A stretch of 64,000 nucleotides of DNA from Halostella salina (GTDB taxonomy: Archaea; Halobacteriota; Halobacteria; Halobacteriales; Natronoarchaeaceae), in the NCBI RefSeq assembly GCF_003675855.1, contig NZ_RCIH01000005.1, positions 248,001 through 312,000 on the forward strand, in the 5' to 3' direction. Of this stretch, positions 1-64,000 are shown in pieces (within the stretch, counting starts at the first letter, position 1; every line of letters starts with the position of its first letter). The notes under the pieces were generated by a model. It worked only from the letters and a program-made list of their open reading frames with translations, was not told the origin of the DNA and did not search any database. The position numbers were made by a program, and so were the translations under genes.

Positions 1-1181
1 GTGAGGACCGTCGGCTCAACGAAACAGCCCGACCCGAGCAGGCCCCCTTCGGGCGTGTTGCCGCCCCGGAGCACCGTCGCGTCCGACTCCCGTGCGAGTG
101 CGATGTAGTGGAGTGTCTTCTCGACCTCGGCGCGGCTGACCTGCGGACCGAGGTCGGTCGACTCGTCGAGCGGGTCGCCCATCGTGAGGTCGTCGACCGC
201 GTCGAGGAACGCGGGCACGAACGTCTCCGCGACCGACTCGTGGACGAACAGCCGCGTGCCGGCGCTGCAACACTCTCCGCCGTTGAAGAACATCGCGTCG
301 ACGGCGACCTCGGCGGCGCTCCCGGGGTCGGCGTCCGGCGCGATGACCAGCGGGCTCTTCCCGCCCAGTTCCAGCGTCAGGTCGGTGATCGAGTCCGCGG
401 CCGCCCGCATGACGCCCTGACCGACCTCCGTCGAGCCGGTGAAGGCGACCTTCGGCACGTCCGGATGCGAGACGAGCGGCGCGCCCGTCTCCGGGCCGAA
501 CCCGAGGACGACGTTGACGACGCCGTCCGGGAGCAGGTCCTCGACCTCGTGGAGGTAGGTGACGACCGACGCCGGGGTCTGTTCGGCCGGCTTCAGCACG
601 ACGGCGTTGCCGGTCGCCAGCGCCGGCGCGAGCTTCCAGACCGCCAGCAACAGCGGGAAGTTCCACGGGACGACCTGCCCGACGACGCCGTACGGCTCCC
701 GGATCGTCCGGACGTGTAGCTCGCCGTGGGGCACCGTCTTCCCCTCCAGGTTCCGGGCGGCCGCGGCGAAGTACCGCAGGTGCTCGACGGCGAGGTCGAT
801 GTCCTGGCGTGCCTCCGTGATGGGTTTCCCGTTGTCGAGCACCTCGATGCGGGCGAACATCTCGGCCCGCGCTTCGAGGCGGTCGGCCATCGCTCCGAGA
901 AGCGCCTGTCTGTCGCCCGGCGTCGCCTCCCCCCACTCGCCCTCGAAGGCGGTCCACGCGGCGTCGACGGCGCGGTCGATATCGGCTTTCGTCCCCTCGT
1001 GTACGTCGACGAGTTCCTCGCCGGTCGTCGGGTTTATCGAGGGGAACGTGTCGTCGCCGTCCCCGCCGGTCCACTCCCCGCCGATCAGGTGTTCGAGCGG
1101 GCCGTCGGGCAGCAGTTCGGCCGCGAGGTCAGCGTGTCGCGTTTTCGTCCGCTCGCGTTCCGGGATCGGCTGTGATGTCAT
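1..1181 (-). CDS. NAD(P)-dependent aldehyde dehydrogenase (3' end beyond the window)
   Basis: This would oxidise an aldehyde to its carboxylate with NAD(P)+; the substrate cannot be read from sequence. Reading leftward from the ATG at 1181, 393 codons lie in the window and the C-terminus is cut off. Visible marks are the cofactor-site PWNF (residues 172-175), the catalytic base Glu271 in LELGGKSP and the nucleophile Cys305 in GECCSAG. The start gives a normal N-terminus (MTSQPIPERERTK), and no upstream alternative fits the 47-bp gap to the regulator. It lies just downstream of the winged-helix gene on the same strand, so the two are probably co-transcribed. It is clearly paralogous to the aldehyde dehydrogenase at 2105-3637. 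Confidence 0.93.
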   Translation of the reverse strand, partial: MTSQPIPERERTKTRHADLAAELLPDGPLEHLIGGEWTGGDGDDTFPSINPTTGEELVDVHEGTKADIDRAVDAAWTAFEGEWGEATPGDRQALLGAMADRLEARAEMFARIEVLDNGKPITEARQDIDLAVEHLRYFAAAARNLEGKTVPHGELHVRTIREPYGVVGQVVPWNFPLLLAVWKLAPALATGNAVVLKPAEQTPASVVTYLHEVEDLLPDGVVNVVLGFGPETGAPLVSHPDVPKVAFTGSTEVGQGVMRAAADSITDLTLELGGKSPLVIAPDADPGSAAEVAVDAMFFNGGECCSAGTRLFVHESVAETFVPAFLDAVDDLTMGDPLDESTDLGPQVSRAEVEKTLHYIALARESDATVLRGGNTPEGGLLGSGCFVEPTVL

Positions 1182-1228
1182 CCTGGGTGGTCGGTCACGG
1201 GTGGGGTCTCAGTTCGTGCCCCGTGCCG

Positions 1229-1825
1229 TCACTGGTTGACGGAGATCCAGTCGCCGTCCTGGACTTCCTTTGCTTCCTGTTCGCCTTCGTCGACGTACTG
1301 CTCGCCGCCCATGTCCGACAGCAGGTCGTCGAACACGGCCGCCGCCGTCTCGAACTTGTGGACCGTTGGAAACGCCGTCTTGTCTATCTGTGCGACGAAG
1401 TTCCCGTACTCCTTGACGAACTCGTGTCGCCACTCCTCGCTCTCCTCGGCCGACGCGAACTGCGCGACGAACTGCCACTCGTGGTAGTCGTCGGCGCTAC
1501 AGAACAGCACGACGTGAGGGTCGTCGAGCAGCCGTTTGTAGCAGCCCTCCCAGTTCTCCTCGAAGTTCGAGTAGTGGAAGGCCACCTGGAACAGGTAGTA
1601 CTCGAAGATGTTCCGGTTCGGGACCGCCTGCATCGAGAAGACGCCCTCGGCTCGCATCTCGTTCAGGATCTCGTTGACGCGGTTGTGGGAGAGCGAGATG
1701 TCGAACTCGGACTCCAGGATGTCCCGGAGCTCGCTGACAGGCTTCTCCGGGTACTTGACGCGCGCCTTCAGAATGGCGACGTCCCGGGGTGAGAGATCGA
1801 AGTCGAAGTCGTTTCCGCTGAACAT
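1229..1825 (-). CDS. Winged-helix (Lrp/AsnC-like) regulator
   Basis: A 198-residue soluble protein. Residues 10-70 form a winged helix-turn-helix: an LSPRDVAILKARVKYPEKP segment, then helices ending in HNRVNEILNEMRAEGVF. The rest, with several aromatic residues (FEYYLFQVAFHY, YHEWQFVAQF), resembles an effector or dimerisation domain that I cannot name. It sits between two aldehyde dehydrogenase genes, probably first in an operon with the leftward one and divergent from the rightward one, so a local regulatory role is a reasonable inference. A strong TATA element lies about 38 bp upstream of the ATG. The regulator class is fairly sure; its effector is unknown. Confidence 0.8.
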   Translation of the reverse strand: MFSGNDFDFDLSPRDVAILKARVKYPEKPVSELRDILESEFDISLSHNRVNEILNEMRAEGVFSMQAVPNRNIFEYYLFQVAFHYSNFEENWEGCYKRLLDDPHVVLFCSADDYHEWQFVAQFASAEESEEWRHEFVKEYGNFVAQIDKTAFPTVHKFETAAAVFDDLLSDMGGEQYVDEGEQEAKEVQDGDWISVNQ

Positions 1826-1859
1826 CGTAATACGTTGCTTTCATCGTATGCTCGGTACT

Positions 1860-1869
1860 GATATAAAAG
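1860..1869 (-). promoter_or_regulatory. TATA box of the winged-helix regulator
   Basis: On the minus strand this reads CTTTTATATC, a good archaeal TATA element. It is centred about 38 bp upstream of the start at 1825, giving a predicted leader of roughly 10-15 nt. Confidence 0.6.
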
Positions 1870-2030
1870 TTCCCAACGGGGCCGGATACCGCCGTCACGA
1901 CGGCTCTCCGGCGCGTTGTCGGCCGGGGCGCGGCGATCGTGGCCGCCGATCCCACCGCCGCCTGCCGACTTTCGGGTGAGTGTTTCCCCTCGCCACGGCG
2001 CTCAGATGATAGTATAGCTCTCAATAGCCG

Positions 2031-2059
2031 TTGAGCAAAGAAATATAATATTTGTTCAA
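2031..2059 (+). promoter_or_regulatory. Inverted repeat bracketing the TATA box of the aldehyde dehydrogenase at 2105
   Basis: The arms TTGAGCAAA (2031-2039) and TTTGTTCAA (2051-2059) are inverted copies matching at 8 of 9 positions. The 11-bp spacer contains the TATA-like AATATAATA. A protein bound here would sit on the TBP site. A second, smaller inverted repeat (CTCAA/TTGAG, 2020-2024 and 2031-2035) overlaps the left arm. The predicted transcription start is near 2073, leaving about a 30-nt leader. The operator role is inferred. Confidence 0.55.
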
Positions 2060-2104
2060 TTAACTATATGGCTTGTCACGTTCCAAGGTACCGCTGCACA
2101 CACC

Positions 2105-3637
2105 ATGGGCACGACCAGTGACACGCCAGCGGAGACGGCGGACGCGATCGCGGAGCGACACCGCGAGGCCGCCGCGGACGTGGTACCGGACACGCTCGGA
2201 CACTACATCGACGGGGCGTTCGTCCCCGGCGACGCCGACGAGCGCATCGAAACGCGGGACCCGACGACGGGCGAGGTGCTCGCGGCGGTCCCCGCCGGCA
2301 ACGCGGCCGACATCGACCGCGCCGTCGCGGCGGCACGGGACGCGTTCGACGACGGGTGGGGGACCGCCTCGCCCGGGGAGCGACAGCGCGTCCTCTCGGA
2401 GATGGCCGCCGTCGTCGAAGACCATCAGGAGGAGCTCGCCACCCTCGAAGTGCTGGACACCGGGAAGACGATCACCGAGGCGATGGGCGACATGGGGCTG
2501 GTCGTCGACCACCTGACGTACTACGCCGCGGCCGCGCGGTCGGTCGAGGGCGACACCAGACAGACCAACGACCTGTTCGAGCGGGAGAAACAGGTGTTCA
2601 CGGTCAAGGAGCCCTACGGCGTCGTCGGCGCGATCGTGCCGTGGAACTTCCCGCTGCTCATCGCGGTCTGGAAGCTCGGCCCCGCGCTGGCCGCGGGGAA
2701 CACGGTCGTCCTCAAGCCGTCGGAGGAGACGCCGCTGTCCATCCTCCGGCTGATGGCCCTCGTCGACGACGTGGTCCCCGACGGCGTCGTCAACGTCGTC
2801 ACGGGCTACGGCGAGGACGCGGGCGCGCCCCTCACGAAACACGAGGACGTGCCGAAGATCTCGTTTACCGGGTCCACCGAGGTCGGCCGGGAGATCATCC
2901 ACAACTCCGCCGCCGACATCACGAAGACCACGCTGGAACTCGGCGGGAAGAGCCCGATCATCGTCTACCCGGACGCCGACATCGGGGAAGCGGTCGAGGC
3001 GGCGATGATGGCCATCTTCTTCAACAAGGGCGAGTGCTGTGCCGCCGGGTCCCGGCTGTTCGTCCACGAGGAGATCGAGGACCAGTTCCTCGACGCGTTC
3101 ACCGAGGCCGCGGCCGGGATGACGGTCGGCGACCCGCTACTGGAGGGGACCGACATGGGCCCGAAGGTGTCGGGCGAACAGGTCGAGCGCACGCACGGCT
3201 ACGTCGAGTCGGCCCGGGAGAGCGGCGCGACGGTCCGAACCGGCGGCGGGACGCCGGACGACGAGGCCCTGTCCGACGGCGCGTTCTACGAACCGACGAT
3301 CATCGACGACATCGACCACGACCACCCCGCGGTGCAGGAGGAGATATTCGGGCCGGTCATCGAAACGTTCGCCTGGAGCGACGAAGCGACCGTGGTCGAG
3401 CGCGCCAACGACGTGGACTACGGGCTCGCCGCCGGCGTCATCGCCAGCGACATCACCCGGGCGCTGCGGACCGCGCGCCGCCTCGAAGCCGGCGTCGTCT
3501 GGGTGAACCACTACAACGACGTCTCCGCCGGCCAGCCGTTCGGCGGCTACAAGCAGTCCGGGAACGGCCGCGAGAACGCGGCCGAGGCCATCGACGAGTT
3601 CACGCAGACCAAGGCGATCAACGTGAACCTCGGGTAG
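2105..3637 (+). CDS. NAD(P)-dependent aldehyde dehydrogenase
   Basis: A 510-residue enzyme of the aldehyde dehydrogenase superfamily, the usual length. It has the NAD-site PWNF (180-183), catalytic base Glu278 in LELGGKSP, nucleophile Cys312 in GECCAAG and the late EEIFGPV motif. The N-terminus is about 30 residues longer than in many relatives and is acidic, as expected for a haloarchaeon. The substrate is not determinable; a betaine-aldehyde or general aliphatic role is possible. It is divergent from the winged-helix regulator across about 280 bp holding two promoters. It is a paralogue of the enzyme at the left edge, so the regulator probably serves both. Confidence 0.93.
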   Translation: MGTTSDTPAETADAIAERHREAAADVVPDTLGHYIDGAFVPGDADERIETRDPTTGEVLAAVPAGNAADIDRAVAAARDAFDDGWGTASPGERQRVLSEMAAVVEDHQEELATLEVLDTGKTITEAMGDMGLVVDHLTYYAAAARSVEGDTRQTNDLFEREKQVFTVKEPYGVVGAIVPWNFPLLIAVWKLGPALAAGNTVVLKPSEETPLSILRLMALVDDVVPDGVVNVVTGYGEDAGAPLTKHEDVPKISFTGSTEVGREIIHNSAADITKTTLELGGKSPIIVYPDADIGEAVEAAMMAIFFNKGECCAAGSRLFVHEEIEDQFLDAFTEAAAGMTVGDPLLEGTDMGPKVSGEQVERTHGYVESARESGATVRTGGGTPDDEALSDGAFYEPTIIDDIDHDHPAVQEEIFGPVIETFAWSDEATVVERANDVDYGLAAGVIASDITRALRTARRLEAGVVWVNHYNDVSAGQPFGGYKQSGNGRENAAEAIDEFTQTKAINVNLG

Positions 3638-3652
3638 CGACCGCGCCGCCGC

Positions 3653-6139
3653 TCAGGCCTGTGCCTGCCAGTCGCGGATCCGGTCGGCGCTGACGCCGTC
3701 CACGTCGGCGGCCACCTCGTCGGGGTCGGCGTCGGCCAGGTCGGCGATGCTCTCGACGCCGGCCTCGGCGAGTTTTTCGGCCGTTTTCGTCCCCACGCCG
3801 TCGAGCGCTTCGAGGTCCGAGCCGGAGTCGCTCTCGCGGGCCTGGTACTCCCGGTAGTTGCAGACGGGACAGCCGAGTTCCCACGGCTCGTCGCCGTTGT
3901 GGACGAGCAGTTCGGGCAGGTCGTGCTCCTCGCAGCGCCCGTCGGTGACCTCTATCTCGCCGCGGCGGGGCAGCGGCAGCGAATAGTCGCAGTCGGGGTA
4001 GCGCGTGCAGCCGACCAGCCGCGAGCCGTTGCGGAGCTGTTTGATCGTCAGCTCCCCGCCGTGCTCGTCGTGACAGGATGGACAGTCGCCGATGACCGGC
4101 CCTTCGCCGGCCTCGTCGGCCTTGCACTGCGGGCAGCCGTGGACGAACGTGCTCCGCCCGGCGAGCATCTTCACGTGGTGGAGGTCGTGGTCCTCGCAGA
4201 CCTCGTCGAGGATGAGCGGCTTCCCCGTGTTCGGCAGGGGCAGCGTGTACTCGCAGTCCGGGTAGCCGTCGCAGCCGACGAACGCCGACCCCCGCGAACT
4301 CCGGCGGACGAGCAGGTCGTCGCCACAGTCGGGGCAGGGGCCGAGCCGCTTGTCGGCCTTCAGCGACTTCCGGAGGTGGTCGCCGACCTCCTCGCGGGAG
4401 TCGGTCAGCGACTCGAATACCGTCTCCAGCATCTCGCGGCTCTCCTCGGTCACGTCGTCGAGCGTCGCCTCGCCCTCCGCGATAGCGGTCATGTCCCGCT
4501 CCAGTTGCTTGGTCATCCCCTCGCTGACGACGCGGTCGGCGTACTCCTCGGCCGCCTCGACGACCGCCATCGCCAGTTGCGTCGGCCGGGGCGGGTCGTT
4601 CTCGACGTACCCGCGGTCGTACAGCTTCTCGACGGTGTTGTGGCGGGTCGACTTCGTCCCGATTCCCATCTCCTCCATGGTTTCGATGAGCCGGGACTGG
4701 CCGTAGCGCCGCGGCGGCTGGGTCTCCTTCTCCTCCAGGCGCACGTCTGTCACCGACAGCTCCTCGCCCTCGCTCACGTCGGGGACGTAGTTTTCGCTGG
4801 TCGAGAAGTACGGGTACACGTCGTGATACCCCGCCTCGACGAGGCGCTTGCCGTTTGCCTTCAGGGAGCAGTCGTCGACGCTCCCGACGACCTTGAGGTG
4901 CTCCCACTCCGCCGCCTCGGCGACGGTGGCGAAGAAGCGCCGGACGACGAGTTCGTACACTTCCCACTCGTCGTCGGAGAGTTCGCCCGCGCCGGGGAAC
5001 TCGCCGGTCGGGTGGATCGGCGGGTGGTCGGTCGTCTCCTCGTCGCCCTCGGTCGGGTCGATCCCGTCGAGTTCGAGCAGGGCTTCGGCGTCCCCGCCGA
5101 ACTCGCGGTGGCCGACGAACTCGTCGAGGAGGGTCTCCGGGTCGAGGTCCTCGGGGTACACCGTGTTGTCGGTCCGGGGGTAGGTGATGTAGCCCGCGGT
5201 GTAGAGGTCCTCCGCGATGCTCATCGCGCGCTGGGCGGAGTAACCGAGGCTCCCGGCCGCGCGGATGAACTGCGTGGTGTTGAACGGCGCTGGCGGCGCG
5301 TCGGTGCGGGTGCGGCGGTTGACCCGGTCGACCGTGACTGCACTCGCGTCCGCGAGGGTGGCGTACGCTTCCTCGGCAGCGTCCGCGTCCCAGACGCGTT
5401 CGGCCTCGTTGTCGTCCTCGTCGCGGTAGAAGTACTGGGCCTCGAAGGCGTCGTCCGTGCCGGCCTTCAGCAGGTCGGCGTAGATCTCCCGGTACTCCTC
5501 CGGGTCGAAGTCGCGGATCTCGCGCTCGCGGTCGACGATGAGCTTCAGCGTCGGGGACTGGACCCGGCCGACGCTGATGAAGTCGTCGCCCAGCTGGCCG
5601 GCCGACAGCGAGAGAAAGCGGGTGAGCGCCGCGCCCCACACGAGGTCGATGATCTGGCGGGCCTCACCGGCGGCCGCCAGGTCGAAGTCCAGCTCCTCCG
5701 GCTCGGCAAACGCGTCGCGCACCTCGTTGTCGGTGATCGAGGAGAAGCGAACGCGCTGGATCGGGACCTCGTCGTTGACCTCGCGGACGAGTTCGTACGC
5801 CTCCTTGCCGATGAGCTCACCCTCGCGGTCGTAGTCGGTGGCGATTGTGACGGCGTCGGCGTCCCGGGCCAGCAGGCGCAGCGTGCGAACGATGTTCTCC
5901 TGGGTCGGCCGCTTCTCGACCTCGGCGTCGACGAGCTCCACCGGCTCCACGTCGCGCCAGTCGCTGTACTCGTCGGGGAAGTCGACGCCGACGACGTGGC
6001 CGGAGAGACCGATACAGCGCTTCCCGCCCCAGCCGTACACGTTGACGCCGTTTCGCCGCTCGGCGTCGGCGCTCCCGCCGCTCAGGATGTCGGCGATCCG
6101 GCGCGCCGCGTTGTCCTTCTCGGTGATTATCAGTTCCAC
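3653..6139 (-). CDS. topA: DNA topoisomerase I (type IA)
   Basis: Relaxes negatively supercoiled DNA through a 5'-phosphotyrosine intermediate. The TOPRIM domain comes first (ELIITEKDNAARRIADIL, then TDYDREGELIG with Asp102), followed by the type IA core with catalytic Tyr320 in YITYPRTDN. Several Cys4 zinc ribbons follow (CPDCGDDLLV, CDGYPDCEY, CPQCKA, CPSCHDE, CTRYPDC, CPVCNY). A C-terminal helix-hairpin-helix starts at LEALDGVGTKTAEKL. I chose the GTG at 6139 because it begins directly at the conserved TOPRIM strand, giving 828 residues. The upstream ATG at 6226 would add 29 Arg-rich residues unlike the family. It ends 15 bp from the convergent aldehyde dehydrogenase. Confidence 0.93.
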   Translation of the reverse strand: MELIITEKDNAARRIADILSGGSADAERRNGVNVYGWGGKRCIGLSGHVVGVDFPDEYSDWRDVEPVELVDAEVEKRPTQENIVRTLRLLARDADAVTIATDYDREGELIGKEAYELVREVNDEVPIQRVRFSSITDNEVRDAFAEPEELDFDLAAAGEARQIIDLVWGAALTRFLSLSAGQLGDDFISVGRVQSPTLKLIVDREREIRDFDPEEYREIYADLLKAGTDDAFEAQYFYRDEDDNEAERVWDADAAEEAYATLADASAVTVDRVNRRTRTDAPPAPFNTTQFIRAAGSLGYSAQRAMSIAEDLYTAGYITYPRTDNTVYPEDLDPETLLDEFVGHREFGGDAEALLELDGIDPTEGDEETTDHPPIHPTGEFPGAGELSDDEWEVYELVVRRFFATVAEAAEWEHLKVVGSVDDCSLKANGKRLVEAGYHDVYPYFSTSENYVPDVSEGEELSVTDVRLEEKETQPPRRYGQSRLIETMEEMGIGTKSTRHNTVEKLYDRGYVENDPPRPTQLAMAVVEAAEEYADRVVSEGMTKQLERDMTAIAEGEATLDDVTEESREMLETVFESLTDSREEVGDHLRKSLKADKRLGPCPDCGDDLLVRRSSRGSAFVGCDGYPDCEYTLPLPNTGKPLILDEVCEDHDLHHVKMLAGRSTFVHGCPQCKADEAGEGPVIGDCPSCHDEHGGELTIKQLRNGSRLVGCTRYPDCDYSLPLPRRGEIEVTDGRCEEHDLPELLVHNGDEPWELGCPVCNYREYQARESDSGSDLEALDGVGTKTAEKLAEAGVESIADLADADPDEVAADVDGVSADRIRDWQAQA

Positions 6140-6283
6140 CGCGTCCCACCTCGGCGGCCGTCCGTAGCGGTCATCGGCGTGTGATAGGCCGACCCCAGCC
6201 CTAAACCTTTCGGGGCGAAAACGCACGACAGCGCGGGTGTACGGGCGTGTGCGCGGGCGGTGGAGTCCGTCGTAGGCGGCGGC

Positions 6284-8287
6284 TCAGTCGCCCTCGAACA
6301 GCGCGCCGAACAGCTCCGACTGGGCCAGCCGCAGGTGGTTGTGGAGGGTCGGCGACGCGATGTCGAGGGAGCCGGCCACCTCCTCGGCGGTCCGGTCGCG
6401 GGGCCACTCGAAGTAGCCCGAGCGATAGGCCGTCTCCAGAACGGCCCGCTGGCGCTCGGTCAGCAGGCCGAGCAGGTCGGTGGCGTCCCGACTCGGGTCC
6501 CGGTCGTCGCCGTCCGTCCCGCGATGCTCGCGCTGTGCCAGCAGCTCCATCCCGTCGAACTCCGCCGTCACTGCCTGTACGAGCGACCGCACGTCCGCCG
6601 TCGTCGGCAGTTCCACCGTGATCCGCGCGGTCCCGTTGGCCGCCGTCATCGACGCGACGCTCGCCCCGTACGACGCCAGCGTCGCGGCGACGGTGTCGTC
6701 CGTCGTGGCGAACTCGAAACAGCACCGGTCCCCGTGGTCCCGTACGAGCGTCGCGTCCTCGACGACGCTCGCCTCGGCCGCGGCGGCGCGGACGGCGTCC
6801 GGCGACCCGTCGTGGACGGTCACGTACACGAGGTCGGACCCGTCCGTGCGCGGCGTCATCCCGTCGAACACGATCCCCACGTCGGTTCCCGCGGTGACCC
6901 CGGTGAAGAAGTAGTCGTCGTCCGTCAGCCGGAACTCCAGTTCGGTCCGCTCGTCGGCCACCAGCGCCTCCTTTCGGTCGACGGCCGTCATCGCGTGCCC
7001 GATCATCCGCCCGAGTTCCTCCAGCACTGCGGTCTCGCGCTCGTCGAACGCCTCCGCCGCGTCCTCGTACAGCGCCACGACGCCGAACACGGTCTCGTCG
7101 TACTGGATCGGGACGACCGCCGCCGACCGGAGTCCGCAGGAAAGCGCGGCGTCCCGCCACGGTTCGAACCGTTCGTCGGCGGTGATGTCGTCGACCACCG
7201 TAACGGTGCGGTCGCGGACCGCCTGCCCGGCCGGCCCCCGGTCGGAGAGGCTCTCCGATACCGTCGAGGTGACCGCATCGAGATAGCCGTCGGCCGCGCC
7301 GGCCTGCACCCGCGGCACGACCGTGTTCCGCGCGAGGTTCTCCCGCCCGATCCAGGCGAAGGTGTATGGTCCGGACTCCGCAAGCCCGTCGCAGACCGCC
7401 CGCTCTATCTCCGTGCGCGACGCGGCGTCGACGAGAACGCGCGCCACCTCCCGGATGACCCGATTGATGCGGTCGAGTTCCGCCAGTTCGTCGCGCTGGC
7501 GCTCCAGCGTCGCCTCGCGCTCGCGCTGCTCCGTCACGTCCCGGACGATGGCGATGAACAGCCGTTCGTCGCCGCGGCGGGCCGCGTGGACGGAGACGGA
7601 GAGCGGGACCGTCCGGCCGTCGCGGTGGTGCCCGGAGACCGACGCGTCGACCCAGCCGCCGGTCGCACCGCCCGCGACGCACCGGGCGAACGAGTCGAGG
7701 AACGCCTCGCGGCGCTCGGGGCGGACCAGATCCGCGACGTCCGACCCCACGACCTCCGAGGGCTCGTAGCCGAAGACGCCCTCGACGGCCGCGTTCGCGA
7801 ACCGCACCTCGGCGCGGTCGTCCACGACGAGGATCGGGTCCCGGCCCTGCCGGACCGTGCGGTCCAACAGCAGGTCCGCCAGCGGGGACTCGCCGGATTC
7901 CCCGCGGGCGAGTACGCCCGACACGCGGGCCGCCAGTGCGTCCGGCCCGTCCGCGACCCGGGCGTAGTCGGTCGGCGGGTCCGTCCCGATGTCGGGAACC
8001 GGTTCCGAGTCGACCAGCACGACCCCGGCGAGGTCCGGCCGGGTTTGCCGCGCCGCGTCGAGGAGTTCGACGCCGCTTCCGTCCGGTAGCGTGGCGTCGA
8101 CGAGGAGGCAGTCGACCGTCCCGTCCGCCCCGTCGAGCACCGCGCTCCGGGAGTCGTCGTCCGGGTTCGCGAGAACGGCATCGGACTGCTCGGCGGCCGC
8201 CGCGACGATGTCCGTTCGGCCTCCGACGTAGAGGATGTGCGGCCGAGTCGACCGACTGTGAGGAGTTGCCAGGGACGACACGGGCAC
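6284..8287 (-). CDS. Bat-like sensor/regulator (receiver-like, PAS, GAF, HTH_10)
   Basis: A 667-residue soluble sensor that probably acts directly on DNA. Residues 15-130 resemble a degenerate receiver (LLVDATLPDGSG, where Asp may be the acceptor). Residues about 140-260 are a PAS domain ending in FIAIVRDVTEQ, and 280-430 a GAF domain (IERAVCDGL to LGRMIGHAM). A Bat-type sensory stretch follows. The C-terminal HTH_10 reads LTERQRAVLETAYRSGYFE, then HNHLRLAQSELF. The family includes Bat (bacterioopsin activator) and DmsR; the ligand here is unknown. It stands alone between topA and gatB with no partner kinase. One Cys pair (DRCCFEF) lies in the Bat domain. Confidence 0.85.
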   Translation of the reverse strand: MPVSSLATPHSRSTRPHILYVGGRTDIVAAAAEQSDAVLANPDDDSRSAVLDGADGTVDCLLVDATLPDGSGVELLDAARQTRPDLAGVVLVDSEPVPDIGTDPPTDYARVADGPDALAARVSGVLARGESGESPLADLLLDRTVRQGRDPILVVDDRAEVRFANAAVEGVFGYEPSEVVGSDVADLVRPERREAFLDSFARCVAGGATGGWVDASVSGHHRDGRTVPLSVSVHAARRGDERLFIAIVRDVTEQREREATLERQRDELAELDRINRVIREVARVLVDAASRTEIERAVCDGLAESGPYTFAWIGRENLARNTVVPRVQAGAADGYLDAVTSTVSESLSDRGPAGQAVRDRTVTVVDDITADERFEPWRDAALSCGLRSAAVVPIQYDETVFGVVALYEDAAEAFDERETAVLEELGRMIGHAMTAVDRKEALVADERTELEFRLTDDDYFFTGVTAGTDVGIVFDGMTPRTDGSDLVYVTVHDGSPDAVRAAAAEASVVEDATLVRDHGDRCCFEFATTDDTVAATLASYGASVASMTAANGTARITVELPTTADVRSLVQAVTAEFDGMELLAQREHRGTDGDDRDPSRDATDLLGLLTERQRAVLETAYRSGYFEWPRDRTAEEVAGSLDIASPTLHNHLRLAQSELFGALFEGD

Positions 8288-8346
8288 CCACGACTACGGG
8301 GAGGCACAAAAGCCCTGTGACGCAGGTGGTGGCGCGTGTCGCGCGG

Positions 8347-9834
8347 TCAGCCGTCGAGTTCCTCGCGGAGCAGTTCGTTGACCGTGCCGGGGTCGGCGCT
8401 GCCGCCGGTCTCCTGCATCACCTGCCCGACGAGGAAGTTGATCGCGCCGTCGTCGCCGCTGTGGTAGTCCTCGACTGCGTCGGGGTTGTCGTCGATCGCC
8501 GCGACGACAGCCTGCTGTACTTCGTCCTCGCCGGTTTTGCCGAGGCCCTCGTCCTCGACGACCGTATCGGGAGCCTCGCCCTCGTCCAGCATCCGACGGA
8601 GCACCGTCTCGCGGGCGTTCTTCGCGGTGATCTCGTCCTCGGCGACGAGTTCGACGAGGCGGTGGACCTCGTCGAGTCGGTCGTCGACGTCGGTGATCGC
8701 CATGTCCCGGTAGTTGAGTTCGCCGAGCAGGTTGTCCGCGACCCACGTCGCCGCGAGGTCGGGGTCGAACTCGCCCGCCAGGTCCTCGTAGAAGTCAGCG
8801 ACCTGCTTCGTGGAGGTGAGCTTCGACGCCGCCTCCGCGCTCAGGTCGTACTCCTCGCGGAACCGCTCGCGGCGGGCGTCGGGCAGTTCGGGGATGGAGA
8901 TGCGCTCCTTCCAGTCGGACACCCGGAGCGGCGGGAGGTCCTCCTCGCGGAAGTACCGGTAGTCCTTCTCCTCCTCCTTCGAGCGCATCGAGACGGTGAC
9001 GCCGCGTGACTCGTCCCAGTGGCGCGTCTCCTGTGCGACCTCGCGGCCGCGCTTGACGGCGTTTTTCTGCCGGGTCTCCTCGTAGGCCAGCGCCTTCTCC
9101 GCGCCCTTGTGGCTGGTGATGTTCTTGACCTCGGTGCGGTTGGCGTCGTCGAGGGCGGCTTCCGGGATCGTCCCGTCGTCGTCGATTTCGTCGGCGGCAA
9201 CGAGGCTCAGGTTGGCGTCGATGCGGAGGCTCCCATCGCGCGTGCTGTCGAACACGCCGAGGTACTCCAGCACCTCCTCCAGTTTGGCGAGGAACGACCG
9301 CACCTCGCCCGCGCTGCGGAAGTCCGGCTCGGTGACGATCTCCAGCAGCGGCGTCCCCGCGCGGTTGTAGTCGACCCGCGTGTGGTCGGCGGTGTCGATG
9401 CTGCCGCCGACGTGCTGGAGGCTCCCCGGGTCCTCCTCCAGATGGGCGCGCCGGATGCCGACCGTCCGGCGCTCGTCGCCGACGCTGAAGGTGAGTTCCC
9501 CGTCCTGACAGATCGGGTCGTCGTACTGCGTGATCTGGAAGTTCTTCGGCAGGTCGGGGTAGTAGTAGTTCTTCCGGTGGAACGCCGTCTCCTCGGGGAT
9601 GTCGGCGTCGATGGCCTTCCCCACTTTCACGGCGGCCTCGACGGCCGCCTCGTTCAGCACCGGGAGCGCCCCCGGCAAGCCGAGACAGACGGGGCAGGTC
9701 CGCGAGTTCGGTTCGGCGTCCGCCGCGTCCGTCGAACAGCCACAGAAGATCTTCGTTGCCGTCTCCAGCTGGACGTGGACCTCCAGACCGATGACGGTCG
9801 CGAGGTCCGCCTGCTGGGCTGCCTGTGCGGTCAT
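8347..9834 (-). CDS. gatB: Asp-tRNA(Asn)/Glu-tRNA(Gln) amidotransferase subunit B
   Basis: GatB binds the misacylated tRNA, activates the Glu/Asp carboxylate with ATP and receives ammonia from GatA. The ATG at 9834 gives 495 residues starting MTAQAAQQADLATVIGLEVH, the usual length; the frame stays open upstream but without family similarity. Visible marks are GLEVHVQL near residue 16, the zinc-binding CGCS...CPVCLGLPG cluster near residues 32-60, and the C-terminal GatB/YqeY tail ending in VNELLREELDG. It is not next to gatA/gatC, which lie at 54.8-56.4 kb. Confidence 0.95.
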   Translation of the reverse strand: MTAQAAQQADLATVIGLEVHVQLETATKIFCGCSTDAADAEPNSRTCPVCLGLPGALPVLNEAAVEAAVKVGKAIDADIPEETAFHRKNYYYPDLPKNFQITQYDDPICQDGELTFSVGDERRTVGIRRAHLEEDPGSLQHVGGSIDTADHTRVDYNRAGTPLLEIVTEPDFRSAGEVRSFLAKLEEVLEYLGVFDSTRDGSLRIDANLSLVAADEIDDDGTIPEAALDDANRTEVKNITSHKGAEKALAYEETRQKNAVKRGREVAQETRHWDESRGVTVSMRSKEEEKDYRYFREEDLPPLRVSDWKERISIPELPDARRERFREEYDLSAEAASKLTSTKQVADFYEDLAGEFDPDLAATWVADNLLGELNYRDMAITDVDDRLDEVHRLVELVAEDEITAKNARETVLRRMLDEGEAPDTVVEDEGLGKTGEDEVQQAVVAAIDDNPDAVEDYHSGDDGAINFLVGQVMQETGGSADPGTVNELLREELDG

Positions 9835-9960
9835 TACCGGTCGATTCGGCGCGGCCCGGTTAAAGGCTAACGGGACCGGACAGTGGCGGGATCGGAGCGC
9901 GGATCCGGCTGCCGTCCAAACCGGCAACCGTTTTGAGGCTGTCCCGAGCGCCCAACAGGT

Positions 9961-10545
9961 ATGCACGAGATCACGAACAGCGGGTGGGTCGAGGTCGTTA
10001 CCGGGTGTATGTTCTCCGGGAAGACCGAGGAGCTCCTCCGCAGGCTCCGCCGCGCCGAGATCGCCGGTCAGGAGGTCGCCGCGTTCAAGCCGGCGGTCGA
10101 CGACCGGTACGGCGAGGCAACGGTCGGGAGTCACAACGGTCGGCAGTGGGACGCGACCATCGTCGAACCGGAAGACGAGGTCTGGGAGATCCCGGACCGG
10201 CTCAACGGCGAGGCGGTCGTCGCCATCGACGAGGCCAACTTCTTCACCGCGGAGCTGGTCGACGTCTGCGAGCACCTGGCGGACGACGACCGCCGCGTCA
10301 TCGTCTCGGGCACCGACCAGACGTTCCGGGCCGAGCCGTTCGAGCCGCTGCCGCGCCTCATCACCCTCGCGGAGTACGTCGACAAGTACCAGGCGATCTG
10401 CACGCAGTGCGGCGAGCCGGCGACCCGAAACCAGCGACTCATCAACGGCGAGCCGGCACACGTCGACGACCCGACGATCATGGTCGGGGCCGACGAGTCC
10501 TACGAGGCGCGCTGTCGGAGCTGTCACACCCTCCGCACCGACTGA
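9961..10545 (+). CDS. tdk: Thymidine kinase
   Basis: Phosphorylates thymidine with ATP for salvage. The protein is 194 residues, standard for type II thymidine kinases. It has the P-loop GCMFSGKT (15-22), the DEANFF motif with the likely catalytic base Glu91, and a zinc site from Cys147, Cys150, Cys185 and Cys188 bracketing the lasso loop. It is divergent from gatB by 126 bp. Its start is the first ATG and gives the family N-terminus. Confidence 0.94.
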   Translation: MHEITNSGWVEVVTGCMFSGKTEELLRRLRRAEIAGQEVAAFKPAVDDRYGEATVGSHNGRQWDATIVEPEDEVWEIPDRLNGEAVVAIDEANFFTAELVDVCEHLADDDRRVIVSGTDQTFRAEPFEPLPRLITLAEYVDKYQAICTQCGEPATRNQRLINGEPAHVDDPTIMVGADESYEARCRSCHTLRTD

Positions 10546-10635
10546 AACGGGCCGCTCGCGGCGTCGAGACACCTATCAGAAAGTATTTACATGTCTGACG
10601 CACGTTTATGGGTCAGGAAACGCGCCTGTACACGT

Positions 10636-10929
10636 ATGACCGGCAACAGGGTCGAGGAACTCGAAGCGACGGTCGCCGAACTGGAGTCCACCGTCGACGG
10701 GCTCACCGAGGAACTGGTCGAGGCGAAGGAACGCATCCGCGTGCTGGAGTCGGAACTCGACGCCGAGACGCCGAGCCGAGCCGCCGAATCCCGCAACGCA
10801 CCGGCGGAGGAGGCCGCCCCGGACGAAGTCGAGGAGGCGGCGTCCGAAGCGGCTAAGGCCGACGCCCCCGACGAGGGGGACGAGGACGCGGACGACTCCG
10901 ACGAACTCGACGACATCATCGTCGCGTAG
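10636..10929 (+). CDS. Small acidic coiled-coil protein upstream of smc
   Basis: The ATG at 10636 gives 97 residues. Residues 4-40 are a heptad-patterned coiled coil (VEELEATVAELEST, then LTEELVEAKERIRVLESEL). The second half is an acidic, Ala/Glu/Asp-rich tail ending DELDDIIVA. I preferred this start over the ATG at 10591 because TTTATG at 10605-10610 lies about 28 bp before it, fitting leaderless transcription, and because the added residues (Arg/Cys-rich) look non-coding. It is 28 bp from smc and in line with it, so it may be co-expressed; similar small proteins precede smc in other haloarchaea (DUF7518, from memory). Function unknown. Confidence 0.75.
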   Translation: MTGNRVEELEATVAELESTVDGLTEELVEAKERIRVLESELDAETPSRAAESRNAPAEEAAPDEVEEAASEAAKADAPDEGDEDADDSDELDDIIVA

Positions 10930-10957
10930 GGGGAGTCGCCCGCCCCACGAGCAACCC

Positions 10958-13900
10958 ATGCATATCAAAGAGCTCGTCCTTGAGAACTTCAAGAGTTTCG
11001 GGCGGAAAACCCGAATCCCGTTTTACGAGGACTTCACGACCGTCAGCGGCCCGAACGGCTCCGGCAAGAGCAACATCATCGACGCGGTCCTGTTCGCGCT
11101 CGGCCTTGCGCGAGCGCGGGGCATCCGCGCCCAGAAGCTCACGGACCTGATCTACAACCCCGGCTACGAGGACGGCGAGTCGGCCGGGAGCGGTCCCCGC
11201 GAGGCCAGCGTCACCGTCATCCTCGACAACGAGGACCGCACCGTCGAGCGCGCGCAGGTCGTCAACGCCGCCGGCAGCGAGGACATCGGCGACGTGGACG
11301 AGATCACGATCAAGCGCCGCGTCAAGGAGACCGAGGACAACTACTACTCCTACTACTACCTCAACGGGCGCTCGGTCAACCTCTCGGACATCCAGAACCT
11401 GCTCGCCAGCGCCGGCGTGACGCCGGAGGGATACAACGTCGTCATGCAGGGCGACGTGACCGGCATCATCAACATGACGCCGGGCGAGCGCCGCGAGATC
11501 ATCGACGAGATCGCCGGCGTCGCCGAGTTCGACGCGAAGAAGGCGGACGCCTTCGAGGAACTGGAGGTCGTCGAGGAGCGGATCGGCGAGACCGAGCTGC
11601 GCATCGAGGAGAAGGAGCAGCGCCTCGAACAGCTCGCCGACGAGCGCGAGGCGGCCCTGGAGTACCAGTCGCTCCGCGACGAGAAGGAGGAGTACGAGGG
11701 GTATCTCAAGGCGGCCGAACTGGAGGACAAGCGCGACGAGTTGGAGGAAACTCGCGAGGAGGTCGAGGCCCGCGAGGCCGAACTCGAGGAGCTACGCCGC
11801 GCGCTGGACGAGAAGCAGGGCGCGGTCGTCCGCCTGCAGGAGGACCTGGAGGACTTAAACGCCGAGATCGAGCGCAAGGGCGAGGACGAGCAGCTCCGGA
11901 TCAAAGGCGAGATGGAGGAGATCAAAGGCGAGATCTCCCGCCTCGAAGACCGGATCGAGACGGCCGAGGAGGCCGTTGAGGACGCCGAGAACGAGCGGCG
12001 CGAGGCGTTCGTCGAGGTCGACCGGAAGCAGGAGCAGGTCGAGGACCTTGAGTCCGACATCCGCGAGACGAAACTGGAGAAATCGTCGGTCAAGGCCGAC
12101 ATCCAGGAGCGCGAGTCCGAGATCGAAACGCTCCAGGCCGAGATCGACGCCATTGACACCGAGTACGACGAAGTGAAGGCCGAACTGCAGGACCGGAAGG
12201 AGGCGCTTGAGGAACTCAAGACCGAGAAGAACGACCGCCAGCGCGAGCAGGACCGGCTGCTCGACGAGGCTCGCCGGCGCTCGAACGCGATCAGCGAGAC
12301 CGAAGACGAGATCGACGCGGCGCGCGACCGGCTCCCCGAGCTACAGGCCGAACTGGAGGATCTGGAGGACGAACTCGCCAAGGCCCGCAAGAACGAGGAG
12401 AGCATCGCCGACGTCGTCGACGACCTCAAGCAGGAGAAACGCGAGCTCCAGGACGACATCGACGACGTGGAGGACCGCCTCCAGGCCAAGCAGCAGGAGT
12501 ACGCCGAACTGGAGGCCAAGGCCGACGAGAGCGGCGACGCCTCCTACGGCCGGGCGGTGTCGACGATACTCAACGCCGACCGGGACGGCGTCCACGGCAC
12601 CGTCGGTCAGCTGGGCGGCGTCGACGAGCGCTACGCGACGGCGTGCGAGACGGCGGCCGGCGGACGGCTGGCAAACGTGGTCGTCGACGACGACGGTGTC
12701 GGCCAGGACTGCATCGAGTACCTCAAGAGCCGGAATGCAGGGCGTGCAACCTTCCTCCCAATCACGGAAATGCACTCCCGTTCGCTCCCGTCGGCCCCGG
12801 ACGACCCCGGCGTCGTCGGTTTCGCGTACAACCTGGTCGACTTCGCCGACGAGTACGCGGGGATCTTCTCCTACGTGCTCGGCGACACGCTCGTCGTCGA
12901 GGACATCGAGACGGCTCGCGAGTACATGGGCGACTACCGCCTCGTGACCCTCTCGGGCGAACTCGTCGAGAAGAGCGGCGCGATGACCGGCGGATCCAAG
13001 AGCGGTTCGCGCTACTCCTTCACGAAGACCGGGAAGGGACAGCTGGAGCGCGTCGCCGAGGCGATCACCGACCTGCAGGACGAGCGCGACTCGCTCCGCG
13101 ACGACCTCTGGGATGTAGAGGAGCGCCTCGACGACGCCCGCGACCGGCAGACCGACGCCGCCGACCAGGTGCGGTCGATCGAGTCGGAGATCGAGTCGAC
13201 CGAGGACGAGTACGAGCGCGTCGAGGACGAGATCGCGGACCTGGAGGACGAACTCGTCGACCTGCGCGAGGAGCGCGAGGCGGTCGACGACCGGATGGCC
13301 GAGATCGAGGGTGAGATCGAGGAGCTGGAGGGCGAGATCGCCGAGGCCGAGGACGAGATCGCCGACCTCGAATCCGAACTCGCCGACTCCCGGATCCCCG
13401 AACTCACCGCGGAGATCGAGGACCTGGAGGCCGAAATCGACGAACTGGAGGAGAAGCTCGGGGACTTAGACGCCGACCTCAACGAGTACCAGCTCGAGAA
13501 GCAGTACGCCGAGGAGTCGATCGAGGAGCTCCACGAGACGATCGAGGAAGCGCAGAACCGCAAGGCCGAGAAGGAGGCCGCGATCGAGGAGTACGAGGGC
13601 GAGATCGAGGAGAAGGAGGCCGAACTCGACGAGAAGCGCGACGCCGTCGCGGAGCTCGAAGCGGAACTCGCGGAGCTGAAGGAGGACCGCGAGGAGCTGA
13701 AAGCCGACCTCCGCGAGGCCCGCGAGGCCCGCGACGAGCAGAAGGAGAAGGTCGACGGCGTCGAGACGACGCTGTCGGACCTCCGGGAGCGCGCGGAGCA
13801 GCTGGAGTGGGAGATCGAGGAGCTAGAGGCGGAAGTCGACGAGTACGACCCCGAGGCGGTGCCCGACCACGACGAGGTCGAGGCGAACATCGCCCGGCTC

Positions 13901-14530
13901 GAAACCGAGATGGAGAAGCTGGAGCCGGTCAACATGCTCGCCATCGAGGAGTACGACGACGTGGAGGAGGACCTCGACGAACTGAAGGATGGCCGGGCGA
14001 CGCTGGTCGAGGAGCGGGACGGCATCCGCGAGCGCATCGACTCCTACGAGGCCCAGAAGAAGGCGACGTTCATGGACGCGTTCGAGGACATCAACGAGCA
14101 GTTCGAGGACATCTTCGCCCGGCTCTCCTCCGGGACGGGGACGCTCCACCTGGAGAACGAGGACGACCCGTTCGACGGCGGGCTGACGATGAAGGCCCAG
14201 CCGGCCGACAAGCCGATCCAGCGGCTCGACGCGATGTCCGGCGGCGAGAAGTCGCTGACCGCGCTCGCGTTCATCTTCGCCATCCAGCGCCACAACCCCG
14301 CGCCGTTCTACGCGCTGGACGAGGTCGACGCGTTCCTCGACGCCGCCAACGCCGAACGCGTCGGCGAGATGGTCGACGAACTCGCGGGCGAGGCGCAGTT
14401 CATCGTCGTGTCGCACCGCTCGGCGATGCTGGACCGCTCCGAGCGCGCCATCGGCGTGACGATGCAGAACGACAACATCAGCGCCGTGACGGGCATCGAC
14501 CTGAGCGAGGGGGTGCCAGCGGATGACTGA
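10958..14530 (+). CDS. smc: Chromosome segregation ATPase SMC
   Basis: A 1190-residue SMC that compacts and segregates chromosomes as an ATP-driven dimer. Residues 31-38 are the Walker A loop (GPNGSGKS). A long coiled coil (about 170-520) leads to the hinge (about 540-675, from GVHGTVGQLGGVDERYATA to SGAMTGGSKSGSRY). The returning coil spans about 680-1020. The head closes with the signature MSGGEKSLTALAF near 1091 and Walker B YALDEVDAFLD near 1119. Its stop overlaps the start of scpA by 8 bp, so the two are translationally coupled and probably form one complex. Confidence 0.97.
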   Translation: MHIKELVLENFKSFGRKTRIPFYEDFTTVSGPNGSGKSNIIDAVLFALGLARARGIRAQKLTDLIYNPGYEDGESAGSGPREASVTVILDNEDRTVERAQVVNAAGSEDIGDVDEITIKRRVKETEDNYYSYYYLNGRSVNLSDIQNLLASAGVTPEGYNVVMQGDVTGIINMTPGERREIIDEIAGVAEFDAKKADAFEELEVVEERIGETELRIEEKEQRLEQLADEREAALEYQSLRDEKEEYEGYLKAAELEDKRDELEETREEVEAREAELEELRRALDEKQGAVVRLQEDLEDLNAEIERKGEDEQLRIKGEMEEIKGEISRLEDRIETAEEAVEDAENERREAFVEVDRKQEQVEDLESDIRETKLEKSSVKADIQERESEIETLQAEIDAIDTEYDEVKAELQDRKEALEELKTEKNDRQREQDRLLDEARRRSNAISETEDEIDAARDRLPELQAELEDLEDELAKARKNEESIADVVDDLKQEKRELQDDIDDVEDRLQAKQQEYAELEAKADESGDASYGRAVSTILNADRDGVHGTVGQLGGVDERYATACETAAGGRLANVVVDDDGVGQDCIEYLKSRNAGRATFLPITEMHSRSLPSAPDDPGVVGFAYNLVDFADEYAGIFSYVLGDTLVVEDIETAREYMGDYRLVTLSGELVEKSGAMTGGSKSGSRYSFTKTGKGQLERVAEAITDLQDERDSLRDDLWDVEERLDDARDRQTDAADQVRSIESEIESTEDEYERVEDEIADLEDELVDLREEREAVDDRMAEIEGEIEELEGEIAEAEDEIADLESELADSRIPELTAEIEDLEAEIDELEEKLGDLDADLNEYQLEKQYAEESIEELHETIEEAQNRKAEKEAAIEEYEGEIEEKEAELDEKRDAVAELEAELAELKEDREELKADLREAREARDEQKEKVDGVETTLSDLRERAEQLEWEIEELEAEVDEYDPEAVPDHDEVEANIARLETEMEKLEPVNMLAIEEYDDVEEDLDELKDGRATLVEERDGIRERIDSYEAQKKATFMDAFEDINEQFEDIFARLSSGTGTLHLENEDDPFDGGLTMKAQPADKPIQRLDAMSGGEKSLTALAFIFAIQRHNPAPFYALDEVDAFLDAANAERVGEMVDELAGEAQFIVVSHRSAMLDRSERAIGVTMQNDNISAVTGIDLSEGVPADD

Positions 14531-15539
14531 CGACGCCGGCCTCGAACTGGAGCGGGACGACGAGGCCGGGACGGAGTCCGACGGCGAGGTCCCGCTGGAC
14601 ATCGCCGGCCACGAAGACCGTGAGCCGCCCGGGTCGAACGATGCTGACGGTGACGCCGTCCCTGACGACGGGAACGCTACGGCGCCCGACGAGAACGGCG
14701 ACGACCCGGGAGCGGTCGACGACCTCGTCCCGGACGGGGCGGCCGACGATGACGAGGACGAGGTCGAGCCGGTCGAACTGCTCGTCCAGCTCGCCAAGGA
14801 CGGGGAGATCGACCCATGGGACATCGACATCGTCGCGGTGACGGACAAGTTCCTCGACCGGCTCGACGAGGTCGATCTGCGAACGTCCGGGCGCGCGCTG
14901 TTCTACGCGAGCGTCCTCCTGCGGATGAAAGGCGACGACTTGCTCGCCGAGGACGAGCCGGAGGACGAGGAGCCGGAGCCGTGGGAGGAACCGCTCGACG
15001 GCGGCGAGACTCCGCCGCCGGACCACGACCCTGTCGAGGGGTTAGAGCGCGAGATGGAGCGCCGGCTGGACCGCAAACACGCCCGCGGGACGCCCGAGAC
15101 GCTCGACGAACTCGTCCGGGAACTCCGCGAGGCCGAGCGCGAGTCCTGGTGGAAGGAGTCCCGGGAGTACGACACCAGCGACTCGCCGGCGGGCTTCCAG
15201 CGCGGCACGCAGACGCTCGACTACCGCTCGGGCGACGACATGCGCGTCGACGATGAGCCGACCCAGGACGACGTCACGAGCAACACCCACGAGGAGGACA
15301 TCGAGACGGTGATAGAGGACGTTCGCGCGACCCTGACCGAGCAGTACGAGGCGGGCCGCGACGAAGTGCTGTACGCCGAGATCCAGTCGGCGGGCGGCTC
15401 CCGTGTGAAGACGTTCCTGGCGCTGCTGTTCCTCTCGAACCGCGGGCAGGTCCACCTGCAGCAGGACGAACTGTTCGGCGACCTCTGGGTACAGGAGCCA
15501 AGTAGCGGCGCGGCGTCGGACGGGGCGCTCGCGGACTGA
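14523..15539 (+). CDS. scpA: Segregation and condensation protein A (kleisin)
   Basis: Kleisin partner that bridges the SMC heads. The recognisable ScpA region starts near residue 80 (VEPVELLVQLAKDGEIDPWD) and continues to a winged-helix-like C-terminus (AEIQSAGGSRVKTFLALLFL). The first 80 residues are an Asp/Gly/Asn-rich disordered extension without family similarity; whether this or an internal start is used is unclear. The ATG at 14523 overlaps the end of smc by 8 bp, which supports it. No scpB follows, unlike the bacterial arrangement. Confidence 0.9.
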   Translation: MTDDAGLELERDDEAGTESDGEVPLDIAGHEDREPPGSNDADGDAVPDDGNATAPDENGDDPGAVDDLVPDGAADDDEDEVEPVELLVQLAKDGEIDPWDIDIVAVTDKFLDRLDEVDLRTSGRALFYASVLLRMKGDDLLAEDEPEDEEPEPWEEPLDGGETPPPDHDPVEGLEREMERRLDRKHARGTPETLDELVRELREAERESWWKESREYDTSDSPAGFQRGTQTLDYRSGDDMRVDDEPTQDDVTSNTHEEDIETVIEDVRATLTEQYEAGRDEVLYAEIQSAGGSRVKTFLALLFLSNRGQVHLQQDELFGDLWVQEPSSGAASDGALAD

Positions 15540-15566
15540 TCAGGCCCTCCGCCTGTGGACCCTGCG

Positions 15567-15788
15567 CTACGCGGGTCGGTACGCGCCGGACTCCTTCCTG
15601 ACGAGCCCGCGACTGGAAAGCGTGTCGAGGATGCTGAACAGCGTGATCTTCTCCAGTCCCAGTTCGTCGCGGAGCCGTTCGATGCTCGCCTCGCCGCGCG
15701 TCGTGAGATACAGGTACACCAGCTTTGCGCGGGGCGAATCGAGGTCGCCCGGCAGCGGTTCGTCGTGTTCGCGGACGCGTGTAGCCAT
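15567..15788 (-). CDS. Small MarR/TrmB-type winged-helix protein
   Basis: A 73-residue protein that is nearly all winged helix: LVYLYLTTRGEASIERLRDE, then helix-turn-helix LEKITLFSILDTLSSRGLVR and a short wing ending YRPA. It has no effector domain. It converges on scpA with a 27-bp gap. A TATA element 29 bp upstream of the ATG supports a leaderless transcript. It could be a local regulator. It is far too short for ScpB, which has two winged helices. Confidence 0.75.
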   Translation of the reverse strand: MATRVREHDEPLPGDLDSPRAKLVYLYLTTRGEASIERLRDELGLEKITLFSILDTLSSRGLVRKESGAYRPA

Positions 15789-15812
15789 CGTACCACGTTC
15801 AATCTTTTCGAC

Positions 15813-15822
15813 GATATTAAAA
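15813..15822 (-). promoter_or_regulatory. TATA box of the small winged-helix protein
   Basis: On the minus strand this reads TTTTAATATC, centred 29 bp before the ATG at 15788, consistent with leaderless transcription. The rest of 15823-16049 holds no gene I can support. Confidence 0.6.
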
Positions 15823-16049
15823 CTACGCTACGACGATCGTCGAACAATCTGCGGTAGCGGTGCAGTCGGCACGAACCAACCGGCGGGCTGGCGTCGTCTC
15901 TCCCGGGTTCGCGGCTGTCGACGGCGGAGCGCGTTCGATGGCCGTCGATTCCGGTAACCGATCATGAGGGTTCCGTTGTTCGACTCGTTCCCCGACCGGC
16001 TGCAGCAACGGCTCGGCGACGGAGCGCCTCCCAGAAGCATATCGTGGAG

Positions 16050-16147
16050 TGGAAGGGGCGGGATTTGAACCACGCGAAGCCTTTGAAATCCGCGACGACG
16101 GGCAGGATCCGCCGACGCGGCGCGCTCTACCACTGAGCCACCCTTCC
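16050..16147 (-). tRNA. tRNA-like element, atypical (intron-bearing or pseudo-tRNA)
   Basis: Read on the minus strand, the ends form a perfect 7-bp acceptor stem (GGAAGGG with CCCTTCC plus discriminator A). TG at positions 8-9 is followed by a canonical D arm (GCTC AGTGGTA GAGC). Near the 3' end a T loop TTCAAAT is followed by CCCGC. Two things are wrong. The 5' T stem reads GCGTGG, so it pairs with CCCGC only if one T is bulged. The middle, about 50 nt, yields no 5-bp stem with a 7-nt loop carrying T33; the best hairpin, CGCCG/CGGCG, has a 3-nt loop. It could contain an intron, be a decayed tRNA, or carry an insertion. I cannot assign an amino acid. Confidence 0.5.
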
Positions 16148-16221
16148 TCGACGGCGCTACGACGCGGGCGAACAAAGAGGTGACGCCTGGGTCGTGCCCG
16201 ACGCCGCCGACCGTCCGGCCG

Positions 16222-18060
16222 TCAGTAGCTCCGGACTTTCGGCTCGTACGTCTTGTTCTCGCCTTCGAGGATGACGGGCTTGTAGAACAGTTCGGGGTCC
16301 CCGTCGTTCCAGCGCAGCAGGGTGTGCTTGAGCCACTCGTCGTCGCGGCGCTCCTGGTACTCCTGTCGCCAGTGCGCCCCGCGGAACTCGTCGCGGGCCA
16401 GCGCGCCGAGCGTGATGGCCTCGGCGAGGTCGATGAGGTTCCGCGTCTCGATGGTGTGGATGAGGTCCGTGTTGAACGTCCGCGAGGGGTCGTCGACGTA
16501 CACGTCCTGGTAGCGCTCGCGGGCCTCGCGGATGTCCCGCAGGGCCTGCTTCAGGCCGTCCTCGTTGCGGAACACGTTGACGTTCTGTGTCATCGAGTCC
16601 TGCAGGTCCTCGCGGATGGCGGCGTGCTGAAGCCCCTCGTCCTTTTCGAGCAGGCGCTCGACGCGCTCCTGCTCCGTCTCGACGGCCTCCTCGACGACGG
16701 CCGTCGGGTCGGCGAGCGCGCCGCCGCTCCCGTCGGCGGCCACGTCGTCGCTCGTCGTCGGCACCGCGCCGGGTTCGACTGGCGTGTCGACCTCGCCGGG
16801 TTCGGCGTCCTCGCTGTAGCCCGTCGTGATCTCCGCTTCCTTCATGTCCTTGCCGGCGGCGTGGTGGCCGGCGCGCTTGCCGAACACGATGAGTTCGGGC
16901 AGGGCGTTGCCGCCCAGGCGGTTCGAGCCGTGGACGGAGACGCAGGCGCACTCGCCGGCGGCGTACAGCCCCTCGATGCAGGTCTCGCCGTTCTCGTCGG
17001 TCTCGATGCCGCCCATCTCGTAGTGCTGGCCGGGCTTGACCGGCATCGGCTCGACGAGGCCGTCGACGCCCTCGAAGTCCTCGGCGAGGTGGAGGATGTT
17101 CTCCAGTCGGTCGAGGATGCGCTCCTCGCCGAGGTGGCGCATGTCGAGGTGGACGTACTCGTCGTCGATCCCGCGGCCCTCGTTGACCTCGGTGAGTTCG
17201 GCCCGCGAGACCACGTCGCGGGAGGCGAGTTCGCCCTCGTTGTTTGCGTAGCCGTGTTCGAACATGAACCGCTCGCCCTCGGCGTTGTAGAGGATGCCCC
17301 CCTCGCCGCGGACGCCCTCGCTGATGAGGACGCCGGTCGACGGGAGCGTCGTCGGGTGGAACTGGACGAACTCCATGTCCTCCAGCGGGACGCCGGCGCG
17401 GTAGGCCATCGCGTAGCCGTCGCCGGTGTTGGCCACGGCGTTCGTGGTGTGCTCGAACACCTGGCCGGGGCCGCCGGTTGCGAGGATGACTCCCCTGTTC
17501 GCCTTGAAGCCCTCGACCTCGCCGGTCTTCACGTCGTAGGCGACGACGCCGTGGCACTGCCGGTCGGAGGGGTCCTCGTGGTCGGTGACGGCGAGTTCGG
17601 AGACGAACCACTCGTCGTACACCTGAATGCCGTGTTTGACCGCCTGCTGGTACATCGTGTGCAGCAGATGGTGGCCGGTTTCCGCGCCGGCGTAGGTCGT
17701 CCGCGGGAATGAGAGACCGCCGAACGGGCGCTGGGAGACGCGGCCGTCGTCCTCGCGGGAGAACGGCATTCCCCAGTGTTCGAGGTTGATGACCTCCTCG
17801 GGCGCGTCCTTGGCCAGCGTCTCGATGGCCGGCGCGTCGCCGAGGTAGTCCGACCCCTTCATCGTGTCGTAGGCGTGCATCTCCCAGGAGTCCCCCTCCC
17901 GGAGCGCGGCGTTGATGCCGCCCTCGGCCGCCCCGGTGTGGCTTCGCACCGGGTGGAGTTTCGAGACGATCGCCGTGTCCGCTCCTTCCTCGCTCGCTGC
18001 GATCGCGGCCCGGAGGCCCGCACCGCCGCCGCCGACCACGATCACGTCGTGTTCGTGCAT
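16222..18060 (-). CDS. sdhA: Succinate dehydrogenase flavoprotein subunit
   Basis: Catalytic subunit oxidising succinate to fumarate with covalently bound FAD, on the cytoplasmic face of complex II. The 612 residues start with the FAD-binding VIVVGGGGAGLRAAIAASE (5-23). The flavinylation motif RSHTGAAEGG follows near residue 40, and the capping and substrate domain includes GSNRLGGNALPEL. A stretch of about 50 acidic residues near 410-460 (PGEVDTPVEPGAVPTTSDD) looks like a lineage-specific insertion. It is the last gene of sdhCDBA, 38 bp after sdhB. Confidence 0.97.
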   Translation of the reverse strand: MHEHDVIVVGGGGAGLRAAIAASEEGADTAIVSKLHPVRSHTGAAEGGINAALREGDSWEMHAYDTMKGSDYLGDAPAIETLAKDAPEEVINLEHWGMPFSREDDGRVSQRPFGGLSFPRTTYAGAETGHHLLHTMYQQAVKHGIQVYDEWFVSELAVTDHEDPSDRQCHGVVAYDVKTGEVEGFKANRGVILATGGPGQVFEHTTNAVANTGDGYAMAYRAGVPLEDMEFVQFHPTTLPSTGVLISEGVRGEGGILYNAEGERFMFEHGYANNEGELASRDVVSRAELTEVNEGRGIDDEYVHLDMRHLGEERILDRLENILHLAEDFEGVDGLVEPMPVKPGQHYEMGGIETDENGETCIEGLYAAGECACVSVHGSNRLGGNALPELIVFGKRAGHHAAGKDMKEAEITTGYSEDAEPGEVDTPVEPGAVPTTSDDVAADGSGGALADPTAVVEEAVETEQERVERLLEKDEGLQHAAIREDLQDSMTQNVNVFRNEDGLKQALRDIREARERYQDVYVDDPSRTFNTDLIHTIETRNLIDLAEAITLGALARDEFRGAHWRQEYQERRDDEWLKHTLLRWNDGDPELFYKPVILEGENKTYEPKVRSY

Positions 18061-18098
18061 AGTGTGTGGTTAGTGTCGGAGTTAGTTGTCTGTGACGC

Positions 18099-18974
18099 TC
18101 ACCAGAACTTGAGGTTGCTCTTGACGGCCTCGCGCTTGAGTTCCTGGATGTGCTCGGTCAGCGGGATGTCCTTCGGACACACCTCGGTACAGGAGAACTG
18201 CGTCTGACAGCGCCAGACGCCGTGTTCCTGTTCGAGGATGCGCATGCGGTGTTCCTCCAGGTCCTCCTCCTCGCGCTCGTCCATGTAGAACCGGTAGGCC
18301 TTGTTGATCGCCGCGGGGCCGAGGTACTCGTTGTCCCCGGCGGCGATGTTGCAGGAGGACATGCACGCGCCACACCAGATGCAGCGCGTCGACATCTTGA
18401 TCTTCTCGCGGTTCTCCCGGCTCTGCCGCTGCTCCTCCAGTTCGCCCTCGGGCAGGTCCTCGCTCTGGAAGTACGGCTCGACGGACTCCATCTGGTCGTA
18501 GAAATGCTGCATGTCGACGACCAGGTCCTTCACCACGTCCTGGTGCGGGAGCGGTTCGACGCGGACCGGCTCCTGCAGCTCGCCCAGCTGGGTCTTGCAG
18601 CAGAGCCGCTGGGAGCCGTTGACGAACATCGCGTCGCTGCCGCAGATCGCCTGTCGGCAGGAGTGCCGGAAGGTGAGCGACGAGTCGTAGTGGTCCCGCG
18701 CGAACATCAGCGCGTCCAGCACCGTCATCCCCTTCTCGAACGGGACGTGGAAGTCGTCGAACCGCGGCTCCTGCTTCCCCTCGACTTCGGGGTCGTAGCG
18801 GAACACCTTCAGGTGGACCGTCGACTCGGCGGCCGCCAGTTCCTCGCGGGCGGCGCGCTCGCGGTCGGCCGCCTCGCGGCGGGCCTCCTTCTCGGCCAGC
18901 CGGCGCTCCTGGTGTGGCTTGCTCTCGGTCTCGGTCTCGGCGTCCGTCTCGGTCTCCGGAACTTGCGTGCTCAT
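18099..18974 (-). CDS. sdhB: Succinate dehydrogenase iron-sulfur subunit
   Basis: Carries electrons from FAD to the quinone site through three Fe-S clusters. The protein is 291 residues. About 50 N-terminal residues are a charged Glu/Arg-rich extension before the conserved TVHLKVFRYDPE. The 2Fe-2S region is SCRQAICGSDAMF with downstream CC. The 4Fe-4S and 3Fe-4S ligands are CIWCGACMSSC and the later CQTQFSCTEVCPKDIP. It follows sdhD with no gap, so the genes are translated as one operon. Confidence 0.96.
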   Translation of the reverse strand: MSTQVPETETDAETETESKPHQERRLAEKEARREAADRERAAREELAAAESTVHLKVFRYDPEVEGKQEPRFDDFHVPFEKGMTVLDALMFARDHYDSSLTFRHSCRQAICGSDAMFVNGSQRLCCKTQLGELQEPVRVEPLPHQDVVKDLVVDMQHFYDQMESVEPYFQSEDLPEGELEEQRQSRENREKIKMSTRCIWCGACMSSCNIAAGDNEYLGPAAINKAYRFYMDEREEEDLEEHRMRILEQEHGVWRCQTQFSCTEVCPKDIPLTEHIQELKREAVKSNLKFW

Positions 18975-18975
18975 G

Positions 18976-19338
18976 TTAGAATCCCGCCATCGTGATGGCG
19001 ACTCTGATGCCCTGTGCGATCAGGGCGAGGCTGGCGACGACCAGCACCGACTTCACGACCGTCTTCTGCGTGCCGTCCAGCCCCTGGTTGATCAGCGCGT
19101 TGTACACCCCGTTGACGCCGTGGAAGGTGCCGGTGACGAGGAACGCGACCATCGTCGCGAAGTAGCCGACGTTCTGCATCCGCGCCTGCGTCCCGGCGAA
19201 CTCGATCTCGTAGGCGTGGTGGACGAAGTGGAGCAGGAAGAAGTGGAAGGCGAGCACCACCACGAGAAACGCCGCCGTCACGCGCTGGAGCAGCCATCGC
19301 GTGCTTGCGGGGTCGAACGACGAGTAGCGTTCGGCCAT
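18976..19338 (-). CDS. sdhD: Succinate dehydrogenase membrane anchor subunit D
   Basis: A 120-residue anchor protein with three membrane helices (LLQRVTAAFLVVVLAFHFFL; VGYFATMVAFLVTGTFHGVN; VVKSVLVVASLALIAQGIRV). Conserved His residues in HFFLLHFVHH and FHGVNG are candidates for haem or quinone binding. The ATG at 19338 overlaps the sdhC stop by one base, which fixes the start; the open frame extends further upstream inside sdhC without meaning. Confidence 0.92.
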   Translation of the reverse strand: MAERYSSFDPASTRWLLQRVTAAFLVVVLAFHFFLLHFVHHAYEIEFAGTQARMQNVGYFATMVAFLVTGTFHGVNGVYNALINQGLDGTQKTVVKSVLVVASLALIAQGIRVAITMAGF

Positions 19339-19733
19339 CAGACGCCCACCTCCGACAGGAAGGTCGGGACGCTGGCGACGACGATGAGGCCGGTCAGGAC
19401 CATCGACGCGTAGAAGCTCTTGTCCTGTGCCTCCAGGCCGACGCCCAGGTCGACCATCAGGAGGCGGATCCCGTTCAGGATGTGGAACACCGCCACCGCC
19501 AGCAGCCCGATCTCCAGAATGCGAACGACGAAGAGGCTCTCGAGCCCCTGTAGCGTGGTGTTGTACGCCTCCGCCCCCTGCATCGAGGAACTGAGAACTG
19601 CAATGTGGGTGAACAGATACCCCACGAGCACCCAGCCGGTAAACTTGTGGAAGATCCAGGCCCACATCCCGGCCGAGAACTCCCGCCACCGACCGAAGTC
19701 CTCGACGGCTCCGCGGTTGTAAGACTGACTCAT
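19338..19733 (-). CDS. sdhC: Succinate dehydrogenase cytochrome b subunit C
   Basis: First gene of sdhCDBA; 131 residues with three membrane helices. The SdhC-type motif [21 protein letters not shown] (residues about 29-49) contains the His residues expected for haem b, and [11 protein letters not shown] is typical of the third region. Together with SdhD it anchors the catalytic subunits and forms the quinone site. A TATA element lies about 30 bp upstream. Confidence 0.94.
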
Positions 19734-19760
19734 GCTCTACTCTGAGGCTTGGACCCTGGT

Positions 19761-19769
19761 GGTATAGAA
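19761..19769 (-). promoter_or_regulatory. TATA box of the sdhCDBA operon
   Basis: The minus strand reads TTCTATACC, centred about 32 bp before the sdhC ATG at 19733. It is the only AT-rich element in the gap and probably drives all four genes. Confidence 0.5.
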
Positions 19770-19850
19770 GTTACTACCTTCCGCCGGTCGTGCCGGTTCC
19801 GGAACGGCCCCACACCGCACACGTTCGGCGCGGTTCGGTCCGGGTCGGCG

Positions 19851-20873
19851 TCATCCGCCGCGGCTCCGCTGTTCGCGCTCCAGCGCACGCTGGGTCTCCG
19901 CGCCGAGTTTCGCGAGGTGACAGATCGGATTCCCCGGAAAGACGAGCGGGTTCTGGAGGATGCCGACGAGCAGGCCGGTAAACGGCGCGACGACCTCGTT
20001 GGTCGTGGTGCCGAAGGGGTTCGTGATGGTGCAGATCGTCTCGCCCTCGCGGACCAGCGAGCCGCGCATGCGGTGCATCTCCACCATGCCGCCGGTGTCG
20101 GCGCGGAGCCACGTCTTCTCGTCGGAGCCGCTGACGACCGTCCGCCAGCCGGGCCAGCGGACCGCGGCGTCGGGGCGCATGCCGTACTCCGCCATGACGC
20201 TCTCGACGCCGGAGAGCGCGCGGTCGATGAACCCGCGCTGGAACTCGTTCGCCTTCCCCATCTCGATGGTGATCGTCGGCGTCCCCGCCTCGCTGGTCTC
20301 CCGGCGAAGCGTCCCCGACGGCCCCTCGCTGGAGATGATGACGTTCGACCCGAACGCGTGCGCGAGGCGGTTGACCGCGTCGTCGTCCATGTCGGCGCGG
20401 ACGTGGAGCATGTTCGTCCGGCCCCGCGTCGAGGTGTGGAAGTCGATGCCGATGTCGCAGGGCTCGAGGAAGTTCTCGAAGATGCGGTAGGCGATCCGTT
20501 TCGAACTCGTGCTCGTCTCCGACCCGGGGAACGAGCGGTTCAGGTCCCGGTCGTAGATCGGGAGGTAGCGCTGCTGGGCCAGAAAGCCCGGCACGTTCAG
20601 CACGGGGAGACAGACGAGCGTCCCACGGAGGTCGGAGTGGTCCCACTCGTTTGCGACCTCCCGGACCACCTCGACGCCGTTGAGTTCGTCGCCGTGGACC
20701 GCCGCGCTGAGAAACATCGTCGGCCCCGGGCGCTCGCCGTTGACGATGGTGACGGGGATCCGGACGGCGTCGCCCAGATACGTCTCGCTGACGCCGTACC
20801 GAATGTTGGCGGACTCCCCCGGAGCCACGCTCCCCCCGTTGTACGTGAACGGCTCGGCTTCGCTGTCGCTCAT
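19851..20873 (-). CDS. Aspartoacylase/succinylglutamate desuccinylase-type zinc hydrolase
   Basis: A 340-residue zinc carboxypeptidase-like hydrolase that would cleave an N-acyl amino acid or peptide-like amide; the true substrate is unknown. Zinc ligands are visible as AAVHGDELNG (near residue 57) and DFHTSTRGRTN (near 144). PTITIEMGKANEFQRG supplies the likely catalytic Glu. The last 100 residues form the beta-rich domain typical of the family (GGMVEMHRMRGSLVREGE). It is divergent from the ATP-grasp/protease fusion by 93 bp, and the two are probably functionally linked. Confidence 0.85.
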   Translation of the reverse strand: MSDSEAEPFTYNGGSVAPGESANIRYGVSETYLGDAVRIPVTIVNGERPGPTMFLSAAVHGDELNGVEVVREVANEWDHSDLRGTLVCLPVLNVPGFLAQQRYLPIYDRDLNRSFPGSETSTSSKRIAYRIFENFLEPCDIGIDFHTSTRGRTNMLHVRADMDDDAVNRLAHAFGSNVIISSEGPSGTLRRETSEAGTPTITIEMGKANEFQRGFIDRALSGVESVMAEYGMRPDAAVRWPGWRTVVSGSDEKTWLRADTGGMVEMHRMRGSLVREGETICTITNPFGTTTNEVVAPFTGLLVGILQNPLVFPGNPICHLAKLGAETQRALEREQRSRGG

Positions 20874-20966
20874 GTCACTCCAGTCGAAGCCCCCACGTAA
20901 AAGCCTGCCACGTCGGGATGCTGACTATATGGAACCGTTTTAGGGTCTGGCAGTCGAGGAACCGGT

Positions 20967-22289
20967 ATGTCCGGATCCGGAGGGAGCGTCGGCGTCGGCG
21001 TTCTCAGTTTGCACAACAGCAAGGAGACGAAAGCGATACTCAACGCCGTACAGGACCTCGGTCACCGCCCGGAGTGGCTCCGGAAGGAAAACACCGCCGT
21101 TGAGATCGAAGACGGCCATGCGACGGTCGAACCGGAGGTCGACGTCATCGCCAACCGACTCCTGCTGTCGAACACGGACCAGCCCTCCGAGGACCTCGGG
21201 CTGGCGACCACGTTCCAGCACCTCCGGCCGATGCTCAACGAACCCCGGGCCGTGCTGACGGCGATGCACAAGTTCGCCGCCGCGACGAAACTCGTCGAGG
21301 CCGGCGTGCAGGTGCCCGACGCCCTGCTCGCGCTCAGCAACGCGCGACTGAACCGCGACCGGTTCAAGTTCGGCGACGAGGCCGTCTACAAGACCGCAAT
21401 CGGCACCCACGGCGGCGGCACCTGGAAGATCGGGCCGGAGGAGGACGTGAACCCCCGCGTCGGTAACCGGCAGGCGTTCCTCCAGAGCCTGATCGAGCGC
21501 GACGGCGAGCGCCACCGCGACCTCCGCGTGTACGTCGTCGGCGACGAGGTGATCGGCGCGATGAACCGCTACGCCCCGGACAACGACTGGCGAACCAACG
21601 TCGCGCTCGGCGGCGACGTGGAGGACGCCTCGGAGGGGCTCCCCGACGAAGTCGTCGACATCGCGCTGCAAAGCGCCGACGTGATCGGGCTGGACTACGC
21701 CGGCGTCGACCTCGTGGAGGGCGAGGGCGGCTGGTACGTCCTCGAAGTGAACCCGACGGCGGGGTTCAAGGGGATGTTCGAGGCCACCGGGATCAGCCCC
21801 GCGCCCCACATCGCGAAGCTCGCGATCGAGACGGCCGGCGGCACGGTCGACGACGAGCGCGTCGTCGAACTTTCGCGCACGCTCGACGACTCCGTGCCGG
21901 ACTGCAAGCCGTCGGTCCCGCGGACGAACCCCGACGAACCCCTCGTCATCGGCTACACGGAGGAGGTCGTCGTCTCCGGCACCAGCGGGTCGGCCTCCGT
22001 CGTCGCCAAGTCCGACACCGGCGCGACCCGGACCAGCATCGACACGCGAATCGCCGCGGAGATCGGTGCCGGGCCGATCAAGAGCCTCACCAAAGTTCGC
22101 TCGGGCAGTTCCAAGAGCAGCCGGACCCGCCCCGTCGTCGACATCGTCGTCGGCATCGGCGGTACGCGCCATACAGTCACGGCGAGCATCGAGGACCGCA
22201 GCCACATGTCCTACGACATGCTGCTCGGGCGGGACATCCTCAAGGACTATCAGGTCGACGTCCGCCGGCGCGTCGACGCCGAGGAGTAG
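20967..22289 (+). CDS. RimK-type ATP-grasp ligase fused to a retropepsin-like protease domain
   Basis: A 440-residue two-domain protein. Residues 1-310 are a RimK-like ATP-grasp fold (FKFGDEAVYKTAIGTHGGGT, RVYVVGDEVIGAMNRY, YVLEVNPTAGFKG), which would ligate an amino acid to a carboxylate with ATP. From about 320 comes a retropepsin-like domain of the RimB/'ATP-dependent zinc protease' type: KSDTGATRTSID near residue 348 (the Asp-Thr-Gly-Ala catalytic signature) and LLGRDILKDY near 420. Making and cutting functions thus sit in one chain. It is divergent from an aspartoacylase-like hydrolase. Ligase specificity and target are unknown. Confidence 0.85.
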   Translation: MSGSGGSVGVGVLSLHNSKETKAILNAVQDLGHRPEWLRKENTAVEIEDGHATVEPEVDVIANRLLLSNTDQPSEDLGLATTFQHLRPMLNEPRAVLTAMHKFAAATKLVEAGVQVPDALLALSNARLNRDRFKFGDEAVYKTAIGTHGGGTWKIGPEEDVNPRVGNRQAFLQSLIERDGERHRDLRVYVVGDEVIGAMNRYAPDNDWRTNVALGGDVEDASEGLPDEVVDIALQSADVIGLDYAGVDLVEGEGGWYVLEVNPTAGFKGMFEATGISPAPHIAKLAIETAGGTVDDERVVELSRTLDDSVPDCKPSVPRTNPDEPLVIGYTEEVVVSGTSGSASVVAKSDTGATRTSIDTRIAAEIGAGPIKSLTKVRSGSSKSSRTRPVVDIVVGIGGTRHTVTASIEDRSHMSYDMLLGRDILKDYQVDVRRRVDAEE

Positions 22290-22292
22290 CTC

Positions 22293-22904
22293 TCAGTCCT
22301 CGGCGACGACCTCCGCGACGCCGTCCGCGATGTCCTCGGTCGCACGCCACAGATACAGCGACGCGTAGGAGCGGTAGGGCCGCCAGCGCTCAGCTGCCTC
22401 AACCATCTCCGCGCGGCTCATCTCCTCGTCGTAGAGCGTCTTCATCCCCTTCCGGATCCCCAGGTCGCCGACCGGGAACACGTCCTCGCGGCCCAGCGCG
22501 AACATCAGTTGCATGTTGGCGGTCCAGTCGCCCACGCCCTTGATGCTCGTCAACTCCTCGACGACGGCGTCGTCGTCAAGATCTGCGAAATACTCGCGGT
22601 CGTACCCCTCCTCGATGAACGCCTCCGCGACGTTCCGAACGTAGGTGGCCTTCTGCCGGGAGAGGCCGGCGTCCCGGAGGACTTCCTCGTCGGCTTCCAG
22701 CATCTCCTCGGGCGTCGGCTCGACGGCGTCGAACAGCCGTTCCCGCGTCGCCGCGGCCGACGCCATCGACACCTGCTGGCGCAGGATCGAGACGACGATC
22801 CGCCGGTAGAGGTCCTCGGCCGGGTCCAACTGGAGCGCCCCGACCTCGTCGACCAGCGGCCCCAGTACGTCGTCCTCGGCCAAATACTCGTGTGCCTCGT
22901 TCAC
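22293..22904 (-). CDS. DNA-3-methyladenine glycosylase (AlkA/HhH-GPD family)
   Basis: A 203-residue base-excision repair glycosylase that removes alkylated bases. The fold is shown by RIVVSILRQQVSMASAAA in the first half. The helix-hairpin-helix LTSIKGVGDWTANM (near residue 137) is followed by VFPVGDLGIRKG, where the Asp is the likely catalytic residue. No Fe-S cysteines follow, which favours AlkA over Nth/MutY. It converges on the ATP-grasp fusion with a 3-bp gap. Confidence 0.9.
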   Translation of the reverse strand: MNEAHEYLAEDDVLGPLVDEVGALQLDPAEDLYRRIVVSILRQQVSMASAAATRERLFDAVEPTPEEMLEADEEVLRDAGLSRQKATYVRNVAEAFIEEGYDREYFADLDDDAVVEELTSIKGVGDWTANMQLMFALGREDVFPVGDLGIRKGMKTLYDEEMSRAEMVEAAERWRPYRSYASLYLWRATEDIADGVAEVVAED

Positions 22905-22982
22905 GCCGCGGAGTTACGAGTCGGCGCGCATATGTGTTCCGCCGGGCGAAGCGTTAGGAGGCCCCGGTCCGAGACTCCGGCC

Positions 22983-23246
22983 ATGTCGCCGACAGTCGAC
23001 GACCTCCGCAACGAGATCCGGGAGTCAGTGGGACGGTACGAGCGAATCGAATCGACCGGCTTCACGAAGGAGGCGCTGGCCGCGATCTGTGAGGCGCTTG
23101 ACTGCGACCTCGCCACCGAGCCGACGCCGCCCAAGTCCGAGATGCGAGCGGCGACCCGCCGGGCAGTCGGCGCGGACCCCGATAATGGCGGTGCATTCCG
23201 CAAGGCCGACCTGAAAGCGATCGCCGCGGCGATTCGGGAGATGTGA
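22983..23246 (+). CDS. Small conserved-looking protein, function unknown
   Basis: From the ATG at 22983, 87 residues: MSPTVDDLRNEIRESVGRYE, a helical middle (KEALAAICEALDCDL) and a basic patch (KSEMRAATRRAVGAD) before FRKADLKAIAAAIREM. It is wholly helical, with no membrane segment and two Cys. I do not recognise the family. It is divergent from the glycosylase by 78 bp. The frame is open far upstream, but the residues there look non-coding. Confidence 0.65.
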   Translation: MSPTVDDLRNEIRESVGRYERIESTGFTKEALAAICEALDCDLATEPTPPKSEMRAATRRAVGADPDNGGAFRKADLKAIAAAIREM

Positions 23247-23452
23247 CCTCGCTCTGGCGTCGTAGTCGCGGCCAGGGTCCCTGAGCCGATTCACGTGACC
23301 ACTCAGCTCACGTCGTTCGATACTGAATTGGTCGTGGGGTGGGTCTTCGAACTTAACGCCGAAGACGCCCTACTCGTGGTTTTGGCTATACACTGAGGAC
23401 TCACCGTGTACGCCTGATCTCTCCCGTCGGTCTTTCCACATCGCAGTGGACG
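23247..23452. other. Non-coding gap at the left edge of a lower-GC patch
   Basis: About 200 bp with no supported gene, visibly poorer in G+C than its left neighbour. It contains small imperfect dyads (for example GTGACCACTCAGCTCAC, 23295-23311). It may be the remnant of an insertion boundary, but I see no transposase fragment or terminal repeat pair. Confidence 0.35.
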
Positions 23453-23938
23453 TTATGATACCCGACGCCGAACGAGGTACACGAGGAGAAAGCCGGCTGC
23501 GACGGCGATTGCAGGGAGCTCGTACGGTCGGTCGTGGAACGTCAGAATCGCTGCTGCCACGACGAGCGCTCCGGAGAGCACCGCATATCCGAGATCGTGA
23601 TCACCCATCCTCTGTCCGTCAACCGGCTCCGTGCGGACGACCAATTCGCCACGTTCGAGTCGATATAACGCACGATCCAATCGGGAGGGGACACGTGCCA
23701 AAGCGGGAAGCGACCGGCGCACATCCCCCCACGTTTCCTCAATGATCGCGTCGAGTTCGCTCTCGATGAGTCCCTGCTCGACGAGGAACGAGCGCACGAC
23801 TGCGAGGAAGTCGAACTCGGGGTCAAGCTGTCGACAGACGCCCTCACCGACGGTTCCGACCCGGATGAGTAGCATCACGTCCGGCGGAATACGAAACGGG
23901 AAATCACGGAGCACCGTTGTCAACTCCGTGATGATCAT
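23453..23938 (-). pseudogene. C-terminal part of ABC1/UbiB-type kinase, cut off by an in-frame TAG
   Basis: 161 codons in the same frame as the gene upstream (23942-25021) and separated from it by a TAG and one CGG codon. The sequence (ELTTVLRDFPFRIPPDVMLLIRVGTVGEG) is the typical continuation of haloarchaeal ABC1 kinases. It ends with two hydrophobic segments (LGYAVLSGALVVAAAILTF; AIAVAAGFLLVYLV) that anchor such proteins to the membrane. The ATG at 23938 is available but sits inside the conserved region, so independent translation would give only the tail. Best read as the detached end of one gene. Confidence 0.75.
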
Positions 23939-23941
23939 CCG

Positions 23942-25021
23942 CTAGGTGACCTCCGATCGGCCTTCGAGATTATCGATGACGAGTTCAAGAACCCGGCCGA
24001 CCTCGGCACGATTGACGTGTGGTTCGAGGACGTCGAGCGCGATGAGTGCATCGACCAAGTCGTCCACGTCGCGACGGACGAGCGCTCGATAGAGCGCAAT
24101 GATATCCTCCTGAACGCTGGCTGAAATGCGTTCACTCATACCAAAGTCGAAAAGTAGTAGACAGCCGTCATCTGTGACAGCGAGGTTACCTGGATGGGGG
24201 TCAGCGTGGAAGACCCCGTCGACGAGGCCCATCTCCAGATACACCTTGATGATCCGTGTCGCCATCTCGTGTGGCGTCACGTCGACGTCATCGAACGCGC
24301 CGTCGTCGGTTATTTTCCGGCCGGTCTGATACTCCATCGCGAGCACGCGCTCCGAGGACAGATGTTCATAGACCTCAGGGACGACGACTCGGCCGTCGTC
24401 AGCGAAGTTCTCCCTGATGTCAGCCATGATCGCCCCTTCTCGGTCGAAATCCAACTCATCCAGGATGATGTCCTCGAAGTCGTCCGCGGCATTCTCGATC
24501 GAATACTGCTGGCGTTCGCTGGCGAAGAGGCTAACCAGTGGAATCAGTCCCTGAATGACCCGAAGATCACGCTCGATCACGGGTTTCAGTCCAGGACGTC
24601 GAACCTTCAGTGCGATTCGCTCGTCGCGATAGTCGGCAGTATACACGTACGCGAGTGATCCACCGGCGATCGGTTCGAGTGTCGACTGGTCGAGTTCGTC
24701 GCCAAGCTCGTCGGCAAGGACCTGCTTCGGGTCTCCCCCCGCATCTTCGGGAACTTCATTCTGAAGCGTTCCAAAAACGTCGGCGTAGATCGGGGGGACG
24801 ATGTCCGGGCGCGTCGAGAGTACCTGACCGACTTTGATGAATGCCGGTCCAAGTTCGAGCATCGCGTCCCGGATCCGTTCGGCTCGCTGCCGGTGTGTCT
24901 TGTCGGCAACTTGTCTGCGTGATCCGAACAGAATGAACCGCCGCCTGTCACGGAGAAACGCCAGGGTGAACGGCAGAAACCGGAAGACGACGACTAGGTA
25001 CCGGCGGAGCAATCGCATCAT
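23942..25021 (-). CDS. ABC1/AarF/UbiB-type atypical kinase, truncated by TAG
   Basis: 359 residues containing the ABC1 kinase-like domain. Visible are the KxGQ motif (AFIKVGQVLSTRPDIVP), nucleotide-site Ala/Lys elements (AGGSLAYVYTADY, ERIALKVRRPG), EDIILDELDFDREG, and the catalytic/metal segment HADPHPGNLAV...LLFDFGMSE. Family members associate with isoprenoid-lipid metabolism; the substrate here is unknown. Family proteins usually continue about 160-200 residues further, and that continuation is present after the TAG at 23942-23944. Codon and base use are more AT-rich than neighbours, suggesting transfer. It may still fold as a kinase domain but lacks its membrane tail. Confidence 0.75.
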   Translation of the reverse strand: MMRLLRRYLVVVFRFLPFTLAFLRDRRRFILFGSRRQVADKTHRQRAERIRDAMLELGPAFIKVGQVLSTRPDIVPPIYADVFGTLQNEVPEDAGGDPKQVLADELGDELDQSTLEPIAGGSLAYVYTADYRDERIALKVRRPGLKPVIERDLRVIQGLIPLVSLFASERQQYSIENAADDFEDIILDELDFDREGAIMADIRENFADDGRVVVPEVYEHLSSERVLAMEYQTGRKITDDGAFDDVDVTPHEMATRIIKVYLEMGLVDGVFHADPHPGNLAVTDDGCLLLFDFGMSERISASVQEDIIALYRALVRRDVDDLVDALIALDVLEPHVNRAEVGRVLELVIDNLEGRSEVT

Positions 25022-25105
25022 TCTATCGGAGGCAGAAATGGTCGGCTGGAATCAACTGACAGCACAGTCCTGCTCTTCGGACGAGTGGCATTTATAATTG
25101 AAGGG

Positions 25106-25330
25106 GTGGCTGTATCGCCTCGTCTCAACGAACAACTCATCGCGGAGAGCGAAACGGCGATCGGGGCAGTCCAAGCCGTGGTTGGCGAGCGGGGCTCGGT
25201 GACGACTGGAGTCGTCAAGGGCGAGCTATCCCGGACGGTCCTCGAACACGCAGACGACCACTACTTTGATATGACCGCGATGTGGCGCACGGTCGAACGC
25301 GACCGAATCGCTATATTGCGGGAACCGTGA
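25106..25330 (+). CDS. Hypothetical small protein in the lower-GC patch
   Basis: From a GTG at 25106 (an ATG at 25085 is also in frame), about 74 codons: VAVSPRLNEQLIAESETAIG, VVKGELSRTVLEHADDHYF and DMTAMWRTVERDRIAILREP. The composition is protein-like (balanced acidic/basic, no low complexity), but I recognise no family and the start is unsure. TTTATAAT at 25089-25096 could be a TATA box, but it lies too close to the GTG for a leaderless start there. It could be a fragment left by rearrangement. Confidence 0.4.
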   Translation: MAVSPRLNEQLIAESETAIGAVQAVVGERGSVTTGVVKGELSRTVLEHADDHYFDMTAMWRTVERDRIAILREP

Positions 25331-25499
25331 CTGCGCGCGTCGTTTGTCCCGCTGAGGTCCCTGCCCGTACGGTCCGTCCAACTGACCAGAGCCGGGTCGT
25401 GGGAGAGTACGATGAGGACCTCATTCATTCAGATTGTTCCGGTGAACCGCTGGACAGCGTCGTCCACAGCGCGTCACCGGCCAGCGAGGGCACCCGACG

Positions 25500-25506
25500 A
25501 AAAAAA
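25500..25506 (-). terminator. U-tract terminator of acyl-CoA dehydrogenase
   Basis: On the minus strand a run of seven T begins 6 bp past the TAA of the gene at 25513, as archaeal transcription termination requires. The upstream gap 25331-25499 holds no gene I can support. Confidence 0.55.
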
Positions 25507-25512
25507 GTTCGT

Positions 25513-26667
25513 TTAGTACCCCTTACCGAGCAGCTCCCGCGCGATGATGTTCTTCTGGATCTCGGTGGTGCCCTCGTAGATCTGGGTGATCTTCGCGTCG
25601 CGGTAGAGGCGCTCCACGTCGAAGTCGTTGACGTAGCCCGAACCGCCGTGGACCTGCACGGCCTCGTCGGCCACGTCGACGGCCACGTCGGAGGCGTACT
25701 CCTTGGCCATCGAGGCGAGCGCGGTCAGCTGTTCGTCCTCGTTCTCGACGCTCCAGGCGGACTTGTACGTGAGCATCCGCGCGGCCTCGGTCTTGGTGTG
25801 CATCTCGGCGAGCTTGTGCTGGATCGCCTGGAACTCCGAGATGGACTGGCCGAACTGCTCGCGCTCCTGGGCGTACTCCAGCGCGCGCTCGCAGGCACCC
25901 TTGGCGATGCCGACGCCCTGCGCGGCGACCATCGTGCGCGTCTCGTCGAAGAACTGCATCAGCTGGAGGAAGCCCGCACCGCGGGTGCCGACGAGGTTCT
26001 CCTCGGGCACGCGCACGTCGTCGAAGATGAGTTCGGCGGTGTCGCTGGCGCGGATGCCGAGCTTGCCGGTGATCTTGTCGGCCTCGAACCCGTCGCGGTC
26101 CGATTCGACGACGATCTGGGAGAAGCCGGAGTAGCGGTCGGCGGCGTCGGGGTCGGTCTTGCAGAGCACGACGTAGTAGTCGCCGACGCTGCCGTTGGTG
26201 ATCCACATCTTGTTGCCGTTGATCACCCACTCGTCGCCGTCCTTCTCGGCGCGCGTGGAAACGGAGGACACGTCGCTGCCCACGTCGGGTTCGCTGATCG
26301 CCGCGCCCATGATGGCGTCGCCGCGGGCGACGGGTTCGAGGAAGCGCTCCTTCTGCTCCTCCGTGCCGTACTCCATGATGGCGTCGCCGCCGAACGACGC
26401 GCTGGTGATGGAAAGCCCGATACCGGGGTCGACCGCGAACAGCTCCTCGACGATGATCGCCGTTTCGAGCGGCGAGTAGCCCGCGCCGCCGTACTCGATG
26501 GGGATGTTCGCGCCGGTCAGGCCCATCTCGGCCGCCTTCTCGACGACTTCGTGAGGGAACTTCTCCTCTTGGTCGTACTCCTTCGCGACCGGTTCGACCT
26601 CGTTCTCCGCGAAGCGGCGCACCTCGTCGCGGATCGCCTGTTGTTCGTCGGACAGTGAGAAGTCCAT
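25513..26667 (-). CDS. Acyl-CoA dehydrogenase
   Basis: A 384-residue flavoenzyme that introduces the 2,3-double bond in acyl-CoA, passing electrons to ETF. Visible are the N-terminal helical domain ([20 protein letters not shown]), the FAD/substrate beta domain ([29 protein letters not shown]) and the C-terminal helical domain with the catalytic Glu of [18 protein letters not shown] chose the ATG at 26667 over that at 26682 because it begins directly at the family sequence and lies about 23 bp after TTTATTATT (leaderless). It is divergent from the 3-hydroxyacyl-CoA dehydrogenase fusion. Confidence 0.93.
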
Positions 26668-26685
26668 GCGATCCAATTCCATACT

Positions 26686-26694
26686 CAATAATAA
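26686..26694 (-). promoter_or_regulatory. TATA box of acyl-CoA dehydrogenase
   Basis: The minus strand reads TTTATTATT, about 23 bp ahead of the chosen ATG at 26667. That fits a leaderless transcript and decides the start. Confidence 0.6.
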
Positions 26695-26714
26695 AGACCT
26701 TTGTAACCCGAAGT

Positions 26715-26731
26715 AAACTTGAATCGAGTTT
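26715..26731. promoter_or_regulatory. 17-bp palindrome between divergent beta-oxidation genes
   Basis: AAACTTGA-A-TCGAGTTT matches its own complement at 7 of 8 arm positions. It is flanked by direct copies of TGTAAC (26702-26707 and 26731-26736). Its position, about 20 bp behind the TATA box of the leftward gene and 50 bp before the rightward ATG, suits an operator controlling both genes. The binding protein is unknown. Confidence 0.5.
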
Positions 26732-26782
26732 GTAACGGCGACGAGGGAAACGTTGAAACCACTCGCAGGTGAGAGATAGCGT

Positions 26783-28759
26783 ATGGAGATCGACGATATC
26801 AACCGCATCGCAGTTCTCGGCGCGGGGAACATGGGCCACGGCATCGCGGAAGTGGCTGCCCTCGCGGGGTACGAGGTGAACCTGCGGGACATCAAAGAGG
26901 AGTTCGTCCAGAACGGGTACGAGCAGATCGAGTGGAGCGTCAACAAGCTAGAGGAGAAAGAGCAGATCGGCGAGGGCGAGGCCGACGCCGCGCTCGACCG
27001 CATCACGCCGCTGGTCGACGTCGAGGAGGCCGTCGGTGACGTCGATTTCGTCATCGAGGCGGTTCCCGAGAAGATGGAGATCAAGCGCGACGTGTACGAG
27101 GAGGTCGAGGAACACGCCCCCGACCACGCCGTGTTCGCAACGAACACGTCGAGCCTCTCGATCACGGATCTGGCCGAGGTCACCGACCGGGAGGAGCGGT
27201 TCTGCGGGATGCACTTCTTCAACCCGCCGGTGCGGATGCAGCTGGTCGAGGTCATCTCCGGCGCGAACACCGCCGACGAGACGCTCGACCTCACCGAGGA
27301 CCTCGCGGAGGACTTCGGCAAGACGCCGGTCCGCGTCCGCAAGGACAGCCCCGGCTTCGTCGTCAACCGGATCCTCGTCCCGCTGATGAACGAGGCGTGC
27401 TGGCTCGTCGACGAGGGCGAGGCGACCATCGAGGAGATAGACAGCACGACGAAGTACGAGATCGGCCTGCCGATGGGGAGCTTCGAACTGGGCGACCAGG
27501 TCGGCAACGACGTGAGCTACCACGTGCTGGAGTACATGCACGAGGTGCTGGGCGACGCCTACGAGCCCGCGCCGCTGCTGGCCGAGAAGGTCGAGAACGA
27601 CGAACTCGGCAAGAAAACCGGAAAGGGGTTCTACGACTACGAGGACGGCGACGGCGCGGAGGTGCCGACCGACGCCGGCCGCGAGGACGTGGAGCACCGC
27701 CTGCTCGCCGTGATGGCGAACGAGGTGGCCCACCTCGTCGGCGACGACGTGGCCGACCCCGCCGCGATCGACGAGGCCGTGATGCTCGGCGCTGGCTTCC
27801 CCGAGGGGCCAGCGAAGATGGCCGACGACGCCGGGCTCGCCGACCTCCTCGACGAACTGGAGACGGCCCACGAGGAGACCGGCGCGGCGCGCTACGAGCC
27901 CGCCGACTACCTCCGCGAGGCCGCCGACGAGGGCGGGTTCCACGGCGGCGACGACGAGGGGGGCGACGCGTACGACTTCGAGACGCTGGACGTGGAGGTC
28001 ACCGACGACATGGTCGGGCACATCACGCTCGACCGCCCCCACCGGATGAACACGATCAGCGACGACCTGATTGCCGACCTCGACGACGCCATCGACGAGC
28101 TGGCGGCCGACGACGACGCCCGCGCGATCCTCCTGACCGGCGCTGGCGAGAAGGCGTTCTCCGCAGGTGCGGACGTTCAGAGCATGGCCGGCTCCGGCGC
28201 GGACCCGGTGAAGGTGACCGAGCTCTCCCGCGCGGGCCAGCAGACGTTCGGCCGGCTGGAGTCCTGTGACATGCCCGTGATCGCCGGCATCGACGGCTAC
28301 TGTCTCGGCGGCGGCATGGAACTGGCGACCTGTGCGGACATGCGCGTCGCCAGCGAGCGCTCCGAGCTCGGCCAGCCCGAGCACAACCTCGGCCTGATCC
28401 CCGGCTGGGGCGGCACCCAGCGCCTCCCGGAGATCGTCGGCGAGGGCCGCGCCAAGGAGATCATCTTCACCGCGGACCGCTTCGACCCCGAGACGATGGC
28501 CGACTACGGCTTCATCAACGAGGTCGTCCCGAACGACGAACTCGAAGACGCCGCCTACGAACTCGCCGCTGACATGGCCGCAGGACCGCCGATCGCCCAG
28601 CGCTACACGAAGCGCGCGATGCTCGCGGGCCGCGACGATACCACGGCCGGGCTGGAGGTCGAGAACCAGGCGTTCGGCCAGCTCGCCTCCACGGACGACC
28701 TGATGGAGGGCCTCACCGCCTTCATGGGCGACGAGGAGCCGGAGTTCGAGGGCAAGTAG
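26783..28759 (+). CDS. 3-hydroxyacyl-CoA dehydrogenase / enoyl-CoA hydratase fusion
   Basis: A 658-residue bifunctional beta-oxidation enzyme. The N-terminal half is an NAD-dependent 3-hydroxyacyl-CoA dehydrogenase: Rossmann motif [14 protein letters not shown] (residues 11-24), the catalytic His region [17 protein letters not shown] near 146 and a helical domain ending around 370. After an acidic linker, a crotonase domain starts near 405 ([15 protein letters not shown]), with the oxyanion-hole [14 protein letters not shown] and [15 protein letters not shown]. This order (dehydrogenase first, hydratase second) is the reverse of bacterial FadB and usual for archaea. It acts directly after the acyl-CoA dehydrogenase divergent to it. 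Confidence 0.95.
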
Positions 28760-28820
28760 CGACGCCGCGAACCGCACCGCTTTCTCCACCTTTTTCCCCG
28801 CCGCTTGCGGACTTCCGGCA

Positions 28821-29714
28821 GTGACCGACACACGCTACTGGGGCGTCGCGCCGGCCGCCGCGGCCGCGCTGTGGGGCGGGATGTACGTCGTCAGCAAGTG
28901 GGGCTTCGCCCGCGTCCCGCCCGTGACGCTCGCCTTTCTCCGGGTCGCGCTGGCAGCGGTCGCGCTGCTTGTCGTGGTGCGCGCGACGAAGCCGGCGCGG
29001 TCGTTCTCCCGGCGGGACTGGCTCGATTTCGCCCACCTCGGCCTCTGGGTGGCGGTGACGCTGGTCACCCAGTTCGTCGGGACGGACCTGACGAACGCGA
29101 GTCAGGGGTCGCTGCTGACCGTGCTGACGCCGGTGTTTACCCTCGGGCTGGGCGTCGCGTTCCACGGCGAGCGCCTCACCGGACGGAAGGTCGGCGGGAT
29201 GGCGCTGGCCGCGGCGGGCACCGTGGTCGTCCTCGCCGGGCAGTACGACCTGACGGCGCTCGCGGAGGGGAGCCTCGCCGGCGTCTCACTGCTCCTGCTC
29301 GCCAGCCTCGGCTGGGCGGCCTACACCGTCGCGGGCAAGCGCCTCGTGCGGACCTACTCGGCGCTGGAGGCGGCGACGTACTCGACGGCGCTCTCCGTCC
29401 CGCTGATCGCGGTGCTGGTGCCCGTCGAGGCGGCGACGACCGGCGCGTCGCTCGCCGCAGTCCCGCTCACACCCGCCGTCGTCGCCGCGGTGCTCTACCT
29501 CGGACTGTTCAGCACCGCGGCCGCGTGGTACCTCTGGTACAGCGGGCTGGCGCACGCCGACGCCGGATCGGTCGCAGTCTTCTTCTTCGCACAGCCGGTC
29601 GTCGGAGCCGCGCTCGGCGCGCTCCTGCTCGGCGAGTCGCTGGGGGCGGGCTACGTCATCGGCGGCGCGGTGATGGCTGGTGGCATCTACATCGTGTCGA
29701 CGGCGCGGGCGTGA
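28821..29714 (+). CDS. EamA/DMT-family transporter
   Basis: A 297-residue integral membrane protein with two EamA repeats and about ten hydrophobic helices, for example APAAAAALWGGMYVVSKWGF, VALLVVVRATKP and VAVFFFAQPVVGAALGALLL. The family exports or imports small metabolites; the substrate is unknown. The GTG at 28821 starts directly at the first helix (MTDTRYWGVAPAAAA); no better ATG exists nearby. It follows the beta-oxidation fusion by 61 bp on the same strand, without an obvious functional tie. Confidence 0.88.
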   Translation: MTDTRYWGVAPAAAAALWGGMYVVSKWGFARVPPVTLAFLRVALAAVALLVVVRATKPARSFSRRDWLDFAHLGLWVAVTLVTQFVGTDLTNASQGSLLTVLTPVFTLGLGVAFHGERLTGRKVGGMALAAAGTVVVLAGQYDLTALAEGSLAGVSLLLLASLGWAAYTVAGKRLVRTYSALEAATYSTALSVPLIAVLVPVEAATTGASLAAVPLTPAVVAAVLYLGLFSTAAAWYLWYSGLAHADAGSVAVFFFAQPVVGAALGALLLGESLGAGYVIGGAVMAGGIYIVSTARA

Positions 29715-29775
29715 CGGCCGGCGAAACCGTTCGCTTCACCAATGTTTTTCCCGAGGCCGTCGCATTCATCCCGGC

Positions 29776-30537
29776 ATGGCGACGTCACGATCCACGATAC
29801 GCGGCACGGTTCGCGGGATGGGGACGCGGGCGAACCCGGCGTTCGCCGTCGGTGCGGTCGCGGTACCCCTGGCGGTGCTTGCGTACGCGGTCCTCGCGCC
29901 CGCACCGGTACAGATACACACCTACGCTCACGTCATGGCGGGCGTGCTCTGGACTGGCACGGACCTGTTCATGGCGCTCGTGCTCGGCCCCGTGCTCGGC
30001 GGGCTCTCCGTCGAGGAACGGGCGAGCGTCTTCGAGCGGTTCACGCCGAAGATGACGTTTCTGATGCCGGCGCTCGCGCTGGTGACCATCGCGGGCGGGA
30101 TCACGCTGGCCGAGCGGCTCGGGTACTTCCCGCACGCCGACCCGTGGCTGGCGCTGTTCACGGCCGCGAGCCTCGTCCCCGCCGTCCTCCTGATCGGCCG
30201 GCAGTTCGGCGCGTTCCGCGACCGGCGCTGGCAGGCGGCGTTCGGGGTCGTCGCCGTCGGGAGCGCGGCCTGGCTCGCGCTGACGCTCCCCGACTTCGCG
30301 ATGACGCGGCCCGTGATCGTCGTCTCGCTCGGCATCGTGGCGCTGCTGTCCGTGTTGGGCTTCGGCGTGCTCATGCCGGGCGAGGTGCGGATGTACCGCG
30401 AGATGACCTCGGCCGACCCGGACCCGAACGTCATCAGCCGGATCGGGATGCGCAACGCGAAGCTCTCCGGCGTGCAGGGCGCGCTCCAGCTGGCCGTCAT
30501 CGCGGCGATGGTGTACCTGCGCTGGGGCGGGTTCTGA
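29776..30537 (+). CDS. Multi-span membrane protein, CopD/DUF2269-like
   Basis: From the ATG at 29776, 253 residues with about seven membrane helices (FAVGAVAVPLAVLAYAVLAP; THVMAGVLWTGTDLFMALVL-like; LMPALALVTIAGGITLAERL; VIVVSLGIVALLSVLGFGVL; LQLAVIAAMVYLRW). The conserved look of HVMAGVLWTGTDLF recalls the CopD/DUF2269 group, in which His residues within helices may bind haem. This assignment is tentative. An alternative start, ATG 29818, would drop 14 basic residues. Function unknown. Confidence 0.75.
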   Translation: MATSRSTIRGTVRGMGTRANPAFAVGAVAVPLAVLAYAVLAPAPVQIHTYAHVMAGVLWTGTDLFMALVLGPVLGGLSVEERASVFERFTPKMTFLMPALALVTIAGGITLAERLGYFPHADPWLALFTAASLVPAVLLIGRQFGAFRDRRWQAAFGVVAVGSAAWLALTLPDFAMTRPVIVVSLGIVALLSVLGFGVLMPGEVRMYREMTSADPDPNVISRIGMRNAKLSGVQGALQLAVIAAMVYLRWGGF

Positions 30538-30605
30538 CGCGGATCGCGTCGCCGACCGCGGCGCGCCGCGACGGCGTTTTGCCGCCGCGGTCCCTACGCC
30601 CGGCC

Positions 30606-31034
30606 ATGTACACCGGGAAGACGGAACGGCCGTGCTGTCTCTGTGACGACCCCGATATCCACACCCGGATCGACATCTTCCCGCGCGCCGTCCAGTTGCT
30701 GAAACACTCCGACCCCATCGCCTGGCGCGACATCGTCGGCGAGGTGTCGCTCTACTTCTGCGAGGACGACTGGGAGACGGTCCGGGACCTCGTGCTGGAG
30801 ACGGGGATGAGCCCACTGCCCCGGTGCAACGTCGCCCGGGCCTCCTTCGACCTCCGCGAGGACTTCGAGGCGCTGCTCAACGAGACGCGGGACGAACCGG
30901 ACCAGCGCCCCCTCGAACGGGAGTTCCGCGAGCGAAGCGAGGCCACCCTCGCCTCGCCCGACGAGGCCGAAGAGCGGGACCTCGTCGAGGCCCGCGTCGT
31001 CCGCTGGGCGCTGGCCGACCTCGACGACCGGTGA
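30606..31034 (+). CDS. Small Cys-containing protein, function unknown
   Basis: 142 residues from the ATG at 30606. Cys residues cluster at the N-terminus (RPCCLCDDPD) with later Cys in YFCEDDWE and PRCNVA, so a metal site is possible, with His-19 and His-35 as further ligand candidates. The rest is acidic and helical (SFDLREDFEALLNE; AEERDLVEARVVRWALADL). I do not recognise the family. It is in line with the DICT protein downstream (50 bp gap). Confidence 0.7.
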   Translation: MYTGKTERPCCLCDDPDIHTRIDIFPRAVQLLKHSDPIAWRDIVGEVSLYFCEDDWETVRDLVLETGMSPLPRCNVARASFDLREDFEALLNETRDEPDQRPLEREFRERSEATLASPDEAEERDLVEARVVRWALADLDDR

Positions 31035-31084
31035 CCGCACACCCGCGTCAGTTTCTTACCGGTCGGGGTGATACCCACGCCCGA

Positions 31085-31819
31085 ATGAGCCTGCGGGACG
31101 TGATCGCCGACGTGGAGTCTCAGCGAAAGACGCTGACGGTGTTCAACCCGGCTCCGGATAGCGCCGTCGAGAGCGACCTCCGCTCGTACTTCGCGGACCG
31201 GAACGTCGAGATCCGAACCGAGGAGACCGACACCGGCCGCCCTGCCGGCTTCGCCGTCCTCTACCGCGATGAGACGTTCCTGACCGCCACCTCGACCGAC
31301 GCGCTGCGGGAGCTGATGGACGACCTGCCGTCGAACGACGGCGACCTCGGCGTCGACGCCGCCGCCCACGCCGACGTGCTCCGTCACCTCCGGGAGACGA
31401 CGTTTACGTCGTACAGCATCCGGCGGATGGTCGCCGCCTCCCGGGAGATCGAGGACCGCGCGTGGCGCGTCGGCGACGGCCGCCTCTACGCCGGCTTCCA
31501 GTACGTCTCGACGCTCGACGGGCAGTCGGACGTGTACCGCGACCTCGCCGAGCGCCCGCTCGACGTGCACGTGTACGCGACCCCGGACGAGGACCCGCCG
31601 GAACTGACCGGCGTCACGGTCCACGCGGAGGACGACCCCGAGATAGAGCGGTCGTGGTTCGTCGTGTTCGACGGTGCCGGCTCGGACGACCGGAAATGCG
31701 CTCTGCTGGCCGAGGAGCGCGGCGACCGCGAGTTCTACGGCTTCTGGACGTACGACCCGCCGGTCGTCGACCGGATCGTCGACCACCTGAAGCGCCGGTA
31801 CGGCCGAGTGTCCCAGTGA
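31085..31819 (+). CDS. DICT-domain sensory protein
   Basis: 244 residues from the ATG at 31085. The N-terminus MSLRDVIADVESQRKTLTVF is typical of haloarchaeal DICT proteins. The DICT-type core runs to the end (SYSIRRMVAASREIEDRAWR; LYAGFQYVSTLDGQSDVYRD; RSWFVVFDGAGSDDRKCALL). DICT domains are thought to sense signals and act with two-component or cyclic-dinucleotide proteins. It lies 150 bp before a HalX response regulator and two histidine kinases, so a signalling role fits. Confidence 0.82.
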   Translation: MSLRDVIADVESQRKTLTVFNPAPDSAVESDLRSYFADRNVEIRTEETDTGRPAGFAVLYRDETFLTATSTDALRELMDDLPSNDGDLGVDAAAHADVLRHLRETTFTSYSIRRMVAASREIEDRAWRVGDGRLYAGFQYVSTLDGQSDVYRDLAERPLDVHVYATPDEDPPELTGVTVHAEDDPEIERSWFVVFDGAGSDDRKCALLAEERGDREFYGFWTYDPPVVDRIVDHLKRRYGRVSQ

Positions 31820-31969
31820 GACTGGCACACGACGCGCGATGTCCCGAACCGGGGGAGGTCCCCTCACCGATACCGGCACTGACCCGAGGACCGGGGTTCC
31901 GGGCCACGGGGTTTATCACCTCCTGCCCCAATTGCTGAAATAACCGACCCAAACGGGTCCCGACTGAAC

Positions 31970-32542
31970 ATGTCCGATGACCCACCAGAAGTACTCGTCG
32001 TCGACGACGAATCGAGACTCGCAGACCTGTTCGCCGCGTGGCTCGGCAGCGAGTGGTCCGTCGATACGGCATACGACGGTGAGACGGCGCTCGACAAGAT
32101 GGCTGACTCGGTCGAAGTCGTGTTGCTCGACCGACGCATGCCGGGGTTGTCCGGCGACGAAGTGCTCGAACGCATCCGAGAGCAGGGCTACGACTGCCGC
32201 GTGATCATGGTGACGGCGGTCGACCCCGACTTCGACATCATCGAGATGGGGTTCGACGACTACCTCGTCAAACCCGTCTCGAAGGACGACCTCCTCGACA
32301 TCGCGGACCGGATGGTCACCCGGTCGGAGTACGCGGAGGTGACACAGCGGTACTACGCGCTGAGTTCGAAGAAGGCCCTGCTGGAGTCCGAGAAATCCGA
32401 GCGTGAACTCGCCGACAGCGAGGAGTATCAGGAGCTGTGCGAGCGCGCCGAGGAACTCGAGAGCGAGGTCGACGAGACGACGGCCGAGCTATCGGACCAC
32501 GACGACTTCGTCGGCGCGTTCCAGGACCTGCCCGACGAGTGA
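31970..32542 (+). CDS. HalX-domain response regulator
   Basis: 190 residues. Residues 8-120 are a receiver domain with acidic pocket Asp12/Asp13, phosphoacceptor Asp54 (VVLLDRRMPGLSG), the conserved Thr in MVTAVDP and Lys in VKPVSKDD. The C-terminal 70 residues form the HalX helical domain (YYALSSKKALLESEKSEREL), found in haloarchaea and lacking a DNA-binding fold. It converges on a histidine kinase with an 87-bp gap, its best partner candidate. Confidence 0.92.
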   Translation: MSDDPPEVLVVDDESRLADLFAAWLGSEWSVDTAYDGETALDKMADSVEVVLLDRRMPGLSGDEVLERIREQGYDCRVIMVTAVDPDFDIIEMGFDDYLVKPVSKDDLLDIADRMVTRSEYAEVTQRYYALSSKKALLESEKSERELADSEEYQELCERAEELESEVDETTAELSDHDDFVGAFQDLPDE

Positions 32543-32629
32543 GGCCGCCGGCCCCGCCTTCATCGGGATAGTCGACACCGGGCTACCGAGCGTCGCCATC
32601 GCGTTTCCGGGTTCCCGTCCTGACGGTTC

Positions 32630-34579
32630 TCAGACATCCGGTTCGTCCACACCCTCGAACTCGAACCGCGCCCCGCCGCTCTCGCTTTCCGTCGCCGTCA
32701 CCGTCCAGCCGTGGGCGCTCGCTACCTCCCGGACCACCCACAGGCCGAGCCCCAGCCCCTCGTCCGAGGTTGTGAACTCGGAGTCGAAGGCGTGTTCGCG
32801 GACGTGTTCGGGCATCCCTCGGCCGTCGTCGGCGACGTAGAACCCGACTGCCGACGCCCCGCCCCCGTCCCGGATCGGGGCGACGGTGACGCTCACGTCG
32901 CGCCCGCCGTGGTCCACCGAGTTGCGGAACAGGTTCTCCAGCAGGCGCAACAGCCGCGACCGGTCCGCGGCGACCGTCCCCAGTTCGCCGACTGTAAGGT
33001 TCGCGTCCGCGGTGCTGACGTTGCCCCACGCCGTCTCGACGGTCTCCCGGAGGTCGACCGGCTCCGGCTCGGTGACCGTCTGCCCGTGTCGCGCCAGCGC
33101 GAGCACGTCGGCGATGATGTCCTCCATCCGGTCCAGAGCGTCGTCGACGCTGTCTAACTGGTCGGTGTCGCCCTCCTCCCGCGCCAGGTCGACGTACCCC
33201 TGTGCCACCGAGAGGGGGTTCCGGAGGTCGTGGCTCACGATCTCGGCGAACGCCTCCAGCCGCTCGTTCTGCCGGCGGAGTTCCCGTTCCCGGCGCTTCC
33301 GTTCGGTGATGTCGCGGAGCACCCCGACGGTGCCGGTAAAGCGGCCGTCGTCGTCGACCAGGATGGCGATCTGGTTCTCGCAGGGGATCGTCCGACCGTC
33401 CTTCGTGTGGACGGCCATCTCCATGGCGGCGGTGTCGGGTCCGTCCTCGGACAGCAACTCCCGGATCCGGCCCCGGCCGGTCGCCACGTCGTCGTCGTTC
33501 ATGATGATGGAGATGTGCTCGCCGAGCAGCCCCTCCCGGCTGTACGCCGTCATCTCCACCAGCCCGTTGTTGACGGTCATGAAGTGGCCGTCCTCGTCGA
33601 GCGCGTACATCCCGTCGCCGACGGTCTCGACGAGTCGCTCGTACCGGTGTAGCGCCCGGTCCTGCTGTTCGATCCGGCCTTCGAGTGCCATCGACCGGAG
33701 GACGTTCGAGACGCCGCCCGCGATCTCGGTTACGGCGGCCTGCTCCTCGTCCGTGACTTCGTCCGCGTACGCGCCGAGGACCCCGTACCGCTCGTCGTCG
33801 ACCGAAAGCGGGGCCAGAACGGTCGCCGTACAGCCGTGGTCCGCGGCGACGTCCGCCCACGGCACCGCTTCCGGGTGTTCGGTCACGTCCGGAACGGTCG
33901 CCGTCTCCTGTGACCGGAGGACGCACTCGACGAGCGTGTCCGTCCCCGACGAGTCGACGGGGAACGTTCTGGACACCGGCCACCCCTCGACCGCGCTCCC
34001 GGTCACCCAGGGAACGACCTGTCGCTCCCCCTCGTCGTACTCCCCGATCCAGACGAAGGCGAACCGGCCGTCGGCGGTCAGTTGCTCGCACACCGCCCGC
34101 TCGATGTCGATCGGCGACGACGCGTCGACGAGTTCGCGTTTCACCGACAGCACGACCTCGTCGGGCGTTCGCTCCCCCTCGACCGCGGCGACCAGCCGGT
34201 CGATCCCGAGCAGGTCCGCGACGTGTTTCGTGAGCCCGTCGCCGGCGTCGTCTATCGGTCCGTCGAACCCGATGACCTCGGCGATCGTCGTGCCCCGTTC
34301 CCCGTCGATACTGTACTCCGAGAGGATCAACAGCGGGAGCTCCGGATGATGGTCCCGGATCGCCTCCAGGATCGCGGGCGAGTCGGTGACCGTCTCGTCG
34401 TCGGTGACGACGAGGTCGACGGTGTCGGCACCGCCCTCGGTCACGTAGTCGACCGCGGCGTCGAAGCCCGCGGCTGTCAGCACCGTCAGCTGCGAGGACA
34501 CCCCTTCCAGCGATGCCGCCAGGCGCTCGCGTCGCTCCGCATCGTTACACACACAGAGGACGCGGTTTGGGTCTTGCAT
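32630..34579 (-). CDS. Soluble sensor histidine kinase (receiver-like, GAF, PAS, HisKA, HATPase)
   Basis: A 649-residue cytosolic kinase without membrane helices. Residues 1-130 resemble a receiver domain (VLCVCNDAERRERLAASLEG; VDLVVTDDETVTDSP). A GAF domain occupies about 155-305 (IERAVCEQL to EIAGGVSNVL), and a PAS domain about 310-430 (VGDGMYALDEDGHFM, GVLRDITERKRRE). The phosphorylated His is in FAEIVSHDLRNPLSVAQGYV near 450, and the ATPase has VADDGRGMPEHV and GLGLGLWVVREVA. The domain order resembles the Bat-like protein at 6284 up to the output. It is convergent with the HalX regulator. Confidence 0.9.
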   Translation of the reverse strand: MQDPNRVLCVCNDAERRERLAASLEGVSSQLTVLTAAGFDAAVDYVTEGGADTVDLVVTDDETVTDSPAILEAIRDHHPELPLLILSEYSIDGERGTTIAEVIGFDGPIDDAGDGLTKHVADLLGIDRLVAAVEGERTPDEVVLSVKRELVDASSPIDIERAVCEQLTADGRFAFVWIGEYDEGERQVVPWVTGSAVEGWPVSRTFPVDSSGTDTLVECVLRSQETATVPDVTEHPEAVPWADVAADHGCTATVLAPLSVDDERYGVLGAYADEVTDEEQAAVTEIAGGVSNVLRSMALEGRIEQQDRALHRYERLVETVGDGMYALDEDGHFMTVNNGLVEMTAYSREGLLGEHISIIMNDDDVATGRGRIRELLSEDGPDTAAMEMAVHTKDGRTIPCENQIAILVDDDGRFTGTVGVLRDITERKRRERELRRQNERLEAFAEIVSHDLRNPLSVAQGYVDLAREEGDTDQLDSVDDALDRMEDIIADVLALARHGQTVTEPEPVDLRETVETAWGNVSTADANLTVGELGTVAADRSRLLRLLENLFRNSVDHGGRDVSVTVAPIRDGGGASAVGFYVADDGRGMPEHVREHAFDSEFTTSDEGLGLGLWVVREVASAHGWTVTATESESGGARFEFEGVDEPDV

Positions 34580-34775
34580 GAGTTTCAGTTCCGGCGGGTC
34601 GTGCCACCGCCGTCCTGTTGCGACTCCGGGACGGTGACGACGGATACTCGAACGTTTCGAATCCCCGTCAATAAAACGTTTGGCGTCGCTCCGCGATCGC
34701 CGTCGGCTGGCGGTTCGACGATCGCCAGTTATATGCTCCCTGTGTGTGTTAGTAACATTGTCACATTACTCAGCG

Positions 34776-36374
34776 ATGCGCCTTCGAACGAAGTTTCTCC
34801 TGGTGTTTTTCGTCCTCTCCCTGCTGCTCACCGGGATACTTGCGCTCGAGTTTCAGTCCCACCGCGAGCGGGTGATCGACCGCGCCCAGGCCGACGCCGA
34901 GGCCGACGCGGCCGTGACCGCGACGCAACTCGACGAGCGCATCGAGATGGGCCAGCAGACGCTCGCAACGGCGGCCGAACACCCGGCGATAGCCCGCCAC
35001 GGCTCGCCGGCACAGACCGACCGAACCGATGCCCTCGTCGCACAGACCGACTTCGACGGCGTCTCGGTCGTCAACGGGACGGGGGCGCTCGTCGCCATCG
35101 GCGGCGTCGACAGCGACGCACGGAACCGTGTCGTCGGGAGCGACTTCAGTGACCGAGGGTACGTCCGCCGTGCGCTCGCCGGCGAGCAGTACGTCAGCGC
35201 CCCCTTCCAGGCCGCAACCGGGAACGAGATCGTCGTGTTGAGCGTTCCGATCAGGGAGAACGGCAGCGTCGTCGGGACGCTGAACGCCGCGATCCACCTG
35301 TCGAACGCCTCGTTCTTCGCGTCGCTGCCGGTCGCCGACGAGGAGACCTCCGTCGTCGTCGCCGCCGACGACCGGACGCTGTACCGGAGCAGCCGGATGT
35401 CCGGCGAATTCGTCGTCGGACACACGACGATGGAGACGACGGGCTGGAACGTCTCCGTCGGCCGCGACCGGGCGACCGTGCTCAGCGACGTGCGGCGGCT
35501 CCTCTACGGGCAGTTCCTGCCGACCGGAGTGGCGTTTTTCCTGCTGTTTGCCTTCGTCGCGTGGCTGTATCGGAAGGACATCCGGCAGGTCGAGAAGCTC
35601 CTCGACGGCGTCGGCGCGCTCGAACGCCGGGAGTACGACCGGACCGTCGACCTCTCTGGCAGCGCGGAGTGGGAACAGCTCGACTCGGCGTTCGGCCGGC
35701 TCTCGAACACGCTGGCCGAGCGCGAGACGATGTTGCTCGTGCTCAACCGGGTGCTCCGGCACAACCTCCGGAACTCGCTGACCGTGATCCTCGGGCGCGC
35801 GACGCTGATCGAGGACGAGACGGACGACGAGGGGACCCGCCGCAGCGCCGCGGAGATACGCGCCGCGGCCGAGGAACTCGGGGCACTGAGCGAGAAAGCC
35901 AGGATGACCGAGGACCTGCTGACGCCCGCGGTCGAAACCGACCACGATCCGGTCGACCTGTCGGAACTCGCCCGCCGGGTCGTCGGGGCGTACCGACTCG
36001 CTGGGACCGACGCGGAGTTCCACCTGACGGCACCGTCGTCGGCACCCGTCCGGGCCGGCCCCGAGGTCGAGCGTGCGGTTGAGGAACTGATCGACAACGT
36101 CGTCGAACACGCCGGGGACCGGCCGCGGATCGACCTCGTCGTCGAACGCGAGGCGGAAACGACGACGCTCCGGGTCGCCGACGACGGCCCCGGGATCCCG
36201 CCCGACGAGCAAGCGATACTCCTCGGCGAGCGCCGGATCTCCCAACTGCACCACAGCGGTGGGCTTGGCCTGTGGCTCGTGGACTGGATCACCAACCGCT
36301 ACGACGGCGACCTCGACATCGGCTGTGACGACGGGACCGTCGTGACGCTCCAGTTCGAGAACGCCCAGTTGTGA
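34776..36374 (+). CDS. Membrane sensor histidine kinase
   Basis: 532 residues from the ATG at 34776, which begins directly at the first membrane helix (MRLRTKFLLVFFVLSLLLTG). An extracellular Cache-like sensor spans about 30-240 (FSDRGYVRRALAGEQYVSAP, IVVLSVPIRENGSVVGTLNA). The second helix (VAFFLLFAFVAWLY, near 255) leads into a linker. The HisKA His is in VLRHNLRNSLTVILGRA near 330, and the HATPase carries VADDGPGIPPDEQ and GGLGLWLVDWI. It is transcribed away from the kinase at 32630. The HalX regulator upstream could serve either kinase. Confidence 0.92.
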   Translation: MRLRTKFLLVFFVLSLLLTGILALEFQSHRERVIDRAQADAEADAAVTATQLDERIEMGQQTLATAAEHPAIARHGSPAQTDRTDALVAQTDFDGVSVVNGTGALVAIGGVDSDARNRVVGSDFSDRGYVRRALAGEQYVSAPFQAATGNEIVVLSVPIRENGSVVGTLNAAIHLSNASFFASLPVADEETSVVVAADDRTLYRSSRMSGEFVVGHTTMETTGWNVSVGRDRATVLSDVRRLLYGQFLPTGVAFFLLFAFVAWLYRKDIRQVEKLLDGVGALERREYDRTVDLSGSAEWEQLDSAFGRLSNTLAERETMLLVLNRVLRHNLRNSLTVILGRATLIEDETDDEGTRRSAAEIRAAAEELGALSEKARMTEDLLTPAVETDHDPVDLSELARRVVGAYRLAGTDAEFHLTAPSSAPVRAGPEVERAVEELIDNVVEHAGDRPRIDLVVEREAETTTLRVADDGPGIPPDEQAILLGERRISQLHHSGGLGLWLVDWITNRYDGDLDIGCDDGTVVTLQFENAQL

Positions 36375-36431
36375 GATCCGCAGTCGTGAACGCGCTCCGA
36401 CGGGGCGGACCCATCCGGATAACCGACTGCG

Positions 36432-37580
36432 TCAGGACTGCCGGTAGATCAGGTTTCGCTGGATCTCGTTTGCGCCCTCGTAGATGACGGGGATGCGAAC
36501 GTCGCGGTAGACGCGGGCGATCCGGCGGTCTGCCAGGACCGAGCGGCCGCCGTGGAACTGCATTCCCTGCTCGGCGCAGTCGACCGCGGTCTCGGTCGCT
36601 TTCGTCTTGGCCATCGCCGCCCAGAGGCCGGCGTCGTCGTCCGTGGCGACCTTCTCGGCGGCGCGGTAGGCCAGCGACCGGGCGGCCTCGAACTCGGTGC
36701 GCATGTCGGCCAGCCCGTGCTGGACGGCCTGGAACTCGCTCACGTCGCGGCCGAACGCCTGCCGGCCGTGGGTGAACTCCCAGGCCTCCTCGATGGCCGC
36801 CGCGGCGAGGCCGATCCCGTGGCCGGACACGACCACGCGGCCGTGGTTGAAGAAGTCGGCGAGCATGTAGAAGCCCGCGCCCTCGTGGCCGACGAGGTTC
36901 TCCTCGGGGATCCGGCAGTCGTCGAACACGATGTGGCCCTGCTTCGAGGCGCGCATCCCCATCTTCTCGGGGATGTGCTCGGCGTCGTAGCCGTCGGTGT
37001 CGGTCGGCACGATGAACATCGAGTGGTTGCCGTAGCGGTTCGACTCGTCGTCGCCGGTCCGGGCGTACACGGTGAGCCAGTCGCCCTCGACGGCGTTGCC
37101 GACCCAGTACTTCTCGCCGTTCAGGACGTACTCGTCGCCCTCTTTCTCGGCGCGGGTCTGCATCCCGGCGAGGTCGCTGCCCGTCTCGGGTTCGGAGACG
37201 GCGAGCCCGGTGATCTGCTCGCACTCCGCGACGGGACGGAGGTACTCCTCCTTCTGTTTCTCGCTCCCGTACTCCTCGATGATCTCCGCGCCGAAGCTCG
37301 CGAGCTGGAGCGTCAGCGCGATGCCGGCGTCCGCACGGAAGAACTCCTCGGCGATGGCGAGGATCTCGACCAGTTCCAGCCCGCGCCCGCCGTACTCCTC
37401 GCCGATGTCCTGTGCGATGAGGCCGGCGTCCTGCCCGGCTTCCAGGATCTCCCAGGGGTACTCGCCGCTCCGGAAGTACTCCTCGGCGTTTGGCTCGATG
37501 TGCTCGGCGGCGAACTCGCGTGCCTCCTGTTTCACGTCCCGGGCGCGCTCCGGCACGAGGGTCTCGTCCAGTAGTTCCAT
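36432..37580 (-). CDS. Acyl-CoA dehydrogenase (second)
   Basis: 382-residue flavoenzyme of the acyl-CoA dehydrogenase family. It has the N-terminal helical domain (MELLDETLVPERARDVKQEA), LAVSEPETGSDLAGM and EKYWVGNAVEGDWLTVY in the FAD domain, and the C-terminal VIYEGANEIQRNLIYRQS with the catalytic Glu region. It is clearly distinct from the enzyme at 25513 and probably acts on another chain length or branched acyl-CoA. A TATA-like CTATTTTACC on the minus strand lies near 37603-37612, about 25 bp upstream. Confidence 0.92.
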   Translation of the reverse strand: MELLDETLVPERARDVKQEAREFAAEHIEPNAEEYFRSGEYPWEILEAGQDAGLIAQDIGEEYGGRGLELVEILAIAEEFFRADAGIALTLQLASFGAEIIEEYGSEKQKEEYLRPVAECEQITGLAVSEPETGSDLAGMQTRAEKEGDEYVLNGEKYWVGNAVEGDWLTVYARTGDDESNRYGNHSMFIVPTDTDGYDAEHIPEKMGMRASKQGHIVFDDCRIPEENLVGHEGAGFYMLADFFNHGRVVVSGHGIGLAAAAIEEAWEFTHGRQAFGRDVSEFQAVQHGLADMRTEFEAARSLAYRAAEKVATDDDAGLWAAMAKTKATETAVDCAEQGMQFHGGRSVLADRRIARVYRDVRIPVIYEGANEIQRNLIYRQS

Positions 37581-37732
37581 GGCCGATCAAGGGACTCGAC
37601 GGGTAAAATAGCCCCTCAAACTGCCGACACGGTGCGAGGGATTGTCGGCGGATCGCCGTCGGTCCGTGCCAACGGATCACGCCGGCGATCCGAGCCGGGG
37701 GGTTTTACTGCCCCGGCCGACAAGCCACTACT

Positions 37733-37900
37733 ATGGGTTTTGGTAGCTACGACGAGTCCGAACAACAGGAACAGACCGTCGACGACGACGACGGTGAGAG
37801 CGTCAACGTCCACGAACACGACCACCAGGGGGAGGTCGAGGTCGAGGACGCCGACAGCGACGAACTGCTGGACCAGCTCCAGGAGATCAAAGAGGAGTAA
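37733..37900 (+). CDS. DUF5786 family small acidic protein
   Basis: A 55-residue protein: MGFGSYDESEQQEQ, an Asp/Glu/His-rich middle (VNVHEHDHQGEVEVEDADSD) and the tail ELLDQLQEIKEE. This matches the short haloarchaeal DUF5786 proteins in length, in the MGFGSYDESEQ start and in the DELLDQL ending. It has no membrane segment or Cys. Function unknown. GGTTTTACTG at 37700-37709 may be its promoter, about 27 bp upstream of the ATG. Confidence 0.85.
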   Translation: MGFGSYDESEQQEQTVDDDDGESVNVHEHDHQGEVEVEDADSDELLDQLQEIKEE

Positions 37901-38074
37901 CGCGGCCGGGTCCGGGGGACCGGGGTCCGCGACTGCGGTGCGGGGAGCACCGGTGATTTTCTCATTTTGGCCGTCGACCAGCGACGGCCACGGCGGCGAC
38001 CGTCCGACTGCCCACATGGGCGAACGACATCGTGTTTCGAAACGAATATCACGGTTTTGCCACTACTCCGGTGC

Positions 38075-39166
38075 ATGGATCCCCGTGTCCGCGAACACGC
38101 CGAAGTGCTGGTCGAACACTGTATCGACGTTTCCCAGGGCGACGAGGTGGCTATCATGGCCCCGCACGTCGCCGACGACCTGGTCGTCGCGCTGCACGAA
38201 CTGCTCGGTGAGAAAGGCGCGACACCGCACCACAGCGGTAGCAGCAGTCGCGCAGCGCGGGCGTACCTCCGGGCCGCTGACGCCGACGACTTCGAGGAGA
38301 GCGAGTTCCGCATGGCGGTCGCCGAGACGGCCGACGCGATCATTCAGGTCCGCGCGTCGCGCAACACGTTCGAGATGAGCGACGTCGACCCCGCCAAGAC
38401 CGCCGCCCGGAAAAAGGCGAACGAGGACGTGATGGAGACGTTCATGGAGAACGACTGGGTGCTCACGCAGTACCCCGCCCCCGCCAACGCGCAGAAGGCC
38501 GAGATGAGCACCGCGGCGTACGAGGACTTCGTCTACAGCGCCGTCAACAAGGACTGGGAGGCTCAGCGCGACTTCCAGGCCAACATGGTCGAGATCCTGA
38601 ACGACGGGAGCGAGGTGCGGATCGTCTCCGGCGACACCACCGACGTGACCATGAGCATCGACGGGATGATCGCCGAGAACGACTGGGCCGACGTGAACAT
38701 GCCCGCCGGCGAGGTGTTCACTGCGCCGGTGCCGGATTCCGTCGAGGGCGAAGTCCTCTTCGACAAGCCGCTGATGGTTCAGGGCCGCGAGGTCGAGGGG
38801 GCGTCCCTGCGGTTCGAGGACGGCGAGGTCGTCGACCACAGCGCCGAGAAGAACGAAGAGGTGCTGACCAGCCTGCTCGACACCGACGACGGCGCGCGCC
38901 GCCTCGGCGAACTCGGCATCGGGATGAACCGCGACATCGACCAGTTCACCTACAACATGCTGTTCGACGAGAAGATGGGCGACACCGTCCACATGGCTAT
39001 CGGCCGTGCCTACCCCGAGACCGTCGGTGAGGACCGCGAAGCGAACGAAAGCGCCGTCCACGAGGACATGATCGTCGACATGAGCGAGGATTCGCGGATC
39101 GAGGTCGACGGTGAAGTCGTCCAGCGTGACGGAACGTTCGTGTTTGAGGACGGGTTCGAGAGCTGA
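38075..39166 (+). CDS. Aminopeptidase, M29-like metallopeptidase
   Basis: 363 residues from the ATG at 38075 (MDPRVREHAEVLVEHCIDVS). It resembles thermophilic M29 aminopeptidases (AmpS-like), which remove N-terminal residues using two metal ions. Conserved-looking segments are GDEVAIMAPHVADDLVVALH, ADVNMPAGEVFTAPVPDSVEG with a metal-binding Glu, and the region around DQFTYNMLFDEKMGDTVHMAIGRAY, where His and Glu supply further ligands. The last 20 residues (VVQRDGTFVFEDGFES) are repeated in decayed copies just downstream, suggesting duplication of the gene end. Confidence 0.88.
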   Translation: MDPRVREHAEVLVEHCIDVSQGDEVAIMAPHVADDLVVALHELLGEKGATPHHSGSSSRAARAYLRAADADDFEESEFRMAVAETADAIIQVRASRNTFEMSDVDPAKTAARKKANEDVMETFMENDWVLTQYPAPANAQKAEMSTAAYEDFVYSAVNKDWEAQRDFQANMVEILNDGSEVRIVSGDTTDVTMSIDGMIAENDWADVNMPAGEVFTAPVPDSVEGEVLFDKPLMVQGREVEGASLRFEDGEVVDHSAEKNEEVLTSLLDTDDGARRLGELGIGMNRDIDQFTYNMLFDEKMGDTVHMAIGRAYPETVGEDREANESAVHEDMIVDMSEDSRIEVDGEVVQRDGTFVFEDGFES

Positions 39167-39377
39167 AACAACCTCTTTTTGCTCCAGCTTTTGCGAGCGA
39201 GCGGAGCGAGCGAGACAAAAGGTGGGTGCAGGTCGTCCAGCGTGACGGAACGTTCGCGTTCGAGGAAGGCGAGGCCGAGTGACCGACGGGAACGAGGCCT
39301 CGGATACAGAGCGGTAAACGGAGTGAGCCGCGAGGACGGGTTCGAAAGCGAGGCCGAGTGACCGCAGGCAAGGGCGT
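39167..39377. repeat. Decayed partial copies of the aminopeptidase 3' end, with a GAGCGAGCG hairpin element
   Basis: Copy 1 (39232-39282) repeats 25 identical bases of the gene end (39116-39140), then diverges and ends in its own TGA. Copy 2 (39331-39361) repeats GAGGACGGGTTCGA from 39146-39159. Both copies end in CGAGGCCGAGTGA, which the present gene lacks. Between gene and copy 1 lies CTTTTG...CAAAAG (39188-39221) enclosing GAGCGAGCGGAGCGAGCGAG, a hairpin that may also terminate transcription after the T tract at 39176-39180. Confidence 0.7.
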
Positions 39378-40043
39378 CTACTTCACCCTGTAGCTCACCG
39401 CGATCCCCTCGCCGAGCGGGAGGACGACCGTCTCGAACGCGTCGTCGTCGCGGACGGTTTCGAGGTACGCCGCGATCCCGAGCGTGTGTTCGTTGGGGTC
39501 CTCGGGCTCCTCGCCCTCCAGGATCGCCAGCAGTTTCTCGGTCTCGATGATCCCGGCGGCCATCGCGTTGTCCGCGACGACGACGCCGCCCGGCGGGACC
39601 TTCTCCCGGACTGCCTCGAACGCCTCGCGGTAGCGGTGTTTCTGGTGGTCGATCAGCACCACGTCGAACGGGCCGTCGTAGCGTTCTATCGCGTCCAGCG
39701 CGTCGCCGCCCTCGTAGGATGCGAGGTCGTCGAACCCGCCGCGGGCCATGTACTCGCGGGCCATGTCGAGTTCGTCCGCGTCGTGTTCTGTGAGGACGAT
39801 CTCACCGTCGTCCGGGAGCGCGCCGGCGAACCAGTACGCCGAGTAGCCGTAGCCCGAGCCGAACTCGAAGATCCGCCGGGCGTCGACCATGCGCGCGAGC
39901 AGGCGCAGCGTCGCGCCGACCTCGTGGCCGACGGTCGGAAAGCCGTGCTCGTCGGCGTACTCGGCCATCTCCGCCTGTACCTCGTCCGGCTCCGGGGCCG
40001 CGGCGCGGACGAACCGCGCGGGTTTCTCCGGCAGTATCTCCAT
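39378..40043 (-). CDS. SAM-dependent O-methyltransferase (family 3 / COMT-like)
   Basis: 221 residues with the class I methyltransferase fold. The SAM loop is IFEFGSGYGYSAYWFAGALP (near residues 78-97), followed by the acidic ribose-binding segment LTEHDADELD. VLIDHQKHRYREAFEAVREK contains the metal-binding Asp of the COMT group, and GGVVVADNAMAAG follows. The substrate is probably a catechol-like or small hydroxylated compound but is undetermined. It sits 63 bp from the MscS gene on the same strand. Confidence 0.9.
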   Translation of the reverse strand: MEILPEKPARFVRAAAPEPDEVQAEMAEYADEHGFPTVGHEVGATLRLLARMVDARRIFEFGSGYGYSAYWFAGALPDDGEIVLTEHDADELDMAREYMARGGFDDLASYEGGDALDAIERYDGPFDVVLIDHQKHRYREAFEAVREKVPPGGVVVADNAMAAGIIETEKLLAILEGEEPEDPNEHTLGIAAYLETVRDDDAFETVVLPLGEGIAVSYRVK

Positions 40044-40106
40044 GCGTCAGCGTCGGACGTTCGCCGTCGTAACCGTTTGGTTCCCGGAAGCACCGTTCCG
40101 GCGGCG

Positions 40107-41060
40107 TCACCGGTTCCGGCTGACCGGGAACTTCACGCGGTCGGGGTGGTCGTTGAACCGCTGCAGGATCCGTTCGTACAGTTCGTTCCGGACGCGCTGG
40201 CCGCGCCGCGGGTGGACCAGATAGCGCAAGCGCAACTCGACCCACGACTCCTCCTGTTTGACGTTGACCGCGGGCCGGTCCTTGACCTCCAGTTCGACGG
40301 CGGTCTCGGCCAGCACCTCGCGGTAGCGCGCGACGTTCCGAGCCATCTCGTCGCCGATGAAGTCGTCGGCGGCCGCGACCATCTCGGCGCGGGCGAACTC
40401 CAGATCCGTCTCGTAGGCGACCTGCACCGCGAGTTCGTTCCAGACGTAGGGGAACTCCTCCCAGGAGTAGTTGAACACCGCCGCGGAGAGCACGACGCTG
40501 TTCGGGACGGTGACGATCCGGCCGGAGGGCTGGTTCGTGGTGACGAGGTCACCGTTGATTTCCCACAGCGTCGTCACGAGGAAGTCCACGTCGATCACGT
40601 CGCCCTTCGCGTCGTCGATCCGGACGCGGTCGCCGATCCCGTACGGCCGCTTGACGAGAATGTACACCCAGCCGAGCAGGGAGAACAGCGGCTGCTGGAG
40701 GGCGAACGTCACTGCAAAGCCCACGACGCCCAGCGAGAACAGCACGCCGAGCCACTGCTCGGTGACCGCGCCGAACACGCCGACGAGCGCCGCCGCGCCG
40801 AAGGCGAGCCGGAGGACGCTTCGGAGGTCGTGGAAGCGACGCTTGCTGGTCGTGTGGCGCTCCACCGCCGCGATCACGAACAGGTAGATACCGTACGCGC
40901 CGAGCGCCACCGCGGCGGCCGTCAGCAGTCGCACCGCCAGCGCGGCCGCCGACATCGCACCGACGCTCGGCCACTCGACGGCGGCGGACTGGACGGCCGC
41001 CGCGCCAAGCCCGGCGGCGACGGCGAGCGCGAGCGACAGGTAGCCGGCGCGACGGGTCAC
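40107..41060 (-). CDS. MscS-family mechanosensitive channel
   Basis: 317 residues. Four hydrophobic segments lie before residue 150, with the pore helix region LFSLGVVGFAVTFALQQPLFS. The beta-domain then has GDRVRIDDAKGDVIDVDFLV and GRIVTVPNSVVLSAAV, both MscS hallmarks. It would release solutes on hypo-osmotic shock. The C-terminal domain ends VKFPVSRNR without extra modules. The N-terminus (MTRRAGYLSLALAVAAGLGA) directly starts the first helix. Confidence 0.92.
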   Translation of the reverse strand: MTRRAGYLSLALAVAAGLGAAAVQSAAVEWPSVGAMSAAALAVRLLTAAAVALGAYGIYLFVIAAVERHTTSKRRFHDLRSVLRLAFGAAALVGVFGAVTEQWLGVLFSLGVVGFAVTFALQQPLFSLLGWVYILVKRPYGIGDRVRIDDAKGDVIDVDFLVTTLWEINGDLVTTNQPSGRIVTVPNSVVLSAAVFNYSWEEFPYVWNELAVQVAYETDLEFARAEMVAAADDFIGDEMARNVARYREVLAETAVELEVKDRPAVNVKQEESWVELRLRYLVHPRRGQRVRNELYERILQRFNDHPDRVKFPVSRNR

Positions 41061-41222
41061 TGCCTGAACGTGCGCCGGCGGCCACTAAACGGTTCCGGGG
41101 ACAGCGGCCACGGCGGTCTCGCCCATCCAGTTCCGTCGTGGCCGACTATGTGAAACGGTAGCGGTTTCCATCGGTACCTATTTTATCGTTGTACGTCTTC
41201 ATGGATAGAGAGGTAGATACGA

Positions 41223-41456
41223 ATGGGATTCTTCGACTCGCTGGGGACGTTAGCAAGCAGTATCGTCGCGGCGCTCGTGATGCTCGTGTTCGCGATCATC
41301 AGCTTCTACATCACCGTGTTCATCGTCGGCGCGGGGGCGAACTTCGCCGGCTACGATCCGAGCGGTGACTTCGTCACGCTCGCGGCGGCGATCCTGGCCG
41401 GCGCGGCGATCGTCGCCGGCTCGTCGCCGCTCGCGGCCGTCGCCGGCGAGGAGTAA
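41223..41456 (+). CDS. Small two-helix membrane protein, function unknown
   Basis: 77 residues: MGFFDSLGTLASSIVAALVM runs into a long hydrophobic segment (LVFAIISFYITVFIVGAGAN), then a loop with GYDPSGDF and a second hydrophobic segment (LAAAILAGAAIVAGSSPLAA). I do not recognise a family. ATTTTATCG at 41179-41187 may be its TATA box, about 40 bp before the ATG. It stands alone between the MscS gene and msrA. Confidence 0.7.
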   Translation: MGFFDSLGTLASSIVAALVMLVFAIISFYITVFIVGAGANFAGYDPSGDFVTLAAAILAGAAIVAGSSPLAAVAGEE

Positions 41457-41563
41457 CGCACCTGCCGGGTCGGCCACATGCCGACCTGGCCGGTCCACAG
41501 GCCGGACCGCCGCCGAGGCCACCGGCAGATGGATACCCGTCGAACCCGTAGCGCCCGTAGGTC

Positions 41564-42106
41564 ATGCCTACCGAACGTGCCACCTTCGGCGGCGGCTGTT
41601 TCTGGTGTACCGAGGCGGCGTTCAAGGAACTCGACGGCGTCGAAGCGGTCACCTCCGGCTACGCCGGCGGCTCCGTCGAGAACCCGACGTACAAGCAGGT
41701 GTGCAGCGGCGACACCGGCCACGCGGAGGTCGTTCAGGTCGCGTACGACCCCGAGGTCATCGCCTACCCCGACCTGCTGCAGGTGTTTTTCACCGTCCAC
41801 GACCCGACGCAACTGAATCGGCAGGGACCGGACGTGGGCACGCAGTACCGCTCCATCGTTCTCTACCACGACGACGAGCAGCGCGAGCAGGTCGAGCGCT
41901 TCCTCGTCGAACTCTCCGAGGAAGGCGCGTACGACGACGAGATCGTCACCGAGATCGAACCGCTGGAGACGTTCTACGAGGCGGAGGAACGGCACCAGGA
42001 CTATTACGAGAAGAACCCCAACGACCGCTACTGTAGCTTCTACGCCGAACCGAAGGTCAAGAAGGTCCGCGAGAAGTTCGGCGACCGGGTCGCGGCCGAG
42101 CAGTGA
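41564..42106 (+). CDS. msrA: Peptide-methionine (S)-S-oxide reductase
   Basis: Repairs methionine-S-sulfoxide in proteins. The 180-residue protein has the catalytic motif GGCFWCTEAAF with Cys10 in the CFW position and a second Cys at 13. Substrate and product elements are VTSGYAGGSVENPTYKQVCS and HAEVVQVAYDP, followed by FFTVHDPTQLNRQGPDVGTQ. Residue 160 is another Cys (RYCSFY), a candidate resolving residue. Its TGA overlaps the GTG of the second msrA gene by 4 bp. Confidence 0.95.
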   Translation: MPTERATFGGGCFWCTEAAFKELDGVEAVTSGYAGGSVENPTYKQVCSGDTGHAEVVQVAYDPEVIAYPDLLQVFFTVHDPTQLNRQGPDVGTQYRSIVLYHDDEQREQVERFLVELSEEGAYDDEIVTEIEPLETFYEAEERHQDYYEKNPNDRYCSFYAEPKVKKVREKFGDRVAAEQ

Positions 42107-42726
42107 CGCTGTACCCCGAACTCGTCGCGGACTACGACGAGTCGGCCCCCGAGCCCGCCGACACGGAGACGGCCACGTTCGCGCTCGGCTGCTTCTGGGG
42201 GCCGGACGCGACGTTCGGCGCGCTGGACGGCGTCGTCCGAACGCGCGTCGGCTACGCCGGCGGGTCGAAGCCCGACCCCACGTACCACGCGATAGGCGAC
42301 CACTCCGAGGCGGTACAGGTCGACTACGACCCTGCAAAACTCGACTACGCCGACCTCGTCGCCGTGGCGTTCGCGAACCACGACCCGCGGAGCCAGGCCC
42401 GCAAGCGTCAGTATCAGACCGTCGTCTTCCACGAGTCCGAGGCGGAGCGCGCCACCGTCGAGAGCCATATCGCCGAGAGCGACTGGCCGGACGGCGCGGT
42501 CGAGACGCGGATCGAACCGCTCGAATCGTTCCACCTCGCCGAACCCTACCACCAGACGTTCCACCTCTCCAGCACCCCGAGCCTTCTGCGGACGTTCGAG
42601 GAAGCGGGATACGACGACACCGGGATCCGCGAGTCGCCCGCGGCCGCGAAGGTCAACGCCCACGCCGCGGGGAAGGACGTGCCCGACTTCGAGGGCGCGT
42701 TGACGTACGACCCCCGAGACCAGTAA
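42103..42726 (+). CDS. Second MsrA-family protein
   Basis: 207 residues from a GTG overlapping the stop of msrA. The motif is ALGCFWGPDATFGALDGVVR, keeping the catalytic Cys in GCFWG, followed by RVGYAGGSKPDPTYHAIGDH and AVQVDYDPAKLDYADL. The C-terminal part (PYHQTFHLSSTPSLLRTF) differs from the first gene. It lacks the second Cys of CFWC and the extra Cys of msrA, so regeneration may use another partner. The tandem is probably co-translated. Substrate preference cannot be told. Confidence 0.9.
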   Translation: MTLYPELVADYDESAPEPADTETATFALGCFWGPDATFGALDGVVRTRVGYAGGSKPDPTYHAIGDHSEAVQVDYDPAKLDYADLVAVAFANHDPRSQARKRQYQTVVFHESEAERATVESHIAESDWPDGAVETRIEPLESFHLAEPYHQTFHLSSTPSLLRTFEEAGYDDTGIRESPAAAKVNAHAAGKDVPDFEGALTYDPRDQ

Positions 42727-42794
42727 TCGAGAGTTTACGTCACCGGTCCGACCGGTGCGAACCCTCTTGCCCGCTCGCGTGGGACAGCCGGACG

Positions 42795-43088
42795 GTGACC
42801 GACGACGATCCGTTCGACGACCTCGGCGTGCCGGACGACCCGACCGCCGACCTCGACCGCGCCAGCCAGCGGCTACGCGTTCGAACCGAGTCGCGCCGCT
42901 ACGGCAAGCCCGTCACGGTGATCGAGGGGTTCGAGGGCGGGGCGGACGTGGACGCCCTCGCCTCGGACCTGAAGTCCGCGCTCGGCGCGGGCGGGACGGT
43001 GAAAGCGGAGTCGATAGAACTGCAGGGCGACCACGCCGACCGCGTTCCCCAACTGCTCCGCGACAGGGGCTATCAGGTCGACGGATAG
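42795..43088 (+). CDS. SUI1/eIF1-type translation initiation factor-like protein
   Basis: 97 residues from a GTG at 42795: an acidic N-terminus (TDDDPFDDLGVPDDPTADLD), then a SUI1-like fold with YGKPVTVIEGFEGGADVDAL, SALGAGGTVKAESIELQGDH and RVPQLLRDRGYQVDG. These match the SUI1 pattern (K-x-VTxIxG, GG-x-VK, QGDH). A ribosome-initiation role follows from the family. It is probably a second copy beside a main aIF1 gene elsewhere. The GTG is the only start that keeps the acidic leader. Confidence 0.82.
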   Translation: MTDDDPFDDLGVPDDPTADLDRASQRLRVRTESRRYGKPVTVIEGFEGGADVDALASDLKSALGAGGTVKAESIELQGDHADRVPQLLRDRGYQVDG

Positions 43089-43128
43089 CGCCACCGGCGA
43101 ACTGCGGGCGAGCCGACGCGCCACAACG

Positions 43129-43797
43129 ATGACCACGATAACAGAGTACACCCTTCCGGCCGACGAGTTCCCGCTGGGTCGGATCTTCAAGAACAGGCCC
43201 GATGCCACCCTGGAACTGGACCGGGTCGTCCCGACCGACGACACGGTGATGCCGTTCTTCTGGGTCATGGACGAGGGCGGCGACATGGCGGAACTCCGCA
43301 CGACCCTCGCGGACCTGCCGGAGCTCCGGACGGCGGAACTGCTGTCGGACATGGGCGCGAGAGCGCTGTTTCGCGCCGAGTGGCAGCCGGACCACGTCGG
43401 GATCATGGGCGCTATCGGCGCGACGGGCGTCACCGTCCTCTCCGCCTCCGGGTCGAGCGCCGGGTGGGCGTTCGAGCTTCGGGCCGACACCAGCGGGCAA
43501 CTGTCGGCGTTCCAGCAGCACTGCGAGGACCACGACATCCCCGTGACGCTTACTCGCCTCGGCGAGGTGACGAAGGCGGGGACAGGCCGCGACTACGGGC
43601 TCACCCCGGACCAGCGGGAGGCGCTGGTGCTGGCGTTCGAGGAGGGGTACTACGAGAACCCCCGCAAGGTCAACCAGGAACGGCTCGCGGCGAAACTGGG
43701 GATCAGCCGACAGGCGCTCGCCGCCCGCCTTCGACGGGGGTATCGAAATCTCGTCGGTAGCACGCTCCGCGCCGGGGACCCCACGGACGGGTCTTAA
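43129..43797 (+). CDS. Bat-type helix-turn-helix regulator
   Basis: 222 residues. The N-terminus MTTITEYTLPADEFPLGRIF and the Bat-type sensory domain (PFFWVMDEGGDMAELRTTLA) lead to a C-terminal HTH_10: LTPDQREALVLAFEEGYYEN then KLGISRQALAARLRRGYRNL. This is the short haloarchaeal form without PAS or GAF. The signal is unknown. The gene lies 40 bp after the SUI1-like gene on the same strand. Confidence 0.9.
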   Translation: MTTITEYTLPADEFPLGRIFKNRPDATLELDRVVPTDDTVMPFFWVMDEGGDMAELRTTLADLPELRTAELLSDMGARALFRAEWQPDHVGIMGAIGATGVTVLSASGSSAGWAFELRADTSGQLSAFQQHCEDHDIPVTLTRLGEVTKAGTGRDYGLTPDQREALVLAFEEGYYENPRKVNQERLAAKLGISRQALAARLRRGYRNLVGSTLRAGDPTDGS

Positions 43798-43852
43798 AAC
43801 AGTTGCCTATGCAGGGGCGAGTCTGAACTCGCTGTACGGTGTATCCCCACCG

Positions 43853-44182
43853 ATGATCTCGGATCACGACCAGCGCTCCGACCCCGACCACCGCTACGAA
43901 CTGTCCCGCGACGAGCCGCCCAGCGAGGCGGTGCTAACCGCGGTGGCGACGGCCTCCGGCGACGAACCGCTCCCCAGCGCCGCGACGGGGTCGGACGACG
44001 TGCTGCCGCCGCTGTACGACGCCGTGGACCCGGACGCGCTCGACGCCCTGTTCCGGCAGGAAAGCGAACAGCAGCCCGGGTTCGGCGGCGAAGTCACGTT
44101 TCCGTATCACGGCTACGAGGTCACGGTCCACGGCGGGGACCACCTGACGCTGCGACGACGGACGCCGGAACTCGTCGGCTGA
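43853..44182 (+). CDS. HalOD1-domain protein
   Basis: 109 residues. The haloarchaeal output domain HalOD1 is shown by SEAVLTAVATASGDEPL, LPPLYDAVDPDALDALF and VTFPYHGYEVTVHGGDHLTL. The domain occurs alone or on two-component proteins, with uncertain biochemical role. The ATG at 43853 gives an acidic N-terminus. It is 55 bp after the Bat-type regulator on the same strand and may be co-expressed. Confidence 0.87.
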   Translation: MISDHDQRSDPDHRYELSRDEPPSEAVLTAVATASGDEPLPSAATGSDDVLPPLYDAVDPDALDALFRQESEQQPGFGGEVTFPYHGYEVTVHGGDHLTLRRRTPELVG

Positions 44183-44280
44183 CCGCGCCCGTCGTGCCGG
44201 TTCGGCACGGTCCCGGCGCTATTCTATACACCCGAATGCGGTTTACGAGTCGTCCCTCGGACGGGATTCTGCCCTCGTCG

Positions 44281-45318
44281 TCAGGGCTTAATCACCGCGC
44301 GGCCCTCGATCTCGCCGTGTTCCAGCTTCTCGGCGACCGTGTTGATCTGCTCTAAGTCGTACTCGCTGGTGTGGAGGTCCATCTCGCCCTGCTCGACCAG
44401 CGCGACGAGTTCCTGCAGTTCGGTGTACGTCCCGACCAGCGTCCCGCGGTACGAGAACTCGCCGTCGACGAGCGTCTGGGACGGCTCGTGGACGTGGCCG
44501 CCGTAGCCGACGACGTGGTGGTCGCCGCGCCCGGCGAGCAGGTCCGGGGCCAGCGCGGTCGTTGAGTCCGCCCCGACGAAGTCGAGCACCTGGAGCGCCC
44601 CGTCGCCGTCGGTGATCCCCTCGATAGCCTCGGCCACGTCCTCGTCCGCGGAGTTCACCGTGTGGTCCGCGCCGCAGTCCTCGGCCAGGTCGAGCGCGGC
44701 GTCCTTCACGTCGACGGCGACGGTCTCCGCGGCGCTCATCGCGTCCAGCGCCTGCAGGCCGATGTGGCCGAGACCGCCGATCCCGATCACGACGGCGTAG
44801 CTCCCCGGGACGAGTTCGTCGGCCGCCTTCTTCGCCGCGTGGTACGCCGTAATCCCCGCGTCGGCGTGGGGCGCGATCTCGACCGGGTCCAGCGTGTCCA
44901 GCTTGATCGCCGCGCGCTCGGACGTGAGCAGGTACTCCGCGAACCCGCCGTCGGTCGTCAGCCCGGGGAACTGGGCGTTCTCGCAGTGCATGTCGTCGCC
45001 CAGCCGACAGCGCCGGCAGGTACCGCAGGTCATCAGCGGGTGGCAGATGACCTGATCGCCCTCGGAGACGGTGGTAACTTCGCTCCCCGTCTCGACGACC
45101 GTCCCGGCGTTCTCGTGGCCGAGCGTCTGCGGGAGGTCGACCGGGGCGTACCGCTCCCACATCCCCTCGACGATGTGGTTGTCGGTCTGGCACCACCCCG
45201 CCCCCTCTACCTCGACGACGACGTGGTCGGACCGTGTGGCTTCGGGCCGGTCGATCTCCTCGACTGTCAGCGCCTCGTTCATGTCGTCGGTGTACTCGTG
45301 AAGTCTGGCAGCGAGCAT
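44281..45318 (-). CDS. Zinc-dependent alcohol dehydrogenase
   Basis: 345 residues from the ATG at 45318 (MLAARLHEYTDDMNEALTV); an ATG at 45333 adds five residues unlike the family. Catalytic zinc ligands are Cys43 (GAGWCQTDN) and His68 (LGHENAG). Structural zinc comes from the four-Cys cluster CGTCRRCRLGDDMHC. The NAD(P) motif VIGIGGLGHIGLQALDAM is near residue 170. Alcohol or aldehyde specificity cannot be told. Confidence 0.93.
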   Translation of the reverse strand: MLAARLHEYTDDMNEALTVEEIDRPEATRSDHVVVEVEGAGWCQTDNHIVEGMWERYAPVDLPQTLGHENAGTVVETGSEVTTVSEGDQVICHPLMTCGTCRRCRLGDDMHCENAQFPGLTTDGGFAEYLLTSERAAIKLDTLDPVEIAPHADAGITAYHAAKKAADELVPGSYAVVIGIGGLGHIGLQALDAMSAAETVAVDVKDAALDLAEDCGADHTVNSADEDVAEAIEGITDGDGALQVLDFVGADSTTALAPDLLAGRGDHHVVGYGGHVHEPSQTLVDGEFSYRGTLVGTYTELQELVALVEQGEMDLHTSEYDLEQINTVAEKLEHGEIEGRAVIKP

Positions 45319-45423
45319 GTCGAATGCTACCACGGGACGGGACTAAAACGTCCGCGTACAGGTCACAACGGCCGGTGCCACGGCGACGAAAGAGTGAGGG
45401 TCGTCGCCCGCCAACGGAAACCG

Positions 45424-45699
45424 ATGGAACGAGTCGTCACCGTGGTTCCCGAGGCCGGCCTGCACGCGCGCCCCGCCTCGAAGTTCGTCCAGACCGCGAA
45501 CCAGTACGACGCCGAGGTCACGATAGCGCCCGTCGCCGGGGACGGCGACCCCGTGAACGCCGGGAGCATGCTCGCCGTTACGGGGCTCGGCGTCGCGTCG
45601 GGCGAGGACGTTCGCCTGGTCGCGGAGGGCGACGACGCCGAGGCGGCGCTGGACGCGCTGGAAGCCGTGTTGACGAGCGAGGAAGGGGAACTCTCGTAG
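45424..45699 (+). CDS. ptsH: Phosphocarrier protein HPr
   Basis: 91 residues from the ATG at 45424. The active His14 lies in EAGLHARPASKFVQTANQYD, the classical HPr motif, and the Ser48 region (NAGSML) follows. HPr relays phosphate from Enzyme I to EIIA-like domains. Here it converges with dhaM (4-bp gap), whose product contains only the EIIA-type domain and so needs a separate HPr. This supports a PEP-driven dihydroxyacetone kinase. Enzyme I is not in the window. Confidence 0.94.
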   Translation: MERVVTVVPEAGLHARPASKFVQTANQYDAEVTIAPVAGDGDPVNAGSMLAVTGLGVASGEDVRLVAEGDDAEAALDALEAVLTSEEGELS

Positions 45700-45703
45700 C
45701 CGG

Positions 45704-46084
45704 TTACAGTTTCGACACGTCGCGGGCTTCCTCGGCGGAGTCACGGACCGATTCGAGCGTCCCCTTCGGGTTCGCCGCCTCGACGGCCGCGTTGAGTGTG
45801 CCTTCGAGCACCGGCGCGTCGGCGATAACGACCTCCTTCTCGGCCGTCTCGACGGCCATCTCGGCGTTCATCACCGCGCTCCCGAGGTCGACGAGGATCA
45901 CCACCTCGTCGCTGTTCATCCCGTCCAGCGCCTCCTGAATCGCCGGGACGCTGGTGCCGATACCGCCGTCGGGGTCGCCACCCACCGGCACGATCTCGGC
46001 GTCCGCGCCGCCCATCTCCGCCGCGATGTCGCGGATCCCCTGCGCCGCGTCGGCGCTGTGGGAGACGACGAGTAGCCCGACCAT
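45704..46084 (-). CDS. dhaM: PTS-dependent dihydroxyacetone kinase phosphotransfer subunit DhaM
   Basis: 126 residues. The EIIA(man)-type fold has active His9 (LLVVSHSADAAQGI), GTSVPAIQEALDGM and VVILVDLGSAVMNAEMAVET. Unlike E. coli DhaM it has no attached HPr or Enzyme I domain, matching the separate HPr next door. It passes phosphate to ADP bound in DhaL. Its ATG overlaps the end of dhaL. Confidence 0.94.
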   Translation of the reverse strand: MVGLLVVSHSADAAQGIRDIAAEMGGADAEIVPVGGDPDGGIGTSVPAIQEALDGMNSDEVVILVDLGSAVMNAEMAVETAEKEVVIADAPVLEGTLNAAVEAANPKGTLESVRDSAEEARDVSKL

Positions 46085-46800
46085 CAGTCGGCCTCCTCCG
46101 CCGCTTCGGGGTCCTCGTCGGGGATCGTCGGCGATGCGGCGTCGACTTCGGTGTCGGCGTCGGTTCGCTCCTCGGCGGCGGCGAGCAGTTCCTCCAGTAT
46201 CATGAGCGTGCTCGTCGCGCCCGGGTCCTGATGACCGACGGAGCGCCAGCCGAGATACGACGCCCGCCCCTTCGACGCCCGGAGGGGGACGGTGAACTCG
46301 ACCCCGCGGCGGGCGGCGTCGACCGCCTTCGCCAGCGCCGCGACCGGCGGCAGGTCGTCCTGCTCGACCGACTTCTTGTACGTGTGGACCGCCGGCGTGA
46401 CCGCGTCGACCATCGTCTTGTCGCCGACGCGCGCGTCGCCGCGGTCCTGGAGCTTTTCGAGGTACGCCTCGGCGAACGCGACGCTCGTCTCGGCGTCGAG
46501 ACCGTCCGCGAACTCCGTGCTTGCGGACATGATCGACCCGCCGTACAGCGGCCCCGCCGCGCCGCCGACCTCCGAGACGAGGGTGACTCCGACCGTCTTG
46601 ACCACCTCCTGCACGTCCGGGTCGTCCAGTCCCTGAACCTTCTCGACGGCGGCCTGAAACCCGCGGTGCAGGTTCGCGCCGTGGTCGGCGTCGCCGATGG
46701 CCGAGTCGAGGTCGGTCAGGTGCGACTTCTCGGCCTCGATCCGGTCGGCGACGTGCTCGACGGCGGCGACGGCCGCCTCCGCGTCCGACGATGTTGTCAT
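46084..46800 (-). CDS. dhaL: Dihydroxyacetone kinase ADP-binding subunit DhaL
   Basis: 238 residues from the ATG at 46800. The Mg-binding Asp triad is Asp32, Asp37 and Asp39 (LDSAIGDADHG), as in E. coli DhaL. ADP-site segments GGAAGPLYGGSIM and GDKTMVDAVTP follow, and RASKGRASYLGWRSVGHQDPGA closes the domain. A 30-residue acidic tail is extra. It overlaps dhaM by one base. dhaK lies 1.5 kb away, separated by an opposite-strand gene. Confidence 0.94.
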   Translation of the reverse strand: MTTSSDAEAAVAAVEHVADRIEAEKSHLTDLDSAIGDADHGANLHRGFQAAVEKVQGLDDPDVQEVVKTVGVTLVSEVGGAAGPLYGGSIMSASTEFADGLDAETSVAFAEAYLEKLQDRGDARVGDKTMVDAVTPAVHTYKKSVEQDDLPPVAALAKAVDAARRGVEFTVPLRASKGRASYLGWRSVGHQDPGATSTLMILEELLAAAEERTDADTEVDAASPTIPDEDPEAAEEAD

Positions 46801-46886
46801 GTCGTGGCGTACCAACGGCGGGCGCGGTGAAAACGCTTTGCCGTCGAGGCGAAGCGTTGATTGCGCGCCGCCGCTACCTCGTTGAC

Positions 46887-48251
46887 ATGTCTCTCCGCCT
46901 CCTCCACTACTCCGACCTGGAGACCGCCCTCGACGACCCCGACCGCTGTGCCCGCCTCGCCGGCGCTATCGAGGCCCGACACGACGACGACGCGCTCATC
47001 GTCGGCACCGGCGACAACACCGCGCCCGGCGCGCTCCCGCTGGCGACGGCGGGCCGCGCCGCGATGCCGTTCTTCCATGCGCTCGCCCCGGACGCCGACA
47101 CGTTCGGCAACCACGACTTCGACTTCGGGCCGGAGACGGCACGCGAACTCGCCGCCGAGGCCCCGCAGCCGTACCTCTGTGCCAACGCGTTCGTCGACGG
47201 CGGGCGGTTCGCCGCCGACGTGACCGAGCCGAGCCGGCTGGTCGAAACCGCGGGCCACCGCGTCGGCATCGTCGGCGTCGCCCACCCCGAGACGGCCGGG
47301 ATCAACCCGGCAGCAGAGGGCGTCACGTTCGCCGACCCCGTCCCCGCGTTGCGCGAGGAGGCGGCGGCGCTCCGCGACCGCGGCGCGGAGTTCGTCGTCG
47401 TCGCCTCCCACTGCGGGAAGCGCGACGACCGGATCGCCCGCGAGACGGACGTGGACGTGGTGCTCGGCGGCCACGTCCACGACGTCCACGTCGAGACCGT
47501 CGCGGACACGTTTGTCGTCCGGCCCGGCCGCGCCGGGCGGTACTTCTCCGAGGTGGAACTCGCCCCGACCCGCGACGTGACGATCCACGAGGTCGACGGG
47601 GACCACCGCGACGAGGCGGTCGCTGCGGCGCTTCGCGAGCGCCTCGCCGAACACGGCCTGAACGAAGTCGTCGCGACAGTCGACGACCCGGTCCCGCTGA
47701 CGGAGGAAGCCGCCACCGTCGCCGAGAGCCGGGCGGGCAACCTCGTCGCCGACGCGATCCGCTGGCGGGCCGACGCCGACGCTGCGATCAGCCCGACCGG
47801 CGCGCTCCGGTCGGGCGACCCGCTGGCCGGCGACGTGACCGTCGCGGACCTCCAGGGCCTCGCGCCGTACGACGACGAACTCGCCGTCGTCTCGCTGCCG
47901 GGCGACCGCCTGCGCGAAGCGCTGGCGGAGCTACCGGTCGGCTATCATCACGACGACTTTCCCGCCCGCTTCTGCAGCCACGTCAGCGGCGCGAGCATCG
48001 TCTGGGACGACGCCGCCGGCGAGCTGCGCGAGGCGACGGTCGGCGGCGAGCCGGTCGACCCCGGCGCGGAGTACACGCTCGCGGTGGCGGACTACCTGGT
48101 CGAGACGGACCACGTCAGCGCCGCGTTCGGCGAGCCGGACGTGGTCGCACGGCACGGCGTCGCCAGAGATGCCATCGTCGAGTACGCCCGCGAGGAAGGG
48201 ATCGCCCCCGAAATCGAGGGCCGGATCGAGCGGCCGGAACTCGACGGCTGA
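46887..48251 (+). CDS. 5'-nucleotidase/UshA-like metallophosphatase
   Basis: 454 residues with the UshA two-domain layout. The metallophosphatase domain has GTGDNTAPG, FGNHDFDFG, ASHCGK and LGGHVHDVH. The C-terminal 5'-nucleotidase domain runs from about 270 (AESRAGNLVADAIRWR, ISPTGALRSGD, LQGLAPYDDEL). The first metal motif, normally Asp-x-His, reads SDLET, with Glu in place of His. No signal peptide is visible, so it is cytoplasmic. It is divergent from dhaL and lies between dhaL and dhaK, though unrelated in sequence. Confidence 0.87.
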   Translation: MSLRLLHYSDLETALDDPDRCARLAGAIEARHDDDALIVGTGDNTAPGALPLATAGRAAMPFFHALAPDADTFGNHDFDFGPETARELAAEAPQPYLCANAFVDGGRFAADVTEPSRLVETAGHRVGIVGVAHPETAGINPAAEGVTFADPVPALREEAAALRDRGAEFVVVASHCGKRDDRIARETDVDVVLGGHVHDVHVETVADTFVVRPGRAGRYFSEVELAPTRDVTIHEVDGDHRDEAVAAALRERLAEHGLNEVVATVDDPVPLTEEAATVAESRAGNLVADAIRWRADADAAISPTGALRSGDPLAGDVTVADLQGLAPYDDELAVVSLPGDRLREALAELPVGYHHDDFPARFCSHVSGASIVWDDAAGELREATVGGEPVDPGAEYTLAVADYLVETDHVSAAFGEPDVVARHGVARDAIVEYAREEGIAPEIEGRIERPELDG

Positions 48252-48304
48252 GGGCGGCACGTCCGGCAGCTGCACGGAGCGCGCCGAGCGCCCGCCCACC
48301 CCGG

Positions 48305-49297
48305 CTACCGCTTCAGCGCGATCGTGTCAGCCTCGTGCGAGAGCAGGTCCTTCAGCTCGTCGTCGACGTCCATCACCGTCACCGAGCAGCCCGCCATGTC
48401 CAGCGAGGTCATGTAGTCGCCCACCCAGGCGTCCCACGTCTCCAGCCCGGCGTCGTCGACGAGTGCCTGCACGCGACGGTTGACCACGTACAGCTCCATC
48501 AGCGGCGTCCCGCCCATCCCGTTGACGATGGTGACGACCTCGCCCTCGGGATCAAGGTCGTCCAGCACCGCGCCGGTCAGCTCCTCGGCCACCTCGTCGG
48601 CGGGCATCTGCTCGGTGCGCTCGACGCCCGGCTCACCGTGGATGCCGATGCCGAGTTCGATCTCGTCGTCGCCCAGATCGAAGGTGGGCTCGCCCTTCTC
48701 CGGCGTCACGCAGGAGGTCAGCGCCGTCCCCATCGTGCCGACGCGGTCGATGGCCTTCTCGGCGACGCGCTTGACCTCGTCGATGTCGCCGCCGCGGTCG
48801 GCCATCGCGCCGGCGACCTTGTGGACGAGGATGGTGCCGCAGACGCCGCGCCGCCCGGAGGTGTACGTCGAGTCCTCGACCGCCACGTCGTCGTTGACGA
48901 CGACCTGCTCGACCTCGGTATCGCCCTCCATCGCGGCCATCTCCGCGGCCGTGTCGAAGTTCATCACGTCGCCCTCGTAGTTCTTCACGACGCAGAGCAC
49001 GCCCTCGCCGCCGTCCGCGGCCGTGATCATCTCGCCGAGTTCGTCGGCTGTCGGCGACGTGAACACCTCGCCGGCCGCCGCCCCGTCGAGCATCCCGGGA
49101 CCGAGATAGCCCGCGTGGGTCGGTTCGTGGCCGCTCCCGCCGCCGCTGACGACGCCGACCTTCCCGTCGACCGGCGCGTCCTCGCGCACCAGCACGTTCG
49201 TGTCGTCGAGCCGCCGTACCCTGTCCGGGTGCGCCGCCACCATGCCGTCGAGCATCTCGTCGACGATATCTTCCGGATCGTTGATTAACTTCTTCAT
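48305..49297 (-). CDS. dhaK: Dihydroxyacetone kinase substrate-binding subunit DhaK
   Basis: 330 residues from the ATG at 49297 (MKKLINDPEDIVDEMLDGMV). It binds dihydroxyacetone covalently through a His in the GIGIHGEPGVERT segment near residue 218. His57 in VVSGGGSGHEP aids catalysis. FTSPTADELGEMI and VVKNYEGDVMNFDTA are further family marks. It receives phosphate from DhaL-ADP. An ATG 18 bp upstream adds six residues without similarity. A TATA-like AGAATTATG on the minus strand lies about 35 bp upstream. Confidence 0.95.
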   Translation of the reverse strand: MKKLINDPEDIVDEMLDGMVAAHPDRVRRLDDTNVLVREDAPVDGKVGVVSGGGSGHEPTHAGYLGPGMLDGAAAGEVFTSPTADELGEMITAADGGEGVLCVVKNYEGDVMNFDTAAEMAAMEGDTEVEQVVVNDDVAVEDSTYTSGRRGVCGTILVHKVAGAMADRGGDIDEVKRVAEKAIDRVGTMGTALTSCVTPEKGEPTFDLGDDEIELGIGIHGEPGVERTEQMPADEVAEELTGAVLDDLDPEGEVVTIVNGMGGTPLMELYVVNRRVQALVDDAGLETWDAWVGDYMTSLDMAGCSVTVMDVDDELKDLLSHEADTIALKR

Positions 49298-49427
49298 GCC
49301 ACTAGTGATCGTCAATCGCTCGACCCATAATTCTATGCCTGCGACCCGTCAGCGGCGGGTTCAGCGCTCCCGGCAAACCCGTCCCGGTCCGTGCCGGTTT
49401 TTCGTGCGAGCCACCTACCGTCGTGGG

Positions 49428-50519
49428 ATGACCGACGACCTCTTTACGCCGCTGTCGCTGCGCGGGACCGAGATCCGAAACCGCGTGATGGTGTCGCCCA
49501 TGTGCCAGTACTCGTGTGACGATGACGGCCTGGCGACCGACTGGCACCGCGTCCACCTCGGCAGCCGCGCGGTCGGCGGTGCGGGCGTCGTGATGGCCGA
49601 GGCCACCGCCGTCGAGGCGCGCGGCCGAATCTCGCCGAACGACCTCGGGATCTGGAGCGACGAGCACGGCGACGCGCTGGCCCCCACCGCCGAGTTCGTC
49701 AGCGAACACGGCGCAGTCCCGGCGATCCAGCTCGCCCACGCCGGCCGGAAGGGGAGCAAGACCCGGGCGTGGGAGGGCAGCCATCCGCTCGGCCCCGACG
49801 ACGGCGGATGGGAGACGGTCGCCCCGAGCGACGCTCCGTACCCCTACGAGGACGACGACCCGCCCGCGACGCGCCGGATGGACCAGGACGACATCGAAGA
49901 CGTGATCGACGCCTTCGAGGCAGGCGCGGAGCGCGCGCTGACGGCCGGCTTCGAGGTGGCGGAGGTCCACGCCGCGCACGGCTACCTGCTCCACCAGTTC
50001 CTCTCGCCGGTGACGAACCGCCGCGAGGACGACTACGGCGGGAGCTTCGCGGACCGGGCGCGGCTGGTCCGCGAGGTGACCCGGCGCGTCCGCGACGTGT
50101 GGCCCGACGAAAAGTCCGTGTTCGTCCGCCTCTCCGCGACGGACTGGCTCCCGGACCGCGAATCGTGGACCGTCGACGACACCGCCCACCTCGCGGGCCT
50201 GCTCGCCGACGACGGCGCGGACCTGATCGACGTGAGCGCGGGCGGGATCCACCCCGACCAGCAGGTGCCCGACGGCGGACCGAACTACCAGGTGCCGTAC
50301 GCCGAGCGCGTCGGCGAGGCGACCGACGCGGCAGTCGGTGCAGTCGGCGGGATCACGGCCGCCGAGCAGGCCGACGCCGTCGTCCGCAACGGCCGCGCCG
50401 ACCTGGCTATCGTCGGTCGGGAACACCTGCGTGACCCGTACTTCACGCTCCACGCCGCCGAGGAACTCGACGCGCTGGACCGCGTCGACATGCCGGTCCA
50501 GTACCGACGCGGGTTCTGA
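49428..50519 (+). CDS. NADH:flavin oxidoreductase (Old Yellow Enzyme, YqjM-type)
   Basis: 363 residues; an FMN-dependent TIM barrel. Visible are IRNRVMVSPMCQYSCDDDG, with the redox-tuning Cys of YqjM types, AIQLAHAGRKGSK with the substrate His, AHGYLLHQFLSPVTNRRED, and the phosphate-binding AVGGITAAEQADAVV. It reduces activated C=C bonds or nitro compounds. The ATG at 49428 gives the family N-terminus MTDDLFTPLSLRGTEI. It is divergent from dhaK. Confidence 0.94.
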   Translation: MTDDLFTPLSLRGTEIRNRVMVSPMCQYSCDDDGLATDWHRVHLGSRAVGGAGVVMAEATAVEARGRISPNDLGIWSDEHGDALAPTAEFVSEHGAVPAIQLAHAGRKGSKTRAWEGSHPLGPDDGGWETVAPSDAPYPYEDDDPPATRRMDQDDIEDVIDAFEAGAERALTAGFEVAEVHAAHGYLLHQFLSPVTNRREDDYGGSFADRARLVREVTRRVRDVWPDEKSVFVRLSATDWLPDRESWTVDDTAHLAGLLADDGADLIDVSAGGIHPDQQVPDGGPNYQVPYAERVGEATDAAVGAVGGITAAEQADAVVRNGRADLAIVGREHLRDPYFTLHAAEELDALDRVDMPVQYRRGF

Positions 50520-50550
50520 GCGTGGCCCGGGCGGGTCCGGGACCGGCCGA

Positions 50551-51114
50551 TTACTCCTCCGTCCACTTGATCGAACAGCCACGCGACGGCTGTTCCTCGA
50601 TGTCGACTGCCTCGCCCGCCAGCACGGCGTCTATCGCCTCGCGGATCTGGTACCGCGTCGGCTCGTCGTCCGGGTTCGGTGCGTCGTCCAGGCGGCCGTG
50701 GTAGGCCAGTCGGAAGCTGTCACCGTCATTTCGGAACAGGAACGGATCCGGCGTGCAGACAGCGCCGTAGGCCGCGGCGACTTCCTGGGACTCGTCGCGG
50801 AGGTAGGCGTCGTAGTCGATCCGGCCGTCGTCGACGAACTCCCGCATCGTCTCGAAGGAGTCCTCCGGATACTCGTCGGCGTCGTTGGGGTTGATCCCGA
50901 CGACGGCGACCTCGTCGTACTCGTCGGCCAGTTCGTTCAACAGGTCGAACTTCGCCTGGGCGTACGGACAGTGGTTGCAGGTAAACACGACCAGCAGGGC
51001 CTCGTATCCGGCGAAGTCGTCGAGCGAGTGTCGATCGCCGTCGACGCCGGGCAGGTCGAACGCCGGTGCCTCGTCGCCCCGTGCCAGTTCCGAGTCGGAC
51101 TCCATCATCACCAT
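50551..51114 (-). CDS. Thioredoxin-fold peroxiredoxin-like protein
   Basis: 187 residues. The AhpC/TSA-like fold starts GDEAPAFDLPGVDGDRHSLD, with the redox pair in LLVVFTCNHCPYAQAKFDLL (Cys46 and Cys49). A later Cys in AAYGAVCTPDPFLFRND is the typical cis-Pro-side residue. The PCxxC-like thiol and the long acidic loop resemble the haloarchaeal 'thioredoxin family' proteins of the redoxin group. ATGs also occur at codons 3 and 4; the exact start is uncertain. Function: redox protection, unspecified. Confidence 0.88.
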   Translation of the reverse strand: MVMMESDSELARGDEAPAFDLPGVDGDRHSLDDFAGYEALLVVFTCNHCPYAQAKFDLLNELADEYDEVAVVGINPNDADEYPEDSFETMREFVDDGRIDYDAYLRDESQEVAAAYGAVCTPDPFLFRNDGDSFRLAYHGRLDDAPNPDDEPTRYQIREAIDAVLAGEAVDIEEQPSRGCSIKWTEE

Positions 51115-51192
51115 ACGGGGTCGTTGCGGCCGCGGCGGCTTATCGGTTGCCTCCGCAGGGCGGCGGCCGAAGCGGGCGTCGTCGCCGAGCCC

Positions 51193-51609
51193 TCACTCGA
51201 CCGTGGTGAAGTACACCGCGAGCAGGGCGAAGCCGACGCCAAGGAGCTTCCGGCTCGTGAGCGCCTCGTCCAGAAAGACGATCCCGAGCAGCGAACTCGT
51301 CACCAGAAACAGGCCGAACACCGGCGTCACGACGCTCACCGGTCCCATCGACAGCGCCCGGTAGTACGAGAGGATCCCGATCGCGAGACAGAGCCCGGCA
51401 CCGTACATGTACGGCGCTTTCGGATGGGTCGCGTACTGCGCTATCGACCCGTCGGTCCGGAGGGCAAGCAGGAGCGCGACGCCGACGAGGATCAGGTTCG
51501 AGAACAGCGTCGCCACGTCGCTCGGGATCGACTCCGTGGCGACCTTCATCAACGGTGCGACCATCGTGTACGCGAAGAGGGCGACCACCGCCCAGCCGAT
51601 GTAGTTCAT
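51193..51609 (-). CDS. Single-domain EamA family membrane protein
   Basis: 138 residues from the ATG at 51609 (MNYIGWAVVALFAYTMVAPL). It has one EamA repeat of about four or five helices (LFSNLILVGVALLLALRT, YMYGAGLCLAIGILSYYRAL, VTPVFGLFLVTSSLLGIVFL), half the usual DMT length. It would need to dimerise to transport; substrate unknown. An upstream in-frame ATG (51681) gives a basic leader that I consider less likely. Confidence 0.8.
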   Translation of the reverse strand: MNYIGWAVVALFAYTMVAPLMKVATESIPSDVATLFSNLILVGVALLLALRTDGSIAQYATHPKAPYMYGAGLCLAIGILSYYRALSMGPVSVVTPVFGLFLVTSSLLGIVFLDEALTSRKLLGVGFALLAVYFTTVE

Positions 51610-51723
51610 GTCCTCCGTCGCGTACGGAGGCTGGATAGGCTTTCGAAACCGAACGAGCAAGCCCCCGTGAGAGGTTTGCACGGACGGGAAACCCTTTTGC
51701 CGCCCCCACCGACTCCCCTACAC

Positions 51724-52212
51724 ATGACCGCCAAGCGCGAACTGCTCGACCTCCTGCTGGAGAACGCCCGGTACTCGACGGAGGACCTGGCGCGGATGAC
51801 CGACCTCTCCGAGGCGGAGGTCGTCTCGACCATCGAGACGCTGGAAGACGAGGGGATCATCCGCGGCTACCAGGCCGTCGTCGACTGGCACCGCGTGAAA
51901 GAGGAACACATCCGCGCCGAGGTCGAGTTGAACGTCACGCTCGACCGCGAGACGGGGTACGACGACATCGCCGACCGGCTCGGTCGCTTCCCCGAGGTGA
52001 CGACGCTCCAGCTCGTCAGCGGCGACTACGACTTCCACCTCGAAGTGGAGGGCGACTCCCTGCAGGAGGTGTCGAACTTCATCAGCGAGAAGGTGGCCCC
52101 GACGCCGGAGATCACCCAGACGGTCACCCACTACGTGATGGAGACGTACAAGGACCGCGGCATCGAGTTCGAGGACGGCCACGGCGACGACCGGCTGTCG
52201 ATCTCCCCATGA
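51724..52212 (+). CDS. Lrp/AsnC family regulator
   Basis: 162 residues from the ATG at 51724. The winged helix-turn-helix is residues 3-50 (ELLDLLLENARYSTEDLARM, IETLEDEGIIRGYQAVVDWH). A RAM-type ligand domain follows (LVSGDYDFHLEVEGDSLQEV, FISEKVAPTPEITQTVTHYV). Its stop overlaps the aminotransferase start by 4 bp. This pair probably controls and carries out one amino-acid step. CCTTTTGCC at 51693-51701 could be the promoter. Confidence 0.93.
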   Translation: MTAKRELLDLLLENARYSTEDLARMTDLSEAEVVSTIETLEDEGIIRGYQAVVDWHRVKEEHIRAEVELNVTLDRETGYDDIADRLGRFPEVTTLQLVSGDYDFHLEVEGDSLQEVSNFISEKVAPTPEITQTVTHYVMETYKDRGIEFEDGHGDDRLSISP

Positions 52213-53345
52213 ACCCCTCGGAGCGCGTCCAGCGCGTCCCGCCGTCGGGGATCCGCAAGTTCTTCGAGCTCGCCGAGGAGCAGGATGACGTGATCTCGCT
52301 GGGCGTCGGCGAGCCGGACTTCTCCGCGCCGTGGGCCGCACGTGACGCCGCGATCGACTCGCTGGAGCGCGGCCGGACCTCCTACACGGCGAACCGCGGG
52401 ATGGCCGACCTCCGAGGAGCCATCGCCGAGCACGTCGCCGAGCGCTACGACCTGCAGTACGACCCCGACGACGAGATCCTCGTCACGACTGGCGTCAGCG
52501 AGGGCGTCGACGTGGCGATGCGGGCGCTGGTCGACCCCGGCGACGCCGTCGCCGTCCCCGAGCCGTCGTACATCTCCTACGCCCCGGGCGTGATCTTCGC
52601 CGACGGCGACCCCCTGCCGGTGCCGACCCGCGAGGCCGACGAGTTCAAGCTCACCTACGAGCAACTCGCGGAGAGCGGTGCGGCCGACGCCGAGGCGCTG
52701 ATCTTCTGTTACCCGAACAACCCGACCGGCGCGGTGATGACCGAGTCCGAACTGGAGCCGGTCGCCGAGTTCGTCCGGGAGCACGACCTGACGGTGCTCG
52801 CAGATGAGATCTACGCCGACCTCACCTACGGCCACGACCACACCTCGATCGCCACGCTGCCGGGGATGCGCGAGCGCACCGTCGTGTTCAACGGCTTCTC
52901 GAAGGCGTACGCGATGACCGGCCTCCGACTGGGCTACGCGCTCGCGCCGCCGGAGGGGATCGCGGCGATGAACCGGGTCCACCAGTACTCGATGCTGTCG
53001 GCCCCGACGACCGCCCAGCACGCCGCGCTGGAGGCGCTGCACTCCTGCGACGACGCCGTCGACGAGATGGTCGCCACGTACGACCGCCGCCGGAAGCTCG
53101 TCCTCTCGCGGTTCGACGAGATGGGGATCGACTGCTTCGAGGCGAAGGGCGCGTTCTACGTGTTCCCGAAGGCCCCCGGCGGCGACGCCGAGGCGTTCGC
53201 CGAGGACCTGCTGGAAGCGCAGGGCGTCGCGGTCGTCCCGGGCGACGCCTTCGGCGAGGGCGGCGAGGGGCACCTGCGCGTCTCCTACGCGACGGGGACG
53301 AAGGACCTCAAGGAAGCGATGGACCGGATCGAGGCGTTCCTGTAG
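52209..53345 (+). CDS. Pyridoxal-phosphate aminotransferase (class I/II, AspC-like)
   Basis: 378 residues. PLP-binding Lys lies in FNGFSKAYAMTGLRLGY near residue 236, with other family marks GVGEPDFSAPWAARDA, TSYTANRGMADLRGAI, CYPNNPTGAVM and ADEIYADLTYGHDH. It transfers an amino group from an amino acid to a 2-oxoacid; aspartate or alanine is likely but unproven. Its ATG overlaps the regulator by 4 bp, so the two are co-translated. Confidence 0.94.
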   Translation: MNPSERVQRVPPSGIRKFFELAEEQDDVISLGVGEPDFSAPWAARDAAIDSLERGRTSYTANRGMADLRGAIAEHVAERYDLQYDPDDEILVTTGVSEGVDVAMRALVDPGDAVAVPEPSYISYAPGVIFADGDPLPVPTREADEFKLTYEQLAESGAADAEALIFCYPNNPTGAVMTESELEPVAEFVREHDLTVLADEIYADLTYGHDHTSIATLPGMRERTVVFNGFSKAYAMTGLRLGYALAPPEGIAAMNRVHQYSMLSAPTTAQHAALEALHSCDDAVDEMVATYDRRRKLVLSRFDEMGIDCFEAKGAFYVFPKAPGGDAEAFAEDLLEAQGVAVVPGDAFGEGGEGHLRVSYATGTKDLKEAMDRIEAFL

Positions 53346-53370
53346 CGGCGCAGGGACGCGTGCGCACCGA

Positions 53371-53817
53371 CTACAGCTTGCCGAACTCCCGCATCATCTC
53401 GACCAGTTCGCGGGCGGACTCGATTTTCTCCCGCCGCACCTGCTCCCCGTAGCTCGGGTCCTCGACGGACTCGAAGGCGTTTATCGCTCTGTCCAGCTCC
53501 CGGATATCCGGCACCAGCGACTCCGCGGTCGCGTAGTCGACCTCGCGGTTCCGGATCCGGCGGACGAGCTCGGCCCGTTCCCGGCGAAGGTGTGTGAGCA
53601 CGTCCTCGACACGCTCGCGGGCCTCTCCCGTTAGTTCCTCCCGGTCCGACACCTCGAAGTAGAACTCGCGGACCGGAACCGACTCGCCGTCGACCCGGAC
53701 CGTCTCGGGGATCGAGCCGCCCAGCGTCCCGCTCGTCCGGTGCACTCGGCCGAGCAGTTCGTCGCGCTGTCGCTCGGTCATGCGCCCGGTGTCGTCGGTG
53801 TCGCCAGAGGTGGTCAT
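53371..53817 (-). CDS. DUF5788 family protein
   Basis: 148 residues, helical and charged: MTERQRDELLGRVHRTSGTL, IPETVRVDGESVPVREFYFE, VEDVLTHLRRERAELVRRIR, and a C-terminal EQVRREKIESARELVEMMRE. The pattern matches the haloarchaeal DUF5788 proteins in my memory, with the conserved IPE...G..VPLREF block. No catalytic residues are evident. It converges on the aminotransferase with a 25-bp gap. Confidence 0.78.
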   Translation of the reverse strand: MTTSGDTDDTGRMTERQRDELLGRVHRTSGTLGGSIPETVRVDGESVPVREFYFEVSDREELTGEARERVEDVLTHLRRERAELVRRIRNREVDYATAESLVPDIRELDRAINAFESVEDPSYGEQVRREKIESARELVEMMREFGKL

Positions 53818-53924
53818 CGTACGTTTCGGAGTTGCGTCGACTGCCCGATAGTCGTTCGGAGCAACGAATTACTCTAACCACGCCGACACGAACGTTTACG
53901 GCGAGGGGGCCGTACCACCGGACG

Positions 53925-54788
53925 ATGGCCGGGGAGTCGGATCCGACCGAGGTGTTCGACCTGGCGAGCAACGAGACGCGGCGAGCCATCCTCCGGGCGC
54001 TGGCGGACGCGTACCGCGAGGACCCGGCGGATCCGTGGGTCGAGTACAGCGATCTCCAGTCGGCGGCCGGCGTCCGCGACAACGGGAACTTCAACTACCA
54101 CCTCGACCGCCTCGACGGCCTCGCCGTGGACGCGGCGGACGGCTATCGCCTCTCCCGGGTCGGGATGGAAGTGGTCTCGACCATCGCCTCGGGCGTCCTC
54201 GACCCGGACTGGACGTGGGGACCGGTCGACGCGCCGGGCACCTGCCTCTACTGTGACAACCCGGCGCGATTGCAGTACGCGGACGGCGTGCTGTGGCTGA
54301 CCTGCGGCGACGGCGACCACGAGGCCGGCCTCTCGGTGCCGCCGAGCCTCCTCGAATCGCACCCCGACGACGAGGTGCCGGAACTGGTCGGGTTCCTCGA
54401 AAACCGCTGGGGCGAACTGACCCGGAAGGGGATCTGCTCGGAGTGCAGCGGCCCGGTCGAGGGCCGGATCGAGTACGGTGGCGTCGGCCCGGACCACCAC
54501 TACTACCACGGCGAGTGCGACCGGTGTGGCTTCCACCACGGGATCCCGGTCGGCCTGTTCCTCGTCAGCCACGCCGCGGTGGTCGCGTTCCACTACGACC
54601 ACGGTGTCGACGTTCGAGCCACGCCGTTCTGGACGCTCGACTTCTGCACGCCCGGCTCCGAGACGGTGGTGTCCGAGGACCCATTCAGAGTGCGCGTGGA
54701 CGCGGAGCAAGACGGCGAGACGCTCTCGGTCACGCTGGACCGTAGCGGCACGGTCGTCGAAACCGAGCGCACGACCGCAGGAGAGTAA
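53925..54788 (+). CDS. ArsR-like winged-helix protein with zinc-ribbon region
   Basis: 287 residues from the ATG at 53925. Residues 8-90 form a winged helix (VFDLASNETRRAILRALADA, NFNYHLDRLDGLAVDAADGY). Two metal-binding candidates follow: CLYCDNPARLQY with CGDGDHE, and CSECSGPV with CDRCGFHHG. The rest looks beta-rich (LFLVSHAAVVAFHYDHGVDV). Haloarchaea have many such HTH/zinc-ribbon proteins; the regulated genes are unknown. ACGTTTACG at 53891-53899 lies about 28 bp ahead, fitting a leaderless promoter. Confidence 0.85.
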   Translation: MAGESDPTEVFDLASNETRRAILRALADAYREDPADPWVEYSDLQSAAGVRDNGNFNYHLDRLDGLAVDAADGYRLSRVGMEVVSTIASGVLDPDWTWGPVDAPGTCLYCDNPARLQYADGVLWLTCGDGDHEAGLSVPPSLLESHPDDEVPELVGFLENRWGELTRKGICSECSGPVEGRIEYGGVGPDHHYYHGECDRCGFHHGIPVGLFLVSHAAVVAFHYDHGVDVRATPFWTLDFCTPGSETVVSEDPFRVRVDAEQDGETLSVTLDRSGTVVETERTTAGE

Positions 54789-54803
54789 GGGGGTCGGAAC
54801 CGC

Positions 54804-56093
54804 TCAGGCCAGCGCGCTGCCGGCGCGGATGATCGTCTCCTCGCCGAACGCGGGACCGATGAACTGGAGACCGACCGGCAGGCCGTCGGTCTCGCCCGCC
54901 GGCACGGAGATGGCGGGCAGGTCCGCGAGATTGACCGGGACCGTGTTGGCGTCCGCGAGGTACATCTGTAGCGGGTCGTCGAGGCTCTCGCCGCGCTCGA
55001 ACGGCGGGGTCGGCATCGTCGGGCTGGCGAGTACGTCGGCCCCGGCGAGCGCCTCGTCGAAGTCCTGCTTGACCCAGGCGCGGGCGTCCTGCGCTTTCTT
55101 GTAGTACTTGTCGTGGTAGCCGGCCGAGAGCGCGTACGTCCCGAGCAGGATCCGGCGCGTGACCTCCTCGCCGAACCCCTCCTCGCGGGTCTTCGCGAAC
55201 GCCTCGTTCCAGTTCCCGTCGCTCTCGGCGCGGTGGCCGTAGCGGACGCCGTCGAACCGGGCGAGGTTCGAGGACGCTTCGGACATGGCGATGACGTAGT
55301 ACGCCTCGACGGCGTGCTCGACGGAGGGGAGTTCGACCTCGTGGTACGACGCGCCCCGCGCTTCGAGGTCGTCGAGCGCCGCGTAGAACGTCTCGACGAC
55401 GCCCTCGTCGGCCCCCTCGACGAGGTTCGTCGGGACGGCTATCTCCATGCCGTCCACGTCGCCGTCCGCCGCGTCGGCGTAGTCGGCCGCGTTGGCGGGG
55501 TGGTCGCCCGCCTCGTCGCCGTACTGCGTCGTCGCGTCGTTCGGGTCCGGGCCGGCGATGACGTCGAGCAGTTCGGCGGCGTCCGCGACGGTCTCGCCGA
55601 ACGGCCCGATCTGCTCCAGACTGTTCGCGTAGGCGACCAGCCCGTACCGCGAGACGAGCCCGTAGGTGGGTTTGATCCCCACCACGCCGCAGAACGCCGC
55701 CGGGTTCCGCACCGAGCCGCCGGTGTCGGAGCCGAGCGCGAGGTCGGCCTCGCCGGCCGCGACGGCCGCCGCGCTCCCGCCGGAGGAGCCGCCGGGGACG
55801 TGGCCCTCCGCCGCGGGGTTCTCGACGGGACCGAACGCCGACGTTTCGGTGGTCGACCCCATCCCGAACTCGTCCATGTTCGCCTTGCCGACGATGGTCG
55901 CGCCGGCGTCTTTCAGGCGCTCGACGACCGTCGCGTCGTACGGCGGGACGTAGTCGGCGAGCATCTCCGAGCCGCAGGTCGTGCGGACGCCTTCGGTGGA
56001 GATGTTGTCCTTGACCGCGACCGTCCGCCCGGCGAGCGGGCCGTCCTCGGCCCCCTCGATCCGTTCCTCGGTGACGAAGGCGTTCAGGCTCAT
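54804..56093 (-). CDS. gatA: Asp-tRNA(Asn)/Glu-tRNA(Gln) amidotransferase subunit A
   Basis: 429 residues, an amidase-family glutaminase that supplies ammonia to GatB. The catalytic triad is Lys28 (AVKDNIS), Ser103 (GGSSGGSAAAV, the cis-Ser loop) and nucleophile Ser127 (SDTGGSVRNPAAF). GVVGIKPTYGLVSRYGLVAY follows. It is slightly shorter than bacterial GatA. Its start overlaps the end of gatC by 4 bp (operon gatCA). Confidence 0.96.
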   Translation of the reverse strand: MSLNAFVTEERIEGAEDGPLAGRTVAVKDNISTEGVRTTCGSEMLADYVPPYDATVVERLKDAGATIVGKANMDEFGMGSTTETSAFGPVENPAAEGHVPGGSSGGSAAAVAAGEADLALGSDTGGSVRNPAAFCGVVGIKPTYGLVSRYGLVAYANSLEQIGPFGETVADAAELLDVIAGPDPNDATTQYGDEAGDHPANAADYADAADGDVDGMEIAVPTNLVEGADEGVVETFYAALDDLEARGASYHEVELPSVEHAVEAYYVIAMSEASSNLARFDGVRYGHRAESDGNWNEAFAKTREEGFGEEVTRRILLGTYALSAGYHDKYYKKAQDARAWVKQDFDEALAGADVLASPTMPTPPFERGESLDDPLQMYLADANTVPVNLADLPAISVPAGETDGLPVGLQFIGPAFGEETIIRAGSALA

Positions 56094-56368
56094 GAGACGT
56101 TCGGCCCCTCGAAGTAACCGTCGTCGGTCTCCGCCGCGTTGGCGAGGGCCTCGGACTGCGAGAGGCTCTCGCGGACTTCGTCCTCACGCATCACGTTGAC
56201 GAGGTCGGCGTCCCGGTCGACCTCGGGCACCTCGTCCAGCGTCTCGAAGTAGCCGAGGATGTCCGCGAACTGCTCGGCGAACCGGTCGACGTCCTCGTCG
56301 GCCAGGTCGACCCGCGCGAGGTCCGCGACGTGGCGCACCTCCTCGGGGTCGACGGGCGAGTCGCTCAT
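56090..56368 (-). CDS. gatC: Asp-tRNA(Asn)/Glu-tRNA(Gln) amidotransferase subunit C
   Basis: 92 residues from the ATG at 56368: VDPEEVRHVADLARVDLADE, FAEQFADILGYFETLDEVPE, and the conserved MREDEV near residue 60. It stabilises GatA and shapes the ammonia channel. The frame is open 45 codons further upstream without similarity; the chosen ATG gives the normal length. It overlaps gatA by 4 bp. The 209-bp gap on its right holds the divergent tfb promoter. Confidence 0.94.
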   Translation of the reverse strand: MSDSPVDPEEVRHVADLARVDLADEDVDRFAEQFADILGYFETLDEVPEVDRDADLVNVMREDEVRESLSQSEALANAAETDDGYFEGPNVS

Positions 56369-56500
56369 ACGGGAGGGGACTCCCTTCCCGGGAGTAAGGG
56401 TTTCGATACGGGCGAAGCGGCGGACGGGTGCGGACTGACGAAAGCGGCACACAACCGATGAAGCTCCCGATTTCAGGGATCCAGCCCTTTCCGCTGCCCT

Positions 56501-56510
56501 CAACTTTAAG
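56501..56510 (+). promoter_or_regulatory. Candidate BRE/TATA of the tfb gene
   Basis: CAACTTTAAG looks like a short BRE plus TATA element. The predicted start site near 56533 would leave a leader of about 45 nt, unusually long for this window. A weaker AAAATATCG (56527-56535) is closer to the ATG. Confidence 0.4.
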
Positions 56511-56577
56511 TCCGAATAGACCCAACAAAATATCGCACACAGGCGTTCTTCGGGTGCCCCGTCCCCGACCCCACACC

Positions 56578-57552
56578 ATGACTGATACCAGAACCAGCGA
56601 CCACGCGGAGCGACGGACGCGCGACGAGTCCGAGACGACGGCCGACGAGGCGACCGACCTCGCCTGTCCGGAGTGTGGCGGCGACCTCGAAGCCGACGCC
56701 GCCCAGGGCGAGACGGTGTGTTCGGACTGTGGCCTCGTCGTCGAGGAGGACGAGATAGACCACGGTCCGGAGTGGCGCGCGTTCGACGCCAAGGAGAAAG
56801 ACGAGAAGTCCCGCGTCGGCGCGCCCACCACGAAGATGATGCACGACGAGGGCCTCTCGACCAACATCGGCTGGCAGGACAAGGACGCCAGCGGCCGGGC
56901 GCTGTCGGCCCGCAAGCGCGAGAAGATGCAGCGCCTGCGCACCTGGAACGAGCGGTTTCGCACCCGCGACGCGAAGGAGCGCAACCTGAAGCAGGCGCTC
57001 GGCGAGATCGACCGGATGGCGTCGGCGCTCGGCCTCCCCGAGAACGTCCGCGAGACGGCGAGCGTCATCTACCGACGCGCGCTGGACGAGGACCTCCTGC
57101 CGGGCCGCTCCATCGAAGGCGTCTCCACGGCGTCGCTGTACGCCGCCGCCCGCCAGGCCGGCACGCCGCGAAGCCTCGACGAGATCGCGGCCGTCAGCCG
57201 CGTCGGCAAGACCGAGATCGCCCGGACGTACCGCTACGTCGTCCGGGAACTCGGCCTCGAAGTCCAGCCCGCCGATCCCGAGAGCTACGTCCCCCGGTTT
57301 GCCAGCGACCTCGACCTGAACGACCGCGTCGAGCGCCGCGCTCGCGAACTCCTGCGCAACGCCAAGGAGGAAGGCGTCCACAGCGGCAAGTCGCCGGTCG
57401 GCCTCGCGGCCGCCGCCGTCTACGCCGCCTCGCTGCTCACCGACGACCAGGTCACCCAGTCCTCCGTGGGCGAGGTCGCGGACGTGAGCGAGGTGACCAT
57501 CCGCAACCGCTACCACGAGATCCTCGACGCGAGCGACGCCGCGCCGGCGTAG
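56578..57552 (+). CDS. tfb: Transcription initiation factor IIB (TFB)
   Basis: 324 residues. An acidic N-terminus precedes the zinc ribbon with Cys30, Cys33, Cys48 and Cys51 (CPECGG...CSDCGLVV). The B-finger/linker is WRAFDAKEKDEKSRVGAPTT. Two cyclin folds follow: RNLKQALGEIDRMASALGLP through RYVVRELGLEVQ, and LDLNDRVERRARELLRNAKE through VSEVTIRNRYHEIL. It bridges TBP-bound promoter and RNA polymerase. Haloarchaea have several TFBs; this one may be general or paralogue-specific. It is divergent from gatC. Confidence 0.96.
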   Translation: MTDTRTSDHAERRTRDESETTADEATDLACPECGGDLEADAAQGETVCSDCGLVVEEDEIDHGPEWRAFDAKEKDEKSRVGAPTTKMMHDEGLSTNIGWQDKDASGRALSARKREKMQRLRTWNERFRTRDAKERNLKQALGEIDRMASALGLPENVRETASVIYRRALDEDLLPGRSIEGVSTASLYAAARQAGTPRSLDEIAAVSRVGKTEIARTYRYVVRELGLEVQPADPESYVPRFASDLDLNDRVERRARELLRNAKEEGVHSGKSPVGLAAAAVYAASLLTDDQVTQSSVGEVADVSEVTIRNRYHEILDASDAAPA

Positions 57553-57607
57553 CGGCGACCAGCCCGCGTAACGACGCCCTCAAGTCCACCCCGTCGCATC
57601 GGGGCGT

Positions 57608-58084
57608 ATGGAGACGACCCGACATTTCACCGCGACGACGTACGTCGTCGAGAGCGGCGCGACCGTCCTCCACGAGCACGACCGCATCGGCAAGTGGCTC
57701 CCGCCGGGCGGCCACGTCGACCGCGGCGAGGTCCCCCACGAGGCCGCCGTGCGTGAGGTCCGGGAGGAGACGGGGCTGGCCGTGTCGCTCCGGACGGAGA
57801 CCGACGACATCGGCTCGCCGACCGTCGAGTCGCTCCCCCAGCCCGAGCACATGCTGCTCGCGGACGTGAATTTCCACGGCGGCGAGGTCGGCCACCAGCA
57901 CATCGACCACGTGTTCTACGCCGAGGCGGACTCCCGGGACCTCTCGCCCGCGGACGGCGAGGAGGACGCATCGGCGTGGGAGTGGTTCACGCCGGCGGAC
58001 CTGCGGAACAACGACGAACTCGACCCCGACGTGGCCGAGATCGGCCAGCGGGCGATCGCCGCCGTCGACGGGGCGGGGAACTGA
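57608..58084 (+). CDS. Nudix hydrolase
   Basis: 158 residues. The Nudix box is complete: GGHVDRGEVPHEAAVREVRE followed by ETGLAVS (near residues 36-62), with metal-binding Glu residues in REVREE. It hydrolyses a nucleoside diphosphate derivative; the substrate is unknown. FTATTYVVESGATVLHEHDR is the usual first strand, and DASAWEWFTPADLRNNDEL the usual end. It follows tfb by 55 bp on the same strand. Confidence 0.92.
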   Translation: METTRHFTATTYVVESGATVLHEHDRIGKWLPPGGHVDRGEVPHEAAVREVREETGLAVSLRTETDDIGSPTVESLPQPEHMLLADVNFHGGEVGHQHIDHVFYAEADSRDLSPADGEEDASAWEWFTPADLRNNDELDPDVAEIGQRAIAAVDGAGN

Positions 58085-58166
58085 CTCCCGCGGCTGGCGG
58101 GCGGACGGCCGGCTCGCACGACGGCCGAAGCGATATGCCGACCCAGCGCGAACGACCAGCGAACCG

Positions 58167-58439
58167 ATGACCGAAGACGAAGGCAGTGGTGTCGACGCGT
58201 CGCAGTCCGACGACGACGGCCGCCCCCTGTCGGCCTACCTCGGCGTTGCGGGGCTTGCGAGCCTCTGCTGTGTCGGCGTCGGCACCGTCGTCGGCAGCGC
58301 GGCCGTGGCGGGCGGAGCCGGAACCGTCACGGCGGCGGCCGGCGGCGCGAGCGCCGCGGGATCGCTGATAAGTGGTCTCGTCACGCTCGCGACCGTCGCT
58401 GTCGTGGGGCTGGTCGTCCGCTGGCGGGTGCGGCGCTGA
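58167..58439 (+). CDS. Small two-helix membrane protein, function unknown
   Basis: 90 residues with an acidic N-terminus (MTEDEGSGVDASQSDDDG). Two hydrophobic segments follow (AYLGVAGLASLCCVGVGTVV with a CC pair, and SLISGLVTLATVAVVGLVVR), separated by a Gly/Ala loop and ending in an Arg-rich WRVRR tail on the inside. No family is recognised. It converges on the large membrane protein with a 5-bp gap. Confidence 0.65.
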   Translation: MTEDEGSGVDASQSDDDGRPLSAYLGVAGLASLCCVGVGTVVGSAAVAGGAGTVTAAAGGASAAGSLISGLVTLATVAVVGLVVRWRVRR

Positions 58440-58444
58440 CTGTC

Positions 58445-59866
58445 CTACAGGTAGCCGAGCAGCGTCCCGACGAGCACGAACACCCACAGGCCGGCCCCGC
58501 CGAGTAACATTCGGTTCCAGCGCGTCTTCTCGGTCCCCTCGTGTGCCGCCCCGCCGGCGATCAGACCCAGTGCGAGGATGACGACGACGCGCTGGAGCAC
58601 CACGTCGACGGGGAGCGTCGCGATGCCGAGGTAGCCGTAGTCCAGCCAGATGGCGACCGAGAGCGCGACCGACGCCGTCACGGCGGCGTCGAACTGGCGG
58701 TCCAGCCCGGACGCGAGCAGGTACGTCGCGACCGGGATGCCGAGGCCGATCACGGGGTACAGCAGCGCGGCGATGGCGTGCATCGACAGCATCGGCGCGT
58801 TGTTCTCCAGATACACCCCGCCGAAGCGTACGCCCAGCAGGAGGGCAACGATCACGGCCCCGAGGATGCCGTGCCGGAGCGTCGTCCGCGCCCGGACCGC
58901 GTCGAACTCCTCCAGCACGTCGTCGGTCAGTCGCGACCGGACGGTCGAGCCGATCCCGGACTGCCCGAGGCCGAGCATGACCGGGAGAAGGTAGGCGAGT
59001 TCGATCACCGTCGCCCAGCCGTCGGAGTCGGAGGGGCCGCCGTTGTCGAGGTAGATCCGGTAGACGCCGTCCTCGGTGACGAACGGCTGCCCCATGAACT
59101 CCTGTTCGACGTACGACTGGGCCTGCTCGGAGCTGTCGACGCGGTGGCGCAGCGTGAACCAGTCGAAATGCTCCTTGTGGGCCTGCATGACGACCCAGTC
59201 CTCGCTCTCGTTCGGACTCTCGTACATGCGGACGTGGATCCGCGAGCCGTAGTAGTCGCCGGTGTGGAACTGCGTCGTCTCGGTGACCCAGCGTCCCTCG
59301 CCGTCGCCGCCGGGGTCGAGGTACGCCCACCGCGTCGCGCCGGTGGTGCGGTCCCACGCGGTGGTCGGGCTGATCTCCTCCAGGAACGAGCGGTTCGCCG
59401 AGGCGTTGGTGTCGTTGGCCGCGGTCGCGTTGCCCGCTCGCGGCGTGGCGTTCTCCCCGGAGGCGTTGCCGACTATCGTCCCGTTCGCCGCGACAGATTC
59501 GTTGACGACGGTGCCGTTCCGGAGCGTCTCGTTGTCGCCCTCGACTATCGGGCGGCCGCCAAGGTCCTCCTCGTCCGCCTCGGTCTCGTTCCACTGCGTC
59601 GCCGTCTCCTCCTGCATGATCCGCATGACCTCCGAGGTGTTGCCGACGACGACGAGGTTTATCGGGCTCCGCTGGGTGAACCGCGGCCGGGAGTTGAGAT
59701 AGGGGTAGAAGCCGCTCTCGGTGCCGTTCGGCGAGACGAGTTCCGGGGCCGGGTCGTGTGTCGGCGCCACGTCGTCGGCCGTCAGCGGCGCGAACAGCGA
59801 GAGCCCGCCCGCGGCCACCAGCGCGATCAGCGCCAGCGCCGCCGCCACCGTGATCCACCGTCGCAT
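58445..59866 (-). CDS. Large membrane protein with an exported, heavily sequon-bearing domain
   Basis: 473 residues. A first helix (ITVAAALALIALVAAGGLSL, residues 5-24) leads to an exported region of about 270 residues, then roughly five membrane helices (ELAYLLPVMLGLG, HGILGAVIVALLLGVRF, AIAALLYPVIGLGIPVATYL, VSVALSVAIWL-like, VVVILALGLIAGGAA, GLWVFVLVGTLLGYL). Thirteen Asn-x-Ser/Thr sequons occur before residue 160, ten of them within residues 112-158 (DNETLRNGTVVNESVAANGT and on). Such density suggests a heavily N-glycosylated surface stretch, an inference. I do not recognise the family. Confidence 0.78.
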   Translation of the reverse strand: MRRWITVAAALALIALVAAGGLSLFAPLTADDVAPTHDPAPELVSPNGTESGFYPYLNSRPRFTQRSPINLVVVGNTSEVMRIMQEETATQWNETEADEEDLGGRPIVEGDNETLRNGTVVNESVAANGTIVGNASGENATPRAGNATAANDTNASANRSFLEEISPTTAWDRTTGATRWAYLDPGGDGEGRWVTETTQFHTGDYYGSRIHVRMYESPNESEDWVVMQAHKEHFDWFTLRHRVDSSEQAQSYVEQEFMGQPFVTEDGVYRIYLDNGGPSDSDGWATVIELAYLLPVMLGLGQSGIGSTVRSRLTDDVLEEFDAVRARTTLRHGILGAVIVALLLGVRFGGVYLENNAPMLSMHAIAALLYPVIGLGIPVATYLLASGLDRQFDAAVTASVALSVAIWLDYGYLGIATLPVDVVLQRVVVILALGLIAGGAAHEGTEKTRWNRMLLGGAGLWVFVLVGTLLGYL

Positions 59867-59921
59867 TCGAGCGCTCTAGCACGCGAGAGGGTATAAGCGG
59901 ATCCGCGGTCGCCGCCTCCGT

Positions 59922-61022
59922 TCACTCGACCCGCGAGGCGACGTACTTCGAGACGTGGTCGTCGGTCCGGCGCTTGAACCCGGCCTGCCGGGCGAGGCGG
60001 TCGAGTTCCCGCGAGACGAGGCTGCCGTACTGGACCGCCTTCTTCTCGCGGAACGCGACGCGGTCGGGGACGAACGCCCGGGCTGCGAGACGGAGCGCGC
60101 GCTTTCGCTCGCCGCGGTCGTCGACGAGCGCGTCGCCCGGCAGCGCGAGCGCGGCCCGCACGACGCGGTCGTCGAGCATCGGCGCGACCGGCTCGACACC
60201 GGCCGCCCGGAGCGCCAGCACGTCCCGCTCTAGCTGGTCGGGGAGCGTGCCGAGCAGTTCCCGGCGCGCGCCGCGAACCGTGTCGGCCTCGACACGCGGG
60301 TCCTCCGGCGCGCGGGCGACCTTGGCGTAGCCGCCGAACAGTTCGTCCGCGCCCTGGCCGACCGCGAGGCGGCCGTAGCCGTCGGCGGCCGCCCGCTCGG
60401 CGACGAGATAGAGCGGGAGCGCGATGCTCACGTCCATCGCGTTCGTCCGCCCGGCGGCGCGGGCGACTTCGGGGACCGCACGCTCCAGGTCGTCCGGAGT
60501 TAGTTCGACGACGCGCAGGTCCCGCCCCATCGCGTCGGCGGCGTCGCGGGCGGCCGCGACGTCGTGACTCTCCGGGAACCCCGCGACGTACAGCGGTGCG
60601 TCGAGGCGGCTGGCGACGACCGCGGAGTCGACGCCGCCGGAGAACGCGACGGCGGTGGCAGCCTCTGTCCCCCCGTCCGCGGCGGCCACCTCGTCGAGCG
60701 CCCCAGTGAGCGCCTCTCGGAGCGAGACGACGGCCTCGCGCTCGTCGGTGACGGGATCCGGGTCCGGCAGGCTCCAGACGCGCTCCGCGGCGGTCGGGTC
60801 GTCCACCTGCCCGGCGTGGCCCGCCGGGAACGGCTCCGGATCGGCCAGTTCGCCCGGCGCGAACGCCCAGTCGTCGCCGTCGAAAAACAGCGGTTGCCGG
60901 CCCAGCACGTCGCGGACGAGGCGGCCGTCGACCGCGCCCGCGAACCCGCGGGTGCCGGGAAGTGGGTCGTCCTCGTCTAGCGCGCGGCGGACCGTCTCGG
61001 CGGTCGCGCCCCGCAGCGTCAT
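59922..61022 (-). CDS. Asparagine synthase-like ATP-dependent ligase domain protein
   Basis: 366 residues from the ATG at 61022, which overlaps the PHP gene in ATGA. The ATP-pyrophosphatase motif VAFSGGVDSAVVASRL (near residue 127) and VGQGADELFGGYAKVARAPE are typical of the asparagine-synthase C-terminal domain. The N-terminal 110 residues are short and lack the Cys2 glutaminase nucleophile (MTLRGATAETV), so ammonia or another amine would be used. It may transfer an amino group to an unknown carboxylate rather than make asparagine. Probably co-translated with the PHP-domain gene. Confidence 0.83.
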   Translation of the reverse strand: MTLRGATAETVRRALDEDDPLPGTRGFAGAVDGRLVRDVLGRQPLFFDGDDWAFAPGELADPEPFPAGHAGQVDDPTAAERVWSLPDPDPVTDEREAVVSLREALTGALDEVAAADGGTEAATAVAFSGGVDSAVVASRLDAPLYVAGFPESHDVAAARDAADAMGRDLRVVELTPDDLERAVPEVARAAGRTNAMDVSIALPLYLVAERAAADGYGRLAVGQGADELFGGYAKVARAPEDPRVEADTVRGARRELLGTLPDQLERDVLALRAAGVEPVAPMLDDRVVRAALALPGDALVDDRGERKRALRLAARAFVPDRVAFREKKAVQYGSLVSRELDRLARQAGFKRRTDDHVSKYVASRVE

Positions 61023-61705
61023 CGCAGCAGCGAGAACAGCCCGTTCTTGACGCGGCGCGTCGCCCCCCCGGCGGCCTGCCGGAAGCTGATGTGCCAGGGC
61101 GTCCGCTTGCCCTCGACCGTGGTCCGGCCCTCGCGGATCGCGTCCAGTATCGCGTCGACGCTGCGCTCCTCCGCGCCGATGCGCGTGACCGCCTGCCCGA
61201 CCATCTCGCTGATGTGGGCGTCGCTCCCGGCGGTCATCGGGATTCCGCGCTCCCGGGCGAACCGCTCGGCCTGCCGGTTCGCCCGGCCGGTGAGCAGCCG
61301 CGAGTTGTACACCTCTATCGCGTCGGCCTCGGCCAGCGCGTCCTTCGAGATGTTGGCGAGGACGCCGTGGCGGGACTCCTGGAACGGGTGCGGAACGACG
61401 GCGATGCCGCCCAGATCGCGGATGCGGTCCAGCGACTCGTCGTACGGCAGCCCCTCGGGCACGCGCTCCTCGACGCCGAGCGCGAGAACGTGCCCAGCGG
61501 CGGTCGACACCTCCATCCCGGGGATGCCGACCAGCCCGTACTCCGCGGCGCGCTCGGCGGCCTCCAGGCTCGCGTCGATCTCGTCGTGGTCGGTGACCGC
61601 GAGCGCGTCGAGTCCCACCGCGTCCGCCTGCTTCAGCAGGAGTTCGACCGGGTCCCGGCCGTCGTACGACAGCGACGAGTGGCAGTGGAGTTCGGCCGAC
61701 AGCAC
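61019..61705 (-). CDS. PHP-domain metal-dependent phosphoesterase
   Basis: 228 residues from a GTG at 61705, where the PHP fold begins directly (LSAELHCHSSLSYDGRD). Metal ligands are HCH (about 7-9), VTDHDEID, GMEVSTAAGH, VPHPFQ and GSDAHISEMVG. An ATG further upstream (61864) would add 53 Arg-rich residues with no similarity. The family hydrolyses phosphomonoesters or nucleotides. Its TGA overlaps the start of the asparagine-synthase-like gene. Confidence 0.88.
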   Translation of the reverse strand: MLSAELHCHSSLSYDGRDPVELLLKQADAVGLDALAVTDHDEIDASLEAAERAAEYGLVGIPGMEVSTAAGHVLALGVEERVPEGLPYDESLDRIRDLGGIAVVPHPFQESRHGVLANISKDALAEADAIEVYNSRLLTGRANRQAERFARERGIPMTAGSDAHISEMVGQAVTRIGAEERSVDAILDAIREGRTTVEGKRTPWHISFRQAAGGATRRVKNGLFSLLR

Positions 61706-61923
61706 GGGTCGGGCTTCGCAGGCCCGTGGCAAAAGCGCCTCGGTACGGAGTCGGTCGTAGTCCGTCCCGTTTTGGGGATATCCGCATCGTCGGCCGCTTC
61801 GCCGTTTCGTTGCGATCCGGAACGCGGCAGATCGATACGGTACCGGCCCCATCACACCGACCACGAACGACGTATCCGATTCCTTTAGAGTCAGTTATAT
61901 TATTAGCTATTCCTCAAAACTTT

Positions 61924-61934
61924 TTTATTTATAT
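61924..61934 (+). promoter_or_regulatory. TATA box of the halocin-like gene
   Basis: The T-rich TTTATTTATAT run, centred about 24 bp before the ATG at 61954, is the strongest TATA-like element in the window. It lies within an unusually AT-rich 80 bp (61880-61955). Leaderless transcription is expected. Confidence 0.65.
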
Positions 61935-61953
61935 GCTCTAGCTATAACTTGCA

Positions 61954-62754
61954 ATGGAAGAAAACTCATCTAAAAACAGGAGAAACGTCCTCAAATCGAT
62001 CGGTGCCGGTATCGGTGCCACCGGATTCGCCGGACTCGGTGCCGCCAGCGACGACGACGGCACGACGGATCAGACCGTCGACGTACACACCGAGACCCTG
62101 AGTGCGAAGGAGACGAACGCGTACTTCGGGCAGGCCCAGCGGACCGAGACCACGCGAGCGCTGAAGGAGTTCCTTCGGGAGGAGGGCCTCCACGCCGACC
62201 GGACCCGCCTGACCGGCACCCGGGTCAACGCGGACTTCGTCTCGGAACACGTCTCGCTCAAGGCGCCCTTCCAGTCGAGCGAAGACACGACCGAGGGCTA
62301 TCTCGACCTGCGTGTGTTCGACGACAGTGCCGTCACGGCGAAGGCGTATGTCGACGGGACGGTCTACGTCGCCGACCGCTTCACGCTCCGCAGCGACGGC
62401 GCGGACGTGATGACCGAACTCGACCGGGAGCAGTTGACCCAGTCGGCGGTCAGCACACAGGTCACCCGTAACTGCAGCGCTACGTACACGTTCAACGGCG
62501 ACGGCTACGGCTGTAAGATCCTGCAGGGGCTCGCTGCCGTCGGGGCGTCCGTGCTGATGCTCGTCCCCGAACCGTCCTCGACCGCGATCGGCACGGTCGC
62601 ACTCACGGGCATCCTCGGCGGTGGCTGTACGCTCTTCGAGGCCGTGAACAAGTACTTCGACGACTGCGACGTGGGGAAGCTCCGGCTCTGTGTCGTCCAG
62701 CCCTGTACGATCTGTACCCCGTCGCTGTATCTCTACCCCGTCGACTGCGCCTGA
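61954..62754 (+). CDS. Halocin C8-like Tat-exported precursor
   Basis: 266 residues. Arg9-Arg10 in KNRRNVLKSIGAGIGATGFA form a Tat-type signal with a short hydrophobic core. Residues about 35-170 are an acidic, protein-like middle. From residue 174 the C-terminus has eight Cys (174, 187, 225, 238, 246, 251, 254, 265) around a hydrophobic stretch (LAAVGASVLMLVPEPSS). The layout (Tat leader, long acidic middle, Cys-rich tail) matches halocin C8 precursors, whose tail is the antimicrobial peptide and whose middle gives immunity. Mature halocin C8 has ten Cys, so this would be a divergent relative. A strong promoter precedes it. Confidence 0.7.
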   Translation: MEENSSKNRRNVLKSIGAGIGATGFAGLGAASDDDGTTDQTVDVHTETLSAKETNAYFGQAQRTETTRALKEFLREEGLHADRTRLTGTRVNADFVSEHVSLKAPFQSSEDTTEGYLDLRVFDDSAVTAKAYVDGTVYVADRFTLRSDGADVMTELDREQLTQSAVSTQVTRNCSATYTFNGDGYGCKILQGLAAVGASVLMLVPEPSSTAIGTVALTGILGGGCTLFEAVNKYFDDCDVGKLRLCVVQPCTICTPSLYLYPVDCA

Positions 62755-62830
62755 CTCGTCAGCCGACGAACCGCATCCTCCCTAATACTGTCGTAACAAA
62801 ACGGACCGAAACCCGCTCAAACCCCGCGAA

Positions 62831-63043
62831 ATGAACTACCCCAAGACGGACACTCGATCCATGGAACGGTACAGACTGGCACTGTTGTTGATACTCGTCG
62901 GCGTCGGCCTAGAGAGTCTGACCACGCTCGCCGCCAACGCGGTCGGCGAACAGGGAGCGTTCCTCGAATCACCGCTCGTCACCGGCCTGGCAGGAGTGAT
63001 CGTAGTCGCCGGAGGTGGGCTTCTCCTCTGGGACCTCCTCTAG
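62831..63043 (+). CDS. Small two-helix membrane protein beside the halocin-like gene
   Basis: 70 residues: a short charged leader (MNYPKTDTRSMERYR), a first helix (LALLLILVGVGLESLTTLAA), a loop and a second helix (LVTGLAGVIVVAGGGLLLWD). It follows the halocin-like gene by 76 bp on the same strand. By position it could be an immunity or export helper; that is inference, and no family is recognised. A start at the internal ATG 62861 is also possible. Confidence 0.6.
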   Translation: MNYPKTDTRSMERYRLALLLILVGVGLESLTTLAANAVGEQGAFLESPLVTGLAGVIVVAGGGLLLWDLL

Positions 63044-63377
63044 TAGGCCTCCCCGGCCCCGAGCGGTCACCGATTTTCGGCTTCGATCCCGCGCCCGGAC
63101 GGTGAGCTTTGCGTTCCCGACTCGGGTCGGGCCTGTCCGTTGCTTGCCACCTATCCTGCCTGTCTCTCCCGAGTCGACTCAGTGGCCCCCTCGCCGCCGG
63201 ACGTTCACCGACCGTGCGAAAGTACGGGTGATACGCAGCACGGACGACTGCGACGCCGGCCGTTCATGCTTGCACCGTCGTTCCCGAACCCCGTCCGCAC
63301 GAGTCCGCCCGCCCGGAAGTGTGCATATGCCTGCACATGGAAAGGCATTAATCAGGCGTGTCTGTACAGAGAAGTGA
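63044..63377. other. Intergenic region upstream of purL
   Basis: About 330 bp without a gene I can support. The right end holds the purL promoter and a palindrome (63319-63352). The rest (63044-63300) has no clear repeat. Confidence 0.6.
63319..63336. promoter_or_regulatory. Palindrome upstream of the purL TATA box
   Basis: TGTGCA-TATGCC-TGCACA is a perfect 6-bp inverted repeat with a 6-bp spacer. It ends 8 bp before CATTAATC (63345-63352), the candidate TATA box, which lies about 29 bp before the ATG. The layout suits a purine-responsive operator, an inference. Confidence 0.5.
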
Positions 63378-64000
63378 ATGAGCCTCTCCGATCGAGACCG
63401 CGAACTCGTCGTCGCCGAACTCGGCCGCGAGCCGACGCCCGCGGAGGCCGCGCTGTTCGAGAACCTCTGGAGCGAACACTGCGCCTACCGGTCGTCCCGC
63501 CCCCTGCTGTCGGCGTTCGACAGTTCTGGCGAGCAGGTCGTGATCGGTCCCGGCGACGACGCCGCTGTCGTTGCCCTCGATGACTCCACCTACATCACCA
63601 TGGGCGTCGAGAGCCACAACCACCCCTCCTACGTCGACCCGTACGACGGCGCGGCGACGGGCGTCGGCGGCATCGTCCGCGACACGCTGTCGATGGGGGC
63701 CTACCCCATCGCGCTGGCCGACTCGCTGTACTTCGGGGACTTCGACCGCGAACACTCCCGCTACCTGTTCGACGGCGTCGTGGAGGGGATCGGCGACTAC
63801 GGCAACTCCATCGGCGTCCCGACCGTCGCCGGGAGCGTCGCCTTCCACGACGACTACGAGGGCAACCCGCTGGTCAACGTCGCCTGCGTCGGCCTGATCG
63901 ACGACCCCGAGCGCCTCGTCACCGCCGAGGCACAGGAGCCGGGGAACAAGCTCGTCCTCGTCGGCAACGCGACCGGCCGGGACGGCCTCGGCGGCGCGTC
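63378..64000 (+). CDS. purL: Phosphoribosylformylglycinamidine synthase subunit PurL (cut by window end)
   Basis: Converts FGAR to FGAM with ATP and ammonia from PurQ. The first 207 codons are present: [40 protein letters not shown] with the family His-Cys pair, [19 protein letters not shown], and [20 protein letters not shown] with the Mg-binding and ATP-site residues. This is the small PurL form used with separate PurS and PurQ, neither of which is visible here. The frame remains open at 64000. Confidence 0.96.

Follow-up and report, generated by a model that had tools for sequence, protein, structure and literature searches.

The window, a stretch of 64,000 nucleotides from Halostella salina, contains a gene encoding a protein in which a RimK-type ATP-grasp ligase is followed by a retropepsin-like domain and a short, variable tail (Table 1). 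The reading frame given in the ORF list begins with an ATG at 20967 and closes with a stop codon at 22287–22289; a long ORF on the minus strand of the same bases we regard as a side effect of the GC-rich coding sequence. Transcribed away from the fusion gene is a gene for a hydrolase of the AstE/AspA type. The presence of the ligase and the protease in a single chain, as claimed by an earlier sequence-only reading of this DNA, is borne out by Pfam, by conservation and by fold matches.

Table 1. Features of the fusion gene and its divergent partner (window coordinates)
Feature	Position	Strand	Basis
AstE/AspA-type (M14-like) hydrolase, 340 aa, divergent partner gene	19851..20873	-	PF24827, adjacency, co-occurrence
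93-bp intergenic region separating hydrolase and fusion genes	20874..20966	.	ORF coordinates
RimK-retropepsin fusion gene, 440 aa	20967..22289	+	ORF and Pfam/NCBIfam; full-length relatives in the order
N-terminal and ATP-grasp part, RimK type, ~residues 8-290	20988..21836	+	PF08443, TIGR00768, structure match
Ligase residues K142, D185, R187, D248, E260, N262	21390..21752	+	125/125; aligned with E. coli RimK
Retropepsin domain, ~residues 329-431	21951..22259	+	Pfam, hhalign, AlphaFold, Foldseek
Catalytic motif D350-T-G-A, residues 350-353	22014..22025	+	D350, G352, A353 in 125/125; exceptions L196, L197
K348, R388, R411, counterparts of polyglutamate-gripping RloA residues	22008..22199	+	Alignment, 125/125
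Variable C-terminal tail VRRRVDAEE, proposed Glu acceptor	22260..22286	+	Glu-Glu at 22281-22286; tail statistics

Domains and active sites of the fusion

Pfam recognises the RimK ATP-grasp domain over residues 101–283 (PF08443, 1.4e-23), and the score of 84 bits against a cut-off of 21 identifies it as RimK-type. Membership in the RimK family is indicated by TIGR00768 (145.7 against a cut-off of 143.4), the second-best NCBIfam match being MptN at 115.5 bits against a cut-off of 350. The C-terminal part matches PF05618 (Zn_protease, residues 370–435, 1.2e-8) and Asp_protease_2 (residues 341–423, 3.7e-6), while the RimB equivalog model NF052261 yields 16 bits against a cut-off of 200; by its sequence, this retropepsin is RimB-like and not RimB itself. 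With RimK first and the retropepsin second, the protein also falls outside the definition of the RimBK hybrids, in which RimB is N-terminal. Both domains are present in all 16 members of the group A1.

When folded alone with AlphaFold, the C-terminal domain gave a model of mean pLDDT 77 that matched RloA2, RloA, DUF785, Ddi1 and retroviral proteases in Foldseek and VIA-align. The best Foldseek match was RloA2 (E 4e-6), and VIA-align returned Z scores of 10.6–12.0 to RloA2, DUF785 and EIAV protease, with rmsd values of 2.6–3.3 over 98–102 residues. Profile comparison with hhalign assigned a probability of 96.4% to the match with canonical RimB, relative to which the archaeal domain is about 20 residues shorter after the catalytic motif. 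In the full-length AlphaFold model, the ATP-grasp half is good and the retropepsin half has a pLDDT below 50, giving no usable orientation of the retropepsin; this model matches LysX/ArgX, RimK and the RimK–RpsF complex.

Conservation was evaluated in an alignment of 125 proteins from 125 loci, the window's protein included. Thirteen residues are invariant in all 125: K102, K142, D185, R187, D248, E260 and N262 in the ligase, and K348, D350, G352, A353, R388 and R411 in the protease. The arrangement is not a chance one. The six ligase residues of Table 1 align, in order, with K141, D187, R189, D248, E260 and N262 of E. coli RimK; R64 and K102 lie upstream of this block. The ATP/Mg residues K100, K141, D248, E260 and N262 of E. 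coli RimK have counterparts in 125/125 proteins each. The protease carries the D-T/S-G motif of retropepsins, D350 and G352 being present throughout. The sequence-only reading was right about the Asp-Thr-Gly-Ala signature and two residues off in placing it near residue 348, which is a conserved Lys; D350 is the catalytic Asp.

Loss of the catalytic Asp or of ATP-site residues, which that reading had named as the observation that would count against it, occurs in none of the 125 proteins and in part in two Natrialbaceae plasmid paralogues outside this set, L196 and L197. In these, protease residues are lost (D350 is replaced by N and G352 by A in L196, G352 by T in L197, R388 by Q in both), abolishing the retropepsin motif, and the ligase residues checked are intact. 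The two paralogues, on plasmids of Natrononativus and Natronosalvus, are natural ligase-only variants that end in LEE.

The available text of PMC10092738 reports seven RimK residues in contact with polyglutamate: S7, R8, S14, R64, S68, R189 and N262. Three of these, R64, R189 and N262, correspond to R64, R187 and N262 of the fusion (125/125 each), S7 corresponds to S14 (122/125), and S68 to S68 (111/125, with Thr in 13). The contact R8 is replaced by Leu in 110/125 and S14 by Glu in 125/125, and the counterparts of RimK H215/R216 are mostly Ala/Leu; with these positions altered, the acceptor or the product may differ, and the acceptor channel of the ligase looks somewhat changed. For the protease, the accessible part of PMC12239564 describes K46, R114 and R137 of RloA, kept in RimB, as residues that hold polyglutamate, and D48 as catalytic. 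One constant offset brings these onto K348, R388 and R411 of the fusion, together with D48 onto D350, in 125/125 proteins each, using a numbering shift between P. aeruginosa and P. fluorescens RloA that we infer. The retention of the RloA grip residues and of most RimK polyglutamate contacts suggests a protease adapted to polyglutamate and a ligase adapted to a chain of Glu. The earlier suggestion of a protein that both makes and cuts a peptide modification thus gains support from the kept ATP/Mg residues, the catalytic Asp and the protease residues predicted to grip polyglutamate. Elsewhere in the window's genome, a stand-alone retropepsin relative of 107 aa (L050:7581-7904, plus strand; 33–36% identical) has Asp-Thr-Gln in place of the expected Asp-Thr-Gly.

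Distribution and a co-inherited hydrolase

Across an even sampling of the phylum (148 genomes), the fusion was matched over its full length in 20/24 members of its own order and in 0/124 others; 16 matches outside the order cover the ligase part, except at one place that reads through three stops. At E<=1e-80 the fusion is detected in 164/195 genomes of this haloarchaeal order, of which it is a core, near-universal protein. A PF05618 match in the control genome, that of Haloferax volcanii, points to an orthologue there. The nearest named relatives (84–87%) are those of Halostella pelagica and of a Halobacteriales metagenome bin. A second copy, about 50% identical, is found on plasmids and in several genomes, and four copies (L192, L195, L042 and L144) have a broken frame or an altered C-terminus.

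The divergent hydrolase matches PF24827 at 1.2e-47, and its residues H60, E63, H146 and E204, which are presumably those of the zinc site, are invariant in 110/110 sequences. Across the 125 fusion loci, the hydrolase gene is divergent at a distance of less than 400 bp in 95, lies within 5 kb in 16 and was not found upstream in 13, the flank of the remaining locus being too short to place it. Within the order, a close hydrolase (at least 68% identical) is present in 16/16 genomes with the fusion as opposed to 1/15 genomes lacking it (Fisher p 6e-8, kinship ignored). Fourteen of these 15 have only distant relatives (31–36%), and the remaining one, G149, which is 86% complete, has a close one; G102, outside the order, has neither the fusion nor a close hydrolase. 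The hydrolase therefore occurs and is lost together with the fusion.

Genes of the sdh group adjoin the pair in many chromosomes and are absent beside it on the plasmids examined, where in several cases the hydrolase stays with the fusion copy; we accordingly regard the sdh neighbours as incidental. A plasmid of Haladaptatus pallidirubidus (L193) has a different AstE-family gene after the fusion (4533-5513, plus strand; 27% identical to the window's), followed by a gene of the glutamate-cysteine ligase family. Next to the fusion, the annotated plasmid loci showed no small Glu-ended LysW-like protein.

The Glu-Glu terminus

Past the last protease strand (about residue 431), both the length of the fusion protein (mostly 7–28 further residues) and its sequence are free to vary, but the end is not. 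Among 122 distinct closed fusion proteins, the final residue is Glu in 112 and Asp in none, and 93 have a Glu-Glu end. The background, consisting of 627 other acidic ORFs of at least 150 aa from the same loci, contains 104 Glu-ended and 55 Asp-ended sequences and 7 with a Glu-Glu end, one of these 7 being a fusion, L096, missed by the motif filter. Runs of at least four Glu within the last 25 residues occur in 61/122 fusions versus 3/627 other ORFs. Glu occupies the last position in 115/124 proteins and the penultimate one in 102/124, but the third from the end in only 35/124. The 122 proteins are related and their counts are not independent; clustering at 70% identity, which provides the conservative figure, produced 13 clusters, and 13/13 representatives are Glu-ended. 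Eight of the 10 exceptions contain runs of 5–11 Glu near the end, and the other two (L042 and L144) have lost their normal C-terminus. As a further check, nine plasmid copies were inspected: 7/7 open frames end in Glu-Glu and two are broken. The ending does not depend on the action of the protease, as it is kept in L196 and L197, where the protease is damaged.

The tails are 32% Glu, with a Glu/Asp ratio of 2.55 in the tail versus 0.91 in the core. Glu endings are infrequent among the neighbouring proteins: 15/108 for the hydrolase, 0/38 for SdhA, 0/45 for SdhB and 0/55 for SdhC. A cause of the GAG-GAG ending at the DNA level, such as a ribosome-binding site, was considered and rejected. The last Glu codon is GAG in 101 cases and GAA in 14, the penultimate one GAG in 67 and GAA in 35 (the rest of the gene has 29% GAA), a mixture that makes a fixed DNA motif unlikely, and the downstream alkA gene, where nearby, is mostly convergent with the fusion.

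The tail of the window's own protein has only two Glu. RimB-type cutting needs at least 5–6 Glu, according to the available text of PMC11957791, so this tail is too short to be cut in that way without prior extension. No Glu-ended RimK or RimBK was found in 16 bacterial and methanogen loci (0/16), so a Glu tail is not a general feature of the module; nor was a Glu ending seen among four readable plus-strand archaeal RimK-like loci (L025, L026, L027 and L031).

Proposed cycle, alternatives and related systems

RimK polyglutamylation and its removal by a retropepsin have been worked out on the bacterial ribosomal protein RpsF, which archaea are not known to have. The substrates of RimK and LysX are Glu-ended and the fusion itself ends in Glu-Glu; the simplest account is that the fusion carries its own acceptor. 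We propose, with a probability of about one half, that the protein is a cytosolic alpha-glutamate ligase joined to a polyglutamate-cutting retropepsin, and that it acts on its own C-terminal Glu. The target, which the sequence-only reading had left as unknown, can now be narrowed, the best candidate being this Glu-Glu C-terminus.

By analogy with its family, the ATP-grasp domain would activate the terminal Glu carboxylate with ATP and add Glu units. The acceptor would be the Glu-Glu tail that the enzyme itself carries, either in cis or from a sister subunit, standing in for the RpsF tail of bacteria. When the chain has reached a sufficient length, two retropepsin domains may pair and hold the polyglutamate by K348, R388 and R411, and the D350 dyad would cut it, resetting the tail or releasing polyglutamate. 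In what is the weakest step of the scheme, the AstE/AspA-type hydrolase might then trim leftover Glu or the peptides set free. Writer, eraser and substrate would in that case reside in one chain, with a self-polyglutamylated C-terminus cut back by its own retropepsin. We hold this fuller version tentatively, the tail serving either as a regulatory switch or as a primer for poly-alpha-glutamate, much as glycogenin primes glycogen.

It is also possible, but in our judgement unlikely, that the ligase glutamylates a separate Glu-ended haloarchaeal protein, ribosomal or other, that the retropepsin reverses this, and that the fusion's own tail is a docking mimic or autoinhibitor. Such a role has been shown for bacterial RimK/RimB on RpsF in the sections available from PMC11957791, and the 104 Glu-ended ORFs among the 627 background proteins show that candidate targets exist. 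Exact conservation of Glu at the last two residues would, however, need an indirect reason, and no gene ending in five Glu was found in the window's genome when TAA and TGA stops were searched. Improbable, in our estimate, is a ligase that makes free Glu peptides or glutamylates a cofactor, as MptN and CofF do, with the retropepsin and the hydrolase recycling the products. The second-place MptN match is consistent with a cofactor, and RimK does produce free poly-alpha-glutamate, stimulated by RimB, in the available part of PMC11957791. Yet a short cofactor tail would not be expected to call for an endoprotease, and the conserved Glu-Glu end would go unexplained unless the tail were a primer.

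The least probable explanation by a wide margin is a functionless acidic tail typical of halophiles, the Glu end simply reflecting the acidity that haloarchaeal proteins share. Haloarchaeal proteins are acidic, and the tails are rich in Glu overall. However, the fusions never end in Asp, as 55 of the 627 background ORFs do; the Glu/Asp ratio is raised in the tail relative to the core, Glu-Glu ends far exceed their background frequency, neighbouring proteins are seldom Glu-ended and the terminal codons are mixed. The counts of Glu versus Asp and the neighbouring genes lead us to reject general acidity as the cause of the tail.

The sequence-only reading had overlooked that this chemistry is already known in bacteria: both activities and the way they are paired, as well as a fusion of one kind, a hybrid of the opposite domain order, are described in the accessible portion of PMC11957791. 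In Pseudomonas RimABK, as in the role proposed here, RimK adds Glu to a Glu-ended C-terminus and the retropepsin RimB removes it, but the genes are separate and the target is RpsF, whereas the archaeal protein is a fusion with a short, diverged retropepsin. RpsF ends in GDSEE in E. coli and in DNADE in P. fluorescens (PMC11957791, Table 1). The RimBK hybrids of Desulfotalea, with further copies in Thioclava and Aureibacter, likewise combine a retropepsin and a RimK ligase in one chain. They differ from the fusion in having the protease at the N-terminus and a canonical, E. coli-like RimK, in ending without Glu (KAVPRKA, KYVRTND) and, at the two loci examined, in lacking an adjacent hydrolase gene. 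For the Desulfotalea psychrophila hybrid DP2392, the text available from PMC11957791 reports protease activity on polyglutamate and no glutamylation of the RpsF tested, and states that the target of the hybrid is open. RloA of the Pseudomonas aeruginosa RloA/RloB/RloC system is a retropepsin with the same polyglutamate-contact residues; unlike the fusion, it is secreted as a protein of its own and has a membrane partner of transglutaminase-like type, as given in the accessible part of PMC12239564.

A parallel in gene content is offered by the rimB-rimK-astE clusters of marine bacteria and methanogens, in which the same three activities lie side by side. An astE homologue is found beside rimB and rimK in 4/4 separate-gene bacterial plasmid loci and in 9/10 methanogen loci, and these hydrolases are 32–37% identical to the window's. 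The genes are separate, in the order B-K, and RimK is not Glu-ended, in contrast to the fusion. Methanogen-type genomes of the same phylum (L182–L191) have such bacterial-like clusters within the archaea. The AstE/AspA-type hydrolase is thereby suggested as a third component in bacteria too. A 2009 work on ATP-grasp amidoligases by Iyer et al. may predict similar gene links.

In the literature searched, which covers few subscription papers, we found no mention of the reversed domain order, of the protein's near-universality among haloarchaea of one order, of the tail ending in Glu-Glu or of a hydrolase inherited with the fusion, and no description of a haloarchaeal RimK-retropepsin fusion or of RimK self-glutamylation. 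The prediction is that reversible polyglutamylation extends to archaea, where the hydrolase is its tightly linked genetic partner. Given that both activities and an RpsF-like Glu-Glu end reside in one protein, the question of the target becomes a one-protein experiment.

The fusion also shares its ATP-grasp branch with LysX/ArgX, which act on the C-terminal Glu of the carrier LysW, and structures with LysW are among the matches of the model; in those systems the small carrier is separate and there is no protease. As a further step, the tail would be a covalent carrier like LysW for LysX, and the AstE-type hydrolase the releasing enzyme. The window's genome also encodes a LysX/ArgX-type ligase (L051:6341-7210, minus strand) that adjoins a LysW-like protein of 58 aa (7283-7459, minus strand) ending in EDWGE; the ligase is thus a RimK paralogue whose Glu-ended carrier is a protein apart.

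What the first reader, a model, noticed from the sequence alone, without database searches (positions are those of the whole stretch)
61880..63043. Halocin C8-like Tat precursor with a strong AT-rich promoter and an adjacent two-helix membrane protein
The 266-residue precursor has a Tat-type twin-Arg leader (Arg9-Arg10) and an eight-Cys C-terminal tail, the layout of halocin C8 precursors. It has two Cys fewer than halocin C8, so the disulfide pattern would be new. The upstream 80 bp are far more AT-rich than the rest of the window. A two-helix membrane protein follows. If real, this is a secreted microhalocin locus in an otherwise core region.
Basis: partly seen in the sequence, partly recalled or inferred. 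Interest (0 to 1): 0.8.

Follow-up and report, generated by a model that had tools for sequence, protein, structure and literature searches.

The report
Halocin-type precursor with membrane immunity partner
A salt-loving archaeon carries a small inserted two-gene unit that probably makes a secreted, cysteine-bridged toxin against rival archaea, built on the secretion and self-protection part of a known toxin (halocin C8) but with a different toxin end and its own membrane protein that probably protects the producer.

Summary
Window 61954-62754 encodes a 266-aa Tat precursor with 8 Cys in its tail; the 80 bp upstream are the most AT-rich in the window; a 2-TM ORF follows. The halocin C8 reading is half right. 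Residues 45-140 are homologous to, and predicted to share the fold of, the HalI (immunity) half of the halocin C8 precursor. The Cys tail shows no detectable similarity to halocin C8 (hhalign probability below 0.1%; no TIGR04449 hit). I found a small haloarchaeal family of 8 loci with this tail. Its closest member (Natronolimnohabitans sp. A-GB9) keeps all 8 Cys at identical spacing at about 40% identity. Seven of 8 loci have a 53-70 aa 2-TM ORF directly downstream, against 1 of 247 random genes (p = 5e-12). The 2-TM gene also occurs alone in six genomes with no precursor nearby, and survives beside a decayed precursor. The two genes form a ~1.6-kb insertion between a PHP-domain gene and purL that is absent from all four congeners. 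Best explanation: a mobile, minimal halocin-type cassette of Tat-exported HalI-like pro-domain, new disulfide-rich toxin tail and 2-TM immunity protein. Antimicrobial activity, processing and immunity are inferred, not shown.

The parts
61745..63331 (.). inserted two-gene cassette between a PHP-domain gene (minus strand) and purL (plus strand)
   Evidence: blastn to four congeners jumps from window 61744 (61755 in one) to 63332; they have about 45-75 bp there
61891..61953 (+). AT-rich promoter region; TATA-like TTTATATG at 61928-61935, consistent with a leaderless transcript
   Evidence: lowest GC in window; upstream 90 bp also AT-rich (26-39% GC) in the family members checked
61954..62754 (+). 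266-aa halocin-type precursor gene
   Evidence: homologues
61954..62055 (+). Tat-type leader, residues 1-34 (RR at 9-10)
   Evidence: sequence; low confidence in the model
62083..62448 (+). HalI-like pro-domain, residues 44-165 (strand, helix-loop-helix 51-76, five strands, helix)
   Evidence: hhalign to halocin C8 pro-domains; matching secondary structure in two AF2 models
62449..62472 (+). low-confidence linker, residues 166-173 (AVSTQVTRN region), probable processing region
   Evidence: pLDDT below 50 at 167-171; the cleavage itself is inferred
62473..62751 (+). Cys-rich tail, residues 174-266, putative mature toxin (about 10 kDa)
   Evidence: 8 Cys spaced 13-38-13-8-5-3-11, identical in L071
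62512..62628 (+). hydrophobic segment - PEPSST turn - hydrophobic segment between Cys187 and Cys225
   Evidence: hydropathy; LxxxPEPxSTA motif conserved in the family except L005
62831..63043 (+). 2-TM membrane protein, 70 aa (or 60 aa from 62861), putative immunity protein
   Evidence: conserved linkage in 7 of 8 loci; orphan copies

Best explanation
The locus is a horizontally acquired, minimal halocin-type bacteriocin cassette. A strong AT-rich promoter drives a precursor exported by the Tat pathway. Its pro-domain, homologous to the HalI half of the halocin C8 precursor, probably holds the tail inactive and may give some self-protection. A protease cuts near residues 166-173 and releases a Cys-rich peptide of about 95-100 residues, with up to four disulfides and a hydrophobic hairpin (segment-PEPSST-segment) that I expect to act on the membrane of related archaea. 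The downstream 2-TM protein sits in the producer's membrane and gives immunity. Shown here: gene structure, pro-domain homology, a distinct tail family with conserved Cys, conserved linkage to the 2-TM gene, orphan 2-TM copies, and the empty site in congeners. Inferred: promoter strength, export, cleavage, disulfide pairing, toxicity, membrane target and immunity.
For: Pro-domain homology: hhalign probability 91-95% (score 45-53) against halocin C8-type pro-domains; with only loci found independently through TIGR04449, probability 66%, score 35, E = 5.7e-5, against a column-shuffle maximum of 13. AF2 models of this precursor and of halocin C8 have the same element order in the pro-domain. Tail family: 8 loci; the closest relative keeps all 8 Cys at identical spacing. 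Linkage: 7 of 8 loci against 1 of 247 random genes, Fisher p = 5e-12. Immunity-like behaviour: orphan 2-TM genes in six genomes with no precursor in the fetched flanks, about 4-8 kb each side; G244 keeps an intact 2-TM gene overlapping a precursor reduced to a tail remnant; dN/dS about 0.24 between two orphans. Mobility: empty site in four congeners, no purL or PHP match at the other loci. The halocin C8 precursor is exported by Tat and cut into HalI and toxin (PMC11509114).
Against: No activity data. The tail resembles no known toxin by sequence, and the whole model matches no PDB or viral fold. L002 has no same-strand 2-TM partner, only a convergent 3-TM ORF. The HalI half of the halocin C8 precursor is itself the immunity factor, so a second immunity protein is not strictly needed. 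Homology among the 2-TM proteins rests on short hydrophobic sequences (14-28% identity to the window copy). The family is small and rare.
Confidence: 0.62

Rival explanations
1. Same halocin-type precursor, but immunity lies in cis in the HalI-like pro-domain, as in halocin C8; the 2-TM protein is an accessory (export, processing or membrane anchoring of the pro-domain).
For: The best-conserved part shared with halocin C8 is the strand-helix-loop-helix region, and a helix-loop-helix motif is reported as essential for HalI immunity (title of Mei et al. 2008, cited in PMC11509114). Most typical halocin C8 loci examined lack a small same-strand TM gene.
Against: Orphan 2-TM genes in genomes without a precursor nearby are hard to explain for an accessory; so is the intact 2-TM gene beside a decayed precursor in G244.
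Confidence: 0.2
2. The secreted protein is not a toxin but a Tat-exported Cys-rich surface or signalling protein with a dedicated membrane partner.
For: No activity known; tail matches no toxin family; no known fold.
Against: Homology to the halocin C8 precursor, patchy distribution, two-gene insertion, orphan partner genes.
Confidence: 0.13
3. The tail is a very divergent true halocin C8 homologue that sequence methods miss.
For: Same place after a homologous pro-domain, Cys-rich, hydrophobic hairpin in a similar position (sequence).
Against: hhalign probability 0.04-0.08%, score at or below shuffled controls; predicted tail is mixed helix/strand while the (low-confidence) halocin C8 tail is all helix.
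Confidence: 0.05

Closest known systems
Halocin C8 precursor ProC8/HalI (NCBIfam TIGR04449 tail)
   Same: Tat-type leader; homologous pro-domain with the same predicted element order; Cys-rich hydrophobic C-terminal tail; toxin and pro-domain in one gene
   Different: tail not detectably homologous (8 Cys, PEPSSTA hairpin, mixed helix/strand prediction); conserved downstream 2-TM gene; no TIGR04449 match
Halocin H4 (activated by halolysin HlyR4; PMC12893001)
   Same: secreted precursor whose C-terminal part is the active fragment after proteolysis, as proposed here
   Different: no sequence comparison made here; protease for this family unknown
Bacterial bacteriocins with small membrane immunity proteins (own knowledge, not tested)
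   Same: small hydrophobic immunity-like protein encoded next to the toxin, with orphan copies elsewhere
   Different: no sequence relation tested; different export route
Polymorphic toxin systems (own knowledge, not tested as a family)
   Same: constant N-terminal trafficking part with varying C-terminal toxin parts, each with its own partner
   Different: small disulfide-rich peptides exported by Tat, not large toxins

Membership tests
Halocin C8 family (TIGR04449) | halocin C8-like Cys domain at the C-terminus | tested here: not met
   no TIGR04449 hit for the window protein or the four members scanned; whole-genome TIGR04449 search gives none in the window's genome; hhalign probability below 0.1%
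Halocin C8 family (TIGR04449) | HalI-like pro-domain | tested here: met
Halocin C8 family (TIGR04449) | Tat export | tested here: inconclusive
   clear twin-Arg motif RRNVLK and hydrophobic stretch; Pfam TAT model weak; no dedicated Tat predictor available
Halocin C8 family (TIGR04449) | ten Cys in the mature peptide | tested here: not met
   eight Cys, different spacing
Halocins (functional class) | inhibits growth of other haloarchaea | not testable with these tools
   needs an assay
Halocins (functional class) | proteolytic release of the active part | not testable with these tools
   flexible linker 167-171 only suggests a site
Toxin-immunity pair | partner gene conserved next to the toxin gene | tested here: met
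   7 of 8 loci versus 1 of 247 random genes
Toxin-immunity pair | orphan partner genes where the toxin is absent | tested here: met
   six genomes
Toxin-immunity pair | partner protects from the toxin | not testable with these tools
   needs an assay

The most novel reading that the evidence does not exclude
Haloarchaea use a modular, polymorphic microhalocin system: one HalI-like Tat-exported pro-domain is combined with many unrelated disulfide-rich toxin tails, and tails that have left the halocin C8 type carry their own small membrane immunity gene, which also spreads alone as a resistance gene. The present tail plus 2-TM pair is one such new toxin type.
Probability: 0.4. Interest if true: 0.75.

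Novelty: new variant of a known kind. Interest (0 to 1): 0.55.

Why it matters
Few archaeal peptide toxins are known at sequence level, and halocin C8 is the best-described precursor of this kind; its immunity is encoded in the same protein. A family that keeps the pro-domain but has a different toxin tail and adds a separate immunity candidate gives new peptides and a simple two-gene test of how archaeal toxin immunity works and evolves. The orphan genes predict which species should resist which producer.

Tried and rejected
Tail as halocin C8 homologue: rejected by profile comparison and shuffles. Known family by Pfam, NCBIfam, PHROGs, PADLOC: none. Known fold in PDB or viral models, or solved relative: none. 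Plasmid and viral carriers: none found. The motif PEPxSTA as a family signature by itself: rejected, because unrelated small membrane proteins and large proteins also have it. Weak hits at the Tat leader only (matches of residues 3-40) were ignored as signal-peptide noise. Hits L072 and L073 in the tail search were rejected as members: a large protein sharing only the hairpin, and a low-complexity match. Terminal repeats at the window insertion: none evident. The main survey of archaeal antimicrobial peptides (Makarova et al. 2019, mBio 10:e00715-19) and Mei et al. 2008 could not be read, so prior cataloguing of this family is not excluded.

Full report
What is there. The window ORF at 61954-62754 encodes 266 residues with Arg9-Arg10 in a Tat-like leader and eight Cys, all between residues 174 and 265. 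It is the only one of 143 ORFs of 150 aa or more in the window with a twin-Arg start and eight Cys in the last 100 residues. The 80 bp at 61891-61970 are the lowest-GC stretch of the 64 kb (27.5%), and the 90 bp upstream of the start have 32% GC, below the lowest of 62 other genes sampled in the same genome (35.6%; median 66%). The upstream region is AT-rich (26-39% GC) in the six relatives checked. A second ORF, 62831-63043, encodes a two-helix membrane protein; the ATG at 62861 fits the alignment with relatives better.

The insertion. Against all four available congeners the window aligns up to about 61744 and again from 63332, while they have only about 45-75 bp between the PHP-domain gene and purL. 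The two genes and their promoter are thus almost the whole of a roughly 1.6-kb segment. Because four of four congeners lack it and the other family members lie at sites without purL or this PHP gene, gain by transfer is more likely than loss. No repeats mark the ends in the window, but the G203 locus has transposase-like ORFs near it and the orphan 2-TM gene of G087 lies next to a transposase.

The family. Searches of up to 391 genomes of the class, plus the taxonomic family of one hit, gave eight loci with the same tail: the window (G000), G419 (L071), G058 (L002), G154 (L005), G203 (L007), G185 (L042), G144 (L043, frame broken) and G244 (L004, pro-region lost, tail remnant) (reading frames). 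G419 is Natronolimnohabitans sp. A-GB9. Its precursor has all eight Cys at exactly the spacing of the window protein (13-38-13-8-5-3-11) at about 40% identity. More distant intact members keep six or more Cys and, except L005, the LxxxPEPxS-A turn between two hydrophobic segments.

Relation to halocin C8. The profile of the pro-domain (after the Tat leader, before the tail) matches that of halocin C8-type precursors with 91-95% probability. Because some of those precursors were found with my own query, I repeated it with only the eight loci that TIGR04449 itself found: probability 66%, score 35, E = 5.7e-5, against at most 13 in 60 column-shuffled controls. AF2 models of the window precursor (pTM 0.70) and of the halocin C8 precursor (pTM 0.58) show the same order in this region: strand, two 12-residue helices, five strands, then a helix. 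The tails behave differently: hhalign probability 0.04-0.08%, scores at or below shuffled controls, no TIGR04449 match. So the pro-domain is shared and the tail is not detectably related. The halocin C8 model has low confidence in its tail, so the contrast in tail fold is only suggestive. Neither the PDB nor the viral library has a match to the whole model, and no solved relative was found by sequence.

The membrane partner. In seven of eight loci an ORF of 53-70 aa with two predicted TM helices follows on the same strand, starting between 4 bp before and 112 bp after the precursor's stop. Among 247 gene-like ORFs from the window and random stretches of the same genomes, one has such a neighbour (Fisher p = 5e-12). 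With a looser rule (any strand, up to 160 aa, within 250 bp) it is 8 of 8 against 13 of 244. A profile of the 2-TM proteins finds paired copies again and further ones in G087, G113, G230, G308, G112 and G268; these have no precursor in the flanks fetched (about 4-8 kb each side) by ORF inspection, tblastn or tail profile. The two orphans G308 and G112 are 79% identical with dN/dS about 0.24, so they are maintained; for the other orphans I have no equally clean pair. The G087 orphan is 97% identical to the G185 partner. In G244 the precursor has decayed but the 2-TM gene is intact and overlaps the remnant by 4 bp. Loss of the toxin with retention of the partner, and free-standing partners, are what an immunity gene is expected to show and are awkward for an export or processing helper.

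How it probably works. Published work on halocin C8, as summarised in PMC11509114, has a Tat-exported precursor cut into the immunity part HalI and a 76-residue toxin; its protease is still unidentified, while halocin H4 is cut by the extracellular protease HlyR4 (PMC12893001). By analogy the present precursor would be exported, cut in the flexible stretch 166-173, and release an acidic peptide of about 10 kDa with up to four disulfides and a hydrophobic hairpin closed at its base by Cys187 and Cys225 (position from sequence; the pairing is inferred). A hairpin of this kind suggests a membrane target. The 2-TM protein would protect the producer's membrane. Only the anatomy, homology, linkage and distribution are shown.

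Wider picture. Similar N-termini precede several other Cys-rich tails in haloarchaea. Of 32 such precursors of other types, 14 have a small membrane ORF at the 3' side (background 13 of 244, p = 3e-8), but typical halocin C8 loci mostly do not have one on the same strand. This fits a modular system in which halocin C8 relies on HalI while other tails bring their own protector. That is a hypothesis; many of the weaker N-terminal hits are Tat leaders only, and the 32 are not phylogenetically independent.

Verdict. The locus is a new variant of a known kind: halocin C8-type pro-domain, unrelated tail, separate immunity candidate. I could not read the 2019 survey of archaeal antimicrobial peptides, so earlier listing of this family cannot be excluded.

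Noticed in passing
L003, L009, L014, L020, L021, L044, L053, L057, L058, L059, L062, L063, L065: Many haloarchaeal Tat-type precursors with HalI-like or similar N-termini and quite different Cys-rich tails; L062 has two in tandem. Looks like a polymorphic system.
   Followed up: partly
L008:2592-3050, L013:343-789: Two precursors with another Cys tail type are each followed by a ~150-aa two-TM protein that looks by eye like a bacterial PH-domain (YdbS-like) protein; possible partner of that tail type.
   Followed up: no
L047:2022-2831, L048:2012-2821, L050:2004-2813, L052:333-1223: Halocin C8 genes in several genomes are preceded by a conserved ~270-aa winged-helix-looking protein; a possible regulator.
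   Followed up: no
L072 (G391, 1764-codon frame) and L028:1450-2514 (G214): Large proteins carrying the same hydrophobic hairpin with PEPxS turn; L028 has a weak Ntox35 toxin match at its C-terminus (E = 5.6e-4, below the Pfam cut-off), suggesting polymorphic toxins.
   Followed up: partly
L088, L089, L091, L092: Unrelated small haloarchaeal membrane proteins with a LFLIPEPATSAxG-like turn between two helices; the PEP motif is a common hairpin turn, not a family mark.
   Followed up: partly
L101 (G087): Orphan 2-TM gene, 97% identical to the G185 partner, next to a transposase gene where the precursor would be.
   Followed up: partly
window 1991-2100: Second AT-rich stretch of the window (about 34% GC over 80 bp); not examined.
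   Followed up: no
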